NCBI RefSeq assembly: GCF_000148725.1
Contig: NZ_GL476301.1
Location: 56,193 to 120,192 of the forward strand
DNA from: Roseibium sp. TrichSKD4
GTDB taxonomy: Bacteria > Pseudomonadota > Alphaproteobacteria > Rhizobiales > Stappiaceae
Direction of reading: 5' to 3'
DNA: 64,000 nt
The notes below the pieces were generated by a model. It worked only from the letters and a program-made list of their open reading frames with translations, was not told where the DNA came from and did not search any database. Made by a program: the position numbers and the translations under genes. This document shows, in pieces, positions 1-64,000 of the stretch. Numbering within the stretch: the first letter of the stretch is position 1; each line of letters opens with the position of its first letter.

Positions 1-421
1 AGGACAGGCTGAGCCAGTCGTCTGCCGAAAAATCAGCGGCAAGAAATTGGCAATCCGGCAGGCTTTCTTTCAAGCCTTCAGCGTGCTCTTTGAAGTGGGC
101 TTCGCATACACAAAGGCGCGGGCTTGCATCTTGAAGGATGTAAAGGTGCTCTGGTGCGGCGAGCCGCCAGTTGAGCGGCAGAAAGAGCGCTCTCAACCGT
201 GCGCAGGCGAAAAACAGGATCAGAAAGTCCGGGCTGTTGTGGCCAAGGAACGCAACCCGCTCCCCCTCTTTGATCTGATGCCGGTGTTTGAGAATTGCTG
301 CGCAAGTCTTTATCCGGTTCGACAACTCGGCATAGGACATTGCCGAGCCTTCAAAGGCGAGGGCGGTCTTTTGAGGGGTAAAGCTCGCGTGTTTTTCGAT
401 CCAGCTTGCGAGGTCGTTCAT
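1..421 (-). CDS. Acyl-CoA synthetase / AMP-dependent ligase, N-terminal part (cut by window edge)
   Basis: About 140 N-terminal residues are visible, starting MNDLASWIEKHASFTPQKTA; the rest lies beyond the left edge. The spacing of 'YAELS' and 'GERVAFLGHNSPDFLILFFA' is typical of the N-terminal domain of the ANL family (acyl-CoA synthetases), which adenylates a carboxylate and then forms a CoA thioester. The start codon overlaps the stop of the acyl-CoA dehydrogenase gene (ATGA), so it is the distal gene of the NicX-like operon. The AMP-binding P-loop is not in the window, so the substrate class cannot be read. Family call is good; the specific ligase is unknown. Confidence 0.8.
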   Translation of the reverse strand, partial: MNDLASWIEKHASFTPQKTALAFEGSAMSYAELSNRIKTCAAILKHRHQIKEGERVAFLGHNSPDFLILFFACARLRALFLPLNWRLAAPEHLYILQDASPRLCVCEAHFKEHAEGLKESLPDCQFLAADFSADDWLSLS

Positions 422-1692
422 TCGTCGCTTTCACCGCGTTCGTAGAGGGCCTCGCGGCCAATTCGGTCAAGACAGAGCTCTGCCGTCCAAGGAAGCATCA
501 GCGAGCCGCATCGGCTGTCGCGATAAAGCCGCTCAAGCGGCAGTGACTTGAGCATGGATTGCCCCCCGCAGGTGCGGATTGCCAACTGGCATAACTCGTT
601 TGCGTTTTCCATAACCGTGTATTGAGCTGCCCAGGCACGTAGCATCTGGTCTTTGGTTGGGTTAGGCCCCGCCTCGCTGATCACTTGGAACCACAGCGCC
701 TTTGTTTGCTCCAGCATGATGCGCATATCAGCCACCGCATGCTGCTTGGTTGGATACATGCGCCGTTTGACCGGTGGAGTTCCGGGCACCTCGCCGCGCA
801 GATATTGCACGGTGAAATCATATGCAGCCTGGGCGATGCCCATATAAGTGGGCGATAGGGTGAGGAACATGTGCGGCCAAGTGGCGGCGGCCTCAAAGTA
901 GACCCCTTTGGGCATCAGGGCAGCATCGTCAGGAACAAAAACATCTTTGAAAACGAGATTGCGGGAGACGGTGCCTCGCATGCCAAGCGGGTCCCAGTCA
1001 CCGTAAACTTCGACACCTTCGGCGTTCGCAGGAACAGCCACATACATGGTGTCGCGGCGGCTCAGATTTTCCGTTTTTTCCGTGCAGAGCACGCCATAAT
1101 AATCGGCAGAACCAGACAGCGAAGCAAAGATCTTTTTTCCGTTGATCAACCATCCACCGTCTACGCGCGTTGCCAATGTGCCAAAAGGTTTGGTGCCTGC
1201 AGCTGCAGTTCCGCCTTCGGAAAAGGGCTGGGCATATATCGCACCCTCTTTCACGATGCGCTCATAATGAACCGCGCGGCGGTTCTCATGTTCCGAGCGT
1301 TGCGCCGGTTCCATGGAAAGATCATCGGCAAGCGCGCCGGTCCATAAACAGGAACAGACATGCATGTTCCATGTCAGGGATGTTGTTCCGCAAAATCGAC
1401 CTATTTCAGCGGCCGTCAGCATGTAGGTCTTGTAGTCTGCCCCGGCGCCACCGTTTTCTTTGGGAACGCAAATGCCGAGAAGGCCATTGGCGTGCATGTC
1501 CCGATAGTTCTCCATCGGGAAGACCGCATCTCGGTCCCATTTGTGCGCGCGTGGGGCAAGTGTGTCTTGCCCGAATTGTCTCGCCAACGCTGTCAGTTCG
1601 GCTTGTTGATCGGTAAGCCGGAAGGCAGTCGGATCAAAAATTGGTTCAGGTGTTGCGGCAGGAGACGGAGCAGTGTGTTCAGCAAGAGACAT
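418..1692 (-). CDS. Acyl-CoA dehydrogenase family flavoprotein
   Basis: 424 residues from the ATG at 1692 (start MSLAEHTAPS), which has GGGTGA upstream; the frame stays open further upstream, but that extension lies inside the preceding gene and looks non-coding. Acyl-CoA dehydrogenase fold: N-terminal helical domain, a beta domain around 'YAQPFSEGGTAAAGTK' and 'GGWLINGKKIFASLSG', and a C-terminal helical domain ending 'CGGQSMLKSLPLERLYRDSR'. The family oxidises acyl-CoA thioesters with FAD, but the same fold includes flavin-dependent hydroxylases, so the reaction is not certain. It overlaps the upstream alpha/beta hydrolase gene by 14 bp and the downstream ligase by 4 bp, so the three are translated together. 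Confidence 0.85.
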   Translation of the reverse strand: MSLAEHTAPSPAATPEPIFDPTAFRLTDQQAELTALARQFGQDTLAPRAHKWDRDAVFPMENYRDMHANGLLGICVPKENGGAGADYKTYMLTAAEIGRFCGTTSLTWNMHVCSCLWTGALADDLSMEPAQRSEHENRRAVHYERIVKEGAIYAQPFSEGGTAAAGTKPFGTLATRVDGGWLINGKKIFASLSGSADYYGVLCTEKTENLSRRDTMYVAVPANAEGVEVYGDWDPLGMRGTVSRNLVFKDVFVPDDAALMPKGVYFEAAATWPHMFLTLSPTYMGIAQAAYDFTVQYLRGEVPGTPPVKRRMYPTKQHAVADMRIMLEQTKALWFQVISEAGPNPTKDQMLRAWAAQYTVMENANELCQLAIRTCGGQSMLKSLPLERLYRDSRCGSLMLPWTAELCLDRIGREALYERGESDE

Positions 1693-2482
1693 GAGTGTCA
1701 CCCTTTTCATGGTCCGCGAGAAAGCCTGACAAGGCGGAGTTAAAAGTGTCCGGGGCCTCAAGATTGGCGAGATGGCCGAGGCCGTCCATGCAATGAAACT
1801 GTGCATTGGGGATTTTGGAGGCCATCCGCTCCATCATGGCAGCTGGTGCTTGTGTGTCCGCGCTCCCTGCCAAAAGCAATGTTGGTACTTGGATGTTCGG
1901 CAGATTGTCTTTGCGGTCAAATGTGACCAGGCATTCCATCATGGTGCGATAGGTGTCCGGAAGGACTGCGCTCATGCAGGCATGGGCAAGTTCCAGTCCC
2001 TTTTTGTTTGCTTCCGGTCCGGTCAGTTCAGGTACGAGCGTTGTTGCCACGTCCGCCATCGTTCGCCCGCTCTCCAGCGGTTTCATGCGCGCTGCAATGA
2101 ATGCGCGCTGAAACTCTCCGTCTGGTCGCCCAAAAGCCGGGCTTGTAGCGGACAGCGTGAGCGTCTTCAGTCTATTGGAATTGTTTGCAACAAATTCCTG
2201 CGCAATCATGCCCCCGATGGAATGGCCGACAAGATGGAAGGTGTCGATTTGCTGTTCGTCAACGAACCTCAGAAGCGCTGCCGAAAGGCAGGCAAAGTTG
2301 ACGCTTTTCAAAGGTGGAGAGGTTCCATAGCCGGGGAGGTCTAAGGCAATTGCCCGGTAATCTGCACCAAGCTCTGCCAGCTGAGGCGCCCAGCTGCGCG
2401 CACCGCCACCAATTCCATGCAGGAAGATAACCGCTGGTCCTTGCCCGCTTTCGGTGAAGGATAAATGCCCGCGGTCGCTCAT
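1679..2482 (-). CDS. Alpha/beta hydrolase, possible N-formylmaleamate deformylase (NicD-like)
   Basis: 267 residues with a complete alpha/beta hydrolase signature: oxyanion region HGIGGG near residue 22, nucleophile elbow GHSIGG with Ser88, acid loop 'LAGSADTQAP' near 209, and the catalytic His in 'GLGHLANLE'. Its start overlaps the stop of the NicX-like gene by 4 bp (ATGA). In the known aerobic nicotinate pathway NicX opens 2,5-dihydroxypyridine to N-formylmaleamate, and NicD, an alpha/beta hydrolase of this size, deformylates it. The coupling to a NicX-like gene favours that role. PcaD-type enol-lactonases look similar, so function rests largely on context. Confidence 0.75.
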   Translation of the reverse strand: MSDRGHLSFTESGQGPAVIFLHGIGGGARSWAPQLAELGADYRAIALDLPGYGTSPPLKSVNFACLSAALLRFVDEQQIDTFHLVGHSIGGMIAQEFVANNSNRLKTLTLSATSPAFGRPDGEFQRAFIAARMKPLESGRTMADVATTLVPELTGPEANKKGLELAHACMSAVLPDTYRTMMECLVTFDRKDNLPNIQVPTLLLAGSADTQAPAAMMERMASKIPNAQFHCMDGLGHLANLEAPDTFNSALSGFLADHEKGDTHVSC

Positions 2483-3525
2483 GCGAGCTCTCCAAGGAGC
2501 TTTCCGCCTTCGATGACATTGGTGCCATCAAGCGCAATGGTGCAATGGCCAACCGGCAGGTCAAAGTGGCCGAGCGTGTAGCGCTTGGCGAATTCATTGG
2601 CTCCGGTTGAATAGAGAAAATTGCCCGGATATGCGCGAAGCTCAGTCCCGTTGGTGTCCCGTTCATCATACATCGTCAGCGCTTCGTAGCGCGCTGCCGG
2701 GTTCATGCCCCAGCCTACATGTGAGGTGGCGTAGGCTGCCGGGTCATTCCACGCGGCAAAGTATCTTTTGATCAGCTCCGCATCTGTGCCTTTGCCTGTA
2801 ATGTCGACAACGAAGTCGTTTTCGATGGTCAAAGTCACGGGGTATTGCAGGTATCGTTTGAAGGTCAGGTTGATATCGCCAGCATCCAAAACAAGGCGGC
2901 CGTTGACCGTTCCGGCACCTGGAAAACTCACAACAACACCGCCCGGCCAGTGAGCAACCGTACCGGGACGATCACAGTAGCCCCAGACACCTGCGGTTGG
3001 TGCGTTGGTCAAGTCTACCTCTAGGTCTGTCCCAGCTTCCGAGTGAACCGTCATCGTGGACGCCGCACGGAGCATTTTGACTGCTGCCTTAACCTTCGGC
3101 GTGAGTGCCGGGTCTGGTAGCAACCGTTCAAGCGCCTCGGGGTGTTCATTACTAACCATGAACAGCCGGGCACCATCGGAAATGATCTCAGGCAGTTCGG
3201 GCGCGTGCAGCATGCCTTCAACGGTCAGATCCACAACCATCGAACTTGCCTTGAGAGCAGAAATGGCGGACTTGTGACCGCGCATAGCGTCGCTGGCACC
3301 GGTAGAGCGGACTGGAACGGCTACACTTTGAGGAGGCGTTGGCAAAATCACGTGAAAAGGTTTTGCGCCGAGCCGGAGTAAAGCCAGTTCTGTAAGATGA
3401 ACATTCAGCTGGCGGGACTGGGTTTCAGACAGAATTGCAACTTCTTCGCCGCGTTGCACCTTGCAAAACGACAGCGCTTTTTCGAACACGTCGATCCATT
3501 TCGCTTCTATGCGATCTGCCAGCAT
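2479..3525 (-). CDS. nicX: 2,5-dihydroxypyridine 5,6-dioxygenase-like protein (NicX family)
   Basis: 348 residues from the ATG at 3525, preceded by GGGGGAGG. It resembles NicX, a mononuclear Fe(II) dioxygenase with an M29 aminopeptidase-like fold that opens 2,5-dihydroxypyridine. The C-terminal half has NicX-like blocks: 'HWPGG' (192-196), 'LVLDAGDI' (211-218), 'SHVGWGMNP' (268-276) and 'GHFDLP' (319-324). From memory, NicX iron ligands are His265, His318 and Asp320; here His269, His320 and Asp322 sit at matching spacing. A true M29 peptidase would need a different two-metal set. It is first in an operon with hydrolase, acyl-CoA dehydrogenase and ligase. The ring substrate may differ from nicotinate-derived dihydroxypyridine, since no nicotinate hydroxylase is visible. 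Confidence 0.8.
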   Translation of the reverse strand: MLADRIEAKWIDVFEKALSFCKVQRGEEVAILSETQSRQLNVHLTELALLRLGAKPFHVILPTPPQSVAVPVRSTGASDAMRGHKSAISALKASSMVVDLTVEGMLHAPELPEIISDGARLFMVSNEHPEALERLLPDPALTPKVKAAVKMLRAASTMTVHSEAGTDLEVDLTNAPTAGVWGYCDRPGTVAHWPGGVVVSFPGAGTVNGRLVLDAGDINLTFKRYLQYPVTLTIENDFVVDITGKGTDAELIKRYFAAWNDPAAYATSHVGWGMNPAARYEALTMYDERDTNGTELRAYPGNFLYSTGANEFAKRYTLGHFDLPVGHCTIALDGTNVIEGGKLLGELA

Positions 3526-3570
3526 TATGCCTCCCCCGGCAACCGAAGTACTGGGTGTCAGTATTTCGAT

Positions 3571-3585
3571 TGATTGTAACAATCA
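3571..3585. promoter_or_regulatory. Candidate MarR operator, 15-bp palindrome
   Basis: TGATTGTAACAATCA is a perfect inverted repeat around a central base. It lies 46-60 bp upstream of the NicX-like start (3525) and in the divergent region before the MarR gene (3678). A second GTTAC half-element follows at 3593. Position and symmetry suit a MarR-family repressor site; binding is inferred. Confidence 0.5.
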
Positions 3586-3677
3586 TTCATGTGTTACGTA
3601 ATCATGGAAATTAAATTATATCAATAGGAATATAAAATCTGTAATCTGCCAAATGTTGTAGGCTTCGGTGTGGGGGA

Positions 3678-4154
3678 ATGATGGCCAGAAAAGGAACTGA
3701 TGAAAGGCCAGAAAACGAGGGTGAAACTTCTTTTGTTTCCAATTACCTGTCCGCGCTTTTGGCTCAAGCCAGCTATTTGTTCAGTTCGCAATTCCACACT
3801 CATTTAAAGAGGTTTGGCATTTCGGTGCCGACATGGCGTGTTCTGGCCATTCTGTCTGATGGGCAAGGTAAGCCGATTGGAGAGATTGCCAGAATTGGGC
3901 TTTATAACCAGCCAACGACCAGCAAGATTATTGATCGTTTGACGGCCGAAGGACTGGTTCAGCGACGGCAGGACGAGGCGGACAAGCGGAAGATGCTTGT
4001 CTTTATCACGTCAAAAGGTCAGGAGTTGGTTCGAACACTCATGGATGATGCGATTGAGCATGAAAAGCGCAGCCTTGAGGGCTATTCGCCGGAGGAAGTA
4101 GCGCTTCTGAAAAATGTCTTGCGCACGCTTATCAGTCGGCTGGAAAAGGCTTGA
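3678..4154 (+). CDS. MarR family transcriptional regulator
   Basis: 158 residues with a winged-helix MarR domain: helix-turn-helix around 'PIGEIARIGLYNQPTTSKIIDRLTAEGLVQ' and the wing 'RRQDEADKRKMLVFITSKGQEL'. It diverges from the NicX-like operon; the known nic cluster of Pseudomonas is also governed by a MarR-type protein (NicR). By analogy it probably represses that operon until a pyridine-type ligand arrives. Two adjacent ATG codons (3678, 3681) could serve as start. It converges on the lyase gene with only 5 bp between the stops. Confidence 0.88.
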   Translation: MMARKGTDERPENEGETSFVSNYLSALLAQASYLFSSQFHTHLKRFGISVPTWRVLAILSDGQGKPIGEIARIGLYNQPTTSKIIDRLTAEGLVQRRQDEADKRKMLVFITSKGQELVRTLMDDAIEHEKRSLEGYSPEEVALLKNVLRTLISRLEKA

Positions 4155-4159
4155 GTGTT

Positions 4160-5032
4160 TCAGTCACGACGGGACGTGTCATATTTGGCCGAGGCCTCAT
4201 AGTAATCGAAGAAGCCAATCCTCTCGCGCAGTTCCTTGAAATCCATGAGTTGATCGGAGCGGTCAGTGTCGCTCTTGAGCGCTTGAAGGGTTGCCATCAT
4301 CGCTTTCATGGCGCTTGCCATGAGTGTCAGAGGATAGGCTGCGATGGCATAACCGAGGTCTTCTAACTCCTTGTGGGAGAGGTCCGGGGTTTCTCCACCT
4401 TCCACGATGTTTGCCATCTTAGGTCCCGGCAATTCCTTGCAGATGGTCTCCATCTCTTCAACGGATTTGGGGGCTTCAACAAACAGGATGTCTGCGCCGA
4501 GCTCTTTGAATTTGGCCGCGCGGTCGATGGCTTCGCTCAAGCCGTGTTCATGACGTGCATCGGTGCGTGCAAGTATGAGAATGTCGGCACCTGCTTGCTT
4601 GGCATCGTTCGCAGCGCGGATGCGGTCGAAGGCCTCTTCGCGAGACACCACGGCTTTTCCAGGCGTGTGTCCGCAACGCTTTGGAGCGACCTGATCTTCG
4701 ATCATGGCCGCCGCCGTGCCCGCCTTCGCGAAACCTGAAACGGTACGACGGACATTCATCGCGTTGCCATAGCCGGTATCACCATCTGCAATGAGGGGAA
4801 TGGAAATCGCATCGGTTATGTTGCGCGCTTGATCCAGAACTTCTGAATAGGACATCAACCCAAGATCCGGCTGGCCAATCCGTGATGCAGATGTGGCAAA
4901 GCCGGACATGAAGGTGAGCGGAAAATCCGCCTGTTCGATCAGTTTTGCCGACAGCGCATCAAAGCAGCAGGGCATCACTAAAAGATCTTGGTTTGCCAAC
5001 AGCGTGCGAAGGGTGGCAGCGGGGCTTGGCAT
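4160..5032 (-). CDS. Isocitrate lyase/PEP mutase superfamily carboxylate lyase
   Basis: 290 residues. The acid loop 'IADGDTGYGN' (81-90) supplies metal-binding Asp residues, and 'KRCGH' with Cys120 is the catalytic motif of the lyase branch (methylisocitrate lyase, 2,3-dimethylmalate lyase, oxaloacetate hydrolase). PEP mutases lack that Cys motif, so carbon-carbon cleavage of a 2-hydroxy di- or tricarboxylate is the likely reaction. The gene begins 9 bp after the DctM stop, so it is the last gene of the TRAP operon and may act on the imported compound or a product of it. Substrate not determinable; PrpB would normally sit beside prpC, which is absent. Confidence 0.8.
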   Translation of the reverse strand: MPSPAATLRTLLANQDLLVMPCCFDALSAKLIEQADFPLTFMSGFATSASRIGQPDLGLMSYSEVLDQARNITDAISIPLIADGDTGYGNAMNVRRTVSGFAKAGTAAAMIEDQVAPKRCGHTPGKAVVSREEAFDRIRAANDAKQAGADILILARTDARHEHGLSEAIDRAAKFKELGADILFVEAPKSVEEMETICKELPGPKMANIVEGGETPDLSHKELEDLGYAIAAYPLTLMASAMKAMMATLQALKSDTDRSDQLMDFKELRERIGFFDYYEASAKYDTSRRD

Positions 5033-5041
5033 AGGGATGTC

Positions 5042-6316
5042 CTAGAGTTTGAAGGGAATGTAGAGCGCAAGGTCGGTCCAAAGATAGAGGATGACAACCG
5101 ATGCCAGCATCAACAAGAGGAAGGGCATCACACCCTTAGAGATTTCAGTCAGCCTCGCCCTTGCCACCGACTGTATGACGTAAAGGTTCAGCCCGACGGG
5201 CGGTGTGATGAGTGCACACTCCACCATGATAACCATATAAACACCGAACCAGATCGGGTCGAAGCCGAGGGCCATGGCCGCTGGCAGCAAGACGGGTGTC
5301 ATGATCAAGACCATGGAAAGGGCTTCAAACACCAGTCCCATGATCAAGAGAACGACCGAAACCACAAGGATGAAGACCAAAGGTGTGTCGATGTTCTGGC
5401 CAATGAACATGGAGATGTCTTGTGGGATCCGGTAGAGCGTAATGGCTTTGCCGAAGACCTTTGCGCCCGCGACAATCAGCAGAATCGCAACGGTCGTCAC
5501 CATGGATTCAAAAGCGGCTTCCTTGAAGGCCTTCCACGTGAGCGTGCGCAAGTAGAGCGTGGTGATTCCGAGCGCAGCTGCAAAGCCAATGGCTGCAGCT
5601 TCCGTCGGCGTTGCAATCCCGGTGTAGATCACGCCGATAACAATTGCTGCCAATGCCATGGAAGGTAGGGCGCGCAAACTTGCTGCCAGACGCTCACTTG
5701 CAGATGATGCCGGTTCTGGTGTGTAGCCACCAAACCAGCGCGCGTAGATCATTGAAAACACGATGAAGAAGGCAACGAGCAAGAGCCCGGGGCCAATGCC
5801 TGCCAAAAACAGGGCGATGACTGATTGTTCGGTCACAAACCCATAAACAATCATTGGGATGGAGGGCGGGATAAGGATGCCGAGTGTTCCCCCTGCTGCC
5901 AGCAGTCCATAGACAAATTTACGCTCATAACCGCGATTGATCATTTCCGGGATTGCGACTGTGCCAATCGTTGCAGCGGTTGCGACAGACGAACCGGAAA
6001 TGGCCGCAAAAATGGCACAAGACAGAATCGTTGCGACTGCAAGGCCGCCGGGCCAGTGCCCCACCCATGCGTGAACGGCAGCAAAAAGGTCTTTGCCGAC
6101 ACCTGCTTTTAACAGGATGTTGGACATCAACAGGAACAACGGGACCGCAAGCAGAATAAAGCCGTCGAGCGTGTCGAGAATGGCTTGCGGGGCCATGAGC
6201 GGAGAGAACCCACCCAAGATGAGGAGCATCAACCCAAGGCCGCCAAGTGTGAAGGCGACGGGGACACGGAGTAAAAGCAGCGTGAAGAGAACGCCTAGGA
6301 TGGCAATTGTTGTCAC
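5042..6316 (-). CDS. dctM: TRAP transporter large membrane subunit (DctM family)
   Basis: 424 residues from a GTG at 6316, which overlaps the DctQ stop; a longer upstream reading would run through dctQ and is unlikely. About 12 hydrophobic segments are visible, with DctM signatures such as 'GSSVATAATIGTVAIPEM', 'GTLGILIPPSIPMIVYG' and 'PTEAAAIGFAAALG'. DctM carries the solute across the inner membrane using a sodium or proton gradient, together with DctQ and the periplasmic DctP. It lies between dctQ (overlap) and the lyase gene. Substrate unknown; a carboxylate is the usual class. Confidence 0.93.
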   Translation of the reverse strand: MTTIAILGVLFTLLLLRVPVAFTLGGLGLMLLILGGFSPLMAPQAILDTLDGFILLAVPLFLLMSNILLKAGVGKDLFAAVHAWVGHWPGGLAVATILSCAIFAAISGSSVATAATIGTVAIPEMINRGYERKFVYGLLAAGGTLGILIPPSIPMIVYGFVTEQSVIALFLAGIGPGLLLVAFFIVFSMIYARWFGGYTPEPASSASERLAASLRALPSMALAAIVIGVIYTGIATPTEAAAIGFAAALGITTLYLRTLTWKAFKEAAFESMVTTVAILLIVAGAKVFGKAITLYRIPQDISMFIGQNIDTPLVFILVVSVVLLIMGLVFEALSMVLIMTPVLLPAAMALGFDPIWFGVYMVIMVECALITPPVGLNLYVIQSVARARLTEISKGVMPFLLLMLASVVILYLWTDLALYIPFKL

Positions 6317-6813
6317 GGATGCATCCCTCCACTGGGTGTATCCATCTGACCGGAAACGGCTTTTCCAAGCTCTATGACGGCCTGCGCCAACAAAAGGGCA
6401 AAGCCAACAGGAATTGCGAGCTCGGACACCCATGTTGGCAGGTCGAGCATGGACCCTGTCGTGCGGCCGCGTTCAAAAGAATCCCAAAATATGCCCCACC
6501 CCTTCCAGGTTACAACTGCGCTGAAAAAGGCGACGAAGCCCATGGCGATAATCTGAGCTATCCGCTTGCCTGTGGGTGACAGAGAATCTGTCAGCACATC
6601 AACAGCCACATGGCGGTTGGCCTTCATGATCCAGGACATGCTGATCATCGCTCCCCAAATCAAGCACAGCTGCGAAAGTTCAGCGGCCCAAATGGTCGGA
6701 GCCGTAAAAAGGTATCGCGCCAGAACTTCATAGGTGAGCATGCAGCCGGCAGCGACAAACATTATCGCGGCCACCCAGGCGAACAAGGTGATGGTGCGGG
6801 CGTATAAAGCCAT
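6313..6813 (-). CDS. dctQ: TRAP transporter small membrane subunit (DctQ family)
   Basis: 166 residues with four hydrophobic segments and the DctQ block 'TIWAAELSQLCLIWGAMISMSWIM', which includes the conserved E-L-x-x-x-L-I-W-x-x-M region, followed by 'HVAVDVL'. It is the small integral membrane partner of DctM. Its stop codon overlaps the GTG start of dctM, implying coupled translation. A gap of about 110 bp with a stem-loop separates it from dctP. Confidence 0.92.
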   Translation of the reverse strand: MALYARTITLFAWVAAIMFVAAGCMLTYEVLARYLFTAPTIWAAELSQLCLIWGAMISMSWIMKANRHVAVDVLTDSLSPTGKRIAQIIAMGFVAFFSAVVTWKGWGIFWDSFERGRTTGSMLDLPTWVSELAIPVGFALLLAQAVIELGKAVSGQMDTPSGGMHP

Positions 6814-6848
6814 GGATGAGGTGCATCCTTAGTCTGTCAGAAAACGTG

Positions 6849-6869
6849 CCCCGCACTTAGGGTGCGGGG
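6849..6869 (-). terminator. Intra-operon stem-loop between dctP and dctQ
   Basis: Arms CCCCGCAC (6849-6856) and GTGCGGGG (6862-6869) pair perfectly over a 5-nt loop; read on the minus strand the hairpin is followed by CACGTTTTCT. It lies in the gap between dctP and dctQ. A weak terminator or mRNA-stabilising hairpin here would keep the binding protein more abundant than the membrane subunits. The T-run is short, so leaky termination is more likely than a full stop. Confidence 0.6.
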
Positions 6870-6925
6870 ACTGAGGGCGTTATGTCCCTCTCGTTTGAAA
6901 CCAAGCGGGAGGGGCAAAACGTTTC

Positions 6926-7918
6926 TTACAGCTTTTCGGCAGCGTCCAGGATTTGTGCTCCCAGATCTCCGGCCTTTTCGCGATAGGTGTCATAAACCGG
7001 CTGGCTAACAGCCTTCCAAGCACTGATTTCTTCTGCCGTTGGACGGTAGATGGTCATGCCGTTTTCTTCAGCCGCTGCATAGGCAGCAGTCTCGATTTCG
7101 GACATCCGATTACGCACATCCGCTTCTGCTTTGGCCGCAGCTGCGGAGATCAGCTTGCGGTGTTCTTCCGGCAGACCATTCCAGAAGTCCGTGTTTACGA
7201 CCACGATGAATTCAATGTCTGCATGGTTGGTCACCGTGATGGTGTCCATGACCTCCCACAGCTTGCGGGATTTAACACCGGACACGCCGGTCATGCCGAT
7301 GTCAACCGTGCCACGCTGATAGGCAAGATACTGCTCGGACCCGGAAATCAGGGTTGGCGCGCCGCCAGCAGCGGTCACGAAGTCACCGAGTGTTTTTCCG
7401 AACACCCGGGCTTTTTTGCCCTTCATGTCTTCCGGGGTTTTGATCGGTCCACCTTTGGAGAGCATGATGGCTCCGCCATAGGCCTGCCACCAGAGTACGG
7501 TTGAGCCTGTGTCCTTGATGGCTTCGTCAATCGGGCCACGAACTGGAGACCCTTGGGCAACAGCAGCACGAACCTTGTCTTCAGTGTCGAACAGGAACGG
7601 CTGATAAAAAATATCAACAGCCGGAATATCGCCTACATAGCGGGTCAGCGATGCAACACCCATTTCGATGGAACCAGAACCCACAGCAGATGGCACCTGC
7701 TTGTCTTTATAAAGCTGGGCTGAATCGTAGATCTCCACGGCGATATCGCCGTTGGAGGTCTTTTCAACCTCTTCCTTGAAAAGGGAGAGATTCTGACCAA
7801 GGTGGCTGGTGAGGGGAAGTTGGAGCGAAATGCGAAGCGTGGTGTCTGCTGCAAAGGATGTCGCGGTCGACAGGCCAAAAGCAACGGCTGCTCCAAGAAC
7901 CCATTTTAAGGTTTTCAT
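6926..7918 (-). CDS. dctP: TRAP transporter periplasmic binding protein (DctP family)
   Basis: 330 residues beginning with a signal peptide (MKTLKWVLGAAVAFGLSTAT, cleavage likely after SFA). The mature part has DctP features: 'LSLFKEEVEKTSNGDIAVEIYDSAQLY', 'GVASLTRYVGDIPAVDIFYQPFLF', and the conserved Arg in 'KKARVFGKTLGDFVTAAGG', which contacts the ligand carboxylate in this family. It captures the solute in the periplasm for DctQM. First TRAP gene of the minus-strand unit, about 90 bp after the DUF1330 gene. Confidence 0.92.
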   Translation of the reverse strand: MKTLKWVLGAAVAFGLSTATSFAADTTLRISLQLPLTSHLGQNLSLFKEEVEKTSNGDIAVEIYDSAQLYKDKQVPSAVGSGSIEMGVASLTRYVGDIPAVDIFYQPFLFDTEDKVRAAVAQGSPVRGPIDEAIKDTGSTVLWWQAYGGAIMLSKGGPIKTPEDMKGKKARVFGKTLGDFVTAAGGAPTLISGSEQYLAYQRGTVDIGMTGVSGVKSRKLWEVMDTITVTNHADIEFIVVVNTDFWNGLPEEHRKLISAAAAKAEADVRNRMSEIETAAYAAAEENGMTIYRPTAEEISAWKAVSQPVYDTYREKAGDLGAQILDAAEKL

Positions 7919-8009
7919 ATTGTCCTCCCAATGATGTTTTGAAACTTTTTTATTTTATTGCCGCCAAGCGGAGACTTTAAGCGGATCTGGTCTTTGCAGG
8001 AATGTAGAC

Positions 8010-8303
8010 TTAGATCCCGTCGAGCATCACAATTTCGACTTCTCCGGCTCCATCGGTTCGGCGGAATTTCGCGGCTGACTGATAAGCCTCGGAGTTGAAG
8101 CAAGCGATCCCTTGCTCCATCGTTGGAAACTCAATGATCACGAAGCGCTGAAAATGATCCGTGCCTTCCATGATCTTGAAATCACCGCCACGGGCGAGCA
8201 CTTTTCCGCCGTGATTTTTAAGGATTGCGGGCACTTGTTCCGCGTATTTCTTGTATTCATCGGGCGTGTTGACCCGTGCACGGGCCATCCAATAGGCGGG
8301 CAT
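8010..8303 (-). CDS. DUF1330 family small protein
   Basis: 97 residues from the ATG at 8303, which has GGGAGG upstream; a longer in-frame start exists but lacks a ribosome binding site. DUF1330 proteins are small dimeric alpha-beta (ferredoxin-like) folds; visible blocks are 'MPAYWMARARVNTPDEYKKYAE', 'GGKVLARGG' and 'VIIEFPTMEQGIACFNS'. No catalytic role is established; members often sit in catabolic operons. Here it precedes dctP in the same direction and may be co-transcribed with the TRAP-lyase unit. Confidence 0.8.
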   Translation of the reverse strand: MPAYWMARARVNTPDEYKKYAEQVPAILKNHGGKVLARGGDFKIMEGTDHFQRFVIIEFPTMEQGIACFNSEAYQSAAKFRRTDGAGEVEIVMLDGI

Positions 8304-8394
8304 TTTTCCTCCCAGTCCGCGCTGAAGGCGCGGGTTGTATGCTTCACCAAGTGCACTAAATTTGGCCAATTGGTAAAATTGTGCAAGCTCTGTT

Positions 8395-8410
8395 TTGTTA
8401 CAATCGTTAC
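8395..8410. promoter_or_regulatory. Candidate operator sharing a motif with the NicX promoter
   Basis: TTGTTACAATCGTTAC lies 92-107 bp upstream of the DUF1330 start. Its first 11 bases occur on the minus strand at the NicX-like promoter (within 3571-3585 and flank). This could be a second site for the MarR regulator at 3678, tying the TRAP operon to the ring-cleavage operon. Based on motif sharing only. Confidence 0.3.
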
Positions 8411-8438
8411 TTTTTAAAGGTAGCGCAAAGGGGCAGGA

Positions 8439-8987
8439 TCAATTGAAAAGGCTCACTTTGGCCAAAAGCTCTGCCGTGTTGTGAGCGGATAAGAGTTTCA
8501 AAAGTCGTGCTCGCACATCCTCCACAGTTCGGGGGGAAAGCCCGAGTTCTCTGGCAATTTCCTTGCTGGTCAATCCGCGGCGCAGTCCGGCCAAAACGTC
8601 TTTCTGACGGGGTGTCAGGGTGACGTTGCCCGGTAGGTCGAAAACCTGCGCAAATGACATGACCACCCTCTTGAGAGGCTCATCAGCAACAAGAGAGCGC
8701 GCGCGAAAACGGCACCAGATATGTGTGCCATCCTTTCTCTGCAGTAATCGTTGATCTGTGTATTGGCCGGTTTCACGGATCACTTCCAAACCGATGTCAC
8801 GAACCCGTTCAAATTCCTCATCGGAGGCATAAAAAATTCGGAAAGACTGCCCAATCAGGTCTTCCCTTGGATACCCGCTCAAAGCCGCAAAACGCGCGTT
8901 GCAGGTTTGAATGTGTCTGTTTTCTGCCAACACGATCCCGATCGGGGCTTCTTCAAAGGAAAGTCTTACCGCTTCGTCTGGTGCCAT
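8439..8987 (-). CDS. PAS domain LuxR-type transcriptional regulator
   Basis: 182 residues. The N-terminal PAS domain (about 1-115) includes 'NARFAALSGYPREDLIGQSFRIFY' and 'LLQRKDGTHIWCRFRARSL', followed by a LuxR/GerE helix-turn-helix (about 123-168: 'LTPRQKDVLAGLRRGLTSKE', then 'ELGLSPRTVEDVRARL'). There is no kinase or receiver domain, so the PAS domain probably senses a small molecule, redox state or light directly. It diverges from the M20/ABC operon at 9072; an 18-bp palindrome lies between them, 20 bp upstream of its own start, suggesting that it controls both directions. Confidence 0.88.
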   Translation of the reverse strand: MAPDEAVRLSFEEAPIGIVLAENRHIQTCNARFAALSGYPREDLIGQSFRIFYASDEEFERVRDIGLEVIRETGQYTDQRLLQRKDGTHIWCRFRARSLVADEPLKRVVMSFAQVFDLPGNVTLTPRQKDVLAGLRRGLTSKEIARELGLSPRTVEDVRARLLKLLSAHNTAELLAKVSLFN

Positions 8988-9006
8988 GATCTCGATCCCG
9001 TATTCC

Positions 9007-9024
9007 TACGGTATTGATACCGTA
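9007..9024. promoter_or_regulatory. 18-bp palindrome in divergent promoter
   Basis: TACGGTATTGATACCGTA has perfect 8-bp arms around a TG centre. It lies between the PAS-LuxR start (8987) and the M20 start (9072). LuxR-type regulators bind dyads of about 18-20 bp, so it is a good candidate site for the PAS-LuxR protein. Confidence 0.6.
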
Positions 9025-9071
9025 ATTCGCCTTGTTGGAAACTGCCTCGTTGACAGGGATGGGATCGGGCC

Positions 9072-10382
9072 ATGGATGCCGGACTAAATATCGCGGACCG
9101 CATTTCGAACGAGCTTGTAGACAGGCGAGAGGATCTCATCCGTCTGACGCAGGATCTGATCCGCATCCCGACACTCAATCCCCCCGGGTCTCACTATCGC
9201 GATATCTGCGTGTATTTGAACCAGCGACTAAGCAAATCCGGGTTCCAGATTGAGCTGGTTCGGGCGGAAGGAGCGCCCGGAGATAGTGAGCAGTTTCCGC
9301 GTTGGAATATCATCGCGCGAAGGGAGGGCAAATCTTCTGGCGACTGCGTCCATTTCAATTCCCACATAGATGTTGTGGAGGCGGGTGAGGGCTGGACAGA
9401 AGACCCGTTTGGCGGGGCCTTGAAGGACGGCAAGATATTCGGGCGTGGGGCATGTGATATGAAAGGCGGCCTGGCGGCCTCCATCCTGGCTGCGGAGGTT
9501 TTTATTGATCTGGTGCCGGATTTCGCCGGTTCCATCGAAATATCCGGTACGGCGGATGAAGAATCTGGCGGTTACGGCGGCGTCGCTTACCTTGCTGGAA
9601 AAGGTTACTTCGCCCCTGAGCGGGTACAGCATGTCATTATTCCAGAGCCCTTGCACAAGGATCGAATTTGCCTTGGCCACCGCGGTGGCTGGTGGGCCGA
9701 AATCGAAACGAAGGGTGAAATCGCCCACGGGTCCATGCCGTTCTTGGGCGATTGTGCGGTTCGTCATATGGGGGCTGTTCTGGATGCATTTGAAAGCGAC
9801 CTTTACCCGGCTTTGTCGGCCCGCCATACCGCCATGCCCGTGGTGCCAGAGGGCGCGCGGGTTTCGACCATGAATATCAATTCCATTCACGGTGGACAGG
9901 AAGAACTCCCTGCCGATACCACGGCTTTGCCGTCGCACTGTGTGCCGGACAGCTGCCGGATTGTGATTGACCGGCGGTACCTGATTGAGGAAACGCATGA
10001 AGAGGTAAAGGCCGAAGTGGAGCACCTTTTGGACGACCTCAAAGAAAAACGTCCAAAATTCGAGTATTCCATGCGTGAGCTTAATCACGTTGCTCCTTCC
10101 ATGACCGATAAATCAGCCCCTGTTGTTGCTACGGTTGCAGACGCAATCCAGTCGGTGATGGGTAAAGTTCCGGATTATGTCGCGTCGCCCGGAAGTTATG
10201 ACCAAAAACACATTGACCGTATCGGGAAGTTGAAAAACTGTATTGCATATGGACCCGGGCTACTGGAACTTGCACACAAGCCTGATGAATATGTCGAAGT
10301 TGACGATATGATTGACAGTGCAAAGGTCATGGCGCTCAGCCTGTTGAAGCTGCTTGGCCCGGACAAGGGAGGGAAGGAATGA
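9072..10382 (+). CDS. M20 family metallohydrolase (ArgE/DapE-like)
   Basis: 436 residues. The di-zinc M20 signatures are intact: 'NSHIDVVE' with His98 and Asp100, 'GRGACDMKGG' with Asp129, and 'DEESGG' with the general-base Glu pair at 163-164. The family hydrolyses N-acyl or peptide amide bonds (N-acetylornithine, N-succinyl-DAP, dipeptides). It overlaps the following binding-protein gene by 4 bp, so it most likely deacylates or hydrolyses the compound brought in by that ABC importer. No arg or dap biosynthetic genes are adjacent, arguing for catabolism rather than biosynthesis. Confidence 0.85.
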   Translation: MDAGLNIADRISNELVDRREDLIRLTQDLIRIPTLNPPGSHYRDICVYLNQRLSKSGFQIELVRAEGAPGDSEQFPRWNIIARREGKSSGDCVHFNSHIDVVEAGEGWTEDPFGGALKDGKIFGRGACDMKGGLAASILAAEVFIDLVPDFAGSIEISGTADEESGGYGGVAYLAGKGYFAPERVQHVIIPEPLHKDRICLGHRGGWWAEIETKGEIAHGSMPFLGDCAVRHMGAVLDAFESDLYPALSARHTAMPVVPEGARVSTMNINSIHGGQEELPADTTALPSHCVPDSCRIVIDRRYLIEETHEEVKAEVEHLLDDLKEKRPKFEYSMRELNHVAPSMTDKSAPVVATVADAIQSVMGKVPDYVASPGSYDQKHIDRIGKLKNCIAYGPGLLELAHKPDEYVEVDDMIDSAKVMALSLLKLLGPDKGGKE

Positions 10383-11851
10383 AACGGTTTTTAACAGTTG
10401 TCAGCGCGTTGGCTTTGTCACTGCCGGTATCAGCTTGGGCAAACGACACGCTTACCATTGGAATTCAGTTGGAGCCTCCGCATCTTGATCCAACCAGCGC
10501 GGCTGCGGGCGCAATTGATGACGTCACTTACGCCAATATTTTTGAAGGTCTAACCCGTTTTACTGAAGATGGTTCGGTTATTCCAAGTCTCGCCGAAAGC
10601 TGGGATATTTCAAAAGACGGTTTGACCTATACCTTCAAGCTTCACGACGGCGTCAAGTTCCATGATGGAACCACGATGGATGCAGAAGACGTCAAATTCT
10701 CGCTGGATCGGGCGAGGGGTGAAGATTCCACCAATGCGCAAAAAGGGCTGTTTGCCGGTATTGCAGAGGTCAATGTGCTCGACCCTCGGACGGTTGAAGT
10801 GAAGCTGTCGGAAACCGACGGGAACTTCCTCTTCAACATGGCTTGGGGCGATGCGGCAATTGTTGCGCCCGAAAGCATTGAAAACATCAAGATCAAGCCG
10901 GTCGGCACAGGTGCGTTCAAGTTCGACAAATGGGTTCAGGGTGATCGGGTTGAGTTGGTTCGCAACGAAGACTATTGGGGGCAACCAGCTGATCTGAGAT
11001 CTGCGACCTTCAAGTTCATTTCCGATCCGACAGCTGCCTTCTCGGCCATGATGGCCGGTGATCTGGATGCGTTTTCAGCCTTTCCTGCGCCTGAAAACCT
11101 GATCCAGTTTGAAGCTGATGATCGGTTCAAGGTGGTGATCGGCTCAACGGAAGGCGAGACAATCCTTTCCACCAACAATAAGCTTCCGCCCTTTGATAAC
11201 GTGAAGGTGCGCAAGGCGCTGGCGCATGCGATCAACCGGCAGGAAATCATCGATGGTGCCCAGTTTGGTTATGGCACCCCGATTGGGGCACATTTGGCCC
11301 CGCATCATGCGGCCTATGTCGATCTGACCGGCAACTCTCAATACGACCCGGAGCTTGCCAAATCACTCTTGAAGGAAGCGGGCGTCGAAGAGGGTGTCAC
11401 CGTTTCCCTGAAACTCCCGCCCCCTTCCTACGCCCGTCGCGGCGGCGAGATCATCGCTGCCCAACTTCGTGCCGTTGGGATCAATGCGGAAATTTCAAAT
11501 TTGGAATGGGCGCAGTGGCTGGAGCAGGTGTTCCGCGGCAAGGACTATAATCTGACCATCGTGTCGCACACAGAGCCGATGGATATCGGGATCTACGCCA
11601 ATCCAGACTATTACTTCCAGTATGACAATGCCGACTTCCAGGCTTTGATCAAGGAGCTGCGCGGGACAACCGATCCTGAAAAGCGCAATGACCTCTTGAA
11701 GCAAGCACAGACCATCATTTCGGAAGATTATGTCAACGGCTATCTCTTCCAGTTGCCGCGCCTGTCGGTCGCCAAAAAGGAAGTTGAGGGGCTGTGGGCC
11801 AATGCTCCCACGCAGGCAGTCGATCTGACCGGTGTGCGCTGGGCACAGTAG
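10379..11851 (+). CDS. ABC transporter periplasmic binding protein, family 5 (dipeptide/nickel type)
   Basis: 490 residues with a signal peptide (MKRFLTVVSALALSLPVSAWA) and SBP family 5 features: 'GIQLEPPHLDPTSAAAGAID', 'YANIFEGLTRF', 'SLAESWDISKDGLTYTFKLH', 'GVKFHDGTTMDAEDVKFSLD' and 'VRKALAHAINR'. The family delivers oligopeptides, opines, glycosides or other organic solutes to DppB/DppC-type permeases. It is followed by the two permeases and a fused ATPase, a complete importer. The adjacent M20 hydrolase suggests an N-acylated or peptide-like substrate; identity not readable. Confidence 0.9.
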   Translation: MKRFLTVVSALALSLPVSAWANDTLTIGIQLEPPHLDPTSAAAGAIDDVTYANIFEGLTRFTEDGSVIPSLAESWDISKDGLTYTFKLHDGVKFHDGTTMDAEDVKFSLDRARGEDSTNAQKGLFAGIAEVNVLDPRTVEVKLSETDGNFLFNMAWGDAAIVAPESIENIKIKPVGTGAFKFDKWVQGDRVELVRNEDYWGQPADLRSATFKFISDPTAAFSAMMAGDLDAFSAFPAPENLIQFEADDRFKVVIGSTEGETILSTNNKLPPFDNVKVRKALAHAINRQEIIDGAQFGYGTPIGAHLAPHHAAYVDLTGNSQYDPELAKSLLKEAGVEEGVTVSLKLPPPSYARRGGEIIAAQLRAVGINAEISNLEWAQWLEQVFRGKDYNLTIVSHTEPMDIGIYANPDYYFQYDNADFQALIKELRGTTDPEKRNDLLKQAQTIISEDYVNGYLFQLPRLSVAKKEVEGLWANAPTQAVDLTGVRWAQ

Positions 11852-11876
11852 GACATGATGGCGCAAGGCGAGTGAT

Positions 11877-12824
11877 ATGATCAGCTATCTGACCAAACGC
11901 CTTGCGTCGCTTTTCGCCAGCTTGCTGGTTGCCTCCATCGTGATCTTTACGGTGATCGAGGTGATCCCCGGTGATCCGGCCGCATATATGCTGGGTATGA
12001 ATGCCCGCGCGGACACGATTGCCGCCTTGCGGTCTGAGCTTGGTCTGGATGGCGGTGTACTGGAGCGATACCTCGCTTGGGTTGGCGGTATGCTGGTGGG
12101 TGACTTTGGAACATCCTACACCTACAGAACGCCGGTTGCGGACATGATTGCCGACCGGCTCTGGATTTCCCTCCCGCTTGCGCTTTATGCGCTCTGCCTG
12201 ACGATCGTGATCGCGATTCCGACAGGGGTGTTTGCGGCCAGTCGCCGGGGGCAAGCTGGAGACTATGGCATCGTTGGCGCGACCCAGATCGGAGTAGCCA
12301 TTCCCAATTTCTGGTTTGCGATGATCCTCATCCTGATCTTTGCCATTCAGCTGCGCTGGTTTTCGGCAGGTGGTTTTCCCGGATGGGAGAAGGGGTTCTG
12401 GCTGTCGGTCAAAGCGCTGACACTACCTGCCATCGCGCTTGCTCTTCCCCAAGCTGCGATTTTGACACGCGTCATGCGCTCGTCCCTCATTGAAGTTCTT
12501 GGTGAAGATTTCATGCGAACGGCCCGCGCAAAGGGGCTAACCAGTTGGCAGACAATCCTTCATCACGGCTTGCGCAATGCCCTGATCCCCGTGCTTACAA
12601 TCATCGGGCTTCAGTTCGCCTTCCTGCTGGCGGGCGGCATCATCATCGAGCAGGTCTTCGCCCTGCCGGGCCTTGGTCGACTGGTATTTCAATCCATCTC
12701 TCAGCGTGATCTCATTGTGGTAGAGAGCGTTGTGATGTTGCTGGTGTTTGCCGTGATCATGACCAACTTTCTGGTTGATCTTGCTTATGCCGTTGTTGAC
12801 CCTCGATTGCGGGTGGCACGATGA
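11877..12824 (+). CDS. ABC transporter permease (DppB type)
   Basis: 315 residues with six hydrophobic helices, starting MISYLTKRLASLFASLLVAS. The DppB start pattern is followed by 'VIPGDPAAYMLG' and by the EAA-loop region 'EDFMRTARAKGLTSWQTILHHGLRNALIPV' that docks the ATPase. It forms the channel with the next permease, overlapping it by 4 bp. Confidence 0.93.
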   Translation: MISYLTKRLASLFASLLVASIVIFTVIEVIPGDPAAYMLGMNARADTIAALRSELGLDGGVLERYLAWVGGMLVGDFGTSYTYRTPVADMIADRLWISLPLALYALCLTIVIAIPTGVFAASRRGQAGDYGIVGATQIGVAIPNFWFAMILILIFAIQLRWFSAGGFPGWEKGFWLSVKALTLPAIALALPQAAILTRVMRSSLIEVLGEDFMRTARAKGLTSWQTILHHGLRNALIPVLTIIGLQFAFLLAGGIIIEQVFALPGLGRLVFQSISQRDLIVVESVVMLLVFAVIMTNFLVDLAYAVVDPRLRVAR

Positions 12825-13648
12825 ACCGCTCTCGCCTTAACTGGTCGCTCCTCATAGGCGCGTTGTTGGTCAGTATTTTTGCGGTTGCTGCGGTCATCTC
12901 GCTGTTCTGGACGCCTTATGACGTTACAGGCATGAATATCTCTGCCCGGCTTAAAGTGCCGGGCGATGGGTATTTTTTGGGAACAGATCATTTTGGCCGC
13001 GATCTTTTGTCCATGATCATGGCCGGAGCCCAGACGTCCATTGCGGTCGCGGTTATTGCAGTGGGGATCGGGATGGGGCTGGGTGTCCCTTTGGGCCTTG
13101 CGGCGGCCGGAAGCCGAGGGTGGCTCGATGAAGTGATCATGCGCGGCAATGATCTTGCTTTCGCCTTCCCCGCTTTGGTGATCGCGATCCTGATTACAGC
13201 GGTTTTTGGCGCAAGTGCAGTCAACGCGATCATTGCGATCGGCATCTTCAACATTCCTGTCTTCGCGCGGTTGACAAGAGGAGCCGCGCTCAGCCTTTGG
13301 AGCCGAGAATTTATTCTCGCTGCGCGGGTCGCAGGCAAGGGGGCTGCTCGGATCTCTGTCGAGCATATTCTGCCCAACATCGCGAATCTGTTGATCGTGC
13401 AGGGCACCATTCAGTTCTCGCTCGGCATTCTGGCTGAAGCGGGTCTTTCCTATGTGGGGCTTGGGGCCCAACCGCCGACCCCAAGCTGGGGGCGTATGCT
13501 GGCGGATTCTCAAACGCTTGTGGGGCTCGCTCCGCATCTGGCATTGGTGCCCGGTCTGGCCATTATTCTGACCGTTCTGGGGTTGAATTTGTTGGGCGAC
13601 GGTCTGAGAGACCTTCTTGACCCGAAACTCAGGATGGTGCGCAGATGA
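12821..13648 (+). CDS. ABC transporter permease (DppC type)
   Basis: 275 residues. It has the DppC-type N-terminal helix, 'FLGTDHFGRDLLSMIMAGAQTS' (the conserved LGTDxxGRD block), and the coupling loop 'REFILAARVAGKGAARISVEHILPN'. Second channel subunit of the importer. It overlaps the ATPase gene start by 4 bp, consistent with co-translation of the membrane complex. Confidence 0.93.
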   Translation: MNRSRLNWSLLIGALLVSIFAVAAVISLFWTPYDVTGMNISARLKVPGDGYFLGTDHFGRDLLSMIMAGAQTSIAVAVIAVGIGMGLGVPLGLAAAGSRGWLDEVIMRGNDLAFAFPALVIAILITAVFGASAVNAIIAIGIFNIPVFARLTRGAALSLWSREFILAARVAGKGAARISVEHILPNIANLLIVQGTIQFSLGILAEAGLSYVGLGAQPPTPSWGRMLADSQTLVGLAPHLALVPGLAIILTVLGLNLLGDGLRDLLDPKLRMVRR

Positions 13649-15258
13649 GCGTCCTGAGTGTCGAAAAACTCTCTCTGGAAGTGCCGGGCAAACCGATCCT
13701 GAGCAATGTCAGCTTTGATGTTGGTGCAGGCGAAACGGTTGCGATCACGGGTGAGACCGGCTCTGGAAAATCAATGACCGCGCTGGCCATCATGCGGCTC
13801 TTGCCAAATGCGGTTCGGAAAACCGGCGGATCAATTGCTCTTGCAGGACGTTGTCTGGAGGATCTGAGCGAGCGGGAGATGTGCAAAGTCCGCGGTGGGC
13901 GCGTCGGGATGGTGTTTCAGGAGCCGATGACGGCGCTCAACCCTGTAAAAACGATTGGTGACCAGGTTGCTGAGGCTGTGCGCATTCATTCTGGCGCAAG
14001 CCGAACAGAGGCTTTAAATCGTGCTCGAGAGGTGCTCAACCGCGTCGGACTGGATGAGACGCAGTTTCCTCTTGGTCGATACCCACATCAACTGTCTGGA
14101 GGGCAGCGCCAGCGCGTTGTCATCGCTCTGGCGATTGCTGAACGGCCTGCGCTTTTGATTGCCGATGAACCGACGACGGCCCTTGATGTGACCACACAGG
14201 CGCAGATCCTTGAGCTTTTGAAGGGGCTCGTGGATGAATTTGGTATGGGGCTTCTCATCGTCACCCATGATCTGGCCGTGGTGGCGGAGATATCCGACAA
14301 GCTGGTCGTGTTGCGGTCTGGCGAAGTGGTCGAAAGCGGCAAGACAGGGGACGTTCTAAGGTACCAACGTCATCCATATACCCGAGCACTTCTGGAAGCT
14401 TCTGCTCATCAGGCGCATCTCCCTGAATGGCAAGCTTCAGACACGGAAGTGCCTTTGTTGTCAGTTGACGCAGTTACCTGTGCCTATCCTGTTCCAAAGA
14501 CATCGCTGTTTGCAAGACGGGACCATTTTACTGCTGTTGATCGGGTGACGTTTGAGATACAGTCAGGGGAACGGGTTGGTCTCGTGGGTGAGAGCGGATG
14601 CGGTAAATCCACGCTGACCCGTGCGATCCTTGGGCTGGAACCCATTCAGTCTGGTTCAATCAAGATAGACGGCCAGCCACCGCATGAAGTGCGCGGACGA
14701 GTACAAGTAGTCTTTCAAGACCCCTATGGCTCCTTCAACCCACGCCATCGGGTCTCCAGACTCATTACGGAACCTTTTCATCTCTTGAAAGACCCGCCCA
14801 AGGGCGATGACCGTGCTGCGCGCATTTCAGAAGCGCTGACAGCAGTCGGGTTAGAGCCAAATGTGGCAGATCGCTTCATTCATGAGTTTTCCGGCGGGCA
14901 GCGCCAAAGATTGGCGATTGCTCGGGCCTTGATCCTGAAGCCGGAGCTGATTGTTCTGGATGAGGCCGTTTCAGCTTTGGATGTTTCTGTCCGGGCGAAG
15001 ATCCTCGATCTGTTGGCTGACCTTTCGGCCAAATATCATCTGGCCTACCTCTTTATCTCCCATGACTTGTCTGTGGTGCGTAGTATCACGGACCGGGTCC
15101 TTGTGATGAAGTCTGGCCAGATTGTGGAGGCGGGGGTGACTGACCAAGTGCTGGCAGAGCCAAACCATCCCTACACCCGAACCCTTCTGGAAGCAGCACC
15201 AGTACTTCCTGATTTCTCGTCCATTCAAGAGGTTTCCAATGACACTAAACCTGTCTGA
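13645..15258 (+). CDS. ABC transporter ATPase with two fused nucleotide-binding domains (DppD-DppF type)
   Basis: 537 residues holding two complete ATPase domains. Domain 1 (about 1-260): Walker A GETGSGKS, signature LSGGQRQR, Walker B LLIADEP. Domain 2 (about 270-530): Walker A GESGCGKS, signature FSGGQRQR, Walker B LIVLDEA. DppD and DppF are usually separate proteins; the fused form occurs in several proteobacterial importers. Domain 2 Walker B reads LDEAVSALD, normal for DppF-type domains. The gene overlaps the aldehyde dehydrogenase start by about 20 bp. Confidence 0.93.
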   Translation: MSVLSVEKLSLEVPGKPILSNVSFDVGAGETVAITGETGSGKSMTALAIMRLLPNAVRKTGGSIALAGRCLEDLSEREMCKVRGGRVGMVFQEPMTALNPVKTIGDQVAEAVRIHSGASRTEALNRAREVLNRVGLDETQFPLGRYPHQLSGGQRQRVVIALAIAERPALLIADEPTTALDVTTQAQILELLKGLVDEFGMGLLIVTHDLAVVAEISDKLVVLRSGEVVESGKTGDVLRYQRHPYTRALLEASAHQAHLPEWQASDTEVPLLSVDAVTCAYPVPKTSLFARRDHFTAVDRVTFEIQSGERVGLVGESGCGKSTLTRAILGLEPIQSGSIKIDGQPPHEVRGRVQVVFQDPYGSFNPRHRVSRLITEPFHLLKDPPKGDDRAARISEALTAVGLEPNVADRFIHEFSGGQRQRLAIARALILKPELIVLDEAVSALDVSVRAKILDLLADLSAKYHLAYLFISHDLSVVRSITDRVLVMKSGQIVEAGVTDQVLAEPNHPYTRTLLEAAPVLPDFSSIQEVSNDTKPV

Positions 15259-16690
15259 TCTCTGGTTTGATCCGGGCTTGTGCCTCGTAGGTGGTGAAGC
15301 TGTACCGGCAACAGAAGGTCGTTTGCTTCTGGAAAATCCGTCCGATGGGTCGGGATTGACGGAAATCGCCCGCGGCGGGGAAGGTGAGATTGATCAGGCG
15401 GTGGAGGCAGCGCATTCGGCCATGCAAGGCGAGTGGGGCAGTACCACCGCAGTCGAGCGAGGCCGGTTGCTGATGCGGCTCAGCCGTCTTGTGCAGGAGA
15501 ATGCCAAGAAGCTTGCCGAACTGGAGGCGCTGGACGTTGGCAAACCCTTACGGCAGGCACAGGCGGACGTGACTGCACTGGCTCGCTATCTGGAGTTTTA
15601 TGGCGGGGCGGCTGACAAGGTGCACGGGGCGACTATCCCGTTTCAGGAAGGCTATACGGTTTACACTCTTCGGGAACCGCATGGTGTTACCGGCCACATC
15701 GTGCCCTGGAATTATCCAATGCAGATCATTGGTCGCTCTGTCGGCGCGGCTCTTGCGATGGGCAATGCCTGTGTGTTGAAACCGGCAGAAGAAGCCTGCC
15801 TGACGGCGCTGGGCCTCGGCGCGTTGGCCGCAGAAGCAGGGTTTCCTGACGGGGCGCTGAATGTAGTGCCGGGAATAGGGGCGGAAGCTGGAGCTGCCCT
15901 AGCCGAGCATCCCGGCGTTGATCATCTCTCGTTCACCGGGTCTGTTGCAACAGGAAGCCGTGTGCAGGCCGCGGCTGCGGAGAACGTGGTTCCGGTCACA
16001 CTGGAACTTGGAGGTAAATCACCGCAGATCGTGTTTGCAGATGCCAATCTGGATCGCGCTTTGCCGTTTCTGGTCAATGCAGGCATCCAAAATGCCGGGC
16101 AAACCTGCTCGGCGTCTTCGCGCATTCTCGTTGAGCGGTCCGTGTTCGATCAGGTCGTAGGGCGGATGGCTGCTGCCTATCGCGGTTTGAGGCTTGGGCC
16201 TGCTTTGAGCGATCCTGATGTGGGGCCGCTGATATCAGCGCGCCAGAAAGCTCTGGTCTCTGGCTATCTCGATCAGGCGGTTGATGTGGTGGCGTCTGCC
16301 GTTGTGCCGGATGATTTGCCGATGGGCGGGCACTATGTGGCCCCGCATCTTCTGTCCGGCGTCTCTCCTGACCATCCGCTTGCACAGGAAGAGATATTTG
16401 GACCGGTTCAGGTTCTCATTCCATTCGACAGTGAAGATGAAGCGATCGCGATTGCCAACGGGACGGACTATGGCCTGGTGGCATCAGTCTGGAGCCGGGA
16501 TGGAGGGCGGCAGATGCGTCTGGCCAAGGCCCTTCGTACCGGGCAGGTCTTTTTGAACAATTATGGTGCTGGCGGCGGCGTTGAGTTGCCGTTTGGGGGA
16601 CGCGGTAAATCCGGCCATGGCCGTGAGAAGGGGTTTGAAGCGCTCTTCGGGTTTTCGGCTTTGAAAACCGTCACCGCATTTCACGGATAA
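15239..16690 (+). CDS. NAD(P)-dependent aldehyde dehydrogenase
   Basis: 483 residues with all family hallmarks: the 'VPWNYPMQ' substrate/cofactor region (155-162), 'FTGSVATG' (232-239), general base Glu256 in LELGGKSP, nucleophile Cys290 in GQTCSASS, and 'EEIFGPVQ'. It oxidises an aldehyde to the carboxylate. It resembles betaine/gamma-aminobutyraldehyde-type enzymes more than CoA-acylating MmsA/IolA. Its start lies inside the end of the ATPase gene, so it belongs to the same transcript and probably processes an aldehyde from the imported amine or amide. Confidence 0.92.
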   Translation: MTLNLSDLWFDPGLCLVGGEAVPATEGRLLLENPSDGSGLTEIARGGEGEIDQAVEAAHSAMQGEWGSTTAVERGRLLMRLSRLVQENAKKLAELEALDVGKPLRQAQADVTALARYLEFYGGAADKVHGATIPFQEGYTVYTLREPHGVTGHIVPWNYPMQIIGRSVGAALAMGNACVLKPAEEACLTALGLGALAAEAGFPDGALNVVPGIGAEAGAALAEHPGVDHLSFTGSVATGSRVQAAAAENVVPVTLELGGKSPQIVFADANLDRALPFLVNAGIQNAGQTCSASSRILVERSVFDQVVGRMAAAYRGLRLGPALSDPDVGPLISARQKALVSGYLDQAVDVVASAVVPDDLPMGGHYVAPHLLSGVSPDHPLAQEEIFGPVQVLIPFDSEDEAIAIANGTDYGLVASVWSRDGGRQMRLAKALRTGQVFLNNYGAGGGVELPFGGRGKSGHGREKGFEALFGFSALKTVTAFHG

Positions 16691-16705
16691 GGTTTGGGAG
16701 GACAT

Positions 16706-17449
16706 ATGAGACTGGATGGGAAGATGGCCATCGTCACCGGGGGAGCTTCCGGCTTTGGCGCGGGGATTGCGGAAAAATTCGCAGCCGAAGGTGCGCGCGT
16801 TCTGGTGGCGGACCTCAATCTCTCGGGTGCGCAGGAGATCGCCAGCAGAATTGGCGGCTTTGCCTTTGAGACAAATGTGGCTGACAGGTCGTCAGTTGCG
16901 GCGCTTGCGGCGTTTGCCGAAACCGAATTTGGCGGGGTGCCCGATATTCTGGTCAACAATGCGGGTGTCACCCACTTGCCAACGTCCTTGGAAGACGTCA
17001 GCGAAGATGATTTTGACAAAGTTCTCGCCGTCAATGTGAAGTCAGTCTACCTGACTGCAAGGGCATTTGTTCCGGGCATGAAGGCGCGGGGAAGCGGTGC
17101 GATTTGCAATATTGCTTCAACGGCAGGCGTAAGTCCGCGTCCGCGCCTGTCCTGGTATAATGCCTCCAAGGGCTGGATGATTACCGCAACCAAAGCCATG
17201 GCCGTGGAGTTGGCGCCCTCCGGTATTCGAGTCAATGCTGTCAATCCGGTTGCTGGGGAAACGCCCTTGCTTAAAAGCTTCATGGGGGAAGACACCCCGG
17301 AAGTGCGGGTGAAGTTCCTGTCGACCATCCCGATTGGTCGCTTCTCCCAACCTTCCGACATTGCAAATGCTGCTTGTTATCTGTGCTCTGATGAAGCCTC
17401 AATGGTGACGGGTGTTGCCATGGAGGTTGACGGCGGTCGCTGCATTTAG
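16706..17449 (+). CDS. Short-chain dehydrogenase/reductase
   Basis: 247 residues from the ATG at 16706 (GGGAGG just upstream; an earlier in-frame TTG is less likely). Classical SDR: nucleotide motif TGGASGFG (11-18), NNAG (84-87), catalytic Ser138, Tyr151 and Lys155 (YNASK), and a FabG-like C-terminus 'SMVTGVAMEVDGGRC'. It interconverts an alcohol and a ketone with NAD(P). It closes the operon that begins at 9072 and converges on the RpiR gene 7 bp away. Confidence 0.92.
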   Translation: MRLDGKMAIVTGGASGFGAGIAEKFAAEGARVLVADLNLSGAQEIASRIGGFAFETNVADRSSVAALAAFAETEFGGVPDILVNNAGVTHLPTSLEDVSEDDFDKVLAVNVKSVYLTARAFVPGMKARGSGAICNIASTAGVSPRPRLSWYNASKGWMITATKAMAVELAPSGIRVNAVNPVAGETPLLKSFMGEDTPEVRVKFLSTIPIGRFSQPSDIANAACYLCSDEASMVTGVAMEVDGGRCI

Positions 17450-17456
17450 GACGTGA

Positions 17457-18383
17457 TCAGTCACCCAATGGCTGAGGGCCGGTACGTCCATGATAGGCTG
17501 TGAGCGAGGCCCGGATCTTGCGCAGGTTTTCACGTGTCGCTTCCGGGTTTTCCGTTGCGACCATCATGGCCAGAGTGTCCAGAAGGGCCAGAAACGCGTA
17601 GCGTGATGCCGTTGGTTTAAAGATGTCCGGGTCTTCCGGCAATTCAATTGCTATCGGGTGGGTCACAATATTGGCCAGCTTTGACCCCGGGCAAGTGAGA
17701 GCAATGGTGTTCGCCTCATAGCTTTGGGCCACTTGAGCTGCCCCTACAATTGCCTCGGTTTCTCCGCTGGATGAAAACAGGAGCAATACATCGTTTGGTC
17801 CCAGCGTGGCAGCGCGCATCTGTAGGACGTAGCTGTCGTTGGTCGAAGACGTCGGAATTCCAAGGCGGAAGAAGCGGTTCGCTGCCTCGTCTGCCAGCAT
17901 GGATGATCCACCGCCGATACCTGCCACCAACATCTGCCGGCAATTGACAATCGTGTTAACGACCCCCTCAAGAGTCCCAGCATCAATTTGCTGGCGCATG
18001 GCTTTTGTGGTCCCGTAGATCCCAGTCAGCACTCTGTCCAGCGCTTGATCGACAGATGGCGGATCCTGCACTGCTGTGTCGTGCAAATACTGCAGGCTCA
18101 CAGCAAGGTTTTGAGCAAGCCGCAGTTTGAACTCCTTGAAACCGCTGCATCCAAGCGACCTGCAAAAGCGAATGACGGTTGGTGTTGAAACATCCGCACC
18201 AGACGCCAAATCCGCAATCGACATGGTGCTGATTTGCGCGATGTTGTCTTTCACGTAATTGGCGACGCGTTGCTCACGTGAAGCCAGTTGGCCATCCATT
18301 CTATTGAGGGCGGAAATAACATCAGGAACCTTTGCCTGACCGTGTGTTGGCGGCAGCCCATCATTTGCCAAGGTGTGGTTCAC
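17457..18383 (-). CDS. RpiR/MurR family regulator with SIS domain
   Basis: 308 residues. N-terminal HTH of RpiR type ('SIADLASGADVSTPTVIRFC', then 'SLGCSGFKEFKLRL') and a C-terminal SIS phosphosugar-binding domain ('VAGIGGGSSMLADEAANRFF', then 'LLFSSSGETEAIVGAAQVA'). RpiR proteins usually sense phosphorylated sugars or acids. It diverges from the TRAP operon at 18560 across a very AT-rich region with short TGTAA/TTACA dyads, so it likely controls that transporter and itself. Confidence 0.9.
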   Translation of the reverse strand: MNHTLANDGLPPTHGQAKVPDVISALNRMDGQLASREQRVANYVKDNIAQISTMSIADLASGADVSTPTVIRFCRSLGCSGFKEFKLRLAQNLAVSLQYLHDTAVQDPPSVDQALDRVLTGIYGTTKAMRQQIDAGTLEGVVNTIVNCRQMLVAGIGGGSSMLADEAANRFFRLGIPTSSTNDSYVLQMRAATLGPNDVLLLFSSSGETEAIVGAAQVAQSYEANTIALTCPGSKLANIVTHPIAIELPEDPDIFKPTASRYAFLALLDTLAMMVATENPEATRENLRKIRASLTAYHGRTGPQPLGD

Positions 18384-18532
18384 GTCTGCCCCCCCTTCAA
18401 ACTCGAAATGTAATTAAAGTATATTTTTTTCGTAATTTCTATTCTAGAAATACGTGATATTAGACTAAATTTACACTATTTTGTAATTTTGTAATATTTT
18501 TTGCTTGATTTCACGATCTTTCTGATCAAATT

Positions 18533-18547
18533 TGTAAAAAAATTACA
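18533..18547. promoter_or_regulatory. Candidate RpiR operator upstream of TRAP operon
   Basis: TGTAAAAAAATTACA has TGTAA/TTACA arms over five A. It ends 12 bp before the dctQ start and overlaps the region just 5' of its AGGAGG site. Further GTAATT elements lie at about 18410, 18432 and 18483 in this AT-rich gap, suggesting a multi-site operator for the divergent RpiR protein. Confidence 0.4.
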
Positions 18548-18559
18548 TCAGGAGGAGTA

Positions 18560-19066
18560 ATGCGGGAGTGGGTCGGAATTGCATCTGATCGCCTCAACAG
18601 GGCTGTTGAGGCAACGGTTGCGCTGCTCATGCTGTTGCTGTTGCTCGACGTTTGGTTGGGGGTGCTCGATCGTTACTATTTCGGGTGGCAATTGCCATGG
18701 CCGGAGGTTCTTGCGCGCTACCTGATGATTTGGGCGGCCATGCTCGCAGTGTCCTGCGGGATAGCCCATCGTGAGCACATTGGTTTGACGGCCTTCATCT
18801 CACTGCTTCCTCGCCCGATCCGTCGCACGGTACTGATCGCGATGGATGTGATCGCGTTGGGTCTTTTCACATACGTAGCCTATTTCGGTTTTGGGTTTGC
18901 CGAAGGTGGTGGGCGTCGGCAGGCGATGATTTTCGGGATGAGCCTGGCACCTTTTTATGCGGCCATTCCGGTGGCAGCCACGCTGTGCTCTATTCAGATG
19001 GTGCTGGTCCTGTTGCGGGATCTTGGAACGCATCTTGAGCCTGAAGCGATTGAGGAGGCGGTCTGA
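18560..19066 (+). CDS. dctQ: TRAP transporter small membrane subunit (DctQ family)
   Basis: 168 residues, four hydrophobic helices, with 'LPWPEVLARYLMIWAAMLAV' and 'EHIGLTAFISLLP', typical of DctQ. An ideal AGGAGGAG site lies just upstream. Gene order here is Q-M-P, unlike the other two TRAP operons in the window (P-Q-M). It overlaps dctM by one base (TGATG). Confidence 0.9.
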   Translation: MREWVGIASDRLNRAVEATVALLMLLLLLDVWLGVLDRYYFGWQLPWPEVLARYLMIWAAMLAVSCGIAHREHIGLTAFISLLPRPIRRTVLIAMDVIALGLFTYVAYFGFGFAEGGGRRQAMIFGMSLAPFYAAIPVAATLCSIQMVLVLLRDLGTHLEPEAIEEAV

Positions 19067-20346
19067 TGATTGTCGCACTCGCTTTTGTCGGTTTCATCAT
19101 TCTGGGTATGCCAATCGGGTTTGCAATCGGCGCAGCCGGGGTAATTGGCTTGATTGATATGGGCGGAACACAATTCCTGGCCGTTGGACCCAGCAAGATC
19201 TTTAACGGGCTGAACATCTTCCCGTTCCTTGCCATGCCGTTCTTCATTCTGGCCGGCGAGATCATGAACGAGATTGGTATCACCAACCGGCTGGTTAAGC
19301 TTGCTCAGGTTCTGGTTGGACGATTTCGTGGCGGTTTGGCCCATACCAACATGCTGGCCTCAGTCTTCTTTGCTGGCTTGACGGGGTCTGCGACCGCTGA
19401 TGCGGCGGCCTTTGGGCGCACACTGGTTCCGGCCATGGTCAAGGAAGGGTATCGCCGCGACTATGCCTGCGCAGTGACCGCGGCTGGATCTATTATCGGG
19501 CCGACCATTCCACCCTCCGGATTGATGGTTGTTTATGGCTCTTTGATGGGTGTTTCCATTGCGGGGTTGTTTGCAGCGGGTATTCTGCCGGGGCTGGTGA
19601 TCTGCCTTGTATGCATGGCTGTGATTTTCCTGGGCGGAAACCGAGAGAACCTGCCCAAGGCTGCCCGCGGTGCGACACTTCGCGAAGTGTGGCAGACCTT
19701 TGTAAGCTCGCTGACAGCCCTTGCCATGCCAGCCATCATTTTGGGCGGTATTCTGGGCGGCATTGTTACACCGACTGAAGCGGCCTCCATTGCCGTGGCG
19801 TATGCGCTCTTCATTGGCGTGTTCGTTTATCGTTCCTTGTCGGTTAAAGCGTTCTACCGGATGCTGGTGCGCACGGCCCGCATCACAGGGGTTATCTTCG
19901 TCATCATTGCTTTCGCTGGCATTCTTGGCTGGTGGATGAGCTTTGAACAGATCCCTCAGCTGATCGCTGAAACGGTGTTGAGCTTGAGCGACAATCGCTA
20001 TGCGGTCATCGCCATCATCATCGGCTTGCTGCTGATTGTTGGTATGGTGATGGATATCACTGCCATCCTCATCATTCTGGCACCGGTTCTTGTGCCGTTG
20101 ACGGCACAGGTGGGCCTTGAGCCCATTCATGCTGGCATCATCTTCATTCTGGCTCTCAATATTTCGCTCATGACCCCACCGGTCGGAGCCTGTCTGTTCG
20201 TCCTGTCATCGGTGACAGGCGAAAAACTGGAACGAATATCAATCAAGTTGATGCCGTTCCTTCTGGCTGAAGTCGCCATCCTGTTCATCTTTGCGTTCTG
20301 GGAGGACGCAGCCCTTTTGATCCCGAGATTGCTCGGGTTCGCTTGA
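19066..20346 (+). CDS. dctM: TRAP transporter large membrane subunit (DctM family)
   Basis: 426 residues, about 12 hydrophobic segments. DctM signatures: 'GLTGSATADAAAFGRTLVPAM', 'SIIGPTIPPSGLMVVYG', 'GIVTPTEAASIAVAYALFIG' and 'LMTPPVGACLFVLS'. It moves the solute across the inner membrane with DctQ. The start overlaps the dctQ stop; dctP follows after a 32-bp gap. Confidence 0.93.
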   Translation: MIVALAFVGFIILGMPIGFAIGAAGVIGLIDMGGTQFLAVGPSKIFNGLNIFPFLAMPFFILAGEIMNEIGITNRLVKLAQVLVGRFRGGLAHTNMLASVFFAGLTGSATADAAAFGRTLVPAMVKEGYRRDYACAVTAAGSIIGPTIPPSGLMVVYGSLMGVSIAGLFAAGILPGLVICLVCMAVIFLGGNRENLPKAARGATLREVWQTFVSSLTALAMPAIILGGILGGIVTPTEAASIAVAYALFIGVFVYRSLSVKAFYRMLVRTARITGVIFVIIAFAGILGWWMSFEQIPQLIAETVLSLSDNRYAVIAIIIGLLLIVGMVMDITAILIILAPVLVPLTAQVGLEPIHAGIIFILALNISLMTPPVGACLFVLSSVTGEKLERISIKLMPFLLAEVAILFIFAFWEDAALLIPRLLGFA

Positions 20347-20378
20347 CAGCTTTTCATTTAACCTCGGAGGAGACCTTC

Positions 20379-21416
20379 ATGAAACTGAAGACACTTGGCC
20401 TTGCACTTGGTGCATCCTTGATCGCAACATCTGCGCTTGCAGGTGGGGTCATCAAATTCGGCCACGATAACAAGACCGACCCGTTTGAAAACCCGGCTCA
20501 CGCCTGTACTGCTGTGTTCTCAAACATTCTGGAATCCGGCACCAATGGCAGCGTGTCTGTTGAAGTTTACGGCTCGAACCAACTTGGTTCTGCTGCAGAG
20601 CACGTTCAGCAGGTTCGCGATGGCATCATTCAGGCTACTTTGACGTCAACCGGCGCTCTTGCAAGCTACTATCCGCGCGTCGATGTGCTGAACTTGCCGT
20701 TTGCTTTCAATGGCAATGCAGCCACCTATGAGGTCTTTGACGGGCCGTTTGGTGAAGCTTTGGCAGAAGACATTGAAGCAACGCTCGGTGATGTGGTTGT
20801 GCTCGGCTTCCCGGACACAGGCGGTTTCTTCGCTGTCACCAACTCCAAGCGCCCAATCGCTTCGCTGGAGGACTTTGACGGCATCCGTGTTCGCACAATG
20901 ACGCTTCCATCCCACCAAACGATCATTCAAGCTCTTGGTGCTGAGGCTTATCCGCTGTCTTGGGGCGAAGTTTATTCCGGTCTTCAAACAGGCGTGATCG
21001 ATGGCCAGATGAACCCTGTGCCGATCATCTCCTTTGCGAATTTCTCTGAAGTTCAGCAATACATGACCCTGACCAATCACCTGTTCTCGCCGTACACTTT
21101 CATGCTGAACCGCGATTTTTATGAGGGGTTGAGCGATTCTGAGCGTGCCGCAGTCCACACTGCTGCTGAAAACTGCGTGGCTGCCAGCCGTGGCCTGTCG
21201 CGGATCATCGAAGCCTCTGACCGTGGTTTGGCCGGCCTGATGGACAAGATGGAAGTTACTGCACTTTCAGACGAGCAGCGCAAGGAAATGGCAGCAGCTA
21301 CACAGCCGGCGTTTGAAAACCATGTTGTTGAGAACCTTGATCCAAAGGCAGTAGAGCTCCTTGAAATGTTCAAGGCTGAAGTTGCCAAGGCAAACGATCA
21401 AACTTATCTCGACTAA
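20379..21416 (+). CDS. dctP: TRAP transporter periplasmic binding protein (DctP family)
   Basis: 345 residues from the ATG at 20379 (CTCGGAGGAG upstream; a longer reading overlaps dctM and lacks a signal peptide). Signal peptide MKLKTLGLALGASLIATSAL. DctP blocks: 'SNILESGTNGSVSVEVYGSNQLG', 'FDGIRVRTMTLPSHQTIIQALGAEAYPLSW' with the ligand-contacting Arg, and 'VIDGQMNPV'. Similarity to hexuronate/TAXI-like carbohydrate-acid binders is plausible given the RpiR regulator, but the substrate is not readable. Last gene of the operon, followed by a strong terminator. Confidence 0.92.
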   Translation: MKLKTLGLALGASLIATSALAGGVIKFGHDNKTDPFENPAHACTAVFSNILESGTNGSVSVEVYGSNQLGSAAEHVQQVRDGIIQATLTSTGALASYYPRVDVLNLPFAFNGNAATYEVFDGPFGEALAEDIEATLGDVVVLGFPDTGGFFAVTNSKRPIASLEDFDGIRVRTMTLPSHQTIIQALGAEAYPLSWGEVYSGLQTGVIDGQMNPVPIISFANFSEVQQYMTLTNHLFSPYTFMLNRDFYEGLSDSERAAVHTAAENCVAASRGLSRIIEASDRGLAGLMDKMEVTALSDEQRKEMAAATQPAFENHVVENLDPKAVELLEMFKAEVAKANDQTYLD

Positions 21417-21442
21417 AAGATAAGAGTAGTTTCAAAGCAATT

Positions 21443-21471
21443 CGGGCCGCGACATGTCGCGGCCCGTTTTT
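21443..21471 (+). terminator. Rho-independent terminator after the Q-M-P TRAP operon
   Basis: A perfect 12-bp inverted repeat without spacer (CGGGCCGCGACA, then its complement, 21443-21466) is followed by TTTTT (21467-21471). It lies 27 bp after the dctP stop and also separates this operon from the convergent gene at 21507. Confidence 0.9.
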
Positions 21472-21506
21472 GTCTGCATTGCCTGTTCGGGGATTAGCCC
21501 GTTGTT

Positions 21507-22691
21507 TTATTGTACTGTCATATTGAAGGGGCGAAAGACGCGCGGGATCGTTGCGACGATGACCCGTTCTCCATCTGCCAGACCGTCAATATCTATGGTG
21601 CCACCAAGAAGCGTGGCAATTCGAATGGCGAGATCAAGCCGGGATCCCTTGGGTGTGTTCATCAGCTCCTGGAAGTTCCGGACGGGATTGTCGTAGCCAT
21701 CCATTCCACCGCTGTCGTTCATTCGCTCGTAAGTTCCCACCTTCCCAATGATGATGGAGACTTCATCGTCATCATATTCAATGACAACGGCATAGTCTTT
21801 GCCAGCTGGCGAGACCTCCAGTTCGTAGAGAACGAGTGAGGCCAGAAGTTCTTCCACGAGCGATTGGTCCTGGCACATCTGGCAATGTTCGTGCTCATTG
21901 GAAATGAACGTTGCCTGACAGGCTGCGATTTCAGCCGAATATTCTGACAATGTCTCGGAGATAACTTCGGGCAGGTGGAAAAGCTCCTGCTTGTCCAAAC
22001 CTCCGGGAGCAACATCGTCGAACCGGTCTATCCGCAGGATCAGTTCATGCTTGAGAAGTTCGACGCCCTTTTTGATGTCCTGAATGGTGCGTTCATCGGC
22101 AGCGCTTGCGTCGGTTTTCTTTGCTTGTGCCTCGAACAGCAAGGTGGTGGATCGTTCGACTTTTTCGAGCTGAAGCAGCATCGATGCCATCCACGGGCGC
22201 AGAATGCTGTTCTTTTTTGTGTCGAATGTCCCAATCTTCTCGCGGACATCAACACTGTATTGTGTTTCTTCCAGTGCCCTTTCGACAGTCTTGTCGAGGG
22301 TCACTGTGTTGATGTCTCTGCGAGATAACAGGGTCAGGGTTCCGGTACGTGCACTAAACGCTTCCAGGTTTTTGATCTCGTGGTCGCTTGCCAGAACAAC
22401 CGGCAAATAGTCTGCGCTGAAGATCTTGTTTATTGTCGTTAAGCCTCCGTCTGCACTTGGCAGTAGGGAAATAATGCAAAGGTCAGGTTTCTCAGACGGG
22501 ATCAACTGATTTGCTTCTGCAGCTGAATGGCAAAGGCGCGTCTCGAAGTGGTACTTGTGAGAATCTGAAAGACACTTGCTGATTTTTGCAGTATCCGCTG
22601 GATCCTCGGTAACAACAAGAACCTTGAGCGGTTGCCGTGCTTGAACAGCAAATTCGCTGACACCGATAAGGGAACTGTCACTCCTCGCCAT
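21507..22691 (-). CDS. Degenerate receiver / histidine-kinase-like regulatory protein
   Basis: 394 residues from the ATG at 22691 (GGGAGG upstream; an earlier TTG is less likely). The N-terminal part (about 22-145) resembles a response-regulator receiver ('LKVLVVTEDPADTAKISKCL'), but the expected phospho-acceptor Asp is Ser in 'LCIISLLPSADGG', so it looks like a pseudo-receiver. The middle is helical, and the C-terminus ('GSRLDLAIRIATLLGGTIDI') resembles a histidine-kinase ATPase lid and G-box with key glycines altered. Probably a non-phosphorylated signalling or adaptor protein. It stands alone, with a long AT-rich upstream region containing GGTTAAC repeats. Function unknown. Confidence 0.6.
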   Translation of the reverse strand: MARSDSSLIGVSEFAVQARQPLKVLVVTEDPADTAKISKCLSDSHKYHFETRLCHSAAEANQLIPSEKPDLCIISLLPSADGGLTTINKIFSADYLPVVLASDHEIKNLEAFSARTGTLTLLSRRDINTVTLDKTVERALEETQYSVDVREKIGTFDTKKNSILRPWMASMLLQLEKVERSTTLLFEAQAKKTDASAADERTIQDIKKGVELLKHELILRIDRFDDVAPGGLDKQELFHLPEVISETLSEYSAEIAACQATFISNEHEHCQMCQDQSLVEELLASLVLYELEVSPAGKDYAVVIEYDDDEVSIIIGKVGTYERMNDSGGMDGYDNPVRNFQELMNTPKGSRLDLAIRIATLLGGTIDIDGLADGERVIVATIPRVFRPFNMTVQ

Positions 22692-23168
22692 GCTCGGCCT
22701 CCCGTGTAAGATCCTTTGTATTAACAAGGGTCATATTTGCTACTGCAATTGTTATTACTAACTATAGATTAGAAATAACTTTATTCAACGAAATATATGT
22801 CGTCGATCTTGGTGGTATCTGGTGATAGTTATATTACTGGTTAACTTTTTCTTTTAGTCACTGGCGGTTGTAAAATATGGTTTTTTAAGGATTTTCCGCG
22901 CAACTTTGCATAAAGGTTAACTGGGAAATATTACCACGGTTAACAGTGTAATTAGTTTCAATGGTGCTGAGGGTAAGTGGTAACTTTCAGTAATATGAAA
23001 GCTTAGATTTGAAATTTTCGCCACTTTGAGGGCGAAAAATTGAATATTTGATACTGTCCGAATAATTCATGACGGGCATTTTTGATCCGCCAAACAACGA
23101 ATCTCAATAAATCCAAGTACAACTGTTAGCCAGAATGATGTAGGCGCACAAGGTCAAAACTGTTCGAA
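22692..23168. other. AT-rich intergenic region with repeated GGTTAAC elements
   Basis: 477 bp without a convincing gene between the divergent regulator-like gene (start 22691) and the AbrB-like gene. GGTTAAC occurs at 22839-22845, 22915-22921 and 22938-22944, each containing the palindrome GTTAAC. These may be binding sites for a regulator of one or both genes. No RNA structure stood out by eye. Confidence 0.4.
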
Positions 23169-23186
23169 TTGGATATTCTGGCTGTC

Positions 23187-24264
23187 ATGTGGACATCTAC
23201 GCACACTCAGGTTCTTGGTACCTTCGCGATTGCCGGCTTCGGTGCGCTGGTCTTTAATGTCTTGGGTCTGCCTTTGCCATTCTTGTTTGGCCCCATGTTT
23301 GCCAGTCTATTGGCGGCTCTTTTTGGAGCGCCATTGAAAGGCGGCGGGCAGATTTCGGTTGCTGCCCGAACGATCCTTGGTGTTGCTGTTGGAGCGTCGA
23401 TTACACCTGCGGTTTTGGCCGACGTACCTAATATGGCTCTTTCAGTCGCTTTGGTGCCCGTCTATCTCATTTGTATAGCGGCCGTCGGAATTCCCTTTTT
23501 TGTGCGTGTGTGTGGGTTTGATCTTGTCACCGCCTATTATTCCGCCATGCCGGGCGGACTGATGGATATGGTTATCTTCGGGCAGGAGGCAGGGGGCAGG
23601 GGGCAACGTGCGCGCACTTTCTCTGGTGCATGCAACGCGTGTTCTGGTCATCGTGACACTGGCCCCCTTTATTCTGTCTTGGGGAATGGGGGTGAACCTC
23701 AACAATCCTGTCGGAGCGCCTGCTTCCGAGCTTCCGGTGCACGAAATGGTGCTTATGTGCACCGCGGCCTTGATTGGTTGGCGGGGCGGCGTTCGGATAG
23801 GTCTTTTTGGCGCGGCCATTCTCGGGCCGATGATTGTTGCAGCCATATTGTCACTCACAGATGTTCTGCATTTCCGGCCACCTGCTGAAGCGATCAATGC
23901 CGCCCAGTTTTTCATCGGGATGGGCATTGGCGTGGGATATGCCGGGGTCACTGTTACGGAGTTGCGCCGTTTTGTCGCCGCCGGTATTGCTTATGTCTTG
24001 ATGCTGGCGACGCTGGCGGTGGTGTTTGGTGAGATCGTCGTCTTGTCTGGTCTAGCCGATCCATTGGAAGGCTTCCTTGCCTTTTCACCCGGCGGTCAGG
24101 CGGAGATGACAGTGCTGGCCATCATTGCGGGGGCGGACTTGGGGTTTGTGGTGGTCCATCACCTGACACGACTGATTTTAGTGATCACCGGCGCGCCCTT
24201 CTTTGCCAAAGCGCTGAAGATTGGAGCGGAAAAGATCGATGAGAGCGATGAAGGCAAAGTGTAA
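23187..24264 (+). pseudogene. AbrB-family (ammonia monooxygenase-like) membrane protein, frameshifted
   Basis: Two overlapping frames together encode one membrane protein of about 355 residues of the AbrB duplication family (poly-helix, two similar halves; 'VLGLPLPFLFGPMFASLL', 'AYYSAMPGGLMDMVIFGQEAGG', then 'VRALSLVHATRVLVIV' and 'FSPGGQAEMTVLAIIAGADLGFVVVHH'). The frame breaks exactly at a 7-bp tandem duplication (23590-23603). Removing one copy restores '...GQEAGGNVRALSL...', a smooth family sequence. ATG at 23187 is taken as start (an in-frame TTG lies 18 bp earlier). Despite its database name the family is a membrane protein of unclear function, not a DNA-binding AbrB. It could be a dead gene, a phase-variable gene or an assembly error. 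Confidence 0.8.
23590..23603 (+). repeat. 7-bp tandem duplication causing frameshift
   Basis: CAGGGGGCAGGGGG: two perfect copies of CAGGGGG. One copy would keep the AbrB-like gene in frame; two copies shift it by +1. G-rich short tandem repeats are prone to slipped-strand events. Confidence 0.9.
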
Positions 24265-24323
24265 CCCTGCTGTCGCCGTCAATGAGAGAAAGGAAGCTCG
24301 CCAAGGGCGAGCTTCCGAGCTTG

Positions 24324-27300
24324 CTAAGCGGCTTTGCAGTCGGTTTCACCTTCTGCGACCATCTTGTTGATGGCACCGAAGTCAAGCTTGCCAGACCCGA
24401 GCACCGGGACCTTAGTAACCACGCGGACGTCTGACGGTATCATCAGGTCTTGAGCGCCACGCTGTTTGGCCTCTTTGACAAAAGATGATCGATCCGCGTC
24501 AGGATTGTCGGTGATCATGATCAGCTTTTCACCTTTGCGTGGGTCTTTCACGGCTGCGACGGCAGACAGATACTCGGGCCAGATTTGACCTGCGAGACTT
24601 TCCACGGCTGCCAGCGAGACCATTTCGCCTCCGATTTTTGCAAAGCGTTTTGCTCGGCCCTTGATGATGATGAAGCCATCTTCATCAATCTCGACGATAT
24701 CGCCTGTGTCGTGCCAGCCATCGACCAACGGCTGCAACACACCTGGCTTGTCTGTTTTCAGATAGCCGATCATGACATTCGGACCAGAGACCAGAAGACG
24801 TCCACCTGTTTCAACTCCAGGAACCGGTTCCAGCTGAGCTTTCATTCCTGGCATCAGTTTTCCGACGCTGCCCGGCTTGTTGAATATTGGTGTGTTGATG
24901 GCAATCACCGGAGCCGTTTCTGTCACGCCGTAGCCTTCGAGGATGCGAACACCAAACCGTTCCATATAGGTTTCCCGTGTGGATGGTTTGACCGGTTCAG
25001 CCCCGGCAAAGCAATAACGAAGCGAGCGGAAGTCATAAGCGTGCGCCACGCGAGCATAACCGTTGAGGAACGTATCCGTCCCAAAAAGGATCGTGGCGTT
25101 TGAGGCGTAGATGAGTTCTGGAATAATCCGATAATGCAGCGGAGACGGGTAGAGAAAGGTCTTTACTCCCGAAATCAACGGCAGGATTGTTCCGGTGGTG
25201 AGGCCAAAGGAATGGAACATCGGCAGGACATTGAAAACCTTGTCCGACGGTGTGAAGTCAATCCGGGCTGCAGCCTGAGTGGCATTGGCCAAAATGTTCT
25301 TGTGGGTCAGAACAACGCCTTTGGGAGTTCCTTCCGAGCCTGACGTGAACAGGATTACGGCGCGGTCATCCGCGGAAGATTGAACAAGTGGGCGTGTCTT
25401 GGTCAGCAATCCGACCATCTTGTCGATGGTGCCGATGGTCTTGCGCACCTCGTCGAGCCAGATGAACCGGACTTTCTCTTCGACGGCCTCGACCAACGGC
25501 TCCAGTTTTGCCTGTTTGATGAATGCCTGAGACGAGAAGATTGTTTTGACACCGGCTGCAGTGCAAGCCGCCAGAATGTTCTCCGGACCAGCGGTGAAGT
25601 TGATCATGGCTGGCACTTTGCCGGCAGACATGGTGCCAAGCACGGTGACGACGGAGCCATTGGCGTTTGGCAGCATGACCCCAACCGTGTCTTCACCCGG
25701 TGCCAGTTTGGTAATCTTGCGGGCCAAAACTGAAGCACCTGTCAGGATCTTGGAATAGGTCAGCTTGCCGGTAACCGGATCTTCAAGGGCTTCGCTTGAC
25801 ATGCCGTGCTCCCGGCCTGCCTCAATGACCTTGTCCAAAATGGTCTTGTCTTCTGACAAACTGGTTTGGAACATCAGGTCGGACATCAGGCTATAGAGGG
25901 CGCTCCCAGCTGCGGCGCGGCGTTTGCGACCTTTCAGTTCTTCAGGAAGTTCAAGTTTGCGCGGTTCCATGATCGTGACCTTCACTTTCGGGAACAGTTT
26001 CTTACTGATCTGACTTGGGCTGAGATAAGAAAATGGCGTTTTTTCAAGGCCGTCGATCCGAATGGGGACGATTTGTGCTCCGGTCTTGTCGGCAACCATG
26101 GCGGCTCCGTCATAGACCTTCATCAGGCCACCGGTGACCGTCAGGCGGCCTTCCGGGAAAATCGCCATTGGCTCGCCGGATTTCACCACATTGATGAGTG
26201 AACGTGTGGCCATTGGCTTCGCCGGGTTGATTGGCAGGGCATTTGCCAGCCGCAGGAACGGGCGCACCCACCAACGTTGAGCAACGTCATAGTCAATTGC
26301 AAAGGTCGGGGCTTTATCAGTCAGGGTCAGGGCAAGGCCTGCGTCCAGATAACTGACGTGGTTCATGGCGAGGATGGGTGCTTCACCTGCCTTTTCAAGG
26401 TTCTCCAGTCCTTTGACTTCCATGCGGAAAAAGGCCCGGTAGAGAATGGAGATGAAATCGCGCATTGGATTGGTCCGCAGTGTTTTGAACATCACGATTG
26501 CAGCGATCAGGTTAAGGCCCGCCAGAACAATCATCACGCTTGAGACTGTGACGCCGTAGGACTGCGCAATGGCAAGTCCAATACCGCCAACCGTCATGAT
26601 GCCGGCACCTAGCGCATTTGAACCAGCGATCACACGGGCCCGGTTTTCAGGTTTCGACCAAGTTTGCAATGCCGTGAAGGTTGGAACGACCAACATGGCA
26701 CCAGAGATAGCCAGTCCGGCCATATCCACTGTCAATCGGAGGACGTCCGGGTTTCGTGCGAGATCCAGAACGCCGGATGTGGCCGAGATCGGAGATGCAC
26801 CTGACAGGACAAAGGCTGTGTCCAAACAGAAGAGTGCGATCAAGAGTGTTCCGACAGGGGCCGGCAGCAAAACAACGCGGCCAGCGGAAAACCAGGCAGC
26901 AAGAGCCGACCCAATGCCGATGGAAACCGCAAAGACAGTCAGAAAGTAAGTGACGGCCACTTCTCCGCCGCCAAGGATATCTTTCACCATGACAGGAAGC
27001 AGAGACATGACGAGCGCGCCAGACAGCCAGAACCATGCGTTCATCATAGCAATGCGAACAAGGCGGTTATCAGACCCGAGGTCTTTCAGGATGTGCCATG
27101 TCGAGGCTGCAATGTTCCAGCGTACTTTCAGGTTGGGAGAAGCTGGTGTGGTCTTGGGGATGAACCGGCTAAAGGCATAACATCCTCCAGCAAGCGCGAT
27201 CATGACGGGTGCAAAGGTCAGTGCTGCTTGGCCAGTTGCATAGAGAAAGCCCGCAGAAATCGTGCCGCCAAGGATCGCCAGAAACGTGCCTGCTTCCACC

Positions 27301-27743
27301 CATGCATTGGCTTTGGGCAGGTCGCTCGTTTCAAGATGTTCAGGCAGAAGGCTGTATTTGACAGGGCTGAAAAGCGCTGACATTGCGCCAAACAGAAACA
27401 GGGTAACAAACAAGACGGGTATGGAGGATATGGCCATCCCGACAATCGCAAGTCCGGCGCCGCCGACCTCAACGAGTTTATAACGGCGCGCGAGTTTTGA
27501 CTTGTCGTATTTATCGGCAAGTTCTCCGCCAAGAGCGGACAGAAACAGAAATGGGGAGATGAAAATGGCGCCGGCCAATGCAATCAGACTGCTGGCAGTC
27601 GTTGCGTCTTGTCCCGTTGTACCCACCTGAAACAGGATGAGGAACACCAGAACGTTTTTCAGAAAGTTGTCATTGAAGGCGGACAGGAACTGCGTCCAAA
27701 ACAGCGGGGCAAACCGTCTGGTTGCCATGAGCGACGTTGTCAT
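24324..27743 (-). CDS. aas: Aas-like fusion: MFS transporter + PlsC acyltransferase + acyl-ACP synthetase
   Basis: 1139 residues in three parts. Residues 1-415 form a 12-helix major facilitator domain (LplT-like lysophospholipid flippase). About 430-620 is a PlsC acyltransferase with 'NHVSYLDAG' (HX4D, near 459) and 'IFPEGRLT'. About 640-1130 is an AMP-binding acyl-activating domain with 'LFTSGSEGTPKGV' (near 799) and 'GWHDTGDIVEIDEDG'. In E. coli LplT and Aas are separate proteins that import and re-acylate lysophospholipids; the three-part fusion is common in proteobacteria. It is the last gene of the PspA-YiaA-Aas unit, likely repressed by the TetR protein at 28902. Predicted role: inner-membrane phospholipid repair. 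Confidence 0.92.
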   Translation of the reverse strand: MTTSLMATRRFAPLFWTQFLSAFNDNFLKNVLVFLILFQVGTTGQDATTASSLIALAGAIFISPFLFLSALGGELADKYDKSKLARRYKLVEVGGAGLAIVGMAISSIPVLFVTLFLFGAMSALFSPVKYSLLPEHLETSDLPKANAWVEAGTFLAILGGTISAGFLYATGQAALTFAPVMIALAGGCYAFSRFIPKTTPASPNLKVRWNIAASTWHILKDLGSDNRLVRIAMMNAWFWLSGALVMSLLPVMVKDILGGGEVAVTYFLTVFAVSIGIGSALAAWFSAGRVVLLPAPVGTLLIALFCLDTAFVLSGASPISATSGVLDLARNPDVLRLTVDMAGLAISGAMLVVPTFTALQTWSKPENRARVIAGSNALGAGIMTVGGIGLAIAQSYGVTVSSVMIVLAGLNLIAAIVMFKTLRTNPMRDFISILYRAFFRMEVKGLENLEKAGEAPILAMNHVSYLDAGLALTLTDKAPTFAIDYDVAQRWWVRPFLRLANALPINPAKPMATRSLINVVKSGEPMAIFPEGRLTVTGGLMKVYDGAAMVADKTGAQIVPIRIDGLEKTPFSYLSPSQISKKLFPKVKVTIMEPRKLELPEELKGRKRRAAAGSALYSLMSDLMFQTSLSEDKTILDKVIEAGREHGMSSEALEDPVTGKLTYSKILTGASVLARKITKLAPGEDTVGVMLPNANGSVVTVLGTMSAGKVPAMINFTAGPENILAACTAAGVKTIFSSQAFIKQAKLEPLVEAVEEKVRFIWLDEVRKTIGTIDKMVGLLTKTRPLVQSSADDRAVILFTSGSEGTPKGVVLTHKNILANATQAAARIDFTPSDKVFNVLPMFHSFGLTTGTILPLISGVKTFLYPSPLHYRIIPELIYASNATILFGTDTFLNGYARVAHAYDFRSLRYCFAGAEPVKPSTRETYMERFGVRILEGYGVTETAPVIAINTPIFNKPGSVGKLMPGMKAQLEPVPGVETGGRLLVSGPNVMIGYLKTDKPGVLQPLVDGWHDTGDIVEIDEDGFIIIKGRAKRFAKIGGEMVSLAAVESLAGQIWPEYLSAVAAVKDPRKGEKLIMITDNPDADRSSFVKEAKQRGAQDLMIPSDVRVVTKVPVLGSGKLDFGAINKMVAEGETDCKAA

Positions 27744-27799
27744 CTTTTCCTCCGGGGCAGGGGGAGCGCTTGATTAGCGTTCCCCGACTGGTGTTCTGG

Positions 27800-28081
27800 T
27801 TAGCCTTGTTCCGGATTGCTGATATCCATCAACAATTTTTCGGTTTTGGCGTCTTCCAGACGGTTGTGGAACTTTGTCGCTTCCTCACGGTCGCGCATGG
27901 TTTTGGTGAGTGTGACAGCGGTATGAACCAGCATTATGGCTGCCATTGTGTAGAAGCCCTTGGCTGAGAAGCTGGCTTCCAGATTATAAATTCCGAGGCC
28001 CATCATCAGGGCTGCTACGGCAAAGCTTGCGCCGGTAAATGCTATCCAGGATTGGGAATGTTTGATCTGATTATCTTGCAT
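27800..28081 (-). CDS. YiaA/B two-helix membrane protein
   Basis: 93 residues from the ATG at 28081. Two hydrophobic helices ('SWIAFTGASFAVAALMMGLG' and 'GFYTMAAIMLVHTAVTLT') match the YiaAB two-helix domain, followed by a charged cytoplasmic tail. The family has no proven biochemical role. It sits between the PspA-like gene (13 bp upstream) and the Aas-like gene (56 bp downstream), so it probably belongs to the same envelope-stress unit. Confidence 0.85.
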   Translation of the reverse strand: MQDNQIKHSQSWIAFTGASFAVAALMMGLGIYNLEASFSAKGFYTMAAIMLVHTAVTLTKTMRDREEATKFHNRLEDAKTEKLLMDISNPEQG

Positions 28082-28094
28082 TGGTCTTTTCCTT

Positions 28095-28799
28095 TCAGGC
28101 TTGGTTTTCAATCATCAGTTTTGGTTCAATTTCGGCCTTGAGGCGGTCAAGGACCGCGTCTGCCGTGGTGTGTGTCGGGGCCCCGCATCCAGCGTTGGCC
28201 AGTTTTTCAACGACAGATTTTGGATTGTCTTGGGGCGCCAGAGCGCGGAAGGCCTGATCTGCGAGAGCCGCACGCTCTTGACGGGCTTCAATTTCGTTGA
28301 GGCTGACTTCGGCGCTGGACAGGCTTGCTGTTTCCATGGTCGCGCCGTGGCTGGTGGCTTTCATCACCATTTCGCGAACCATTGCGGTTCGTTCGCCGCG
28401 TTTCAGGTTGCGAAGCCGAAATTCTGCCTTGTGCAGATTTTCAGTCAGCTGGGAGAGTTCTTTTTGAAAGGCTTCGACTGTTGCATCGAGGGCTGCTTTC
28501 TCATCTTGCAAAATGGCGATGGCCTCAGCTGCTTCCCTTGCCAACTGGGTCTCGCCTTTTTTCAAGGCTTCGCAGGCCCGTGTTTCCAGATCAGCAATGT
28601 TCTCCGCAATGCGCTTGCTTTGACGAATGTCCTGCTGGTGTTGAGCTTTTGCAAGGGCAACAGACTGGCGGGCTGCCAAGACAGCCGCACCTGCTTCTCG
28701 GATTTGGGAGGCGAGTTCGGAAAATGACTGTGTATTTTCTTCCCGCTCCAAAACCGCTGAAAACAGTTGTTTCATTTGATCGAACAAGCTCTGCGTCAT
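28095..28799 (-). CDS. PspA/IM30 family phage-shock-like protein
   Basis: 234 residues from the ATG at 28799, almost entirely coiled-coil (from 'MTQSLFDQMKQLFSAVLERE' through 'AIAILQDEKAALDATVEAF'), with the PspA helical-hairpin organisation. PspA/IM30 proteins assemble on damaged inner membrane and limit proton leakage. No pspB, pspC or pspF homologue is near; a TetR repressor replaces sigma-54 control here. First gene of the unit with YiaA and the Aas fusion, which fits membrane-integrity maintenance. Divergence from canonical PspA is clear, so orthology is tentative. Confidence 0.75.
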   Translation of the reverse strand: MTQSLFDQMKQLFSAVLEREENTQSFSELASQIREAGAAVLAARQSVALAKAQHQQDIRQSKRIAENIADLETRACEALKKGETQLAREAAEAIAILQDEKAALDATVEAFQKELSQLTENLHKAEFRLRNLKRGERTAMVREMVMKATSHGATMETASLSSAEVSLNEIEARQERAALADQAFRALAPQDNPKSVVEKLANAGCGAPTHTTADAVLDRLKAEIEPKLMIENQA

Positions 28800-28814
28800 C
28801 TCTTTCTCCAAAAG

Positions 28815-28827
28815 TGAACATTGTTCA
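28815..28827. promoter_or_regulatory. TetR operator candidate 1
   Basis: TGAACATTGTTCA is a perfect 13-bp palindrome, 16 bp upstream of the PspA-like start. Its near-copy lies 57 bp away next to the tetR start. Typical autoregulated TetR arrangement; binding inferred. Confidence 0.75.
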
Positions 28828-28871
28828 TTATTTGACAAAACCACAGCTGTCCTGCATCGTCAAGAAAAAAA

Positions 28872-28884
28872 TGAACATCGTTCA
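28872..28884. promoter_or_regulatory. TetR operator candidate 2
   Basis: TGAACATCGTTCA differs by one base from the site at 28815-28827. It lies 18 bp upstream of the tetR ATG (28902), so binding here would autorepress tetR. Confidence 0.72.
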
Positions 28885-28901
28885 ATTTGCGTCGAGGTGA
28901 G

Positions 28902-29492
28902 ATGAGCAAACGGCAGCAGGAAAAAAGTGAAGAAACCCGGCGACGGGTACTGCAAGCGGCATGTGAAGCGGTGGAGACGGGCGGTCTTGATGCGGTGAAT
29001 ATCCGCACCATTGCAAAAGACGCAGGGTATTCAATCGGCTCGGTCTACAAGCACTTTGCTGACGTGGATCAGCTCATCGTCGCGGTCAATCATCTCACGC
29101 TCATTCGAATTCGTGACGCTATGACGGAGACTTCTGAAGCGTATGCAGATCCGCTGGAGAGGCTTAAGGCGTTAGCCCAAACCTATTATCGCTTTGCACG
29201 GGGGAACACGAACCTGTGGCTTGCCTTGTTTGGGCATCATCTGCCGGATGACCAGCCTGCACCGGAAGGCCATAAGGACGAAAATGCAGCGTTGCTCACC
29301 TTGATTGGCATCGCCCTGAAAACGCTCCATCCAGAATTGGAAGGAGCGGAACTTGAAGCCCGTGTTCGAACCTGTTTTGCAGCGGTTCACGGCATTGTCG
29401 CGCTGGCGCTTGAAAACAGGTTTGTCAGTTTGAGCGATGAGGTTTTGGAGAAAGAGCTGGATTTTGCAGTCAGTAAATTGGTGGCCAAATAA
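28902..29492 (+). CDS. TetR family transcriptional regulator
   Basis: 196 residues from the ATG at 28902 (GAGGTGAG upstream; an upstream TTG is in frame but less likely). The N-terminal TetR HTH is clear: 'VNIRTIAKDAGYSIGSVYKHFADVDQLI'. The C-terminal helical domain contains 'NTNLWLALFGHHLPD', resembling the TetR_C family linked to fatty-acid or membrane genes. Divergent from the PspA-YiaA-Aas unit with two nearly identical 13-bp palindromes between them, so it most likely represses both directions. The ligand could be an acyl compound; this is inference from the Aas partner. Confidence 0.9.
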   Translation: MSKRQQEKSEETRRRVLQAACEAVETGGLDAVNIRTIAKDAGYSIGSVYKHFADVDQLIVAVNHLTLIRIRDAMTETSEAYADPLERLKALAQTYYRFARGNTNLWLALFGHHLPDDQPAPEGHKDENAALLTLIGIALKTLHPELEGAELEARVRTCFAAVHGIVALALENRFVSLSDEVLEKELDFAVSKLVAK

Positions 29493-29535
29493 TATCAGCC
29501 TTCAAAGATAAGAACCCAATTGATGGTTGGAATAC

Positions 29536-29565
29536 CAAGGGGCCGGAATGCCAGCCCCTTGTTTT
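29536..29565 (+). terminator. Terminator between tetR and the ABC ATPase gene
   Basis: Arms CAAGGGGC (29536-29543) and GCCCCTTG (29554-29561) extend inward with GG/CC pairs after one mismatch, followed by TTTT. It lies 44 bp after the tetR stop; the hairpin could also act on the minus strand for the convergent ABC operon. Confidence 0.65.
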
Positions 29566-29571
29566 GATCAG

Positions 29572-30366
29572 TTAAACGGTACCACCGAGTGAGCCTTCAA
29601 GCGCGACCATTTCCTGCCCGCCGGCCATCATGTCTTGCAGCTCCTCCGGGGTGATTTGTCCCCGTTGAGCTGTTCCCAAGGTCTGGCCACGGTTCAAAAC
29701 CGTGAAGCGGTCGCCCACAGCCATTGCGTGGCGAACGTTGTGGGTGATGAACACAACAGCAATGTCTTGCTTGCGAACCTTGTCGATGGTTGCCAACACG
29801 TTGGCCGTCTGGCGCACACCAAGCGCAGAGGTTGGCTCATCAAGGATGAGCACCTTTGCTCCGAAATGAACGGCGCGGGCAATGGCGACCGTCTGGCGTT
29901 CACCGCCGGACAATGTTCCAACGGCTTGATCCGGGCCGCGCAAGTTAATGCCCATCTTGCGCATTTCTTCCATGGTGATCTTGTTGGCATAGTCATGATC
30001 GAATAAATTGAAGCCTAGGACCTTCTTCACCGGCTCATTGCCCATGAAGAAATTCCGGCTGACCGACATCAACGGGATCATGGCCAAATGCTGGTGCACC
30101 GTGGCAATCCCGGCATCCATCGCATCGCGTGGGCTTTCGAAGTTCATTGGGCGACCGCCGAACAGAATTTCTCCATTCGTAGGCTTGTGAACGCCTGACA
30201 TGGTCTTAATGAACGTCGACTTTCCAGCGCCGTTGTCGCCAAGGAGACAATGACACTCACCCGGGTAAACCTCGATGGAGACACCTGCCAGTGCAATCAC
30301 ACTGCCAAAGTGCTTCTCGATGTTTTGCATCCGGATGATTGGTTCGTGGGTTGACCGCGTGTTCAT
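29572..30366 (-). CDS. Sugar ABC transporter ATPase (single domain, inositol/FrcA type)
   Basis: 264 residues, one nucleotide-binding domain: Walker A GDNGAGKS, signature '[13 protein letters not shown]', Walker B VLILDEP. Sugar importers of the RbsA type normally have two fused ATPase domains; this single-domain form resembles fructose/inositol FrcA-like proteins, which work as homodimers. It starts 1 bp after the permease stop. Since the locus carries iol genes and shares a LacI operator with them, myo-inositol or a related cyclitol is the probable substrate. Confidence 0.88.
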
Positions 30367-30367
30367 C

Positions 30368-31480
30368 TTAGCGCTCCCCCGTAATGATGCGTCGGATATA
30401 GGTGTTCAGGATCACGGCAGCGAGAAGGATGATGCCGAGGAAGACCCGGAACAGGCTCGATTCCACGCCTGCAAAGAACAGTCCCTGCTGAACGACACCA
30501 AAGATGAGAGCCCCAAGAGCAGCCCCCAGGACGGAGCCATAGCCGCCGGTCAGCAATGCGCCGCCGATAACAACTGCGATGATCGCCTCAAATTCCTTCA
30601 ACAGACCGCGGTCCGCACCGGCTGAGCCGAACTCCATGACCTGACAAGTGGCAAAGACCGTTGCGCAAAAGGCTGTGAAAACGAACATGAGGATCTTCAC
30701 GCGGTTCACCGGAACACCGGAGTTGCGCGCTGCCTCTGCATCGCCGCCTGATGCGAAAATCCAGTTTCCGAAACGTGTTTTGGTCAAAAGGATATGACCA
30801 AAGATGACAAGTGCGATGGCCCATACAATGAGCATTGGAACGCCATCAACGACGGGTTGGCCAGCTCGCGAGCCACGCTCAAACACGTCAATCACACCGA
30901 TATCGCCGAGCCATTGGAAAAGCGGTTGGCCGATCTTGCCGCCAAAAATCGGTGCGAGCCAATCACCTTCAGCAGCGTCGCGGATGCCGCCAATGATTGT
31001 TTTGCGCTCAATTGTCTGCGGGATGAAGATTGTGAAACCGCGCAGAATGAACAGAAACGCCAGTGTGACGATGAAGCTTGGGAGACCGGTTTTGACGACG
31101 ATCCACCCATTCAGGGCGCCAATGGCCATGCAAATGGCGAAGGTGGTGAGAATTGTCAGCCACATCGGCCAACCCAGAACAACGCCGAAAACTGCGACCA
31201 TCATTCCGGCAAAGCCGATCATCGAACCGACGGAGAGGTCAAACTCCCCGGCAATCATCAAAAGACAAGCACCAACAGCGATAATCATGAACTGCGCAGA
31301 AACAAGTGACCAGTTCAAGACACCTTGAGAGGCGAACATGCCGCTGTCAGATGCAAAAAGCAGAAAGAGAACAAAGACCGCAATCGTGCCGACGATGCCG
31401 CCGAGCTCCGGACGGATGAGCGCCTTTCTAAGCGGAGATATCTCCTTGATACGCTCGTCGGTTTGTGCCGTATCGACCAT
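30368..31480 (-). CDS. Sugar ABC transporter permease (inositol/FrcC type)
   Basis: About 370 residues with eight to ten hydrophobic helices and the RbsC-family blocks '[20 protein letters not shown]' and '[20 protein letters not shown]'. Start chosen at 31480, where GGGGAGG lies just upstream; an in-frame ATG 12 bp earlier is possible. A periplasmic loop of about 60 residues ('[20 protein letters not shown]', then '[11 protein letters not shown]') is larger than in ribose permeases. Works with the ATPase and binding protein on either side. Confidence 0.88.
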
Positions 31481-31616
31481 AATCCTCCCCATGGTCAGTG
31501 CACCGAAGGTCGCCGCGCATCAAGGCGCAGGGACTGCAGTCTCCGGGGCGTTTGAATTGATTGGGTTCGAACGTTGAGGCGGGATAAATCAAGCCTAAGT
31601 AGTTCGAATATAAAAG

Positions 31617-31641
31617 GCGGACGGTCAGGTTGACCGCCCGC
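31617..31641 (-). terminator. Stem-loop between binding-protein and permease genes
   Basis: Arms GCGGACGGTCA (31617-31627) and TGACCGCCCGC (31631-31641) pair over a 3-nt loop with one G-T wobble; on the minus strand the hairpin is followed by CTTTTAT. It lies 13 bp after the binding-protein stop, before the permease gene. Likely a leaky terminator or 3' stabiliser that raises binding-protein mRNA relative to the membrane genes. Confidence 0.7.
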
Positions 31642-31653
31642 TTTAAACTCAGC

Positions 31654-32604
31654 TTAGCGGTATTCGCCAGCGAATTTTTCAACTTTGGTCAAGCCGTCCT
31701 TGGTAACGAAGCCTGGGCCAGAGTTGATGTTGTTACCCGGAAGAACACCGTAGCGATCCCAGTTGGCGAGAATCACAACTGGCAGGTAAGCTTGCAGGAA
31801 CGGTTGCTGGTCGATGCCCCAGTTGATGGTGCCGTCCTTGATGCCCTTTACGATTTCTTCGCCAAGGTCAAAAGTTCCGAAGTGAATGGAACCAGCCATG
31901 CCGTTTTCTTTCAGAGCCGCGATGGTCGGGTCTGCGGAAACCGGGCCGAGTGTCAGGATGCCATCAACGTCTTGATTGGCTGACAGGTAAGCCAGAACCT
32001 TGTTCTTGATTTCAGATGGATCTGTACCAGAATCCATCATTGCATCGCCAAGGTCAATGCCCAGACCGTCAGCGTAACCGCGGCAACGCTCACCAACGGT
32101 TGGCTGTTGGATGGCATGGTTGACACAAAGGAATTTCGTGACGCCTTCGCCCTTTGCACGCAGACCTGCGGCGAAACCTGCATCGTATTCAGGCTGGCCA
32201 ACATACATCAGCGCGCCGACTTCACGAGCTTGATCCGGTGTGCCGGTGTTCATGATGATAACGTCGATGCCCTGATCAACAGCGTTTGTGATCGGGCCTT
32301 TCAGAACGTCATAATCTGCCAGCGTTGTGATGATCCCGTCCGGAGAAGAGGCGGCTGCCTGTTCAATGATACGAGCCATGTCGGCAATGTCGCCAGTCGG
32401 CGGGTTGCGATATTCAACTTCAGCGCCGACTTGTTCACCGGCAAGTGCGATGCCGTTCTTGATGGTGTTCCACCAAGTGTCGCTGTCCGGAGCGTGGCTA
32501 ACCAGAATGTATTTTTCGCCTTCAGCTGATGCGGAAGATGTGGCCATCATTGGTGCTGCAACAACGACAGCTGCCATCAAAAGCGCCTTCAGTGTAGATT
32601 TCAT
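31654..32604 (-). CDS. Sugar ABC transporter periplasmic binding protein (probable inositol binder)
   Basis: 316 residues from the ATG at 32604 (GGGAGG upstream; the longer open frame would read through the LacI operator). Signal peptide MKSTLKALLMAAVVVAAPMM, cleavage near SASA. The mature protein is a type I periplasmic-binding fold of the RbsB/IbpA class: 'YILVSHAPDSDTWWNTIKNG', 'DIADMARIIEQAAASSPDGI', 'VDVIIMNTGTPDQA'-like segment and 'INWGIDQQPFLQAYLPV'. First gene of the import operon, next to the LacI operator at 32689. Confidence 0.9.
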   Translation of the reverse strand: MKSTLKALLMAAVVVAAPMMATSSASAEGEKYILVSHAPDSDTWWNTIKNGIALAGEQVGAEVEYRNPPTGDIADMARIIEQAAASSPDGIITTLADYDVLKGPITNAVDQGIDVIIMNTGTPDQAREVGALMYVGQPEYDAGFAAGLRAKGEGVTKFLCVNHAIQQPTVGERCRGYADGLGIDLGDAMMDSGTDPSEIKNKVLAYLSANQDVDGILTLGPVSADPTIAALKENGMAGSIHFGTFDLGEEIVKGIKDGTINWGIDQQPFLQAYLPVVILANWDRYGVLPGNNINSGPGFVTKDGLTKVEKFAGEYR

Positions 32605-32688
32605 TCGTTCCTCCCAGGAATCTTCCACTCTCATGGATAAAGAGGGCATGGCTGCTCTCTCCCCTAGAGGAAAACACGGACTCAGAAA

Positions 32689-32708
32689 TTTTGCAACCGG
32701 TTGCAAAA
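32689..32708. promoter_or_regulatory. LacI-family operator (import operon / lacI divergent promoter)
   Basis: TTTTGCAACCGGTTGCAAAA is a perfect 20-bp palindrome with the central CpG typical of LacI-family sites. It lies midway between the binding-protein start (32604) and the lacI start (32791). The same 18-bp core recurs at 37038-37055. Confidence 0.88.
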
Positions 32709-32790
32709 CTGTTTTTTCATTTTCATAATGCCAAGGGTGGAACAAAAGGGTATTGAAGGCGCCTTAGTGAAGCATAAGGGCAAGTGACAG

Positions 32791-33807
32791 ATGGCAGCGA
32801 CCTTGAAGGATGTGGCGGAACTTGCGGGCGTTTCACGCTCTGCAGTCTCGCGCACATTTACTGACGGCGCTTCTGTATCGGCCAAGACGCGCCGCAAGGT
32901 GGAAAAGGCAGCTCTGGAGCTCGGTTATCGCCCAAATTATCTCGCGAGGAGTCTGACGACACGGCGTACCAGCTTGATTGGCCTCGTATCGAACAACTTT
33001 CACAATCCCATTTTCCTGGAAGTGTTTGATCAATTCACGCGCAAACTTCAGGAAAGTGGCTTGCGGCCATTGCTGGTCAATCTGCCCGATGAGCTGGACC
33101 CAGAGCATTCCGTTCAGATGTTGCGCCAATATTCCGTCGATGGTGTGGTCGTGGCCTCGTCAACACTACCTCCCAGTTTCTCCAAGGCATTCAAGGACGC
33201 TGGGGTTCCTGTTGTGAACAGTTTTGGCCGGTATTCCACTGCGCCGGATGTGCATGTGGTTGGCATCGATAACGTGGAGTGTGGGAGGTTGGCAGCGCGC
33301 GAACTGCTGCAGCGCGGCTACAGGTCAGTTGCTTTTCTAGGCGGTCCGGAAAGCGCGACTTCGACACAGGATCGCTATAAGGGATTTGTCGAAATTCTTT
33401 CAAAAGAAGCGGACATAACGCTCAAGCATAGCTTTGCACGTGCTTATTCCTTTGAGGCGGGGCGTGAGGAAATGCAGCGCCTTATCGATGCTGGAGATTT
33501 GGCAGAAGCCTATTTTTGCGGCGATGATGTTCTCTCCATTGGCGTCATGAGTGCGATCTCTGACGCTGGCCTCAAGGTGCCGGCAGATGTTGGTATCATC
33601 GGTCTCAACGACATGGAGATGGCGGGCTGGCAAAACATAAATTTGACCACGATCCGCCAACCTGTTCAGCAGATTATCAACTCCTCTGTTGAGTTGATTG
33701 TGTCCATGCTGGATGAGCCGAACAGGTATCCAGAGACCCGGATCTTTCCCTGTCAAATTGTTGAAAGGGGAACCCTGCGCCCCCGCATCGAGAGCGCAGT
33801 GTCCTGA
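32791..33807 (+). CDS. LacI family repressor of the inositol locus
   Basis: 338 residues. The N-terminal LacI HTH and hinge are clear ('TLKDVAELAGVSRSAVSRTF' and 'YRPNYLARSLTTRRTSLIGL'), followed by a periplasmic-binding-like effector domain ('YFCGDDVLSIGVMSAISDAG', 'GIIGLNDMEMAGW'). Inositol loci in many bacteria are controlled by DeoR or RpiR-type IolR; a LacI-type regulator is the local choice. Two identical operators, one beside this gene and one in the iolD divergent promoter, support a locus-specific repressor whose inducer is an inositol or a catabolite. Confidence 0.9.
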   Translation: MAATLKDVAELAGVSRSAVSRTFTDGASVSAKTRRKVEKAALELGYRPNYLARSLTTRRTSLIGLVSNNFHNPIFLEVFDQFTRKLQESGLRPLLVNLPDELDPEHSVQMLRQYSVDGVVVASSTLPPSFSKAFKDAGVPVVNSFGRYSTAPDVHVVGIDNVECGRLAARELLQRGYRSVAFLGGPESATSTQDRYKGFVEILSKEADITLKHSFARAYSFEAGREEMQRLIDAGDLAEAYFCGDDVLSIGVMSAISDAGLKVPADVGIIGLNDMEMAGWQNINLTTIRQPVQQIINSSVELIVSMLDEPNRYPETRIFPCQIVERGTLRPRIESAVS

Positions 33808-33813
33808 TTTGAT

Positions 33814-34971
33814 TTATCGGAACATGGGTGGTCTTGCGTCCACCCACTTGCCATCCATTTTGCCCGAATCAGCCACAGCGAATACAGCAGCCATGGAACG
33901 CAAGCCATCTTCCGCACGCGGATAAAGGTCAGCGGCAGGGTCCATCGCGCGGCCTTCCTTTTCAGCCCGTATGGCTTCAGCCAAGTCCTTGTAGATGTTG
34001 GCGAAAGCCAGCGGCATTCCTTCTGCGTGACCGATGGTGACACGAGTGGTCCGGTCAGCTTCCGGCGAGAGGTTTGCCTCGCCGCGCTCAATCGTTTGCA
34101 GGCGACCGTTGAGCGGCATCCAGAACAATTGGTTTGGTTGTTCCTGAGACCAACGCAAACCGCCCTTTTCACCGAAAACCTGTAAGGTCAGGCCATGCTG
34201 GCGTCCAATGGCGACAGAAGAGGTCCACAAACGACCAACAGCTCCGCCGTCCATGCGGAAGTTGACCATCGCATCGTCCTCCAGCTCCCGGCTGGCTATG
34301 CAGGATACAGTGTCGGCGCTCAGGCTTTCCACCTCTTGGCCGGTCACGAAGGACGCCATGTGCAGGGCATGAATTCCGCAATCAGCAAACTGTGCGGAGA
34401 CACCAGCTTGCTTCGGATCATACCGCCAACGAACACGTGGGTTGTCGGCATCTGCTGCATCAGCATGGTGACCATGCGCAAATTCTGCTTTGACGAGGCG
34501 AATTTTTCCGAGATCGCCGCGTGTAACCATTGCCTTCATATGTCGGACCAGCGAGTAGCCTGAATAGCCATAGTTCACGGCGCAGATTGTGCCTGTGGAC
34601 TTTGCAAGTTTGACGATTTCTTCGCCTTCTTCGACCGTCATGGTCATCGGCTTTTCGCAAAGCACATGAAATCCGGCTTCCAGGAAGGCCTTGGTGATTT
34701 CGAAATGCGTTGCATTGGGTGTGGCGACGGTTACGAGATCGACCCGGTCGTCACGACCCTTTTCACCTTCAAGCATTTCTTGCCAGTTGCCATAAGAACG
34801 GTCCGCAGAAAGGCCCAGTTTTTGGCCATAGGCGCGGCCTTCTTCCGGACGGTGGTCCAAAGCGCCAGCGGCGAAGGCGAATTCACCGTCGAGACCAGCT
34901 CCAAGTCGGTGCGCTGGGCCAATCTGGCTGCCTTCACCGCCGCCAATCATTCCCCAATTCAATCGAGACAT
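33814..34971 (-). CDS. Gfo/Idh/MocA family oxidoreductase 1
   Basis: 385 residues. The N-terminal Rossmann fold starts 'NWGMIGGGEGSQIGPAHRLG' (GGGxGSxxG), followed by the family motif 'CEKPMTMT' and a C-terminal alpha-beta domain with 'FADCGIHALHMASFVTG' containing the catalytic His region. The family oxidises cyclitols and sugars with NAD(P). Position in the iol locus suggests a scyllo-inositol, chiro-inositol or related cyclitol dehydrogenase. It is downstream of the iolE-like gene by 11 bp. Confidence 0.88.
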   Translation of the reverse strand: MSRLNWGMIGGGEGSQIGPAHRLGAGLDGEFAFAAGALDHRPEEGRAYGQKLGLSADRSYGNWQEMLEGEKGRDDRVDLVTVATPNATHFEITKAFLEAGFHVLCEKPMTMTVEEGEEIVKLAKSTGTICAVNYGYSGYSLVRHMKAMVTRGDLGKIRLVKAEFAHGHHADAADADNPRVRWRYDPKQAGVSAQFADCGIHALHMASFVTGQEVESLSADTVSCIASRELEDDAMVNFRMDGGAVGRLWTSSVAIGRQHGLTLQVFGEKGGLRWSQEQPNQLFWMPLNGRLQTIERGEANLSPEADRTTRVTIGHAEGMPLAFANIYKDLAEAIRAEKEGRAMDPAADLYPRAEDGLRSMAAVFAVADSGKMDGKWVDARPPMFR

Positions 34972-34982
34972 ACTGTGTGTTC

Positions 34983-35876
34983 CTATTTGAAGCCGATTGA
35001 TTCCAGATAAAGCCGATTGGCCTTCGCATCATCCATGGGCGAAACATCAAGCGTTGGGTCGCAGTCCTGTTCGACCGTGCACCAGCCCTCAAAATTGTTG
35101 TCCAATAGGATTTGGCGGACTTGTGGGAAATCTACGTCGCCGTCTCCAAGGTTACAGAAAATCCCCTGACCACAAGCGTCATAGAAACCGGTGCGGTTTT
35201 CAATGACATCAGCTTTCACCTTCGGATCGATGTCCTTGAAATGCATGTAGGAGATGCGGCCAATGTGCTTTTTCATAAACGCGACAGGATCAAAACCTGC
35301 ATAGGAATGGTGGCCTGTGTCGAAGCAGATTTTCAGGATTTTTTCGTCGATCTCATTAAGAAGGCGTTCCAATTCAGGTTCGAAATCCATGAAACCGGCC
35401 GCGTGAGCATGCATGCCAACGGTCAGGCCATATTCCTCTGCACCGATCCGTGCGGCCTCGGCAATACGATCGCGGTAAGCGGACCATTCGGCCTGATCCA
35501 TCTGCTCGGCTTCATTGACCCGTCCTGCAGTTGGAGCGCGGCGGGGTGAAATGGAATCGATCAGAACCAAATGCTTCGCACCATGAGCCACGAGCGCCTT
35601 ACAGGTGCGCACTGTGCCATCCAGTACATTGTCCCAAGCTTGCGGGTCATGGAACGGGCGGAAAACAACGCCTCCAATCAGTTCCAGATCATGTTCTGCC
35701 AAGGCATCACGCAAAACGGCAGGATCTTCGGGCATAAAACCGACCGGGCCAAGTTCAATGCCCTTATAGCCAGCTTCGGCGCACTCCTTCAAAACGGTTT
35801 TCCAAGCAGGGTTTCTCGGATCATCCGGAAACTCAACGCCCCAGGAACAGGGCGCATTACCGATGCGGATGCTCAT
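34983..35876 (-). CDS. iolE: Inosose dehydratase/isomerase-like TIM barrel protein (IolE family)
   Basis: 297 residues of the xylose-isomerase-like TIM barrel family, starting 'IRIGNAPCSWGVEFPDDP'. Metal-site regions 'ICFDTGHHSYAGFDP', 'ISYMHFKDID' and 'WCTVEQD' are intact. In the inositol pathway IolE dehydrates scyllo-inosose to the trihydroxycyclohexane-dione used by IolD; IolI and IolH are related isomerases. It is the only such protein in the locus, so IolE is the best fit, though its N-terminus differs from the Bacillus enzyme and it may be MocC-like. It lies between two Gfo/Idh/MocA genes on one transcript. Confidence 0.78.
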   Translation of the reverse strand: MSIRIGNAPCSWGVEFPDDPRNPAWKTVLKECAEAGYKGIELGPVGFMPEDPAVLRDALAEHDLELIGGVVFRPFHDPQAWDNVLDGTVRTCKALVAHGAKHLVLIDSISPRRAPTAGRVNEAEQMDQAEWSAYRDRIAEAARIGAEEYGLTVGMHAHAAGFMDFEPELERLLNEIDEKILKICFDTGHHSYAGFDPVAFMKKHIGRISYMHFKDIDPKVKADVIENRTGFYDACGQGIFCNLGDGDVDFPQVRQILLDNNFEGWCTVEQDCDPTLDVSPMDDAKANRLYLESIGFK

Positions 35877-35919
35877 GGTTTGAGCCTTTCAGACAGTCAG
35901 TTGGTTGTTCGCAACTTGG

Positions 35920-37014
35920 TTACAGGGTTTGCCACGACTTCGATTTGGAAGATGCCATGGCTGTTTCAACGATGCGCTTGACGTCAAGGCCATCGCGGAA
36001 TGTCGGCCAAACCGGCTCGCCGGTTTCGATTGCGTTGAGGAAATCCTTGGCCTCTATGATGATTTGGTCCTGATAGCCGGTCCCGTGTCCTGGGCCCTGA
36101 CAGAACGGTAGATAATCAGGGTGGGCAGGGCCTGTCAGGATCTTGCGGAAACCACGTTCGACTTCCAGGTCGCTCATCCGGTAGAGCCAAATGGCATTTT
36201 GGTCTTCTTGATCAAACCGGATTGCACCTTTTGTGCCAGTGATCTCGTAGGCGTAACCCATTTTCCGGCCCGTCGCGATGCGGCTGAAATACATCTGCCC
36301 CATTGCGCCTGACTTGAAACGCACCATCATTTGTCCATGGTCGTCATTGGTGACTTTCCCGCCGGGGCGGTCCTCGTGGACGCATTCGACTTCGGCGATC
36401 AGCTTGTCAATCGGCCCAATCAGGGCGAGGGCAGCGTTGATCATATGAGGTGCAAGATCACCCATTGTTCCATTCGCATCGCCATCTGTCCGCCAGGTGG
36501 CTGGGGCCTCGGGATCGGCATAGAAGTCTTCCGTGTGCTCGCCGCGAAACCAGGTGACATCCCCTATTTCACCATCGGCAATCAGTTGACGAGCGTATTG
36601 GCTGGCAGGCGTCCGTATGTAGTTATAAGCCACCATATTGGCGCAGCCGCTTTTCTCGGCGGCTTCTGTCATCGCTATGGCGTCTTCCAGTGTCGCGCCC
36701 AAGGGTTTTTCGCATAGGACGGGTTTGCCAAGCGCAAAGGCTGCCTCAGCAATGTCCCGATGCAGCGCCTGAGGTGTAGCAATGACAATGGCTTCCACTA
36801 TCGGATCGTTGACCAACTCTTTCCAGTCATGCGTGGCGCGTTGAAAGCCGAAGGTAGTCCTGTAGCCTTCCGCGGACGCAGGGGAGCTGGCGCAGATCAT
36901 TTCAAGGCGAGGGCGAAGTTTGGTGCCGAAGACGGCGCCAACGGAGGCCATGGCAACAGAGTGGGCCTTGCCCATATAGCCGCCACCAAGGATTCCAATG
37001 CCAATTTCAGTCAT
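35920..37014 (-). CDS. Gfo/Idh/MocA family oxidoreductase 2
   Basis: 364 residues from the ATG at 37014 (the longer frame would cross the LacI operator). Rossmann motif 'GIGILGGGYMGKAHSVAM', 'LCEKPLGATLEDA', and 'TMGDLAPHMINAALALIG' with the catalytic Asp/His region. First gene of the minus-strand dehydrogenase-iolE-dehydrogenase operon, under the operator at 37038. Likely a second cyclitol dehydrogenase widening the substrate range. Confidence 0.88.
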   Translation of the reverse strand: MTEIGIGILGGGYMGKAHSVAMASVGAVFGTKLRPRLEMICASSPASAEGYRTTFGFQRATHDWKELVNDPIVEAIVIATPQALHRDIAEAAFALGKPVLCEKPLGATLEDAIAMTEAAEKSGCANMVAYNYIRTPASQYARQLIADGEIGDVTWFRGEHTEDFYADPEAPATWRTDGDANGTMGDLAPHMINAALALIGPIDKLIAEVECVHEDRPGGKVTNDDHGQMMVRFKSGAMGQMYFSRIATGRKMGYAYEITGTKGAIRFDQEDQNAIWLYRMSDLEVERGFRKILTGPAHPDYLPFCQGPGHGTGYQDQIIIEAKDFLNAIETGEPVWPTFRDGLDVKRIVETAMASSKSKSWQTL

Positions 37015-37037
37015 TTCCGCCCAATCCCGAATTTTGA

Positions 37038-37055
37038 TTTGCAACCGGTTGCAAA
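37038..37055. promoter_or_regulatory. LacI-family operator (iolD / dehydrogenase divergent promoter)
   Basis: TTTGCAACCGGTTGCAAA is a perfect 18-bp palindrome identical to the core at 32689-32708. It lies 24-41 bp upstream of the dehydrogenase start (37014) and 81 bp before iolD (37136), so one repressor could silence both operons. Confidence 0.88.
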
Positions 37056-37135
37056 ATTTGTATCTTGAGAACCGAGATCGCGCAAGCGGCAATCGACAAT
37101 GTCAAGCGTGACAAGCTTGAACGGGAGGCTTCAGG

Positions 37136-39004
37136 ATGAACGACACGACGGTCCGTCTAACGACCGCGCAGGCCATCATTCGCTATCTTGAAAACCAGTA
37201 TATCGAGATCGATGGCACTGAATATCGTGTATGCGGCGGTGGCTTTGGCATATTCGGCCACGGCAATGTGACCTGCCTTGGCGAGGCGCTTAACACTGTG
37301 CGCGAGGAACTGCCACTTTATCGTGGTCAGAACGAGCAGAGTATGGGCTTTGCGGCTGCTGCCTATGCCAAGCAATGGCTGCGCCAGCGCTTCATGTTTT
37401 GCACCGCAAGTGCGGGGCCGGGAACATCCAATCTTTTGACATCTGCGGCCCTTGCGCATGCCAACCGGCTGCCGATGCTGCTTTTGTGCGGGGATGCCTT
37501 CCTGACTCGCCTGCCGGACCCGGTTCTGCAGCAGTTGGAACACTACAACAATCCGACCCTCGGCGTGAATGATGCCTTCAAGGCCGTTAGCCGTTATTGG
37601 GATCGCATTACTCACCCAGCGCAAGTGATCCAGTCCCTTCCGGCGGCTCTTGCTACGATGCTTGATCCTGCTGATTGCGGTCCTGCATTCCTCGGTTTGC
37701 CGCAGGATGTTCAGGGTTGGACCTATGATTTTCCGGAAGCTTTCTTTGAGAAGAAGGTCCATCGCATCCGCCGTGTAACGCCGGATACGGACGAAGTTCT
37801 CGACGCGGTCAAGCTGCTTCGGACTGCCAAGCGTCCGATGATTATTGCAGGTGGCGGTGTGCAATACAGCCGAGCGGTGAAGGAAGTGCACGAGTTCGCC
37901 GAACAGCATGACATTCCGGTGGTGGAGACCATCGCAGGACGCGCCAACATGTTGGCTGGCCATTCGCTTAACATCGGGCCAATAGGCGTAACCGGGTCAA
38001 ACAGCGCGAATGCGATTGCCGAAGAAGCGGATGTTATCTTGGCGGTCGGGACGCGTCTTCAGGATTTCACAACGGGATCGTGGACAGCGTTTTCCAAAGA
38101 TGCCCGGTTCATTTCGCTCAATGCGGCCCGGCATGATGCTGGCAAACACATGTCTCTGCCGGTCGTGGGAGATGCAAAGCTGAGCCTTCTCGCTCTTGCC
38201 GACAAGATGTCGGAGTACAAAGCCCCGGCGGAGTGGGTGAACAAAGCCCAGGCAGAACGTAAGGCATGGGTTGCCTACGTGGCGGACAACGTTTCCCACG
38301 GCAACAATCGCCCTAACTCCTATGCGCAGGCGATTGGTGTCGTGAACGAGCTGTGTGATCCGCGCGACCGGGTTGTGGCTGCAGCAGGGGGGCTTCCAGC
38401 GGAAGTCACGGCCAACTGGCGGACGCTTGATATAGGCACAGTCGATGTCGAATTCGGCTTTTCCTGCATGGGCTATGAAATCGCTGGTGGCTGGGGCGCG
38501 CGTATCGCGCAGGCTGAACGTGAGCCGGGGTCTGACACGATCGTCTTCACCGGTGATGGCTCCTATCTGTTGATGAACTCCGACATTTATTCATCGGTTC
38601 TCTCGGCCAAAAAGCTGATCATTCTCGTTTTGGACAATGGCGGCTTTGCGGTCATCAATAAGCTGCAGAACAATACGGGCAACGAAAGCTTCAACAATCT
38701 GATTGCGGATTGCCCAACCGTTCCGGAGGCCTTTACGGTCGACTTTGAGGCTCACGCCCGGTCCATGGGGGCGATTGCCGAGACAGTTGCTAATCCCGCC
38801 GAGCTTGGAGAGGCGTTCAAGCGGGCAAAGGCAGCTGATCGCACCTATGTGATCTGCATGCAGGTCGATGCCTATGAAGGTTGGACCAAAGAAGGTCACA
38901 CATGGTGGGAAGTTGGAACTCCGCACATCACCGATGATCCGAAGGTTCGTGAGGCTCATGAGGCCTGGGAAGCAACCCGTGAAAAACAGCGTCGGGGTGT
39001 CTGA
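37136..39004 (+). CDS. iolD: 3D-(3,5/4)-trihydroxycyclohexane-1,2-dione acylhydrolase
   Basis: 622 residues, a thiamine-diphosphate enzyme of the acetolactate-synthase fold. Signatures: an N-terminal 'RGQNEQSMGFAAAAYAKQ' with the activating Glu region, and the ThDP/Mg site 'FTGDGSYLLMNSDIYSSVLS', then 'LVLDNGGFAVINKLQ'. IolD hydrolytically opens the cyclohexane-dione ring to 5-deoxy-glucuronate. Length matches known IolD. First gene of the plus-strand iolD-C-B-aldolase-dehydrogenase operon; its stop overlaps the iolC start. Confidence 0.95.
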   Translation: MNDTTVRLTTAQAIIRYLENQYIEIDGTEYRVCGGGFGIFGHGNVTCLGEALNTVREELPLYRGQNEQSMGFAAAAYAKQWLRQRFMFCTASAGPGTSNLLTSAALAHANRLPMLLLCGDAFLTRLPDPVLQQLEHYNNPTLGVNDAFKAVSRYWDRITHPAQVIQSLPAALATMLDPADCGPAFLGLPQDVQGWTYDFPEAFFEKKVHRIRRVTPDTDEVLDAVKLLRTAKRPMIIAGGGVQYSRAVKEVHEFAEQHDIPVVETIAGRANMLAGHSLNIGPIGVTGSNSANAIAEEADVILAVGTRLQDFTTGSWTAFSKDARFISLNAARHDAGKHMSLPVVGDAKLSLLALADKMSEYKAPAEWVNKAQAERKAWVAYVADNVSHGNNRPNSYAQAIGVVNELCDPRDRVVAAAGGLPAEVTANWRTLDIGTVDVEFGFSCMGYEIAGGWGARIAQAEREPGSDTIVFTGDGSYLLMNSDIYSSVLSAKKLIILVLDNGGFAVINKLQNNTGNESFNNLIADCPTVPEAFTVDFEAHARSMGAIAETVANPAELGEAFKRAKAADRTYVICMQVDAYEGWTKEGHTWWEVGTPHITDDPKVREAHEAWEATREKQRRGV

Positions 39005-39978
39005 TGCTTCTCGACGCAATTGCCAAAAACAACTTCGTGATCGTCGGACGCGCCGGGATCGATTTTTACACGGATGCCGGAGTGCGCGCCGAAGACGCTG
39101 ACACCGTCAGTGTGGGCCTTGGTGGCTCTGCGGCCAATATCGGAGCGGGAATTTGCAAGCTTGGTGGCAAGGCCGCGCTCGTAACCCGTGTCTCCGATGA
39201 CAGCGTTGGCAGCTACTGCATCGGCCAGTTGAAGCGCTATGGCGTTGATGCAAACCACGTCACGCCGGTTGGCGGCGAGTATCGCAATTCGCTCGCCTTC
39301 TATGAATCTGTGGTCGAGGGGCACCGCAATGTCATTTACCGGAACGGCGCTGCCGATTTCCAGATGGATGAAGCGGATGTGTCCCGGGTCGATTACAGCC
39401 GCTATTCGGCGATGATCACGGCAGGCACCGTCTTTGCGGCAGAACCGTCGCGGTCCGCAACCTTCAAGGCGTTCGAGCTGGCAAAGGCGGCCAACCTTCC
39501 GATCATCTTTGACGTCGACTATCGCCCTTATTCCTGGCCTTCAGCGGAAGTTGCTGCCGAAGTTCTCTCCCGTGCCGCCAGCCAGTGCGACATGATTGTC
39601 GGCAATGACGTTGAGTTCGGTTTCATGGCCGGCGACTACGACAAGGGGCTGGAAAAGGCGCGCGAACTTGCTGCAACCACCGCAGCCCTTGTCATCTACA
39701 AGATGGGCGAAGAGGGCGCGATCACGATCATGGGCGGTGAGGAAATCCGCACCGGTATTTACTCGGTCGAAGCGCTCAAGCCCAACGGGGCAGGCGACAG
39801 CTTCATGAGCGGGCTTTTGACCTCCATCGCCGACGGGTTCAGCCTAAAGGAAGCTGTGCTTCGAGGGTCTGCCTGCGCGTCTATCGTAGTTGGTTCTGTC
39901 GGCTGCGCGCCAGCCATGCCCACCCGTCCCGAACTTGAGGCCTTTCTGGCTTCCCATCCCGGTCCCACCCATTCCTGA
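39004..39978 (+). CDS. iolC: 5-dehydro-2-deoxygluconokinase
   Basis: 324 residues, PfkB-family kinase. It has the N-terminal glycine pair region 'SVGLGGSAANIGAGICKLGG' and the catalytic anion-hole motif 'PNGAGDSFMSGLL' with the base Asp. IolC phosphorylates 2-deoxy-5-keto-gluconate. Many alphaproteobacterial IolC proteins carry an extra C-terminal DUF2090 aldolase domain; this one is single-domain, and a separate class II aldolase gene follows two genes later. It overlaps iolD by one base. Confidence 0.93.
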   Translation: MLLDAIAKNNFVIVGRAGIDFYTDAGVRAEDADTVSVGLGGSAANIGAGICKLGGKAALVTRVSDDSVGSYCIGQLKRYGVDANHVTPVGGEYRNSLAFYESVVEGHRNVIYRNGAADFQMDEADVSRVDYSRYSAMITAGTVFAAEPSRSATFKAFELAKAANLPIIFDVDYRPYSWPSAEVAAEVLSRAASQCDMIVGNDVEFGFMAGDYDKGLEKARELAATTAALVIYKMGEEGAITIMGGEEIRTGIYSVEALKPNGAGDSFMSGLLTSIADGFSLKEAVLRGSACASIVVGSVGCAPAMPTRPELEAFLASHPGPTHS

Positions 39979-39989
39979 AAGGCAGCCCT

Positions 39990-40832
39990 ATGCATATCGC
40001 TCCGCACGACAACCAGAACAAGCCGATCGTGGACGCCGAGAATGCCCTCGTCCCGCTCAATTACTTCAACATCGTCAAGCTGAAGAAGGGCGAAGCATTC
40101 GAATATCAGGTGCCGGGCTATGAGACCTGCGTTGTTCCGGCGACAGGAACCGTGTCAGTCGAGGTTGAGGGCGTTACCTTCGACAAGCTCGGCAATCGCG
40201 GTGTGGACGTGTGGGATGGGGAGCCGGAAGGCGTATATGTGCCGGTTGGCGCCAAGGTGACGATTGTCTGCCAGTCGGACGAGACTGAAACGTTTATTGC
40301 CGGGGCCAAGTACGACAAGGTTCTCGATCCGTTTGATGTTCGCGTGGCGGAAATCGATCTGGTCCAGTATGGCTCGGACGACACCAAGACCCACCGCAAG
40401 ATCAAGCACATTCTCGGTCAAAAGCAGCATGGCAAGGTTGGTCGTCTTCTGGTCAGCGAGCTGTACACGGTCGGGCAGGGCGGCTGGTCGGGGTTTCCGG
40501 CGCATAAGCACGATACAGACCGCCTTCCAGATGAAACCCGGCATGACGAGACCTACAATTTCCGCTTCCGTCCGAAGCATGGCTCTGGTGTGCAGATCCT
40601 GCAGCGGGAAGAAGGCAAGCCGGGCGATGCCTACCAGCTGATGGATGGCTCCACGATCATGATCGACAAGGGGTACCACCCGTGTGCCGTGATGCCGGGC
40701 TATGAAATGTACTATTTCACCATTTTGGGCGGCCTTAGCCAGCGTTCGCTTGTTCAGTATTTTCAGCCGACCCACGCCTATCAGATCGAAACGATCCCGG
40801 GCATCAAGGACATGGTGGCGAAGTTCAAATGA
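39990..40832 (+). CDS. iolB: 5-deoxy-glucuronate isomerase
   Basis: 280 residues, double cupin. Metal-binding block 'GFPAHKHDTD' plus Glu in 'DETRHDETYNFRF', and the C-terminal 'YHPCAVMPGYEMYYFTILGG' with the fourth His. IolB isomerises 5-deoxy-glucuronate to 2-deoxy-5-keto-gluconate. It starts 11 bp after iolC and overlaps the aldolase start by 4 bp. Confidence 0.95.
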   Translation: MHIAPHDNQNKPIVDAENALVPLNYFNIVKLKKGEAFEYQVPGYETCVVPATGTVSVEVEGVTFDKLGNRGVDVWDGEPEGVYVPVGAKVTIVCQSDETETFIAGAKYDKVLDPFDVRVAEIDLVQYGSDDTKTHRKIKHILGQKQHGKVGRLLVSELYTVGQGGWSGFPAHKHDTDRLPDETRHDETYNFRFRPKHGSGVQILQREEGKPGDAYQLMDGSTIMIDKGYHPCAVMPGYEMYYFTILGGLSQRSLVQYFQPTHAYQIETIPGIKDMVAKFK

Positions 40833-41668
40833 CCCTTGCGACGCTCTCGCAGGTTTTGCAGCCCGCTTTGACGAATGGCTATGCGGTAGCCGGGCTGGTA
40901 ACACTGGGCTGGGAAGACATGCGGGCCTATGTGGCCGCAGCTGAGGCTGAAGGGGTGCCGGTCATTCTGCAGGCCGGGCCTAGCTGCCGCGAGCACACGC
41001 CGCTGCCAATACTCGGCAAGATGTTCCGCCATCTTGCCGACGGCGCAAGCGTGCCGGTCGTTGCTCACCTTGATCACGGCTACACGTTCGAGGAGTGCAA
41101 GGAAGCGCTCGACAGCGGCTTCACGTCGCTGATGTTTGACGGCTCTCGCAAACCGCTTTCGCAGAATATCGACGAAACGGCCCGGATTGCGGAAATGGCG
41201 CATTCGGCTGGCATTTCCTGCGAAGGTGAAATTGGTTTTGTCGGCTACGCGACAGGCGCAGCCTCGGAGGGAACCGATCCGGAAGAGGCCGCAAAATTTG
41301 CTGACGAGACCGGAGTGGACGCGATGGCGATTTCCGTCGGCAATGTCCACCTACAGGAAAACAAGGAGGGTGGTCTCGACGAGGTTCGCATTCGCGCGAT
41401 TGAAGCCGTGACCAAGGTGCCGCTTGTCATTCATGGCGGGTCCGGTGTTCCTGTTGCGCAGCGACAGCACCTCGCGGCGACCTCGCGGATCTGCAAGTTC
41501 AATATCGGAACGGAACTCCGAAAGGCATTCGGATCGGCTCTGCGGGACGCGGTGAACCGTGATCCTGCCCGGTTTGACAGGGTGACGATCCTCAAGGAAA
41601 CACATGATCCGCTGGTGGAGGCGACACGCCGTGTCCTTCAGGCTTTTGGCGGTTCGCAAAAGGGGTAG
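40829..41668 (+). CDS. iolJ: Class II aldolase, probable 2-deoxy-5-keto-gluconate-6-phosphate aldolase
   Basis: 279 residues of the class II (zinc) fructose-bisphosphate aldolase family. Zinc ligands visible: His in 'AHLDHGYTFEEC', Glu in 'CEGEIGFVG', His in 'SVGNVHL', and His in 'VIHGGSGVP'. In the iol operon it should cleave the IolC product to dihydroxyacetone phosphate and malonate semialdehyde, the IolJ reaction. The downstream enzyme IolA (malonate semialdehyde dehydrogenase) is not in the window. It abuts iolG directly. Confidence 0.88.
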   Translation: MTLATLSQVLQPALTNGYAVAGLVTLGWEDMRAYVAAAEAEGVPVILQAGPSCREHTPLPILGKMFRHLADGASVPVVAHLDHGYTFEECKEALDSGFTSLMFDGSRKPLSQNIDETARIAEMAHSAGISCEGEIGFVGYATGAASEGTDPEEAAKFADETGVDAMAISVGNVHLQENKEGGLDEVRIRAIEAVTKVPLVIHGGSGVPVAQRQHLAATSRICKFNIGTELRKAFGSALRDAVNRDPARFDRVTILKETHDPLVEATRRVLQAFGGSQKG

Positions 41669-42658
41669 ATGATGGTCAATATCGGTTTGCTAGGCTGCGG
41701 GCGTATCGGGCAGGTTCATGCCGGGTCTATTGCTTCCCTGCGCTCTGCGCGTCTCGTTGCCGTTGCAGATGCCTTTCCTGATCCGGCAGAAGCTTTGGCG
41801 GCTCAGCGCGGTGCTGAGGTCCGCTCCGCTGATGCCATCCTGACATCCACTGATATAGATGCGGTGATCATCGGAACTCCGACGGACACCCACTACGATC
41901 TCATCCACACGGCAGCGCAGAACGGCAAGGCGATCTTTTGCGAAAAGCCTGTCGATATGTCAGCAGATCGAATTCGCGATTGCATGAAGGCGGTCTCCGA
42001 GGCGGGCGTTGCCTTTTTAACCGCGTTCAATCGCCGGTTTGATCCCAACTTTGCCAATGTTCAAAATAGGATTGCAGGTGGCGAGATTGGTGATGTGGAA
42101 ATCGTGACGATCCTGTCACGTGATCCGTCGCCTCCACCGGTCAGCTATATCAAGAGCTCCGGCGGCATCTTTCGGGATATGATGATCCATGATTTGGATA
42201 TGGCGCGGTTCCTCCTCGGTGAAGAGCCAGTTCAGGTGTATGCGGTCGGATCTGCTCTGGTTGACCCGGAAATCGGCAAGGCTGGAGACGTTGATACGGC
42301 TGCAGTGACCTTGACCACTGCAAGTGGCAAGATCTGCCAGATTTCCAACTCGCGCCGTGCCTCCTATGGTTATGACCAGCGTCTCGAAGTTCATGGTTCT
42401 CAGGGCATGCTTCGTGCGGCCAATATGCTCGATAACACAGTTGAAATGGCTGGACCGAAGGGCTTTCAGGCAGCTCCCGCAAAGCACTTCTTTCTTGAGC
42501 GTTATGAGGCAGCCTATCTCGCCGAGATGCGCCATTTTGTGGAGTGTCTTGAGGCAGGTCGCACGCCGTCCCCGAGCATCGAGGATGGCTTGCGTGCCCA
42601 GTTGCTCGCGGATGCGGCAACCCTGTCCTATTCCAGCGGCAAGCCGGTTAGCGTCTGA
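41669..42658 (+). CDS. iolG: Inositol 2-dehydrogenase
   Basis: 329 residues, Gfo/Idh/MocA family with the tight IolG-like N-terminus 'NIGLLGCGRIGQVHAGSIAS', 'IFCEKPVDMSADRI', and 'GGIFRDMMIHDLDMARFLLG', whose Lys-Asp-His set is the dehydrogenase active site. Length and motifs match myo-inositol 2-dehydrogenase better than the two related genes at 33814 and 35920. ATG codons at 41669 and 41672 are both possible. Last gene of the operon, followed by a hairpin. Confidence 0.88.
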   Translation: MMVNIGLLGCGRIGQVHAGSIASLRSARLVAVADAFPDPAEALAAQRGAEVRSADAILTSTDIDAVIIGTPTDTHYDLIHTAAQNGKAIFCEKPVDMSADRIRDCMKAVSEAGVAFLTAFNRRFDPNFANVQNRIAGGEIGDVEIVTILSRDPSPPPVSYIKSSGGIFRDMMIHDLDMARFLLGEEPVQVYAVGSALVDPEIGKAGDVDTAAVTLTTASGKICQISNSRRASYGYDQRLEVHGSQGMLRAANMLDNTVEMAGPKGFQAAPAKHFFLERYEAAYLAEMRHFVECLEAGRTPSPSIEDGLRAQLLADAATLSYSSGKPVSV

Positions 42659-42672
42659 AAAGACAAAAAGTA

Positions 42673-42706
42673 GCACGTCTTTCCTGTTTGATCAGGAAAG
42701 ACGTGC
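42673..42706 (-). terminator. Hairpin terminator at the end of the lrp remnant / iol operon
   Basis: Perfect 14-bp arms GCACGTCTTTCCTG (42673-42686) and its complement (42693-42706) over a 6-nt loop. On the minus strand it is followed by TACTTTTTG, so it terminates the lrp transcript; being symmetrical it can also stop iolG transcripts. The lrp stop codon overlaps the loop. Confidence 0.82.
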
Positions 42707-42829
42707 CGGCTGATATTTCACCCGGCGGATCGGAATTGAAGATTCGATCGAGGCAACGCCGCGAATTTTCGTCAGGCGGCGTGTCAGAAAACTCTCATAT
42801 TCATTGAGATCGCGCACAGCGACGCGCAA

Positions 42830-42835
42830 TAGATA
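42830..42835 (+). repeat. Target-site duplication, left copy
   Basis: TAGATA, repeated at 44317-44322. The match extends to TAGATAGT if the first two bases of the element are counted, so the true duplication is 6 bp if the element ends GT...AC. Confidence 0.7.
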
Positions 42836-44316
42836 GTTCGCGCTGAAAAACCCCTTAACTGATTGAAGAGTATGGATACCCATTGGGTTTTGGATGTGTG
42901 AATATGCCGGTTAGTTGATCCGAAGCACGCATTTTCTGGCATATTCTCATGAGACCTTCAAAACGCAACAAACGGTGTGGCGATCTGTTCAAGGAACGCC
43001 TGGCCGCAATCATCGATATGAACCATTCGTTGGTGCGGCTGTCTGGTCTGATGCCTTGGGATGAATTTGATGCGGAGTTCGGCAGGCATTATCGCCCCTT
43101 GGGACGACCGGCCAAACCAACGCGTCTGATGGCCGGGCTGCACTTTCTCAAGCACATGTACGATCTTTCCGATGAAGAGACGGTTGAGCGTTGGGTTGAA
43201 AACCCCTACTGGCAGTCTTTCTGCGGTTTTGAGTTTTTCCAGCACCAATTCCCCATTGATCCCTCAACCATGACCCGCTGGCGCAAACGGATTGGTCCTG
43301 AGGGAATGGAAAAGCTTCTTTCTGCTACGGTAGGTGTTGCGATTGAGAGCGGGACGATCAAGAAGAGCAGCCTTGAGCGGGTCTTGGTTGATACGACCGT
43401 TCAACCCAAAGCCATTGCCCATCCCACCGATAGCCGTCTTTATCACAAGGCCTTGCAGCTTCTGGTGCGCCAGGCCAAGAGGGCCGGCATCATCTTGCGT
43501 CGCAGCCATACCAGAGTTGCCAAAAAGGCGGCCTTGATGGCGGGCCGTTATGCCCATGCCAAACAGTTCAAGCGGATGCGCCGGGAACTCAAAAAGCTGA
43601 AGACCTATCTGGGCCGGGTCTATCGCGACATCTCCCGCAAGATCGCAGGCAACGAAGGTCTTGAGCACCGGTTCTCCCGTCTGCTGGGACTGGTGGAGCG
43701 GCTTCTGGCCCAGACCCCCAAGGACAAAAACAAGATTTATTCCATGCATGCGCCGGAAGTGGCCTGTATTGCCAAGGGCAAGGCGCGAACACCTTACGAG
43801 TTCGGGGCCAAGGTTGGCATTGCCACGACCAATCGGGAAGGATTGGTTCTTGCGGCGAGGGCTTTTGAGGGCAATCCCTATGATGGGCACACCTTGAATG
43901 ACACCATCAGTCAGGCTGAGAAAGTCTGCGGCACCAAAGCTGAGCGTGTCTATGTGGACCGTGGCTATCGGGGGCATGATTATGAGGGCGACGCCAAGGT
44001 CATGATCTCCGGCCAGAAGCGCGGGCTGACGGCACAGATGAAGCGTGAGCTGAAACGACGATCAGCGATCGAGGCCACCATCGGCCACATGAAAACAGAT
44101 GGACGACTTGACCGGAACTTCCTCAATGGCAAAAATGGCGATGCCATCAACGCCCTGCTGGCCGCAGCCGGTCATAACCTGCGTCTGATCCTCAATGCAC
44201 TGATCATTTTGCTGCTCTGGATCACAAACCCCATCCCCAAACCGGTCAAATCGAATATTTGCGTATTGCTTCGGCCACGCGCAACATCAATGGCTTAGAC
44301 GTTGTTCAGGGCGGAC
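42836..44316 (+). mobile_element. IS5-type insertion sequence, 1481 bp
   Basis: Bounded by imperfect inverted repeats: left end GTTCGCGCTGAAAAACCCC, right end (reverse strand) GTCCGCCCTGAACAACGTC, about 14 of the first 19 positions matching. It is flanked by TAGATA direct repeats and contains one transposase gene (42949-44298). Its position exactly inside an otherwise intact lrp reading frame shows a recent insertion. Confidence 0.9.
42949..44298 (+). CDS. IS5 family transposase
   Basis: 449 residues. N-terminal helical domain ('KPTRLMAGLHFLKHMYDLSD', 'WVENPYWQSFCGFEFFQHQF') and a DDE catalytic core: first Asp in 'RVLVDTTVQPKAIAHPTDSR', second in 'YVDRGYRGHDY', Glu in 'RRSAIEATIGHMKTDGRLDR' (YREK-like region). 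The frame is complete with no stops, so it is probably active. Product inserts and excises the flanking element by cut-and-paste. Confidence 0.93.
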   Translation: MRPSKRNKRCGDLFKERLAAIIDMNHSLVRLSGLMPWDEFDAEFGRHYRPLGRPAKPTRLMAGLHFLKHMYDLSDEETVERWVENPYWQSFCGFEFFQHQFPIDPSTMTRWRKRIGPEGMEKLLSATVGVAIESGTIKKSSLERVLVDTTVQPKAIAHPTDSRLYHKALQLLVRQAKRAGIILRRSHTRVAKKAALMAGRYAHAKQFKRMRRELKKLKTYLGRVYRDISRKIAGNEGLEHRFSRLLGLVERLLAQTPKDKNKIYSMHAPEVACIAKGKARTPYEFGAKVGIATTNREGLVLAARAFEGNPYDGHTLNDTISQAEKVCGTKAERVYVDRGYRGHDYEGDAKVMISGQKRGLTAQMKRELKRRSAIEATIGHMKTDGRLDRNFLNGKNGDAINALLAAAGHNLRLILNALIILLLWITNPIPKPVKSNICVLLRPRATSMA

Positions 44317-44322
44317 TAGATA
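44317..44322 (+). repeat. Target-site duplication, right copy
   Basis: TAGATA, matching 42830-42835 on the other side of the IS element. Confidence 0.7.
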
Positions 44323-44774
44323 GTCGAAGCTGCCCGTCATGAGCCAGCAATCGACCACTTCCGGGCATTTCGAAAGTTCCTGCTCAAAGGTCACAAGCTT
44401 GTTGTCGACCTGCTGATCGAGCTTGACGGAAACGAAGATACTGACCCCGAACCCCATCGCCGCTTCGTCAATGCGTGCGCTGTAGCCGGTGATGTAACCG
44501 TCTGCTTCCAGCTTTCTGATCCGCCTCGCGCAGGGGGATGGCGACAGGCCGATCCGCTCGCTCAGTTGCTGATGAGTCAAACGGGCATCAGTTAGCAGCT
44601 CTTTCAGGATTTTGTGGTCGATAGTGTCAAGGCTCGTCGTCATTGTAATCGATATCGCTACAGATTTAAAATTTGACGCTGGAAATTTGCGCCAAGTGTA
44701 TGGATGCCTAGCGGAATTGGGTGAAAAAACCAAGGTACCTGCGGTACTCTCATAAAAACTGAGGATCGCTGGCC

Positions 44775-47150
44775 ATGACTGAAACCATTCACCACCTGAA
44801 GACCATTGAGCAACGGCTTTTGTGGCTGTCGCATTGGATGATTCATAACGCCAACCACATCCGCCCGAAGGTGGACGGGATCAAGATTGGCGGGCATCAA
44901 GCAAGTTCCGCTTCAATGGTGTCGATCATGACAGCGCTCTATTTTTCGGCGCTCCGGCCAGAAGACAGGGTTGCGGTGAAACCGCATGCGTCTCCGATCT
45001 TTCATGCCATGCAATATCTGATGGGCAACCTCAGCCGCGAGAAGATGGAAAACTTCCGCGGGTTCGGCGGTGTTCAATCCTATCCGTCGCGCACAAAGGA
45101 TGTCGATGACGTGGATTTTTCGACCGGTTCCGTTGGTCTCGGTGTAGCGATCACGTCCTTTGCCTCGATCATTCAGGATTACATTCACGCCAAGTCATGG
45201 GGCGATGACATTCCGACAGGGCGAATGGTTGCTCTTGTCGGGGACGCAGAGCTGGACGAGGGCAACGTCTATGAGGCGTTGCAGGAAGGCTGGAAGAACG
45301 ATCTGCGGAACTGCTGGTGGATCATCGACTATAACCGCCAATCTCTTGACGGGATCGTCCGCGAAGGTCTGTTTGATCGTGTCGAAAAGATCTTTGATGC
45401 CTTTGGCTGGGATGTAGTTCGGGTAAAACACGGTGTCCTGCAGCGTGCGGCCTTCAAGGAGCCGGGCGGGGATAAACTCCGTCAGTGGATCGATGCCTGT
45501 TCCAATCAGGATTACTCCGCCCTGACTTTCATGGGTGGTGCCGTTTGGCGTAAGCGACTGATGGATGATCTGGGCGATCAGGGTGATGTCACTGCGTTGT
45601 TGGATCGGCGCAGTGATGACGAACTGGCGGACCTCATGGAAAATCTTGGCGGCAATTGCACCGAGACCATGGCGGAAACCTTTGCTTCCATCGAGCATGA
45701 CCGTCCGACCTGTTTCCTCGCCTATACGGTCAAGGGATGGGGCACGCCGATCGCCGGACACAAGGATAATCACGGCGGGCTGATGAACAGCACCCAGATG
45801 GCCGAATGGCAAAAGCATATGGGCGTTGCGGAAGGCGCGGAGTGGGAGCCCTTCGCAACGGTTGAAAATGTTGTGGCGCTCAAAACGTTTGTGGATCAGG
45901 TGCCGTTTTTCTCAAAAGGCGCGCGCCGTTATCACGATGCTGCGGTCGATGTTCCGGCCATTGCGGCGCCGAAGGGAACTGAGCTGTCGACACAGATGGC
46001 TTTCGGCAAAATCCTCGATGACCTGTCCAAGGGCTCAAGCACTTTGGCTGAGCGGATCGTGACGAGCTCGCCGGATGTGACCGGGACGACTAATCTCGGG
46101 CCGTGGGTCAACCGGCGGAAGCTTTTCGCACGGACCGAGCAGTCTGATGCCTTCATCGAAAATCGAATTCCTTCGACGGCTAAATGGGAGTTCACACCGC
46201 AAGGCCAGCATATCGAGCTTGGCATTGCGGAAATGAACCTGTTCCTGTTGCTCGGGGCGGCAGGCCTATCTCATTCCCTGTTTGGCAAACGGCTTATTCC
46301 GATCGGGACGGTCTATGATCCCTTTGTCTGTCGTGGTCTCGATGCCTTGAATTATGCCTGCTATCAGGACGCCCGTTTCATGATTGTTGGCACGCCGTCC
46401 GGCGTGACGCTGTCCCCGGAAGGGGGCGCGCATCAGTCAATCGGAACGCCGTTGATCGGGATGAGTCAGGACGGTCTTGCTGCCTTTGAGCCTGCTTTTG
46501 CCGATGAGCTGGCTGTTATCATGGAATGGGCTTTCGACTACCTACAGCGCGACGGGGAGGGGGATCCTGATGAGCGAACCTGGCTGCGGGATGAAACTGG
46601 CGGTTCGGTCTATCTTCGGTTGACCACCAATCCGATCGAGCAGCCGGGCACGCGGGCCGATGACGATTTCCGCCGAGGGGCCATTGATGGAGCCTACTGG
46701 CTGCGCAAACCCGGTCCAAACTGCGATGTGGTGCTTGCCTATCAGGGCGCAGTTGCGCCTGAGGTCATTCGCGCGGCGGGCCTGCTTTCTGACAGTCGCC
46801 GAGATGTTGGCGTGTTGGCGGTAACCTCTGCAGACCGGCTGAACGCCGGCTGGACGGCGGCCCAGCGGGCACGTTCAAGAGGCAACAAAACTGCCCTGTC
46901 GCATATTGAGCGCCTGCTTGGCGATTTGCCGACGCATTGCCAGATGATTACTGTGATCGACGGGCATCCGGCAACGCTTTCATGGCTGGGTGGGGTATGT
47001 GGCCATCGCACTATTCCGCTGGGCGTGGAGCATTTCGGCCAGACAGGCACGATCGGTGACCTCTACAGTCACTTCGGCATCGATACAGCTTCCATTTTGG
47101 AGAAAGTCAACGGACTAACGCTTGGGCGAACTGTCGGCACGCCACTTTGA
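44775..47150 (+). CDS. AceE-like 2-oxoacid dehydrogenase E1 (MdeB-like alpha-ketobutyrate dehydrogenase?)
   Basis: 791 residues, single-chain thiamine-diphosphate E1 similar to AceE rather than to true transketolase. The ThDP motif GDAELDEG (156-163) ends in Asn187 of 'IIDYNRQS', and 'RIPSTAKWEFTPQGQHIELG' and 'GVTLSPEGGAHQSIGTPLIG' are AceE-type blocks. It is about 100 residues shorter than E. coli AceE. No E2 or E3 gene adjoins it. A known parallel is Pseudomonas mdeB, an AceE-like alpha-ketobutyrate dehydrogenase beside an Lrp-type mdeR; here too an Lrp gene (now disrupted) diverges 131 bp away, though no methionine gamma-lyase is seen. Substrate therefore tentative. Confidence 0.8.
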   Translation: MTETIHHLKTIEQRLLWLSHWMIHNANHIRPKVDGIKIGGHQASSASMVSIMTALYFSALRPEDRVAVKPHASPIFHAMQYLMGNLSREKMENFRGFGGVQSYPSRTKDVDDVDFSTGSVGLGVAITSFASIIQDYIHAKSWGDDIPTGRMVALVGDAELDEGNVYEALQEGWKNDLRNCWWIIDYNRQSLDGIVREGLFDRVEKIFDAFGWDVVRVKHGVLQRAAFKEPGGDKLRQWIDACSNQDYSALTFMGGAVWRKRLMDDLGDQGDVTALLDRRSDDELADLMENLGGNCTETMAETFASIEHDRPTCFLAYTVKGWGTPIAGHKDNHGGLMNSTQMAEWQKHMGVAEGAEWEPFATVENVVALKTFVDQVPFFSKGARRYHDAAVDVPAIAAPKGTELSTQMAFGKILDDLSKGSSTLAERIVTSSPDVTGTTNLGPWVNRRKLFARTEQSDAFIENRIPSTAKWEFTPQGQHIELGIAEMNLFLLLGAAGLSHSLFGKRLIPIGTVYDPFVCRGLDALNYACYQDARFMIVGTPSGVTLSPEGGAHQSIGTPLIGMSQDGLAAFEPAFADELAVIMEWAFDYLQRDGEGDPDERTWLRDETGGSVYLRLTTNPIEQPGTRADDDFRRGAIDGAYWLRKPGPNCDVVLAYQGAVAPEVIRAAGLLSDSRRDVGVLAVTSADRLNAGWTAAQRARSRGNKTALSHIERLLGDLPTHCQMITVIDGHPATLSWLGGVCGHRTIPLGVEHFGQTGTIGDLYSHFGIDTASILEKVNGLTLGRTVGTPL

Positions 47151-47168
47151 GCACGCCGCATTGGATCA

Positions 47169-48209
47169 TTAGGCGCTCATGTATTTGCGCTTGTGAACGG
47201 ATCCTGTCTGGAAAAGGCGGGCAATGATAACAAGCATGAGCGCTGCTCCTGCAGCTATACCGGCTGCATATCCAAAGCCGAAAAGCATGGTTTGGCCGTT
47301 CAAGGTAAAACTGTATTCTCGGCTGACACCAAGGAACAAGAGATACCACCAGCTGATAAACAGCACGGCGAAGAGGCTGACTGCAAACGTACGCCTCAAC
47401 AGGGAGGTACGGTCGAACAGCGGTCTGCCTGCATTTGCAAGGGTGCGGGGAATAGCGAAAACTTCAAAAAGTGCCGCGGTTACCATCACAGTTCCGAGCA
47501 GAGCAGCTTTGACCCATAACTTCGGATCAAAGACTTGCTCGGTGTTGGTTAGATGCAGATTGATCATCAGGCCCAGCCCGGAGACAAGGGCAAGAACGGT
47601 ACCAAGCCACATCCATCGACCGAAGGCCCGGCAATGATGGGCTGCGTCAATGCTCAAGTTTCCACGTCTGACGGCTGTCAGATAAAACAGTGCTGCGAAG
47701 GAAATGGAGGCAAGGCCAAAAGTGCTGCCCAAAATGTGGGTTAAAGTCAGCAAGGTTTTCGCTGTCAACAGATTGGCCGCCATATCAAAGCCAGCCTGAA
47801 TGGTTTCCGGGTTAACTTCGCAAATTTCTCCAAAAAGTGTAGCCAGACCTGTCATGCCACTTTCCATGGCAGCATCTGACTGTATGCCGGTTTGCAGGTT
47901 AGAAATGTTCGTCGGTGCAGGCACTTCAGTTCTCGGAGAAAGGCGAAGCTCCGCCAAGCCCGTTTGAGGTGCTGGTGAAGTCGCCAACCCGGCTATCTGG
48001 GGCATTCTTTCACTGCCTGGGCGAACAAAGAAACCTTGTTCCAGCCCAGTCTCCGCAACCACAGAAACGAACTGCTGTCCTAAGTGCTTCTGCCAAGTGC
48101 CATAAAGCGCAGAGACCCCACTAACCACGGCAATCAGGAGGCCGACGGCAAGCACAAATCCAAAAGCGCCCGAAAGTGAACGCTGAATTGGGGACTGCGT
48201 TGGGCGCAT
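47169..48209 (-). CDS. Hypothetical multi-helix membrane protein
   Basis: 346 residues, family not recognised. One N-terminal helix (about 15-37), then a periplasmic-looking segment of about 100 residues rich in Pro, Thr and Ser, then five or six helices ('LLTLTHILGSTFGLASISFA', 'FGRWMWLGTVLALVSGLGLM', 'RTFAVSLFAVLFISWWYLLF'). His residues in the helical part ('THILG', 'AAHHCRAFGRW') might bind haem or metal, but this is only a suggestion. It stands alone, converging on the AceE-like gene with an 18-bp gap. Confidence 0.7.
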   Translation of the reverse strand: MRPTQSPIQRSLSGAFGFVLAVGLLIAVVSGVSALYGTWQKHLGQQFVSVVAETGLEQGFFVRPGSERMPQIAGLATSPAPQTGLAELRLSPRTEVPAPTNISNLQTGIQSDAAMESGMTGLATLFGEICEVNPETIQAGFDMAANLLTAKTLLTLTHILGSTFGLASISFAALFYLTAVRRGNLSIDAAHHCRAFGRWMWLGTVLALVSGLGLMINLHLTNTEQVFDPKLWVKAALLGTVMVTAALFEVFAIPRTLANAGRPLFDRTSLLRRTFAVSLFAVLFISWWYLLFLGVSREYSFTLNGQTMLFGFGYAAGIAAGAALMLVIIARLFQTGSVHKRKYMSA

Positions 48210-48651
48210 ATGTCTTTTCTCTGCAGCCGTTAAGAACGTGGTTGACTAAATCTTAAACGCATTCTCGAGCGTAGATTTTGATATTATAAGTCAGTCAATT
48301 ATTAGGGTTTTACTAAAAGTTACTCAAGGTAATTCTGTATTTAAAGTAAACGCATTTCACCTCGTGTGAGAGGTCGTAATTGGTGTGACCACGCTTCATA
48401 TCGCAGCGTCAATGGGACCATTGTTGTTGTTCGAGGCTGAGAAGATCAAATATATAGGTGAGTTTATTGCGAATAATTCTAGAAATATAATAAATAATGA
48501 CAATGTAAATTTTCTGAAAATATAACAAATGGTCAAATTTTTACTTTTCCATAATTAAGTTGGCGTCTTCTCGTGACCAAGGGTGAATTTAAGGTCATTT
48601 TGTAACTGGAAACGTAATAGCTGACAAAGGTCACTTTCCAGGAGTAAATCA
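48210..48651. other. AT-rich intergenic region, no gene seen
   Basis: 442 bp between the divergent membrane-protein gene and the SBP pseudogene. It is markedly AT-rich, with many TAAT/AATA runs. I find no convincing ORF, tRNA, terminator or long inverted repeat. It presumably holds two divergent promoters. Confidence 0.5.
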
Positions 48652-50301
48652 ATGCAGCGTCTAACTGGTTTGGTGAAGTTGAATTATTTTGCGCTCGTAA
48701 TATTGCTAATGGCAAACATTCTGACGGGTGTGGCAAACGCGTCTGAGGACCAGTGTTCTATTACTCTGCCGTCTAGCCTTGTACTGAAAGACAGCAGTTT
48801 TACTCCGGTCAATATGTCGTTTACGCCGGTTCTCCGATTAGGTCGCGAATATCTTGGGACACTTTTGCGTTATGATGCTGATGCGAATTTGGTCCCATCA
48901 TTGGCGAAGTCGTGGGCAATCGCCCCTGACAACCGGTCGATAACGTTTCAGCTTGATCGCACATGTCACTGGTCGGATGGCGCTCCGATTACAGCCAATC
49001 AGTTTAAGGCAGGATTTGAAACCCTTTTCGACCCAAGCACCTCATTCACAGCAAATGGTGGCTTTGCTCCGCTGTCGGAACTCATAAAAGGCGCGAATGC
49101 GGTCCGAAACAAGCAGGTAAGCCCGAAAATGATTGGTTTAAGGGCTTTGGATGAAGCGACGTTTGTGGTGGAGACGGAAGGGCCCGCTGACCTTTTCCTT
49201 CAAGCCCTGACTTCTCACAATTACACCCCTTTGCCGACACACTGGATCAATGCAGGGAAAATGAAATGGTCTGCTCCGGAGATCTGGCAAGTCGCAAGCG
49301 GGCCTTATGTTGTCCAAAAAGTTGACCCCAAGATGGTGGTCATGGGACGAAATCCTCACTTTTGTAAAGGTCAGGAAAAGCCACTCAAAGCTGTTCGCTA
49401 TCTTCTTGATAGCCCGCGTCAGGCAACAATTGGAATGTTTCTGAACGGCGCAATCGATGGTGTGGACCGTTTCTCTCAGCGGATAGTGGCTCCGCTTTTG
49501 AAAAATGTTGATCAAATCCGCAAGTTCAAATTCACGGCCCCCGGAGGGTCACCGGATCGGGTTTATACCTATCTCTTTGTGAATTAGACTGTTCCTGAGC
49601 TGCAAGACCCTCGCATAAAGCAGGCAATTTCTCTTCTGATCGAGTATCAGTTTCTAGCCAGCGGTCCGATCATGGGAACCGAAACCCACATTCTCGATGG
49701 CTTTCTGTTGCCTGTTGAGGGGTATCGCAGTCCGGCACTCGAGTATCGTGCGACTTCCTATTCTGAGCGCGTGAAGAAAGCGCGAGTGCTGATGGAAGAA
49801 GCCGGATATAGCGAGAATAATCGACTGCAGTTAGATCTCCCATTACGTGAAAATCATGAGTTTTTCTCTTTGGGTCAGGCAATCGCCGGGATGCTCTCAA
49901 AGGGGCATTTCGATGTGCAGGCTCGCTTGGCCGGGGATGGGGAGGAGTACTACCGAAATCTGGATACACGCAACTTTGGAGTTGGGCTCTTCCTTTGGGG
50001 GACCATTTTACCCGACCCATCCATCGTGCTCAGAGGGGTGATTGATAAACGCATTACGTCACAGGATGTGCATGATGGTTATCACGACCTCTACAATCAA
50101 TCTTTGCAGCAAGACACGCGAGACGATCGCTTTGCTCGCCTTTTAGAGCTTGAAAAGAAGCTTCAGGCAAACGGGCACATCATTCCGCTAACAGCTGTAA
50201 CACGCACCTTCATTCTGGGAGAGGAGTACAAACTTACTGGTGGAGTGTTCCTTCAGGCTGCCAATCTTGAACCTGCAGATACAAAGGCGTGTGCTCCTTA
50301 A
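48652..50301 (+). pseudogene. Periplasmic binding protein family 5 with in-frame amber codon
   Basis: A single reading frame of about 550 codons encodes a family 5 solute-binding protein: signal peptide (first about 30 residues, '...ANILTGVANASEDQ'), 'GREYLGTLLRYDADANLVPS', 'CHWSDGAPITANQFKAGF', and after the stop 'PELQDPRIKQAISLLIEYQF', the family VRQAL-like helix. The frame is broken only by TAG at 49585-49587, within 'YLFVN*TVPELQDPR'; no frameshift is involved. No permease or ATPase gene adjoins it. The GGDEF-EAL gene starts 2 bp after its stop. It may be dead, or a very recent mutation or sequencing error. Confidence 0.85.
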
Positions 50302-50302
50302 T

Positions 50303-52237
50303 ATGCCCAAAAAGCCGTCCCTCAGAAGGCAGATCGTTGCCAGTATTGCTTTCCAGACTGCGTTTTTGTTGACGCTGGTACTGATGATGACGGTCTATTT
50401 TGCGTCTTGGGCAACCCGCCAGGAAGTGGATGCAAACCGTGAAGTGGCGATTGAAGCGCTGAGTACCTTTGCCAAGTCACAGCTTTATTACTTCGATTAC
50501 GATGCCTTGCGCGGCAGTATCGCTTCTGCGGTTCAGTCCAGTATGTTTGACGGGATCAAACTGACGGATCGCTATGATGTTCTACTCATCGAGGAAATGA
50601 AGCCAGGTGCAAATACGAAAGGAGATCCAGATCATTCAATCGCCATTTACCATGGGGATGAAACGCTCCTGGGGACGCTCAATTTCTGGAATGCACCGGT
50701 TGATTTTCATCTTGGATCCATATCCAGCATCTGGCTGTTAAACCTTCTCATCGTTTCACTGGTGTTTCTCATCAGTGTGATGCGGAGCCGACGCAAAATT
50801 GAAGACGTCATTATGGCTCCGATCAACAAATTCCTGTTTTCGATGAAGCATGAGCCGTCTGCGATTGTAGCGGACAGTTTTGAAAGTGAAGAATTTTCCG
50901 TCCTTGCCAATGGTTTCCACGAGCTTCACGTTGCACTGGAAAATGCAGCGTCGCGAGACAGCTTGACGGGTCTGCTCAATCGACGTGAATTGGATCTGGC
51001 GCTGGTTCGCGAAATTGCAATTGCCGAAAGGGAGCAGCAGAAGCTCTCTCTGCTCTTCATGGATGCTGACAAATTCAAGCTGATTAATGATACTTTTGGG
51101 CACAATATCGGTGATGAGTTTTTGCGTAATGTTACCAAACGCATTCGGGCGCTGGAGAGTGCTGACGTTTCGATCTTCAGATTTGGAGGCGATGAATTCG
51201 TTTTGCTCGTCAGGAACTGCGGCAAGCTTTGCGCTATTACTTTCGCTGAGCGCATCCACAACCTTTTTGCTCGACCCGTTTCCGTTTTAAATACACAACA
51301 TGAAACAACCTTTTCGATCGGAACTGTTACCTATCCTGATGATGCCAAGACCGCGAGCTTACTGTTGGCACGGGCTGATATGGCGGTTTACGATGCCAAG
51401 CGTTCCGGGCGCCGTCGGACTATTGCCTATGATGTGGAGTTTGATCTCGCTTACTTGAAGGAAGCGCTTTTTGAACGTTCATTACGCAAGGCGTTGAAGT
51501 CGAAAAGCATATTTTTTCATAAACAACCAATCGCTCGTGTTTCCGATCTAAGCTTGTGGGCGCGAGAGGCGCTAATTCGTATCCCCTGTCTCGAAGACGG
51601 TAAGTTTGTCCCGCCGGATCAAGCGATCAACATTGCAAGCCAGTCCGGGTATCTCGGCGACTTGACTGACCTGACCTTGGCAATGGCACGTGGTCATGAA
51701 GCAGCGAAAGATGTGCCTGAATGTCTGTGTATCAATTTCTCTGCTGAACAACTCATCGATGCGTCTACATTCAAGAAGTTCTCCGATCTTGCCTCAGTCT
51801 TAAATGAGCGGGTCCGGCAAATTGTTCTCGAAGTGACAGAGGACCGTTTGATTGAGAAGCCGGAATTGATTGACCTGCTTCATGACCTGTCAAAACTCGG
51901 ATACAGAATTTCTCTTGATGATTTTGGAACTGCATATTCGGCGCTTGCTTGCGTTCGGCTCTTGCCGCTTGAGATCATTAAAATCGACAAGTCGCTCTTA
52001 TGGGGCGCTATGGAGGATGAGCGAGATCAACGCTTGTTCGAAGCGGCTATCAGCATCGCCAGAACGTTCGATTGTAAGGTGGTTGTAGAAGGTGTGGAGA
52101 CACCAAAGCAACTGGAATACATCACAAAACTGGGTGTTGAGTTTGCGCAGGGCTATTACATTGACGACTTGTTGGCTCGGCCGACCGACACGGAAACAAA
52201 AACGCTTCCAAAACTCGCAGCTGGTGGACAGCTTTGA
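50303..52237 (+). CDS. Membrane GGDEF-EAL protein (c-di-GMP synthesis/degradation)
   Basis: 644 residues from the ATG at 50303. TM helix 1 (about 9-35), a periplasmic loop of about 105 residues, TM helix 2 (about 141-159), a GGDEF domain with intact GGDEF (295-299), then an EAL domain with EAL (422-424), 'DDFGTAYSALACVRLLPLEI', 'IKIDKS' and 'VVEGVE'. Catalytic residues of both domains look present; the inhibitory RxxD site before GGDEF is absent. So it may make or break c-di-GMP, with the periplasmic loop as sensor. Its gene follows a solute-binding protein gene by 1 bp, suggesting that the binding protein delivered a ligand signal to it. Confidence 0.9.
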   Translation: MPKKPSLRRQIVASIAFQTAFLLTLVLMMTVYFASWATRQEVDANREVAIEALSTFAKSQLYYFDYDALRGSIASAVQSSMFDGIKLTDRYDVLLIEEMKPGANTKGDPDHSIAIYHGDETLLGTLNFWNAPVDFHLGSISSIWLLNLLIVSLVFLISVMRSRRKIEDVIMAPINKFLFSMKHEPSAIVADSFESEEFSVLANGFHELHVALENAASRDSLTGLLNRRELDLALVREIAIAEREQQKLSLLFMDADKFKLINDTFGHNIGDEFLRNVTKRIRALESADVSIFRFGGDEFVLLVRNCGKLCAITFAERIHNLFARPVSVLNTQHETTFSIGTVTYPDDAKTASLLLARADMAVYDAKRSGRRRTIAYDVEFDLAYLKEALFERSLRKALKSKSIFFHKQPIARVSDLSLWAREALIRIPCLEDGKFVPPDQAINIASQSGYLGDLTDLTLAMARGHEAAKDVPECLCINFSAEQLIDASTFKKFSDLASVLNERVRQIVLEVTEDRLIEKPELIDLLHDLSKLGYRISLDDFGTAYSALACVRLLPLEIIKIDKSLLWGAMEDERDQRLFEAAISIARTFDCKVVVEGVETPKQLEYITKLGVEFAQGYYIDDLLARPTDTETKTLPKLAAGGQL

Positions 52238-52291
52238 TGGGAGCCGTTGGCTGCCCAGAATTTTATATTTGAAAACTTAGTCAAAAAATTT

Positions 52292-52315
52292 CAATCTGAA
52301 TACCTATTCAGATTG
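52292..52315. promoter_or_regulatory. Perfect inverted repeat directly before dadA
   Basis: Arms CAATCTGAAT (52292-52301) and ATTCAGATTG (52306-52315) over ACCT. The repeat ends 10 bp before the ATG of the D-amino-acid dehydrogenase gene and occupies its ribosome-binding region, where no clear Shine-Dalgarno is seen. No T-run follows, so a terminator is unlikely on the plus strand. Either a repressor operator or an mRNA hairpin affecting translation. Confidence 0.6.
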
Positions 52316-52325
52316 GGTTACGTAC

Positions 52326-53567
52326 ATGTCATCGGCAAAAGTCGTCGTTGTTGGGGCCGGGATTGTCGGTGTATCTGCAGCTATCTGGTTAAGGCGCTCA
52401 GGGTTTGAGGTTACCTTGCTCGACAGAGGAGCTCCCGGAGAAGGAGCTTCTTATGGCAATGGCTGCATTCTGGCGAGTTGTTCAATCATTCCGGTCACTG
52501 GGCTGGGTCTTATACCCAATGCTCCAAAATACCTTCTTGATCCGGATTTTCCGCTTTTTTTGCGGTGGTCTTATCTGCCAAAGTTGATGCCCTGGCTTAC
52601 TCGGTATTTGGCCCATGCCAATGCCGAAGATACGGCGCGTATCTCAAAAGGGTTGGTTCCAATTGTTGGTGACAGTCTGGAGCAACATCAGGCGCTGTCA
52701 CGGGGGACCAGAGCAGAAAAATGGGTGCGCCCCAGCAAATACAGCTTCGTTTACAAAGACCGCGCTGCTTTTGAAAAAGACAGTTTTGCTTGGGATTTGC
52801 GCCGCGAGGCGGGTTTTAGTCCAGAGATCATTGAAGGACATGCTGTTCAAGATGCAGAGCCTATTCTGGCAAAGGACATGCAGTTCTTGGCGCGCCTCGA
52901 CAATCATGGGTTCATCTTGAACCCCGGTGATTATGTCAAATCGCTTGTCACAGTTTTGGAAGACGAAGGTGGTGCCTTTGTTCAAGCTTTAGTGAAGGAC
53001 TTTGATTTATCCGGCGGAGAGATTACCGCTGTCGAGACAGATCAGGGACGGTTTGAGTGCGCACGCGCGGTTCTGGCGGCGGGTGTCTGGTCTAAACAGT
53101 TGACTGACAAGCTTGGCCTCAACATTCCTCTCGAAGCAGAACGCGGCTATCACATTATCTTCAAATCGCCGAGTGAAACTCCGAACAATCCAATGATGCT
53201 GACAGCGGGCAAGTTCGTTGCAACTGCAATGGATCAAGGGCTTCGCTGTGCGGGTGTTGTGGAATTTGGAGGCTTGAGTGAGAAAAAGTCTCCTGCACCT
53301 TTGGCGCTGTTGCGCAAGAAGGTGAAATCGGTCTTTCCTAGTCTCGAAGCGGACAGTGAGGAGGAATGGCTCGGGTTTCGGCCTGCGCCAACGGACAGCT
53401 TGCCGCTGATTGGAGAGATTGGTTCATCCGGCGTCTACACCGCATTTGGCCACCATCATATTGGCCTGACAGGAGGGCCGAAGAGCGGACGCATGGTTGC
53501 TGATTTGATCGCAGATAGGCCGTCCAATCATGACATGAGTGTTTATGAACCCAAGCGGTTCATGTGA
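52326..53567 (+). CDS. dadA: D-amino-acid dehydrogenase-like FAD oxidoreductase (DadA family)
   Basis: 413 residues. N-terminal FAD Rossmann motif 'VVVGAGIVGVSAAIWLRRSG', then 'EGASYGNGCILASC' and the C-terminal FAD motif 'TAFGHHHIGLTGGPKSGRMV'. DadA-type enzymes oxidise D-amino acids to 2-oxo acids, feeding electrons to the membrane chain. It starts the unit dadA - TRAP P-Q-M - racemase, suggesting import and oxidation of a D-amino acid or a related amino compound. Other DAO-family amine oxidations cannot be excluded. Confidence 0.87.
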   Translation: MSSAKVVVVGAGIVGVSAAIWLRRSGFEVTLLDRGAPGEGASYGNGCILASCSIIPVTGLGLIPNAPKYLLDPDFPLFLRWSYLPKLMPWLTRYLAHANAEDTARISKGLVPIVGDSLEQHQALSRGTRAEKWVRPSKYSFVYKDRAAFEKDSFAWDLRREAGFSPEIIEGHAVQDAEPILAKDMQFLARLDNHGFILNPGDYVKSLVTVLEDEGGAFVQALVKDFDLSGGEITAVETDQGRFECARAVLAAGVWSKQLTDKLGLNIPLEAERGYHIIFKSPSETPNNPMMLTAGKFVATAMDQGLRCAGVVEFGGLSEKKSPAPLALLRKKVKSVFPSLEADSEEEWLGFRPAPTDSLPLIGEIGSSGVYTAFGHHHIGLTGGPKSGRMVADLIADRPSNHDMSVYEPKRFM

Positions 53568-53610
53568 GGAGCGTGACGCTCCAAAGAAACAAAAAGTGGA
53601 GGAACTGAGT

Positions 53611-54588
53611 ATGAAAACTGTCTACGCAAAACTGGGATTGGCTTTGGCCTGCACCGCTATGTTGTCGGGCGCTGCAATGGCTGAAAAATGGGATATGCCA
53701 ATGGCATACTCGGCCACCAATTTCCATTCGGAAATGGGTGTGGTTTTTGCTGACAAGGTGCGTGAGTACACAAACGGAGATATTGATATCACCGTTCACC
53801 CGGGTGGTTCTCTGTTCAAGGGTGGTGAGATCAAGCGCGCGATCCAAACCGGTCAGGCCCCCATTGGCGAACGCTTTATGTCCGCGCACGCAAATGAAGC
53901 GCCGCTGCTTGGGTGGGATAATCTACCCTTTGTTGCCACGTCGTATGAAGCGAATGAAAAGCTCTGGCAAGCCGCCAAGGGTAAGGTCAATGACCAGCTG
54001 GCGGGCCTCAACCTCGTTACGCTTTATACTTGCCCATGGCCGGGGCAGGGTTTTTATTTCAACAAGCCGGTTGCGTCGTCCAAGGACACACAAGGCGTCA
54101 AGTTCCGCTCCTACAACACGGCAACAGCAACCTTTGCTGAAGCGCTGGGCATGATCCCGGTTCAAGTGGAAGCTGCCGAGTTGAGTCAGGCTTTGGCAAC
54201 CGGTGTCGCGGAATCCTTCATCTCCTCAGGTTCCACTGGTTACGACCGGAAGGTCTGGGAGCACCTGACGCATTATTACAAGGTCAATGCGTGGCTGCCG
54301 CGCAACTATGTGATGGTGAACAAAGGGGTTTGGGAAGGCCTCGATGCTGGCACCCAAGCTGCGATCCAAAAGGCCGCGGACGAGACAGGCTCTGCTTGCG
54401 CCAAAAAGTCGGAAGAACTTGCCAACTGGTACTTCGAGCAACTCGCGTCTAACGGCATGAGTGTTGAAGACGCGTCCGATGAGTTCCGCGGTGAGCTGGA
54501 AACCATCGGAGCGAAGATGACTGCTGACTGGCTGGAAGACACCGGCGCAGACGGTCAGGCCATTCTGGATGCATATAAGGCCAACTAG
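53611..54588 (+). CDS. dctP: TRAP transporter periplasmic binding protein (DctP family)
   Basis: 325 residues from the ATG at 53611 (AGTGGAGGAACTGAGT upstream). Signal peptide MKTVYAKLGLALACTAMLSG. DctP blocks: 'ADKVREYTNGDIDITVHPGG', 'GVKFRSYNTATATFAEALGM' with the ligand Arg, and 'VAESFISSGSTGYDRKVWEH'. Located 43 bp after dadA; a terminator-like hairpin lies between it and dctQ. Confidence 0.92.
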   Translation: MKTVYAKLGLALACTAMLSGAAMAEKWDMPMAYSATNFHSEMGVVFADKVREYTNGDIDITVHPGGSLFKGGEIKRAIQTGQAPIGERFMSAHANEAPLLGWDNLPFVATSYEANEKLWQAAKGKVNDQLAGLNLVTLYTCPWPGQGFYFNKPVASSKDTQGVKFRSYNTATATFAEALGMIPVQVEAAELSQALATGVAESFISSGSTGYDRKVWEHLTHYYKVNAWLPRNYVMVNKGVWEGLDAGTQAAIQKAADETGSACAKKSEELANWYFEQLASNGMSVEDASDEFRGELETIGAKMTADWLEDTGADGQAILDAYKAN

Positions 54589-54603
54589 TCTTCCCTGACC
54601 ACT

Positions 54604-54632
54604 GACCCCGTCGATCTTCGACGGGGTCTTTT
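54604..54632 (+). terminator. Intra-operon terminator between dctP and dctQ
   Basis: Perfect 11-bp stem GACCCCGTCGA (54604-54614) with TCGACGGGGTC (54618-54628) over TCT, followed by TTTT. It lies 15 bp after dctP and 28 bp before dctQ. Probably partial, setting binding protein above membrane subunits; the same position holds a hairpin in the first TRAP operon. Confidence 0.8.
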
Positions 54633-54659
54633 GACTTTCAAAAACTGGATGTGTGATTG

Positions 54660-55373
54660 ATGAGAGACTGGCAACCGTTTCTTGGGCTGCCACTTTGGGT
54701 TTGGCTCTTTGTATTTCCAGCGGCGCTCGCCGTTTTTTGCCTTGTAAATCCGCAATTGGCCGGGAAGCTGTTGCGCCCCGTTTGGCGGGTACTTGACCGT
54801 GTCTATGTTGGTGCGGGAGTGATCGCTGCGGGCTTCATGGTCATGATCCTGCTCTTGATCGTGGGTCAGATGATCGCGCGTTGGTCGGCACTGACATTCC
54901 CCGGATCAACCGAGTATGCAGGCTATGCCATGGCGGCAACGTCCTTCTTCGCGCTTGCCTACACATTGACCCGTGGCGGGCATATTCGTGTGTCCATTTT
55001 CCTCAATCTCAATGCGCATACGCGGCTTTGGCTTGATGCCGTCGCCATGTTGCTGGCGGCCTGGATTGCCACCTATTTCGCCCGTTATGCAATCAAGACC
55101 AACATCCTTTCAGAGATGTTGAATGATCGTACGCAGGGACAAGATTATGTGCCGGAATGGCTGTTGACGTTCTTTACCATGTTTGCGAACTCGCCCGCCA
55201 AATGGGGAGAGATGTGGGCAAAGACCGGCAGTGAATGGGTCTTTACGCCGGTTTGGGTGCCTCAGCTTCCCATGTCGATTGGCACCGTGCTTCTGGCCAT
55301 CGCCATTTGGGATTATCTTTATCGGCTGCTTGTTGATCGCAAGAGCCACATTGGCGGCGAGGTTGTGGAATGA
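54660..55373 (+). CDS. dctQ: TRAP transporter small membrane subunit (DctQ family), long form
   Basis: 237 residues from the ATG at 54660, longer than typical DctQ (about 160-180). An extra N-terminal hydrophobic helix ('LPLWVWLFVFPAALAVFCLV') precedes the DctQ core ('FPGSTEYAGYAMAATSFFAL', 'GGHIRVSIFL'). A loop of about 40 residues before the last helix adds length ('NSPAKWGEMWAKTGSEWV'). Its stop overlaps the dctM start by 4 bp. Confidence 0.88.
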   Translation: MRDWQPFLGLPLWVWLFVFPAALAVFCLVNPQLAGKLLRPVWRVLDRVYVGAGVIAAGFMVMILLLIVGQMIARWSALTFPGSTEYAGYAMAATSFFALAYTLTRGGHIRVSIFLNLNAHTRLWLDAVAMLLAAWIATYFARYAIKTNILSEMLNDRTQGQDYVPEWLLTFFTMFANSPAKWGEMWAKTGSEWVFTPVWVPQLPMSIGTVLLAIAIWDYLYRLLVDRKSHIGGEVVE

Positions 55374-56683
55374 CCGAGATTTACGCAACACTCGTTTTTG
55401 TCTTTGTGCTGTTCGCTCTTTTGGGCGGATCGGTCTGGATTGGTCTGGCGCTGATGGGTGTCGCATGGGTGGGGATGGAGCTGTTCACCAGCCGTCCGGC
55501 AGGTGATGCCATGATTACCACCATCTGGACGGGGGCATCCAGCTGGACGCTCACAGCGCTGCCGCTGTTCATCTGGATGGGTGAGATCCTGTACCGAACG
55601 CGATTATCTGAAGACATGTTTCGAGGTCTGGCGCCGTGGATGCGATTCCTTCCTGGAGGGCTGCTTCATACAAATATCGCTGGCTGTACAATATTCGCGG
55701 CTGTTTCAGGGTCTTCAGCTGCGACCTTGAACATGGTGGGCAAGATGTCGATTCCGGAACTGCGATCGCGCGGATATCCGGAATTCATGATTATTGGAAC
55801 GCTGGCGGGGGCTGCAACCCTCGGACTGATGATCCCGCCGTCGCTGACCCTGATTGTTTATGGTGTGACGGTGAATGAATCGATCACCAAACTGTTCATG
55901 GCTGGAATCTTTCCGGGGCTCGTCTTGTCCGGCTTGTTCATGACCTACATCATCGCTTGGCATTTCTTCGGTAAAGGTCAGAAGCCTGACCCTGAGCCGT
56001 CCATGTCCTTTGGAACCATGCTCAAGGAAAGTCGGTTTCTGGCGCCTGTGCTGGGGCTCGTGTTTGTCGTGATCGGGTCCATGTATATGGGCTACGCCAC
56101 TGCAACAGAAGCTGCAGCCGTCGGGGTCATCGGGGCGCTGTGTTTGTCCGTCTTCCAAGGGTCTCTCAACTGGAAAACCTTCAGTGAGAGCCTCATGGGT
56201 GCAACGCGCACATCGGCCATGATTGCGTTGATCTTGATGGGGGCTGCCTTCCTCTCCTTGTCCATGGGGTTCACCGGTTTGCCGCGGGCTTTGGCGGAGC
56301 TGATTGAAGGGTTCAATTTGTCCCCAATCGCTCTGATCGCCGTTTTGACCGTGTTTTACCTGATCCTTGGCATGTTCATGGATGGACTGTCTTCGGTTGT
56401 TCTCACGATGGCGATTGTCGAGCCTATGATCCGTGCCGCCGGCATTGATGTGATCTGGTTCGGTATCTTCCTGGTTGTTGTCATTGAAACAGCGCAGGTG
56501 ACACCACCGATCGGGTTCAACCTGTTCGTTTTGCAAGGCATGACGCGGCACGAGATTTCCTACATCGCCAAGACAGCCATTCCGATGGTTGGGTTGATGC
56601 TGTTGATGGTGGTGATCCTTGTGATTTGGCCAGAACTCGCAACCTGGCTTCCGGAGAACATCCGCACAGGACCCGGAGGTTAG
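55370..56683 (+). CDS. dctM: TRAP transporter large membrane subunit (DctM family)
   Basis: 437 residues, about 12 hydrophobic segments, with 'VSGSSAATLNMVGKMSIPEL', 'ATLGLMIPPSLTLIVYGVTV', 'ATATEAAAVGVIGAL' and 'QVTPPIGFNLFVLQGMT', all DctM hallmarks. Solute channel partner of DctQ; overlap with dctQ. The racemase-family gene follows 16 bp later. Confidence 0.93.
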   Translation: MTEIYATLVFVFVLFALLGGSVWIGLALMGVAWVGMELFTSRPAGDAMITTIWTGASSWTLTALPLFIWMGEILYRTRLSEDMFRGLAPWMRFLPGGLLHTNIAGCTIFAAVSGSSAATLNMVGKMSIPELRSRGYPEFMIIGTLAGAATLGLMIPPSLTLIVYGVTVNESITKLFMAGIFPGLVLSGLFMTYIIAWHFFGKGQKPDPEPSMSFGTMLKESRFLAPVLGLVFVVIGSMYMGYATATEAAAVGVIGALCLSVFQGSLNWKTFSESLMGATRTSAMIALILMGAAFLSLSMGFTGLPRALAELIEGFNLSPIALIAVLTVFYLILGMFMDGLSSVVLTMAIVEPMIRAAGIDVIWFGIFLVVVIETAQVTPPIGFNLFVLQGMTRHEISYIAKTAIPMVGLMLLMVVILVIWPELATWLPENIRTGPGG

Positions 56684-56699
56684 GCCGGGTGAGGCTTGA

Positions 56700-57398
56700 A
56701 TGAGAGCTTCCTCAAACCGAGCTGATAAAGCGAAGCTGGGTATCCTGATGCTGGATACCCAGTTTCCGCGCATTCTGGGGGATGTTGGGAACCCAGATAC
56801 TTGGCCGTTTCCGGTCACCTACAAGATCGTTCACGGGGCAAGTCCTGATCGTGCGATCAAACAAGATCCGCGCAAGCTTATTGAGCCCTTTATTGAAGCG
56901 GGACAGGAACTCGTTGAGGCCGGGTGCAAGGGGATTGCAACCACCTGCGGGTTCTTGACCCTTTTGCAGGATGATCTTGCCCGTGCACTGGCCGTTCCGG
57001 TTGCCACATCTGCGCTTCAACAAATCCTGATGATCCAGGCGATACTGCCGCCTGACAAGCGGGTCGGTGTTATCACCATCTCAAAAGCGTCTCTGACACC
57101 TGCCCACTTTCAAGCGGTTGGGGTGGCCGCTCCGGAGGCAGTCCCGGTTGTTGGAACTGAAGGGGGGCGAGAATTCAGCGCTGCCATTCTGGAAAACCGC
57201 GACACACTTGATGTTGATGCGTCTCGACTGGACCTGCTGGATGCGGCCAGTAAGCTGGTCACCCGGTATCCTGATGTTGGGGCAATCTTACTGGAATGTA
57301 CCAACATGCCCCCCTATGCGAACGACATTCGAAACGCCACAGGATTGCCCGTTTATTCCATCTACACGCATCTTTGCTGGTTTCACGCGGGATTATAA
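56700..57398 (+). CDS. Asp/Glu/hydantoin racemase family protein
   Basis: 232 residues. The two-cysteine racemase architecture is visible: Cys in 'GCKGIATTCGFLTLLQDDL' and Cys in 'AILLECTNMPPYA'. The family includes aspartate, glutamate and hydantoin racemases, maleate isomerase and arylmalonate decarboxylase. In an operon with dadA and a TRAP importer, racemisation of an amino acid before or after D-amino-acid oxidation is the simplest reading. The conserved 'ECTN' block is more typical of racemases than of maleate isomerase. No close subfamily recognised. Confidence 0.78.
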   Translation: MRASSNRADKAKLGILMLDTQFPRILGDVGNPDTWPFPVTYKIVHGASPDRAIKQDPRKLIEPFIEAGQELVEAGCKGIATTCGFLTLLQDDLARALAVPVATSALQQILMIQAILPPDKRVGVITISKASLTPAHFQAVGVAAPEAVPVVGTEGGREFSAAILENRDTLDVDASRLDLLDAASKLVTRYPDVGAILLECTNMPPYANDIRNATGLPVYSIYTHLCWFHAGL

Positions 57399-57427
57399 AC
57401 AAAGCGCCTAAAAACCTAATCTGATTT

Positions 57428-57460
57428 ACACAGGTAATTATCAATGGTAATTACCTGTGT
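57428..57460. promoter_or_regulatory. MarR operator candidate upstream of the dehalogenase operon
   Basis: Perfect 13-bp arms ACACAGGTAATTA (57428-57440) and TAATTACCTGTGT (57448-57460) around TCAATGG. It lies 21 bp before the marR start (57482) and has no T-run. Long AT-centred dyads of this kind suit dimeric MarR proteins; likely autoregulation and control of marR-rdhA. Confidence 0.75.
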
Positions 57461-57481
57461 GGCGATGGATATAAATGGCTG

Positions 57482-57931
57482 ATGAGCGAAAGTTACACAC
57501 TCCATAATCGGATCGGTTTCAAGGTGACGCGGTTGGCGCGGATTATGGAAACGCGGTTGGAAAAGCAACTCGCGGTTCATGACATTACTCGGTTGCAGTG
57601 GTGTGTCTTGCGCGGTGTTGGCCTTGAGAATGTGTCCTCTCCCTCGAAACTGGCAGACTATATTTGCGTGGCGCGCCCCGTTGTATCGCGCCTGTTGAAG
57701 TCCATGGAGGAGCAGGGGCTTATCAAGCGGGTCGATATCGATGACGACAAACGGTTTACCGACATCGCGCTTACGGAGCTTGGGAGCGAAAAACTACGGA
57801 TTTGCCACGCTCTTGTGCAGGAGCTGAACCAGCATTTTTCAGGCAAGTTGGATGGCGAAACTTATGATCGGCTCATGGCTGCCATTGATCAGCTGACGGA
57901 GGGCGAAGACGTTCGGCTGACGAGATTGTAA
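57482..57931 (+). CDS. MarR family regulator of the reductive dehalogenase
   Basis: 149 residues with a MarR winged helix: 'VSSPSKLADYICVARPVVSRLLKSM' and the wing 'RVDIDDDKRFTDIALTELG'. It lies 85 bp upstream of the dehalogenase gene on the same strand, preceded by a perfect inverted repeat. MarR proteins commonly release DNA on binding phenolic ligands, which fits a gene for dehalogenating aromatic substrates. Ligand identity is inference. Confidence 0.88.
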   Translation: MSESYTLHNRIGFKVTRLARIMETRLEKQLAVHDITRLQWCVLRGVGLENVSSPSKLADYICVARPVVSRLLKSMEEQGLIKRVDIDDDKRFTDIALTELGSEKLRICHALVQELNQHFSGKLDGETYDRLMAAIDQLTEGEDVRLTRL

Positions 57932-58016
57932 TGCAGATTGAATGGCGTCATTTGCTTGGTGCTGCCAATAAGAACCAAGAGCAGCCCACCCAAGGCGCTG
58001 CCGGGGGAGGAAATTT

Positions 58017-61000
58017 GTGAGGCTTTTTTCGGACCGACACCGACCCGTGCATCTTGGTCCGTTTCCATTAGAGCGACTTGCGAGACGTGATGTCGGCACA
58101 GAGTTGCCAGACGTTCCGGCCTTCACTCCCTTGACTTTTTCCCGGCCCGACAAGCCGGAGAGCATCCTCAACGCCATGACAGAAGCGCAGGCGATGCTGG
58201 ATGCAGTTCGCGACGGCATCGTCAATGGCAACAGAGCGGAGATTCCGGGCTGTCTTAACGAGCGGCAAAATCATTTGAAGGCGTTCGGATTTTTTCAAGA
58301 TGCCTCGATGATGGCGACCTGTGATGTCCCTGCCTCTGCCCTTCTGCGCAGTTCAGTCCGAAACCCGGACCTTGAACGTCTCGCCGATAAACTGCGCACC
58401 GAACAATGCAAATCCCTGGCCTCGGGGATTGATGCGATTATGGCTGATCTTCGAGATGCCGTGAACGCACCGCCCAAAACGGTCTCTCATCATCAACATG
58501 CGCTTGTCGTCATGATGCAAACGCCGCGCCCGGTGCGAGCTGACGAACCGGGATTTGAATGGCTCAACGGGGCGGAAGTCCATCGGTCGGCACTTCGCGC
58601 TATGGAAGTGGCAGTTGTTCTTGCTCAGTACATCCGCCTTCTTGGCTATGAAGCTTGTGCGCATAGCGCCTCGACATCCGATGTTGATCTCAATGTTCTG
58701 GCGGTGAAATCGGGTCTGGCAACAGTGGAGCAGGGTAAGGTCTCAAATCCATATCTTGGGACACGGTTTGCCCTAGCTGTTGTCACAACGGATTTGCCCA
58801 TTGCGCATGACTTGCCGCTTAAGCAGATGGCGGAACAGCCAAAGAGCAGAACCCATGGCATTACCTGGAAGTTGGGATATCAGACTGCGAAGAGCGCAGG
58901 AAACCTCGATCCATATGCCAATCGAAGATACGTTGATGGCGCATATCCGTTTGAAACGCTCAAAAGGGTTGAAACGCCAACGACCTATATTGATGAAGAC
59001 CGGGTTCCGAGGGTGCCAAAGCGTACGGACATGTTTGCGCGCGCCTTGTTCGGTGATCTTGGCAAGAAGGTGCAAACGGCTTCCACCGGAGGGCAATATG
59101 TCCGAAAGTCGGCGCCGTCGATGGCTCAACGTCGGGCGCTTGGGGCCTTTGTCCTGCTTCAGGACGGAGAGCCACGTCCCGATAAGCAAGAAAGTGATGC
59201 CCAGACCAATGCGGCCAATCTCAAGGCCACCTCCTATTTTCTCGGTGCAGATGCAGTAGGTCTGTCCCGGTGTCCGGATTGGACCTGGTATTCTCATGAT
59301 GCAGGTGGGGTGCCGATAGACCCGCCGCATGATCAAGCGCTCTCAATGGTGATTGACCAGGGATATGAGACCACAGAGGGTACATCTGGGGATGATTGGA
59401 TAGCCGTTTCCCAGTCAATGCGGGCGTATCTGCGTTTTTCCATTCTTGGCAGTATTGTTGCCCAGCAAATCCGCAATCTTGGATACGAGGCTAAAGCGCA
59501 CACCGTGATCGACGGTGAGGTGTTGCAGCCGCCGTTGCTGCTCCTGTCCGGTTTGGGGGAAGTGAGCCGGATTGGAGAGGTCATTCTCAATCCGTTTTTG
59601 GGGCCGCGGCTCAAATCCGGTGCTGTAACAACCACTATACCGATTGCGCATGACAAGCCGATTTCCTTTGGCCTGCAAAGCTTCTGTGAGGCTTGCAACA
59701 AATGCGCGCGCGAATGTCCGTCTGGCGCGATCACTGCCGGGCCGAAAATGATGTTTAACGGCTATGAGATCTGGAAATCAGATAGCCAGAAGTGCACCAC
59801 CTATCGGATCACCAATATGGGTGGGGCGATGTGTGGTCGTTGCATGAAAACCTGCCCTTGGAACCTTGAAGGAATATTTGCAGAAGCGCCGTTTCGATGG
59901 GCTGCAATGAATATACCCAAGGCGGCACCGGTGCTCGCCAAGCTGGATGACATGGTCGGCAATGGCGAGCAGAACCTCGTCAAGAAGTGGTGGTGGGATC
60001 TGGAGCTCTCAGAAGATGGTGCCTATCGTCCCACAAAGCACCCCGTTAATGAGCGTCCGCTGCAAAAAGATCTGAACCTGAAATATGAAGACCAGACGCT
60101 TGCCGTTTATCCAGCCAATCTGGCGCCACACCCTTGGCCATTTCCTTTCCCGATGGACCGTGAAAAGGGCATTGAGGCTTATCAGGCCTTGGTCACCGCC
60201 CGGGAATATAAGGCTAGAATTGCGCGAAACGAAATGGAAGGCCTGTTTCACACCTACAAGATTGATGGGGATGCGCCGGTTATCGCGGTGGAGATCTCCA
60301 AGGCTGAGCCCATGGTTGACGGCGTAACCAAGTATGAGTTTTCTGCCATTGATGGCGCATCTCTGCCCGAATGGACTGCCGGGGCGCATATCGACATTGT
60401 CGTCGCGCCTGAGTTTTTGCGCCAATATTCATTGTCTGGAAATCCGGCGGAACGTGGATCTTATCAGATCGGGGTCTTGCGTGAGGATAAAGGGCGAGGT
60501 GGCTCGCAGCTTTTGCATCGGATTTTCAGCAAGGGTCGCAGGATCTTCATCTCCAAACCCATCAATCATTTTCCGCTGGTCGAAAATGCCCGGCGCAGTT
60601 TCCTGATGGGTGGCGGTATTGGTATCACCCCGATGATAGCGATGGCGCATCGGCTTCATGCCATCGGGGCTGAGTTTGAGATGCACTACTCCTGCAGCAT
60701 GCGCGCAAGGGCCGGTTTTCTGGAGGACCTTGAAACTATGCCATGGGCTGAGCGGGTACATCTTCATTTCAGTGATGAAGGAAGCCGCGCTGATCTGGAT
60801 CATATCCTCGGGGGCTATCACCCCGGCGATCATGTTTATTGCTGCGGTCCCGTACCGTACATGGATACGGTGATGGCCGCTGCGGAGAGCAATGGTTTTT
60901 CTGAAGACGAGCGCCATGTTGAATATTTCAACGTGCCGGATATGCCCGACTATGAGAACCACCCCTTCATCTTGAAACTCGCTAAAAGTGGGCTGGAGTT

Positions 61001-61226
61001 AGAGGTGCCTACCTCAGAAACAGCAACCGACGTTCTTGCGGCGAATGGTATCCAGATCAATGTCAAATGCGCAGACGGGATTTGCGGGGTTTGTAAATGC
61101 GGGCTTGTCTCTGGCGACGTCGAGCATCGCGATTTTGTTTTGTCAAAAAAACAACGCGAAACAGCCGTAATCCTATGCCAGTCGCGAGCAGCGGAGAAGA
61201 ACGGTGTTATTGAGGTCGATCTTTAA
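58017..61226 (+). CDS. rdhA: Self-sufficient reductive dehalogenase fused to flavin/[2Fe-2S] reductase (BhbA/NpRdhA-like)
   Basis: 1069 residues from the GTG at 58017 (GGGGGAGG upstream). Order of parts: a degenerate N-terminal copy of the corrinoid domain (about 150-290); the active corrinoid domain (about 395-550) with 'WYSHD' Tyr425, 'YEAKAH' Lys493 and 'GPRLKSG' Arg531; [4Fe-4S] ligands C557-C560-C563-C567P and C593...C606-C609-C613P; a PDR-type reductase domain with 'RQYSLSG' (802-808), 'GGGIGITPM' (865-873) and 'YCCGPVPYM'; and a C-terminal [2Fe-2S] ferredoxin C1018-C1023-C1026...C1054. No Tat signal and no rdhB anchor are present, so it is cytosolic and catabolic, not respiratory. The class removes halogen from aromatic rings using cobalamin and NAD(P)H. 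Confidence 0.93.
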   Translation: MRLFSDRHRPVHLGPFPLERLARRDVGTELPDVPAFTPLTFSRPDKPESILNAMTEAQAMLDAVRDGIVNGNRAEIPGCLNERQNHLKAFGFFQDASMMATCDVPASALLRSSVRNPDLERLADKLRTEQCKSLASGIDAIMADLRDAVNAPPKTVSHHQHALVVMMQTPRPVRADEPGFEWLNGAEVHRSALRAMEVAVVLAQYIRLLGYEACAHSASTSDVDLNVLAVKSGLATVEQGKVSNPYLGTRFALAVVTTDLPIAHDLPLKQMAEQPKSRTHGITWKLGYQTAKSAGNLDPYANRRYVDGAYPFETLKRVETPTTYIDEDRVPRVPKRTDMFARALFGDLGKKVQTASTGGQYVRKSAPSMAQRRALGAFVLLQDGEPRPDKQESDAQTNAANLKATSYFLGADAVGLSRCPDWTWYSHDAGGVPIDPPHDQALSMVIDQGYETTEGTSGDDWIAVSQSMRAYLRFSILGSIVAQQIRNLGYEAKAHTVIDGEVLQPPLLLLSGLGEVSRIGEVILNPFLGPRLKSGAVTTTIPIAHDKPISFGLQSFCEACNKCARECPSGAITAGPKMMFNGYEIWKSDSQKCTTYRITNMGGAMCGRCMKTCPWNLEGIFAEAPFRWAAMNIPKAAPVLAKLDDMVGNGEQNLVKKWWWDLELSEDGAYRPTKHPVNERPLQKDLNLKYEDQTLAVYPANLAPHPWPFPFPMDREKGIEAYQALVTAREYKARIARNEMEGLFHTYKIDGDAPVIAVEISKAEPMVDGVTKYEFSAIDGASLPEWTAGAHIDIVVAPEFLRQYSLSGNPAERGSYQIGVLREDKGRGGSQLLHRIFSKGRRIFISKPINHFPLVENARRSFLMGGGIGITPMIAMAHRLHAIGAEFEMHYSCSMRARAGFLEDLETMPWAERVHLHFSDEGSRADLDHILGGYHPGDHVYCCGPVPYMDTVMAAAESNGFSEDERHVEYFNVPDMPDYENHPFILKLAKSGLELEVPTSETATDVLAANGIQINVKCADGICGVCKCGLVSGDVEHRDFVLSKKQRETAVILCQSRAAEKNGVIEVDL

Positions 61227-61247
61227 GCCTCAAGAGCGTTTGGCCGT

Positions 61248-62225
61248 TTACGCCATCAACCGCTCTTCCATTGTCCCTGCAATGTTGAGGCGCTGATTGT
61301 GCGGTGTAACCCCGAAACGGGACTGATACAGGCGGATGAAATGCGATGCGGAATCATATCCGCAGGCATGGGCTATTTCCGTGATTGACTTTTCGGTCTG
61401 CAAGAGCAGATTGCGCGCACGGGCCAGCTTCTGGTCGATCACATATTTTTTGGGTGACACCTTTAGGTGTTTTTGAAACAGGCGCTCCAGCTGCCGCGTT
61501 GAAATGCCGATACGGCGGGCAATCTCCGATGTTGGCAGGTAATTGGGAGCGCTTTCTTTCATTAATCGAATGGCTTCTGCAATATGCGGGTTGCGAATGC
61601 CATAACGTGCTTGAACGGATATCTGTTGCTGGACATTGCCCGACCGCACGCCGTTGTAAACCAGTTGATCTGCAACGGCGACTGCCAGATCTTCACCATG
61701 CGACTGACCTATCAAATGCAAGATCAAGTCCGTTGTAGCTGTGCCGCCTGATGCGGTGACGAATGCTTCGTCGGCAACGAAGATGTTTCGGCACAATGTG
61801 ACGTTTGGAAACGTCTCCTCAAAACTGTCATGAAATGCCCAGTGAACGGCGGCCCGCCGACCGTCCAATAGTCCTGCCTTGGCGAGAACATAAGCACCAG
61901 AGCACAGTGCTCCGATCCGGTTGCCGCGCGTGCGCTCGCGCCTAATGAAGGCGAGAACGTCCGGTGTGGCCCGTTCGCCCGCGTTTTGGCCGGACACAAG
62001 AAAGAGCCTGCTGCGTGGCGGCAGTGGATCAAGGCCTTGATCCACAAGTGTCACGGTTCGGTTAGAGCAGACGGCGCGCTCCCCGCAAACAGAGGCCAAC
62101 CGCCAGCGATAGAGTTCCGACCCATGAAGCAGGTTGGCAATTCGCAAGGGTTCAATCGCGCAGGAAAAGGCGATGTGTGAAAAGTCGTCGAGCAACAAAA
62201 AGGTCACGTCTTCAGGACTTGTCAT
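61248..62225 (-). CDS. AraC family regulator with GATase1-like domain (GlxA type)
   Basis: 325 residues from the ATG at 62225 (GGAAGGG upstream). The N-terminal DJ-1/PfpI-like domain ('VTFLLLDDFSHIAFSCAIEP', 'GALCSGAYVLAKAGLLDGRR') is followed by two AraC HTH units ('PTSEIARRIGISTRQLERLF' and 'SITEIAHACGYDSASHFIRL'). Relatives (GlxA, ArgR, CdhR) respond to amino compounds such as arginine, carnitine or choline. It converges on rdhA with 21 bp between the stops and diverges from the GntR gene. Targets unknown; the dadA-TRAP unit or the FAH gene are possible. Confidence 0.88.
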   Translation of the reverse strand: MTSPEDVTFLLLDDFSHIAFSCAIEPLRIANLLHGSELYRWRLASVCGERAVCSNRTVTLVDQGLDPLPPRSRLFLVSGQNAGERATPDVLAFIRRERTRGNRIGALCSGAYVLAKAGLLDGRRAAVHWAFHDSFEETFPNVTLCRNIFVADEAFVTASGGTATTDLILHLIGQSHGEDLAVAVADQLVYNGVRSGNVQQQISVQARYGIRNPHIAEAIRLMKESAPNYLPTSEIARRIGISTRQLERLFQKHLKVSPKKYVIDQKLARARNLLLQTEKSITEIAHACGYDSASHFIRLYQSRFGVTPHNQRLNIAGTMEERLMA

Positions 62226-62339
62226 GTCGCTTTTTCCCTTCCTGTGTCGCCTCGGACTTTGCAAAATTCCCTATAGGCAGTTTATTGTATTCAGGAAGTA
62301 TACAAATCCGTCAAATGAAATTTGCGTAGGGGCAGTTGA

Positions 62340-63047
62340 ATGGCAGCGCAGTGCAGATTGCCGGCGAAGGTCATCGCGTATGAGGGCATCAAACGGGATA
62401 TCCTCGTTTTGAAACGCCCTCCGGGCAGCTCACTAGAAGAAGGTGAACTGTGTGCGGCCTATGATTTGTCGCGCACTCCGCTTCGGGAAGTCCTGCAACA
62501 ACTCGCCGGGGAAGGATATGTCACGCTGCATCAGAACCGGGGAGCGCGAGTCTCGGATATGTCCCATGTGACAGTTCGGGATTTCTTTCTGGCGGCCCCA
62601 CTTGTCTACAGCGCAATCATGCGTCTTGCTGCCCGTAACGCCACTACAGAACAGATAGGCGCCTTGAAAGCGGCTCAGGCTGCCTTTCGGCAAGCAGTGG
62701 AAAGCGGCGGAACAGCCGACCGGGCGCTGACAAATGATGCCTTCCACAGGATTACCGGCGATATGGCCGGTAATCAGTATCTAACGATCAGTCTGGAGCG
62801 TCTTCTCATTGATCATACCCGGATTGCCATGACGTTTTTTGAACCGGCAACTGATGAACAGGCTGGTCGTCATGATCTGGCGTGCCGACAACATGATGCA
62901 ATGATCGATGCCCTTCAAAATCGGGATGAGGAACGCGCAGCGGCCCTTGCTCTGGCGCATTGGGCGCTGTCACGAGATCAGATTGAGCGCTTTGTAATGC
63001 CTGATGGGCTTTCCGGTGATTTGGGTGAGCCTTTGAAGTCGAATTAG
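62340..63047 (+). CDS. GntR family regulator (FCD domain)
   Basis: 235 residues. N-terminal GntR winged helix with 'YDLSRTPLREVLQQLAGEGY' and 'RGARVSDMSHV', then a helical FCD effector domain containing 'DNDAFHRIT'-like 'TNDAFHRITGDMAGNQYL' and 'RQHDAMIDALQNRDEERAAA', whose Asp and His residues usually bind metal. FCD regulators sense organic acids. It diverges from the AraC gene and overlaps the end of the convergent FAH gene by 4 bp, so the two are a likely regulator-enzyme pair. Confidence 0.88.
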   Translation: MAAQCRLPAKVIAYEGIKRDILVLKRPPGSSLEEGELCAAYDLSRTPLREVLQQLAGEGYVTLHQNRGARVSDMSHVTVRDFFLAAPLVYSAIMRLAARNATTEQIGALKAAQAAFRQAVESGGTADRALTNDAFHRITGDMAGNQYLTISLERLLIDHTRIAMTFFEPATDEQAGRHDLACRQHDAMIDALQNRDEERAAALALAHWALSRDQIERFVMPDGLSGDLGEPLKSN

Positions 63048-63895
63048 GCGTTTTGGTCCGAGACCACCTCAAGTCGCTGCTGTCCTAATCCTTCGATGCC
63101 AAGTTTGACGATATCTCCGGCCTTCAGATAGCGGGGCGGGTTTTGTCCCATGCCCACGCCCGGAGGAGTGCCGGTGGAGATAATGTCACCGGGATGTAAG
63201 CTCATGAATTGGCTGAGATAGGAAACCAGATGACTCACATTGAAGATCATCGTGGCAGATGATCCTTCTTGTTGGGTTTCGCCATTGACGGTGAGCCACA
63301 TTTTCAGGTTTTGCGGGTCACCGATTTCATCTTTGGTCACAAGCCAGGGGCCTATTGGTCCAAATGTGTCGCAGGATTTCCCCTTGGTCCATTGTCCGGC
63401 GCGCTCGGTTTGGAAGGTGCGCTCGGAGACGTCGTTGGCAATGGCAAAGCCTGCCACGTAATCCATCGCTTCTGCTTCGCTCACATATTTGGCGTGTTTG
63501 CCTATGATGATGGCAAGCTCAACTTCCCAGTCGGTTTTCTCGCTGCCTCTTGGCAGGACGATTGGGTCATTGGCACCAGAAATCGCGCTGGTGGCCTTCA
63601 TGAACACAATTGGTTCTTTGGGAATGTCCCATCCACCTTCAGCGGCGTGGTCCGCAAAATTCAGCCCAATACAAACGAATTTTCCGGTTCCTGCGACGCA
63701 TGGGCCCAAACGTGAATTTTCTGGTGCCAGAGGGAGAGTGGAGAGGTCGGTGCTTGCCAGCTGTTTCAGACTGGTGGGGTCAAGTGCTGCGCCGGACAGT
63801 TCGTCGATGAGGGAAGACAGATCTCGGATTTGCCCATTTTCATCCAAGGCCCCGGGCTTTTCAGCACCTTGATTTCCAAACCGAACCAACTTCAT
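63044..63895 (-). CDS. Fumarylacetoacetate hydrolase family protein
   Basis: 283 residues, FAH fold with metal ligands Glu and Glu in 'DWEVELAIIIG' and Asp in 'GFAIANDVSERTFQ', plus 'MSLHPGDIISTGTPPGVGMG', the family signature. Members hydrolyse or decarboxylate 2-oxo diacids from aromatic and sugar-acid catabolism, including ureidoglycolate lyase-like and 2-keto-3-deoxy acid hydrolases. The N-terminus 'MKLVRFGNQGAEKPGALDEN' is of the latter group. The upstream 105 bp to the window edge holds its promoter. Could act downstream of dehalogenated aromatic ring cleavage, but no ring dioxygenase is in the window. Confidence 0.88.
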   Translation of the reverse strand: MKLVRFGNQGAEKPGALDENGQIRDLSSLIDELSGAALDPTSLKQLASTDLSTLPLAPENSRLGPCVAGTGKFVCIGLNFADHAAEGGWDIPKEPIVFMKATSAISGANDPIVLPRGSEKTDWEVELAIIIGKHAKYVSEAEAMDYVAGFAIANDVSERTFQTERAGQWTKGKSCDTFGPIGPWLVTKDEIGDPQNLKMWLTVNGETQQEGSSATMIFNVSHLVSYLSQFMSLHPGDIISTGTPPGVGMGQNPPRYLKAGDIVKLGIEGLGQQRLEVVSDQNA

Positions 63896-64000
63896 CTTGT
63901 TCTCCCGCCGCTTGTTTCTGGTTTTTTTGAACGGTTGAACATGTGCGCTGAATTGTCAAAGACTTCCTTGATGGAATTATCAGTTTAGGGAGGGAAGAAG

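Follow-up and report, generated by a model that had tools for sequence, protein, structure and literature searches.

A self-sufficient reductive dehalogenase of Roseibium sp. TrichSKD4, very probably acting on halophenols, and its MarR-family neighbour

We analysed a 64,000-nucleotide stretch of Roseibium sp. TrichSKD4 DNA, hereafter the window, and found that the product of its rdhA gene is, judging from its sequence, a good but ordinary addition to the BhbA/JtRdhA subfamily of self-sufficient catabolic RdhA proteins, a class already described and with one characterised member, JtRdhA. It is very probably a vitamin-B12 enzyme that strips bromine or iodine from phenol-like compounds using NAD(P)H. 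The additions of this analysis are an upstream MarR gene with a conserved operator-like sequence and, in relatives, a TRAP importer next to RdhA. Taking the evidence as a whole, we consider it highly likely that RdhA is a B12-dependent halophenol dehalogenase under MarR control, probably with a carboxylated ortho-halophenol as substrate.

The rdhA gene is one open frame of 1069 codons for amino acids (58017-61226, + strand), whose GTG start aligned with residue 1 of NpRdhA from Nitratireductor pacificus, and a ribosome-binding-site-like GGGGGAGG (58003-58010, +) lies six bases 5' of the GTG. Residues 1-104 and 158-736 matched NpRdhA (PDB 4ras, E 1e-149), an alignment that points to an N-terminal half containing a second, vestigial copy of the corrinoid domain. 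Against TIGR02486 (RDH) the protein scored 190.7 bits, above the cut-off of 160.35, with the best stretch in the corrinoid/[4Fe-4S] core at residues 440-648 (59334-59960, +), which carries S467, M468, Y471, K533 and R597. The Pfam RdhA family, PF13486, gave no hit at E 0.001; the NCBIfam and PDB matches decide the question. Two [4Fe-4S] motifs, C557 C560 C563 C567 and C593 C606 C609 C613, occupy residues 557-613 (59685-59855, +), and Fer4_7 and Fer4_16 each matched residues 557-616 above their cut-offs. These are followed by flavin and NAD(P)H domains of the phthalate-dioxygenase-reductase type at residues 757-971 (60285-60929, +), with RQYS at 802-805, GGIGIT at 866-871 and C943-G944, and by a plant-type [2Fe-2S] domain at residues 989-1058 (60981-61190, +), with C1018 C1023 C1026 C1054 and a Fer2 match above cut-off (E 3.8e-9). 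Residues 757-1062 matched phthalate dioxygenase reductase 2pia (E 3.8e-52), and the flavin would by homology be FMN. All twelve cluster cysteines were kept in 96 of 96 aligned sequences. An insert at residues 105-157 (58329-58487, +) has 52-53 residues in all 96 aligned RdhA-reductase fusions and is not found in NpRdhA, which has 12 residues there, 11 of them untyped X.

By inspection and simple hydropathy, no Tat signal or membrane anchor was seen in RdhA: there is one RR (residues 23-24), and the maximum 19-residue Kyte-Doolittle mean over the whole protein is 1.28. None of the flanking genes named by the domain scans is RdhB-like. These results bear out what a sequence-only reading of this DNA had claimed, namely a single 1069-residue protein with a corrinoid dehalogenase core, two [4Fe-4S] motifs, a fused flavin/NAD(P)H reductase with a [2Fe-2S] domain and no Tat signal. 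The core lacking any RdhA profile match, an outcome which that reading had named as counting against itself, did not occur. Its placement of the core at residues 395-620 does fall within the dehalogenase region, but the NpRdhA-like region actually spans about residues 1-736.

Among known systems, BhbA of Comamonas sp. 7D-2 (WP_015585978) is a full-length fusion with 50.7% identity and the same six active-site residues; unlike rdhA in the window, its gene lies on plasmid pBHB with protocatechuate 4,5-dioxygenase genes nearby. JtRdhA of Jhaorihella thermophila (WP_104007082), which we compared through the available text of PMC10463259, its sequence being outside our alignment, resembles the window protein in domain order, lack of a Tat signal, duplicated corrinoid domain, a fusion-specific insert described there, and key active-site residues. 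Oxygen tolerance of the window enzyme is inferred from JtRdhA only. NpRdhA (4ras, 6zxu) shares 41.8% identity over 673 aligned positions and the same six active-site residues, but it lacks the 105-157 insert and, according to PMC10463259, a fused reductase. The window protein, having that reductase, is not a stand-alone catabolic RdhA of the NpRdhA type; of the two class models proposed by the earlier reading, BhbA holds and NpRdhA, not being self-sufficient, does not. The reductase of the window protein shares its flavin-NAD(P)H-[2Fe-2S] unit with 2pia and with the corresponding portion of self-sufficient P450s (6laa, 6kbh; E 3.8e-52 to 2.1e-54). Phthalate dioxygenase reductase and the P450 reductase part deliver electrons to an oxygenase or a haem, not to a corrinoid. 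Respiratory RdhA proteins such as PceA (4uqu, 8q4h) have a homologous core (E 5.3e-30 and 1.5e-17); they are exported, membrane-associated with RdhB and free of a reductase fusion. A respiratory RdhA was ruled out, as the window protein has the fusion and no visible Tat signal.

For comparison, 80 of 543 relatives were kept. The tree was made by a quick method with SH-aLRT support only, and we place no reliance on its root, where long branches meet (NpRdhA with BhbA/OM-1). The 1068-residue protein of Roseobacter sp. MED193 (L020) was considered as the debrominase Ros_A3X954 and rejected, because the published motif at 283-294 (CDICTKCADACP) does not fit it; a further RdhA-like frame of MED193, a shorter one, may encode the assayed protein. 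The L020 protein was consequently counted as uncharacterised, and no Ros_A3X954 activity was borrowed.

Twelve NpRdhA pocket positions were compared, six of the catalytic/polar site and six of the wall. NpRdhA F291, S422, M423, Y426, K488 and R552, whose roles are described in PMC7565698, correspond to F340, S467, M468, Y471, K533 and R597 of the window protein and are identical in all 96 fusions, which supports the ortho-halophenol active site implied by the earlier halophenol proposal. None of the six wall positions agrees with NpRdhA, and at four the window protein departs from BhbA too (M339/Y361/V464/V497 in the window, F/S/S/A in BhbA, F290/F310/A419/N452 in NpRdhA), so that substrate preference cannot be transferred; the mapping of NpRdhA K307 to S356 adjoins a gap and was set aside. 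In the proposed mechanism, NAD(P)H would give a hydride to the FMN of the reductase domain, and single electrons would reach base-off cobalamin by way of the [2Fe-2S] domain and then the two [4Fe-4S] clusters. The substrate, a phenol with bromine or iodine in the ortho position, would place this halogen on cobalt, with S467, K533 and R597 gripping the hydroxyl; Y471, with K533, would supply the proton and the halide would depart. As for the corrinoid, CobN was found in four of four relatives tested, including G024.

Upstream on the same strand lies a gene for a 149-residue MarR-family regulator (57482-57931, +; PF01047 E 9.1e-10, above cut-off), which neighbours rdhA on the same strand in the closest clade. 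It is preceded by a predicted MarR operator (57428-57460), a perfect 13-bp inverted repeat with TAATTA-N7-TAATTA at 57435-57453. Of 17 loci selected from the MarR clade, 13 carry the predicted operator exactly, 15 with at most one mismatch and all 17 with at most two, and operator-like sequences with at most one mismatch occurred at none of 234,781 other positions. The operator was not found at two loci, L007 and L083, whose MarR genes are more distant. The regulator probably represses marR-rdhA through this palindrome until a halophenol-like ligand binds, and in relatives the same control region also faces a TRAP importer. In its available text, PMC10463259 gives neither a regulator nor an importer for JtRdhA.

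By ORF clustering, a TRAP binding-protein family adjoins RdhA in 10 of 85 fetched loci; one further binding protein, at L005, had escaped ORF calling and was found by a later search. A table of gene neighbours omits L046, L071 and L079, where a longer reverse ORF masked RdhA; all three are in the alignment. Within the genus, the binding protein stands beside RdhA in 13 of the 14 genomes whose RdhA is 74-81% identical, always divergently and within 0.7 kb, and MarR was found in all 12 fetched among these. In a different layout, at L006, L023, L056 and L067, a DctM match ends 27-51 bases 5' of RdhA on the same strand. The linked TRAP was not beside RdhA in G030 and in the five genus carriers of a more distant RdhA, and it is absent from the window, whose own TRAP binding proteins reach only 23-31% identity with that family. 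TRAP systems are carriers of organic anions. Because of this cargo and the importer in relatives, the data suggest that the natural substrate is an ortho-halophenol with a carboxyl group, such as bromo-4-hydroxybenzoate or bromo-4-hydroxyphenylacetate, whose dehalogenation would free an aromatic acid for carbon use. The nearest solved TRAP binding proteins are 5im2, 5i5p/5i7i, 5iga/5izz and 4p56, some of which were presumably solved with benzoate-like acids. Only five of the 85 loci have a PobA-like gene, directly 3' of RdhA in four, and 10 of the 85 offer less than 1.3 kb of downstream sequence; the PobA-like protein at L024 scored 636 bits against a cut-off of 539 with the 4-hydroxybenzoate 3-monooxygenase model.

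Plain bromophenols or iodophenols might instead be the substrates, in a detoxification of natural halophenols to which the TRAP link in relatives would be incidental. This seems rather unlikely, yet it has points in its favour: the window lacks the linked TRAP, the scanned flanking genes of rdhA include none recognised as acting on aromatic rings, and JtRdhA, which carries out NADPH-driven debromination and deiodination of ortho-halophenols, converted 2-iodophenol and 2,4,6-triiodophenol with 72% and 66% of the rate on its best substrate, according to PMC10463259. The same text, however, places the fastest rates on 3,5-dibromo-4-hydroxybenzoate and 3-bromo-4-hydroxyphenylacetate, about 15 times that on 2,6-dibromophenol (6.8% of the best, at a single concentration), and the two TRAP layouts, together with its presence in 13 of 14 close-RdhA genomes, also argue for the carboxylated substrate.

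Another possibility, which we think improbable, is that in marine alphaproteobacteria RdhA forms the core of a resident MarR-controlled regulon for salvage of halo-aromatic acids with its own importer, and that the window enzyme dehalogenates halotyrosines which a neighbouring oxidase deaminates. Bromo- and iodotyrosine would come from marine invertebrates and algae, and a cassette of D-amino-acid-dehydrogenase-like (DAO), TRAP and Asp/Glu-racemase-like genes (52326-57398) stands in the window in place of the usual TRAP. As a conserved partner of rdhA this cassette was rejected, because a DAO match (E 1e-10, over half its length) turned up at just two of the 85 loci, L007 and L030; the DAO-DctP-DctQ-DctM set occurs in one of the 85, L030, with 5-oxoprolinase-like genes between the set and RdhA. 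Leaving the halotyrosine proposal aside, we treat the cassette as a chance neighbour. Some Roseobacter-group loci have 5-oxoprolinase-like genes next to RdhA, which were likewise not taken as functional partners, and the FAH hydrolase, GntR and AraC genes downstream of rdhA in the window were rejected as parts of the system, the FAH protein matching best, below cut-off, a sugar-pathway model.

The earlier reading had left open a pollutant or a natural halophenol, of which the latter is the likelier. We found rdhA in 19 of 45 genomes of the genus. In 10 of these carriers the PDH-E1-like gene that is near rdhA in the window is again no more than 50 kb from it, and in nine the order and orientation also agree with the window; in the others that gene is far away on the contig (two), on another contig (four) or unmatched (three). 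Because of these ten, natural halophenols are favoured over a recently acquired gene for degrading pollutants such as bromoxynil or TBBPA, which we judge quite improbable even though BhbA offers a precedent on pBHB, a plasmid typed as conjugative and from a contaminated-soil isolate. G024 also has an acyltransferase gene, the PDH-E1-like gene and rdhA on one contig in the order of the window, and the G+C content of rdhA (0.541) is close to that of the window (0.540). Finally, a non-dehalogenating role, as a QueG-like enzyme or as another member of cobalamin class III, is scarcely credible. The superfamily is shared and TIGR00276 matched weakly, but with 24.9 bits, where the cut-off is 200, so that the QueG kinship named beforehand as contrary evidence did not appear. 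The RDH score is above its cut-off, the six halophenol-site residues are those of NpRdhA, and of the solved sequences that came within E 0.001 (17 and 54) none has a chain named QueG or epoxyqueuosine reductase.

One-protein, aerobic, NADPH-driven reductive dehalogenation would be of use in bioremediation and corrinoid chemistry. The spread among Roseibium-like bacteria, partly at one chromosomal place, together with the MarR gene, the operator-like sequence and the linked TRAP, gives a handle on the natural substrate. If the halotyrosine proposal were true, bacteria would have in this enzyme a B12-dependent equivalent of the iodotyrosine deiodinase of animals. If our preferred reading of RdhA as a MarR-controlled halophenol dehalogenase is right, natural organobromines would be dehalogenated by common marine heterotrophs.

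rdhA occupies a frame at 58017-61226 (+) that is open throughout, with a GTG start and a good ribosome-binding sequence, and encodes a single protein of 1069 residues. In comparison with solved structures, product residues 1-104 and 158-736 matched NpRdhA, the Nitratireductor pacificus enzyme without a fused reductase, starting from NpRdhA residue 1 (E 1e-149), and product residues 757-1062 matched phthalate dioxygenase reductase (E 3.8e-52). Further matches were to the reductase portions of two self-sufficient P450s and to respiratory PceA proteins (E 5.3e-30 and 1.5e-17). A 34-sequence profile placed three NpRdhA sequences at the top, followed by reductases and PceA. The product scored over the cut-off of the NCBIfam reductive dehalogenase model and contained Fer4-type and Fer2 domains in Pfam; Pfam's RdhA family gave no match at E 0.001. 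The sequence-only reading had described one polypeptide joining a corrinoid reductive-dehalogenase core, two [4Fe-4S] motifs, a flavin/NAD(P)H reductase and a [2Fe-2S] ferredoxin, and this domain description is correct; identity as QueG did not arise, the product falling below the cut-off of the NCBIfam QueG model.

From 100 sequences including the window's, L091, L093, L102 and L104 were dropped as repeats of other rows, and the window protein and 95 relatives (96 fusions) were aligned with NpRdhA. The eight [4Fe-4S] and four [2Fe-2S] cysteines, the flavin-site residues R802, Q803 and S805, and the nucleotide-site residues G866, G867, G869 and T871 were each present in 96/96 fusions, and I868 in 95/96. 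The insert at residues 105-157 was found in all 96 and is absent from NpRdhA. According to the available part of PMC10463259, NpRdhA F291, S422, M423, Y426, K488 and R552 are common to NpRdhA and JtRdhA, a characterised fusion from Jhaorihella thermophila; the corresponding window residues F340, S467, M468, Y471, K533 and R597 were each found in 96/96. At the remaining six pocket positions compared (NpRdhA F290, K307, F310, P311, A419 and N452), the window protein differs throughout. The pocket-wall type M339/Y361/V464/V497, with V or A at 362, was observed in 90/96 sequences, the window's among these, whereas BhbA and Nitratireductor OM-1 have F/S/S/A and four further sequences carry single or double changes. 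NpRdhA has A419 at the position of window V464, and since A419M moved its relative preference towards a mono-bromo substrate (available part of PMC7565698), the pocket walls may affect the choice between mono- and dihalogenated substrates.

By homology with the NpRdhA crystal complexes and JtRdhA enzymology, as given in the accessible portions of PMC7565698 and PMC10463259, NAD(P)H would pass hydride to FMN, from which single electrons would travel via the [2Fe-2S] cluster and the two [4Fe-4S] clusters to cobalamin. The substrate halogen would contact the cobalt, and the C-halogen bond would be cleaved with a proton supplied by the Tyr-Lys dyad. The CobN marker was detected in 4/4 relative genomes tested; judged by this marker alone, the relatives probably make cobalamin.

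A tblastn scan of genome contigs (E 1e-3) gave 543 stretches confirmed as relatives. Among the matches listed (80 of 543), identity was 66-81% with complete or almost complete coverage of the query. Judged by record title, the sources belonged mainly to marine-type genera of Alphaproteobacteria; three (L031, L063 and L068) were labelled Granulosicoccaceae. Plasmids with at least 80% query coverage made up 8 of 1050 matching records, including Comamonas sp. 7D-2 pBHB with BhbA. In a quick-method tree, the window grouped with Roseibium sediminicola (L005, from genome G001), L090 (genome G024) and L092 (genome G028), with an SH-aLRT of 100. A full-length copy was present in 34/87 genomes of G001's family and 19/45 of its genus. 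In G024, the closest genome found to the window, the acyltransferase, PDH-E1-like and rdhA genes lie on one contig in the window's order. Among the 19 genus carriers, rdhA was within 50 kb of the PDH-E1-like gene in ten, nine with the window's order and orientation and G048 with another order. The two genes shared a contig far apart in G028 and G030 and were on separate contigs in G001, G002, G009 and G035; a PDH-E1-like match was not found in G014, G039 and G047. Because of this proximity in 10/19 carriers and the gene order common to G024, we take rdhA to be resident on the chromosome and not a catabolic gene acquired recently.

The PDH-E1/transketolase-like protein itself (44775-47150, +; 791 aa) scored 174 bits against an AceE cut-off of 860, and its gene is unusually conserved, with 92% DNA identity between window and G024 versus 73% for marR-rdhA and 77% for the acyltransferase gene. 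An IS5-family transposase (42949-44298, +) lies between inositol genes and this gene; since its flanks are contiguous in G024, that genome is without the insertion. Three relatives have a partial extra copy of the reductase/[2Fe-2S] end, separated by roughly 2-3 kb from their full-length RdhA gene (G043:C1:82303-82926, 70% identical; G025:C26:147195-147500, 56%; G010:C2:313501-313779, 53%).

A MarR gene (57482-57931, +) stops 85 bases 5' of rdhA, and this same-strand pair is common to Roseibium and Maritalea relatives, with MarR identities of 66-77%. Identity to the window's MarR was 63% in L007 and 38% in L083, and L068 and L085 carry a distant MarR on the opposite strand. Upstream of the window's MarR gene lies a perfect 13-bp inverted repeat, ACACAGGTAATTA-N7-TAATTACCTGTGT, which occurs once in 64 kb at up to 3 mismatches and in 0/100 shuffles, as does its core, TAATTA-N7-TAATTA. 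The 150 bases 5' of MarR were surveyed in 19 chosen loci, with repeat records, L068 and L085 excluded. All 17 loci with a close MarR, window included, had the core at up to two mismatches, 15 of them at up to one and 13 without any, counts that describe conservation and are not an independent test, since the pattern was derived from the same sequences. The core was absent from these 150 bases in L007 and L083. Elsewhere in the 19 loci, it matched 0/234,781 positions at up to one mismatch, and L007 had two positions at up to two mismatches. In Dehalococcoides, MarR-type control is known among respiratory rdh genes (Rdh2R; available part of PMC7755780).

In relatives, a divergent TRAP transporter lies opposite the MarR promoter. 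Its binding protein (DctP) belongs to one family (36-87% identity among members compared), which by clustering was found beside RdhA in 10/85 fetched loci. RdhA was 74-81% identical in 14/19 genus carriers; 13 of these 14 carry the linked binding protein (74-100% identity), in each case divergent from rdhA and no more than 0.7 kb away; G030 lacks it. MarR was present in 12/12 fetched members of the 14, the set other than G030 and G040. The five genus carriers of a more distant RdhA had just 37-40% matches to the linked binding protein, located elsewhere (G009, G047, G048), or no match at E 1e-60 (G014, G035). In L006, L023, L056 and L067, a match to DctM, another TRAP part, stops 27-51 bases 5' of rdhA on the same strand. 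Gene arrangement thus argues for a functional tie between the linked TRAP and RdhA, because one partner family occurs in two layouts, divergent and same-strand. Since TRAP transporters move organic anions, the importer points to a carboxylated halophenol as the candidate natural substrate. JtRdhA's two fastest substrates were carboxylated halophenols, and iodophenols without a carboxylate were also good (available part of PMC10463259). A PobA-like gene was found near RdhA in 5/85 loci, directly 3' of rdhA in L024, L028, L042 and L058 and on the other strand, annotated pobA, in L082; the L024 protein exceeded the cut-off set for the 4-hydroxybenzoate 3-monooxygenase model.

In the window, the linked TRAP does not adjoin rdhA, and the TRAP binding proteins of the 64 kb are at most 31% identical to the linked family. 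Directly 5' of marR-rdhA lies a cassette (52326-57398, +) of a DAO-family oxidase, TRAP DctP-DctQ-DctM and an Asp/Glu-racemase-like protein (over the NF005679 cut-off); the oxidase's best models were D-amino acid dehydrogenase, below cut-offs. L030 also has a similar DAO-TRAP set upstream of its RdhA. In 11 loci (L010, L011, L013, L015, L016, L020, L026, L029, L030, L041 and L043), RdhA is preceded by genes of two families; their representatives in L020 resemble the 5-oxoprolinase subunits PxpC and PxpA. An oligopeptide-binding-protein-like gene at 48652-50301 (+) consists of two adjacent ORFs (48652-49587 and 49672-50301), the first matched by name, and may be broken or contain a sequencing error.

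An enzyme of Roseobacter sp. MED193 tested in PMC13101508 was oxygen-sensitive, according to the available part of that paper. Judged by its motif positions, it is a MED193 protein other than the fusion at L020 and has no direct bearing on the window RdhA; it is a reminder that cytosolic-type RdhA is not necessarily oxygen-tolerant. PMC5643483, by its available passages, proved irrelevant to the window protein. The MED193 genome (G091) also contains, at C1:1217188-1218024, a second, shorter RdhA-like frame (537 aa; 31% identity to residues 387-661), which is possibly the enzyme characterised as Ros_A3X954. We met no mention of the operator-like sequence or the linked importer in the available parts of the family literature, where the operator was not searched by name, and we do not claim priority. 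Since the self-sufficient RdhA family is already in print, with BhbA as its first described member (available part of PMC10463259), the window RdhA is a further member of a described family. The context added here is a linked TRAP importer, missing beside the window rdhA, a MarR gene with an operator-like sequence, and a chromosomal home in Roseibium-like genomes.
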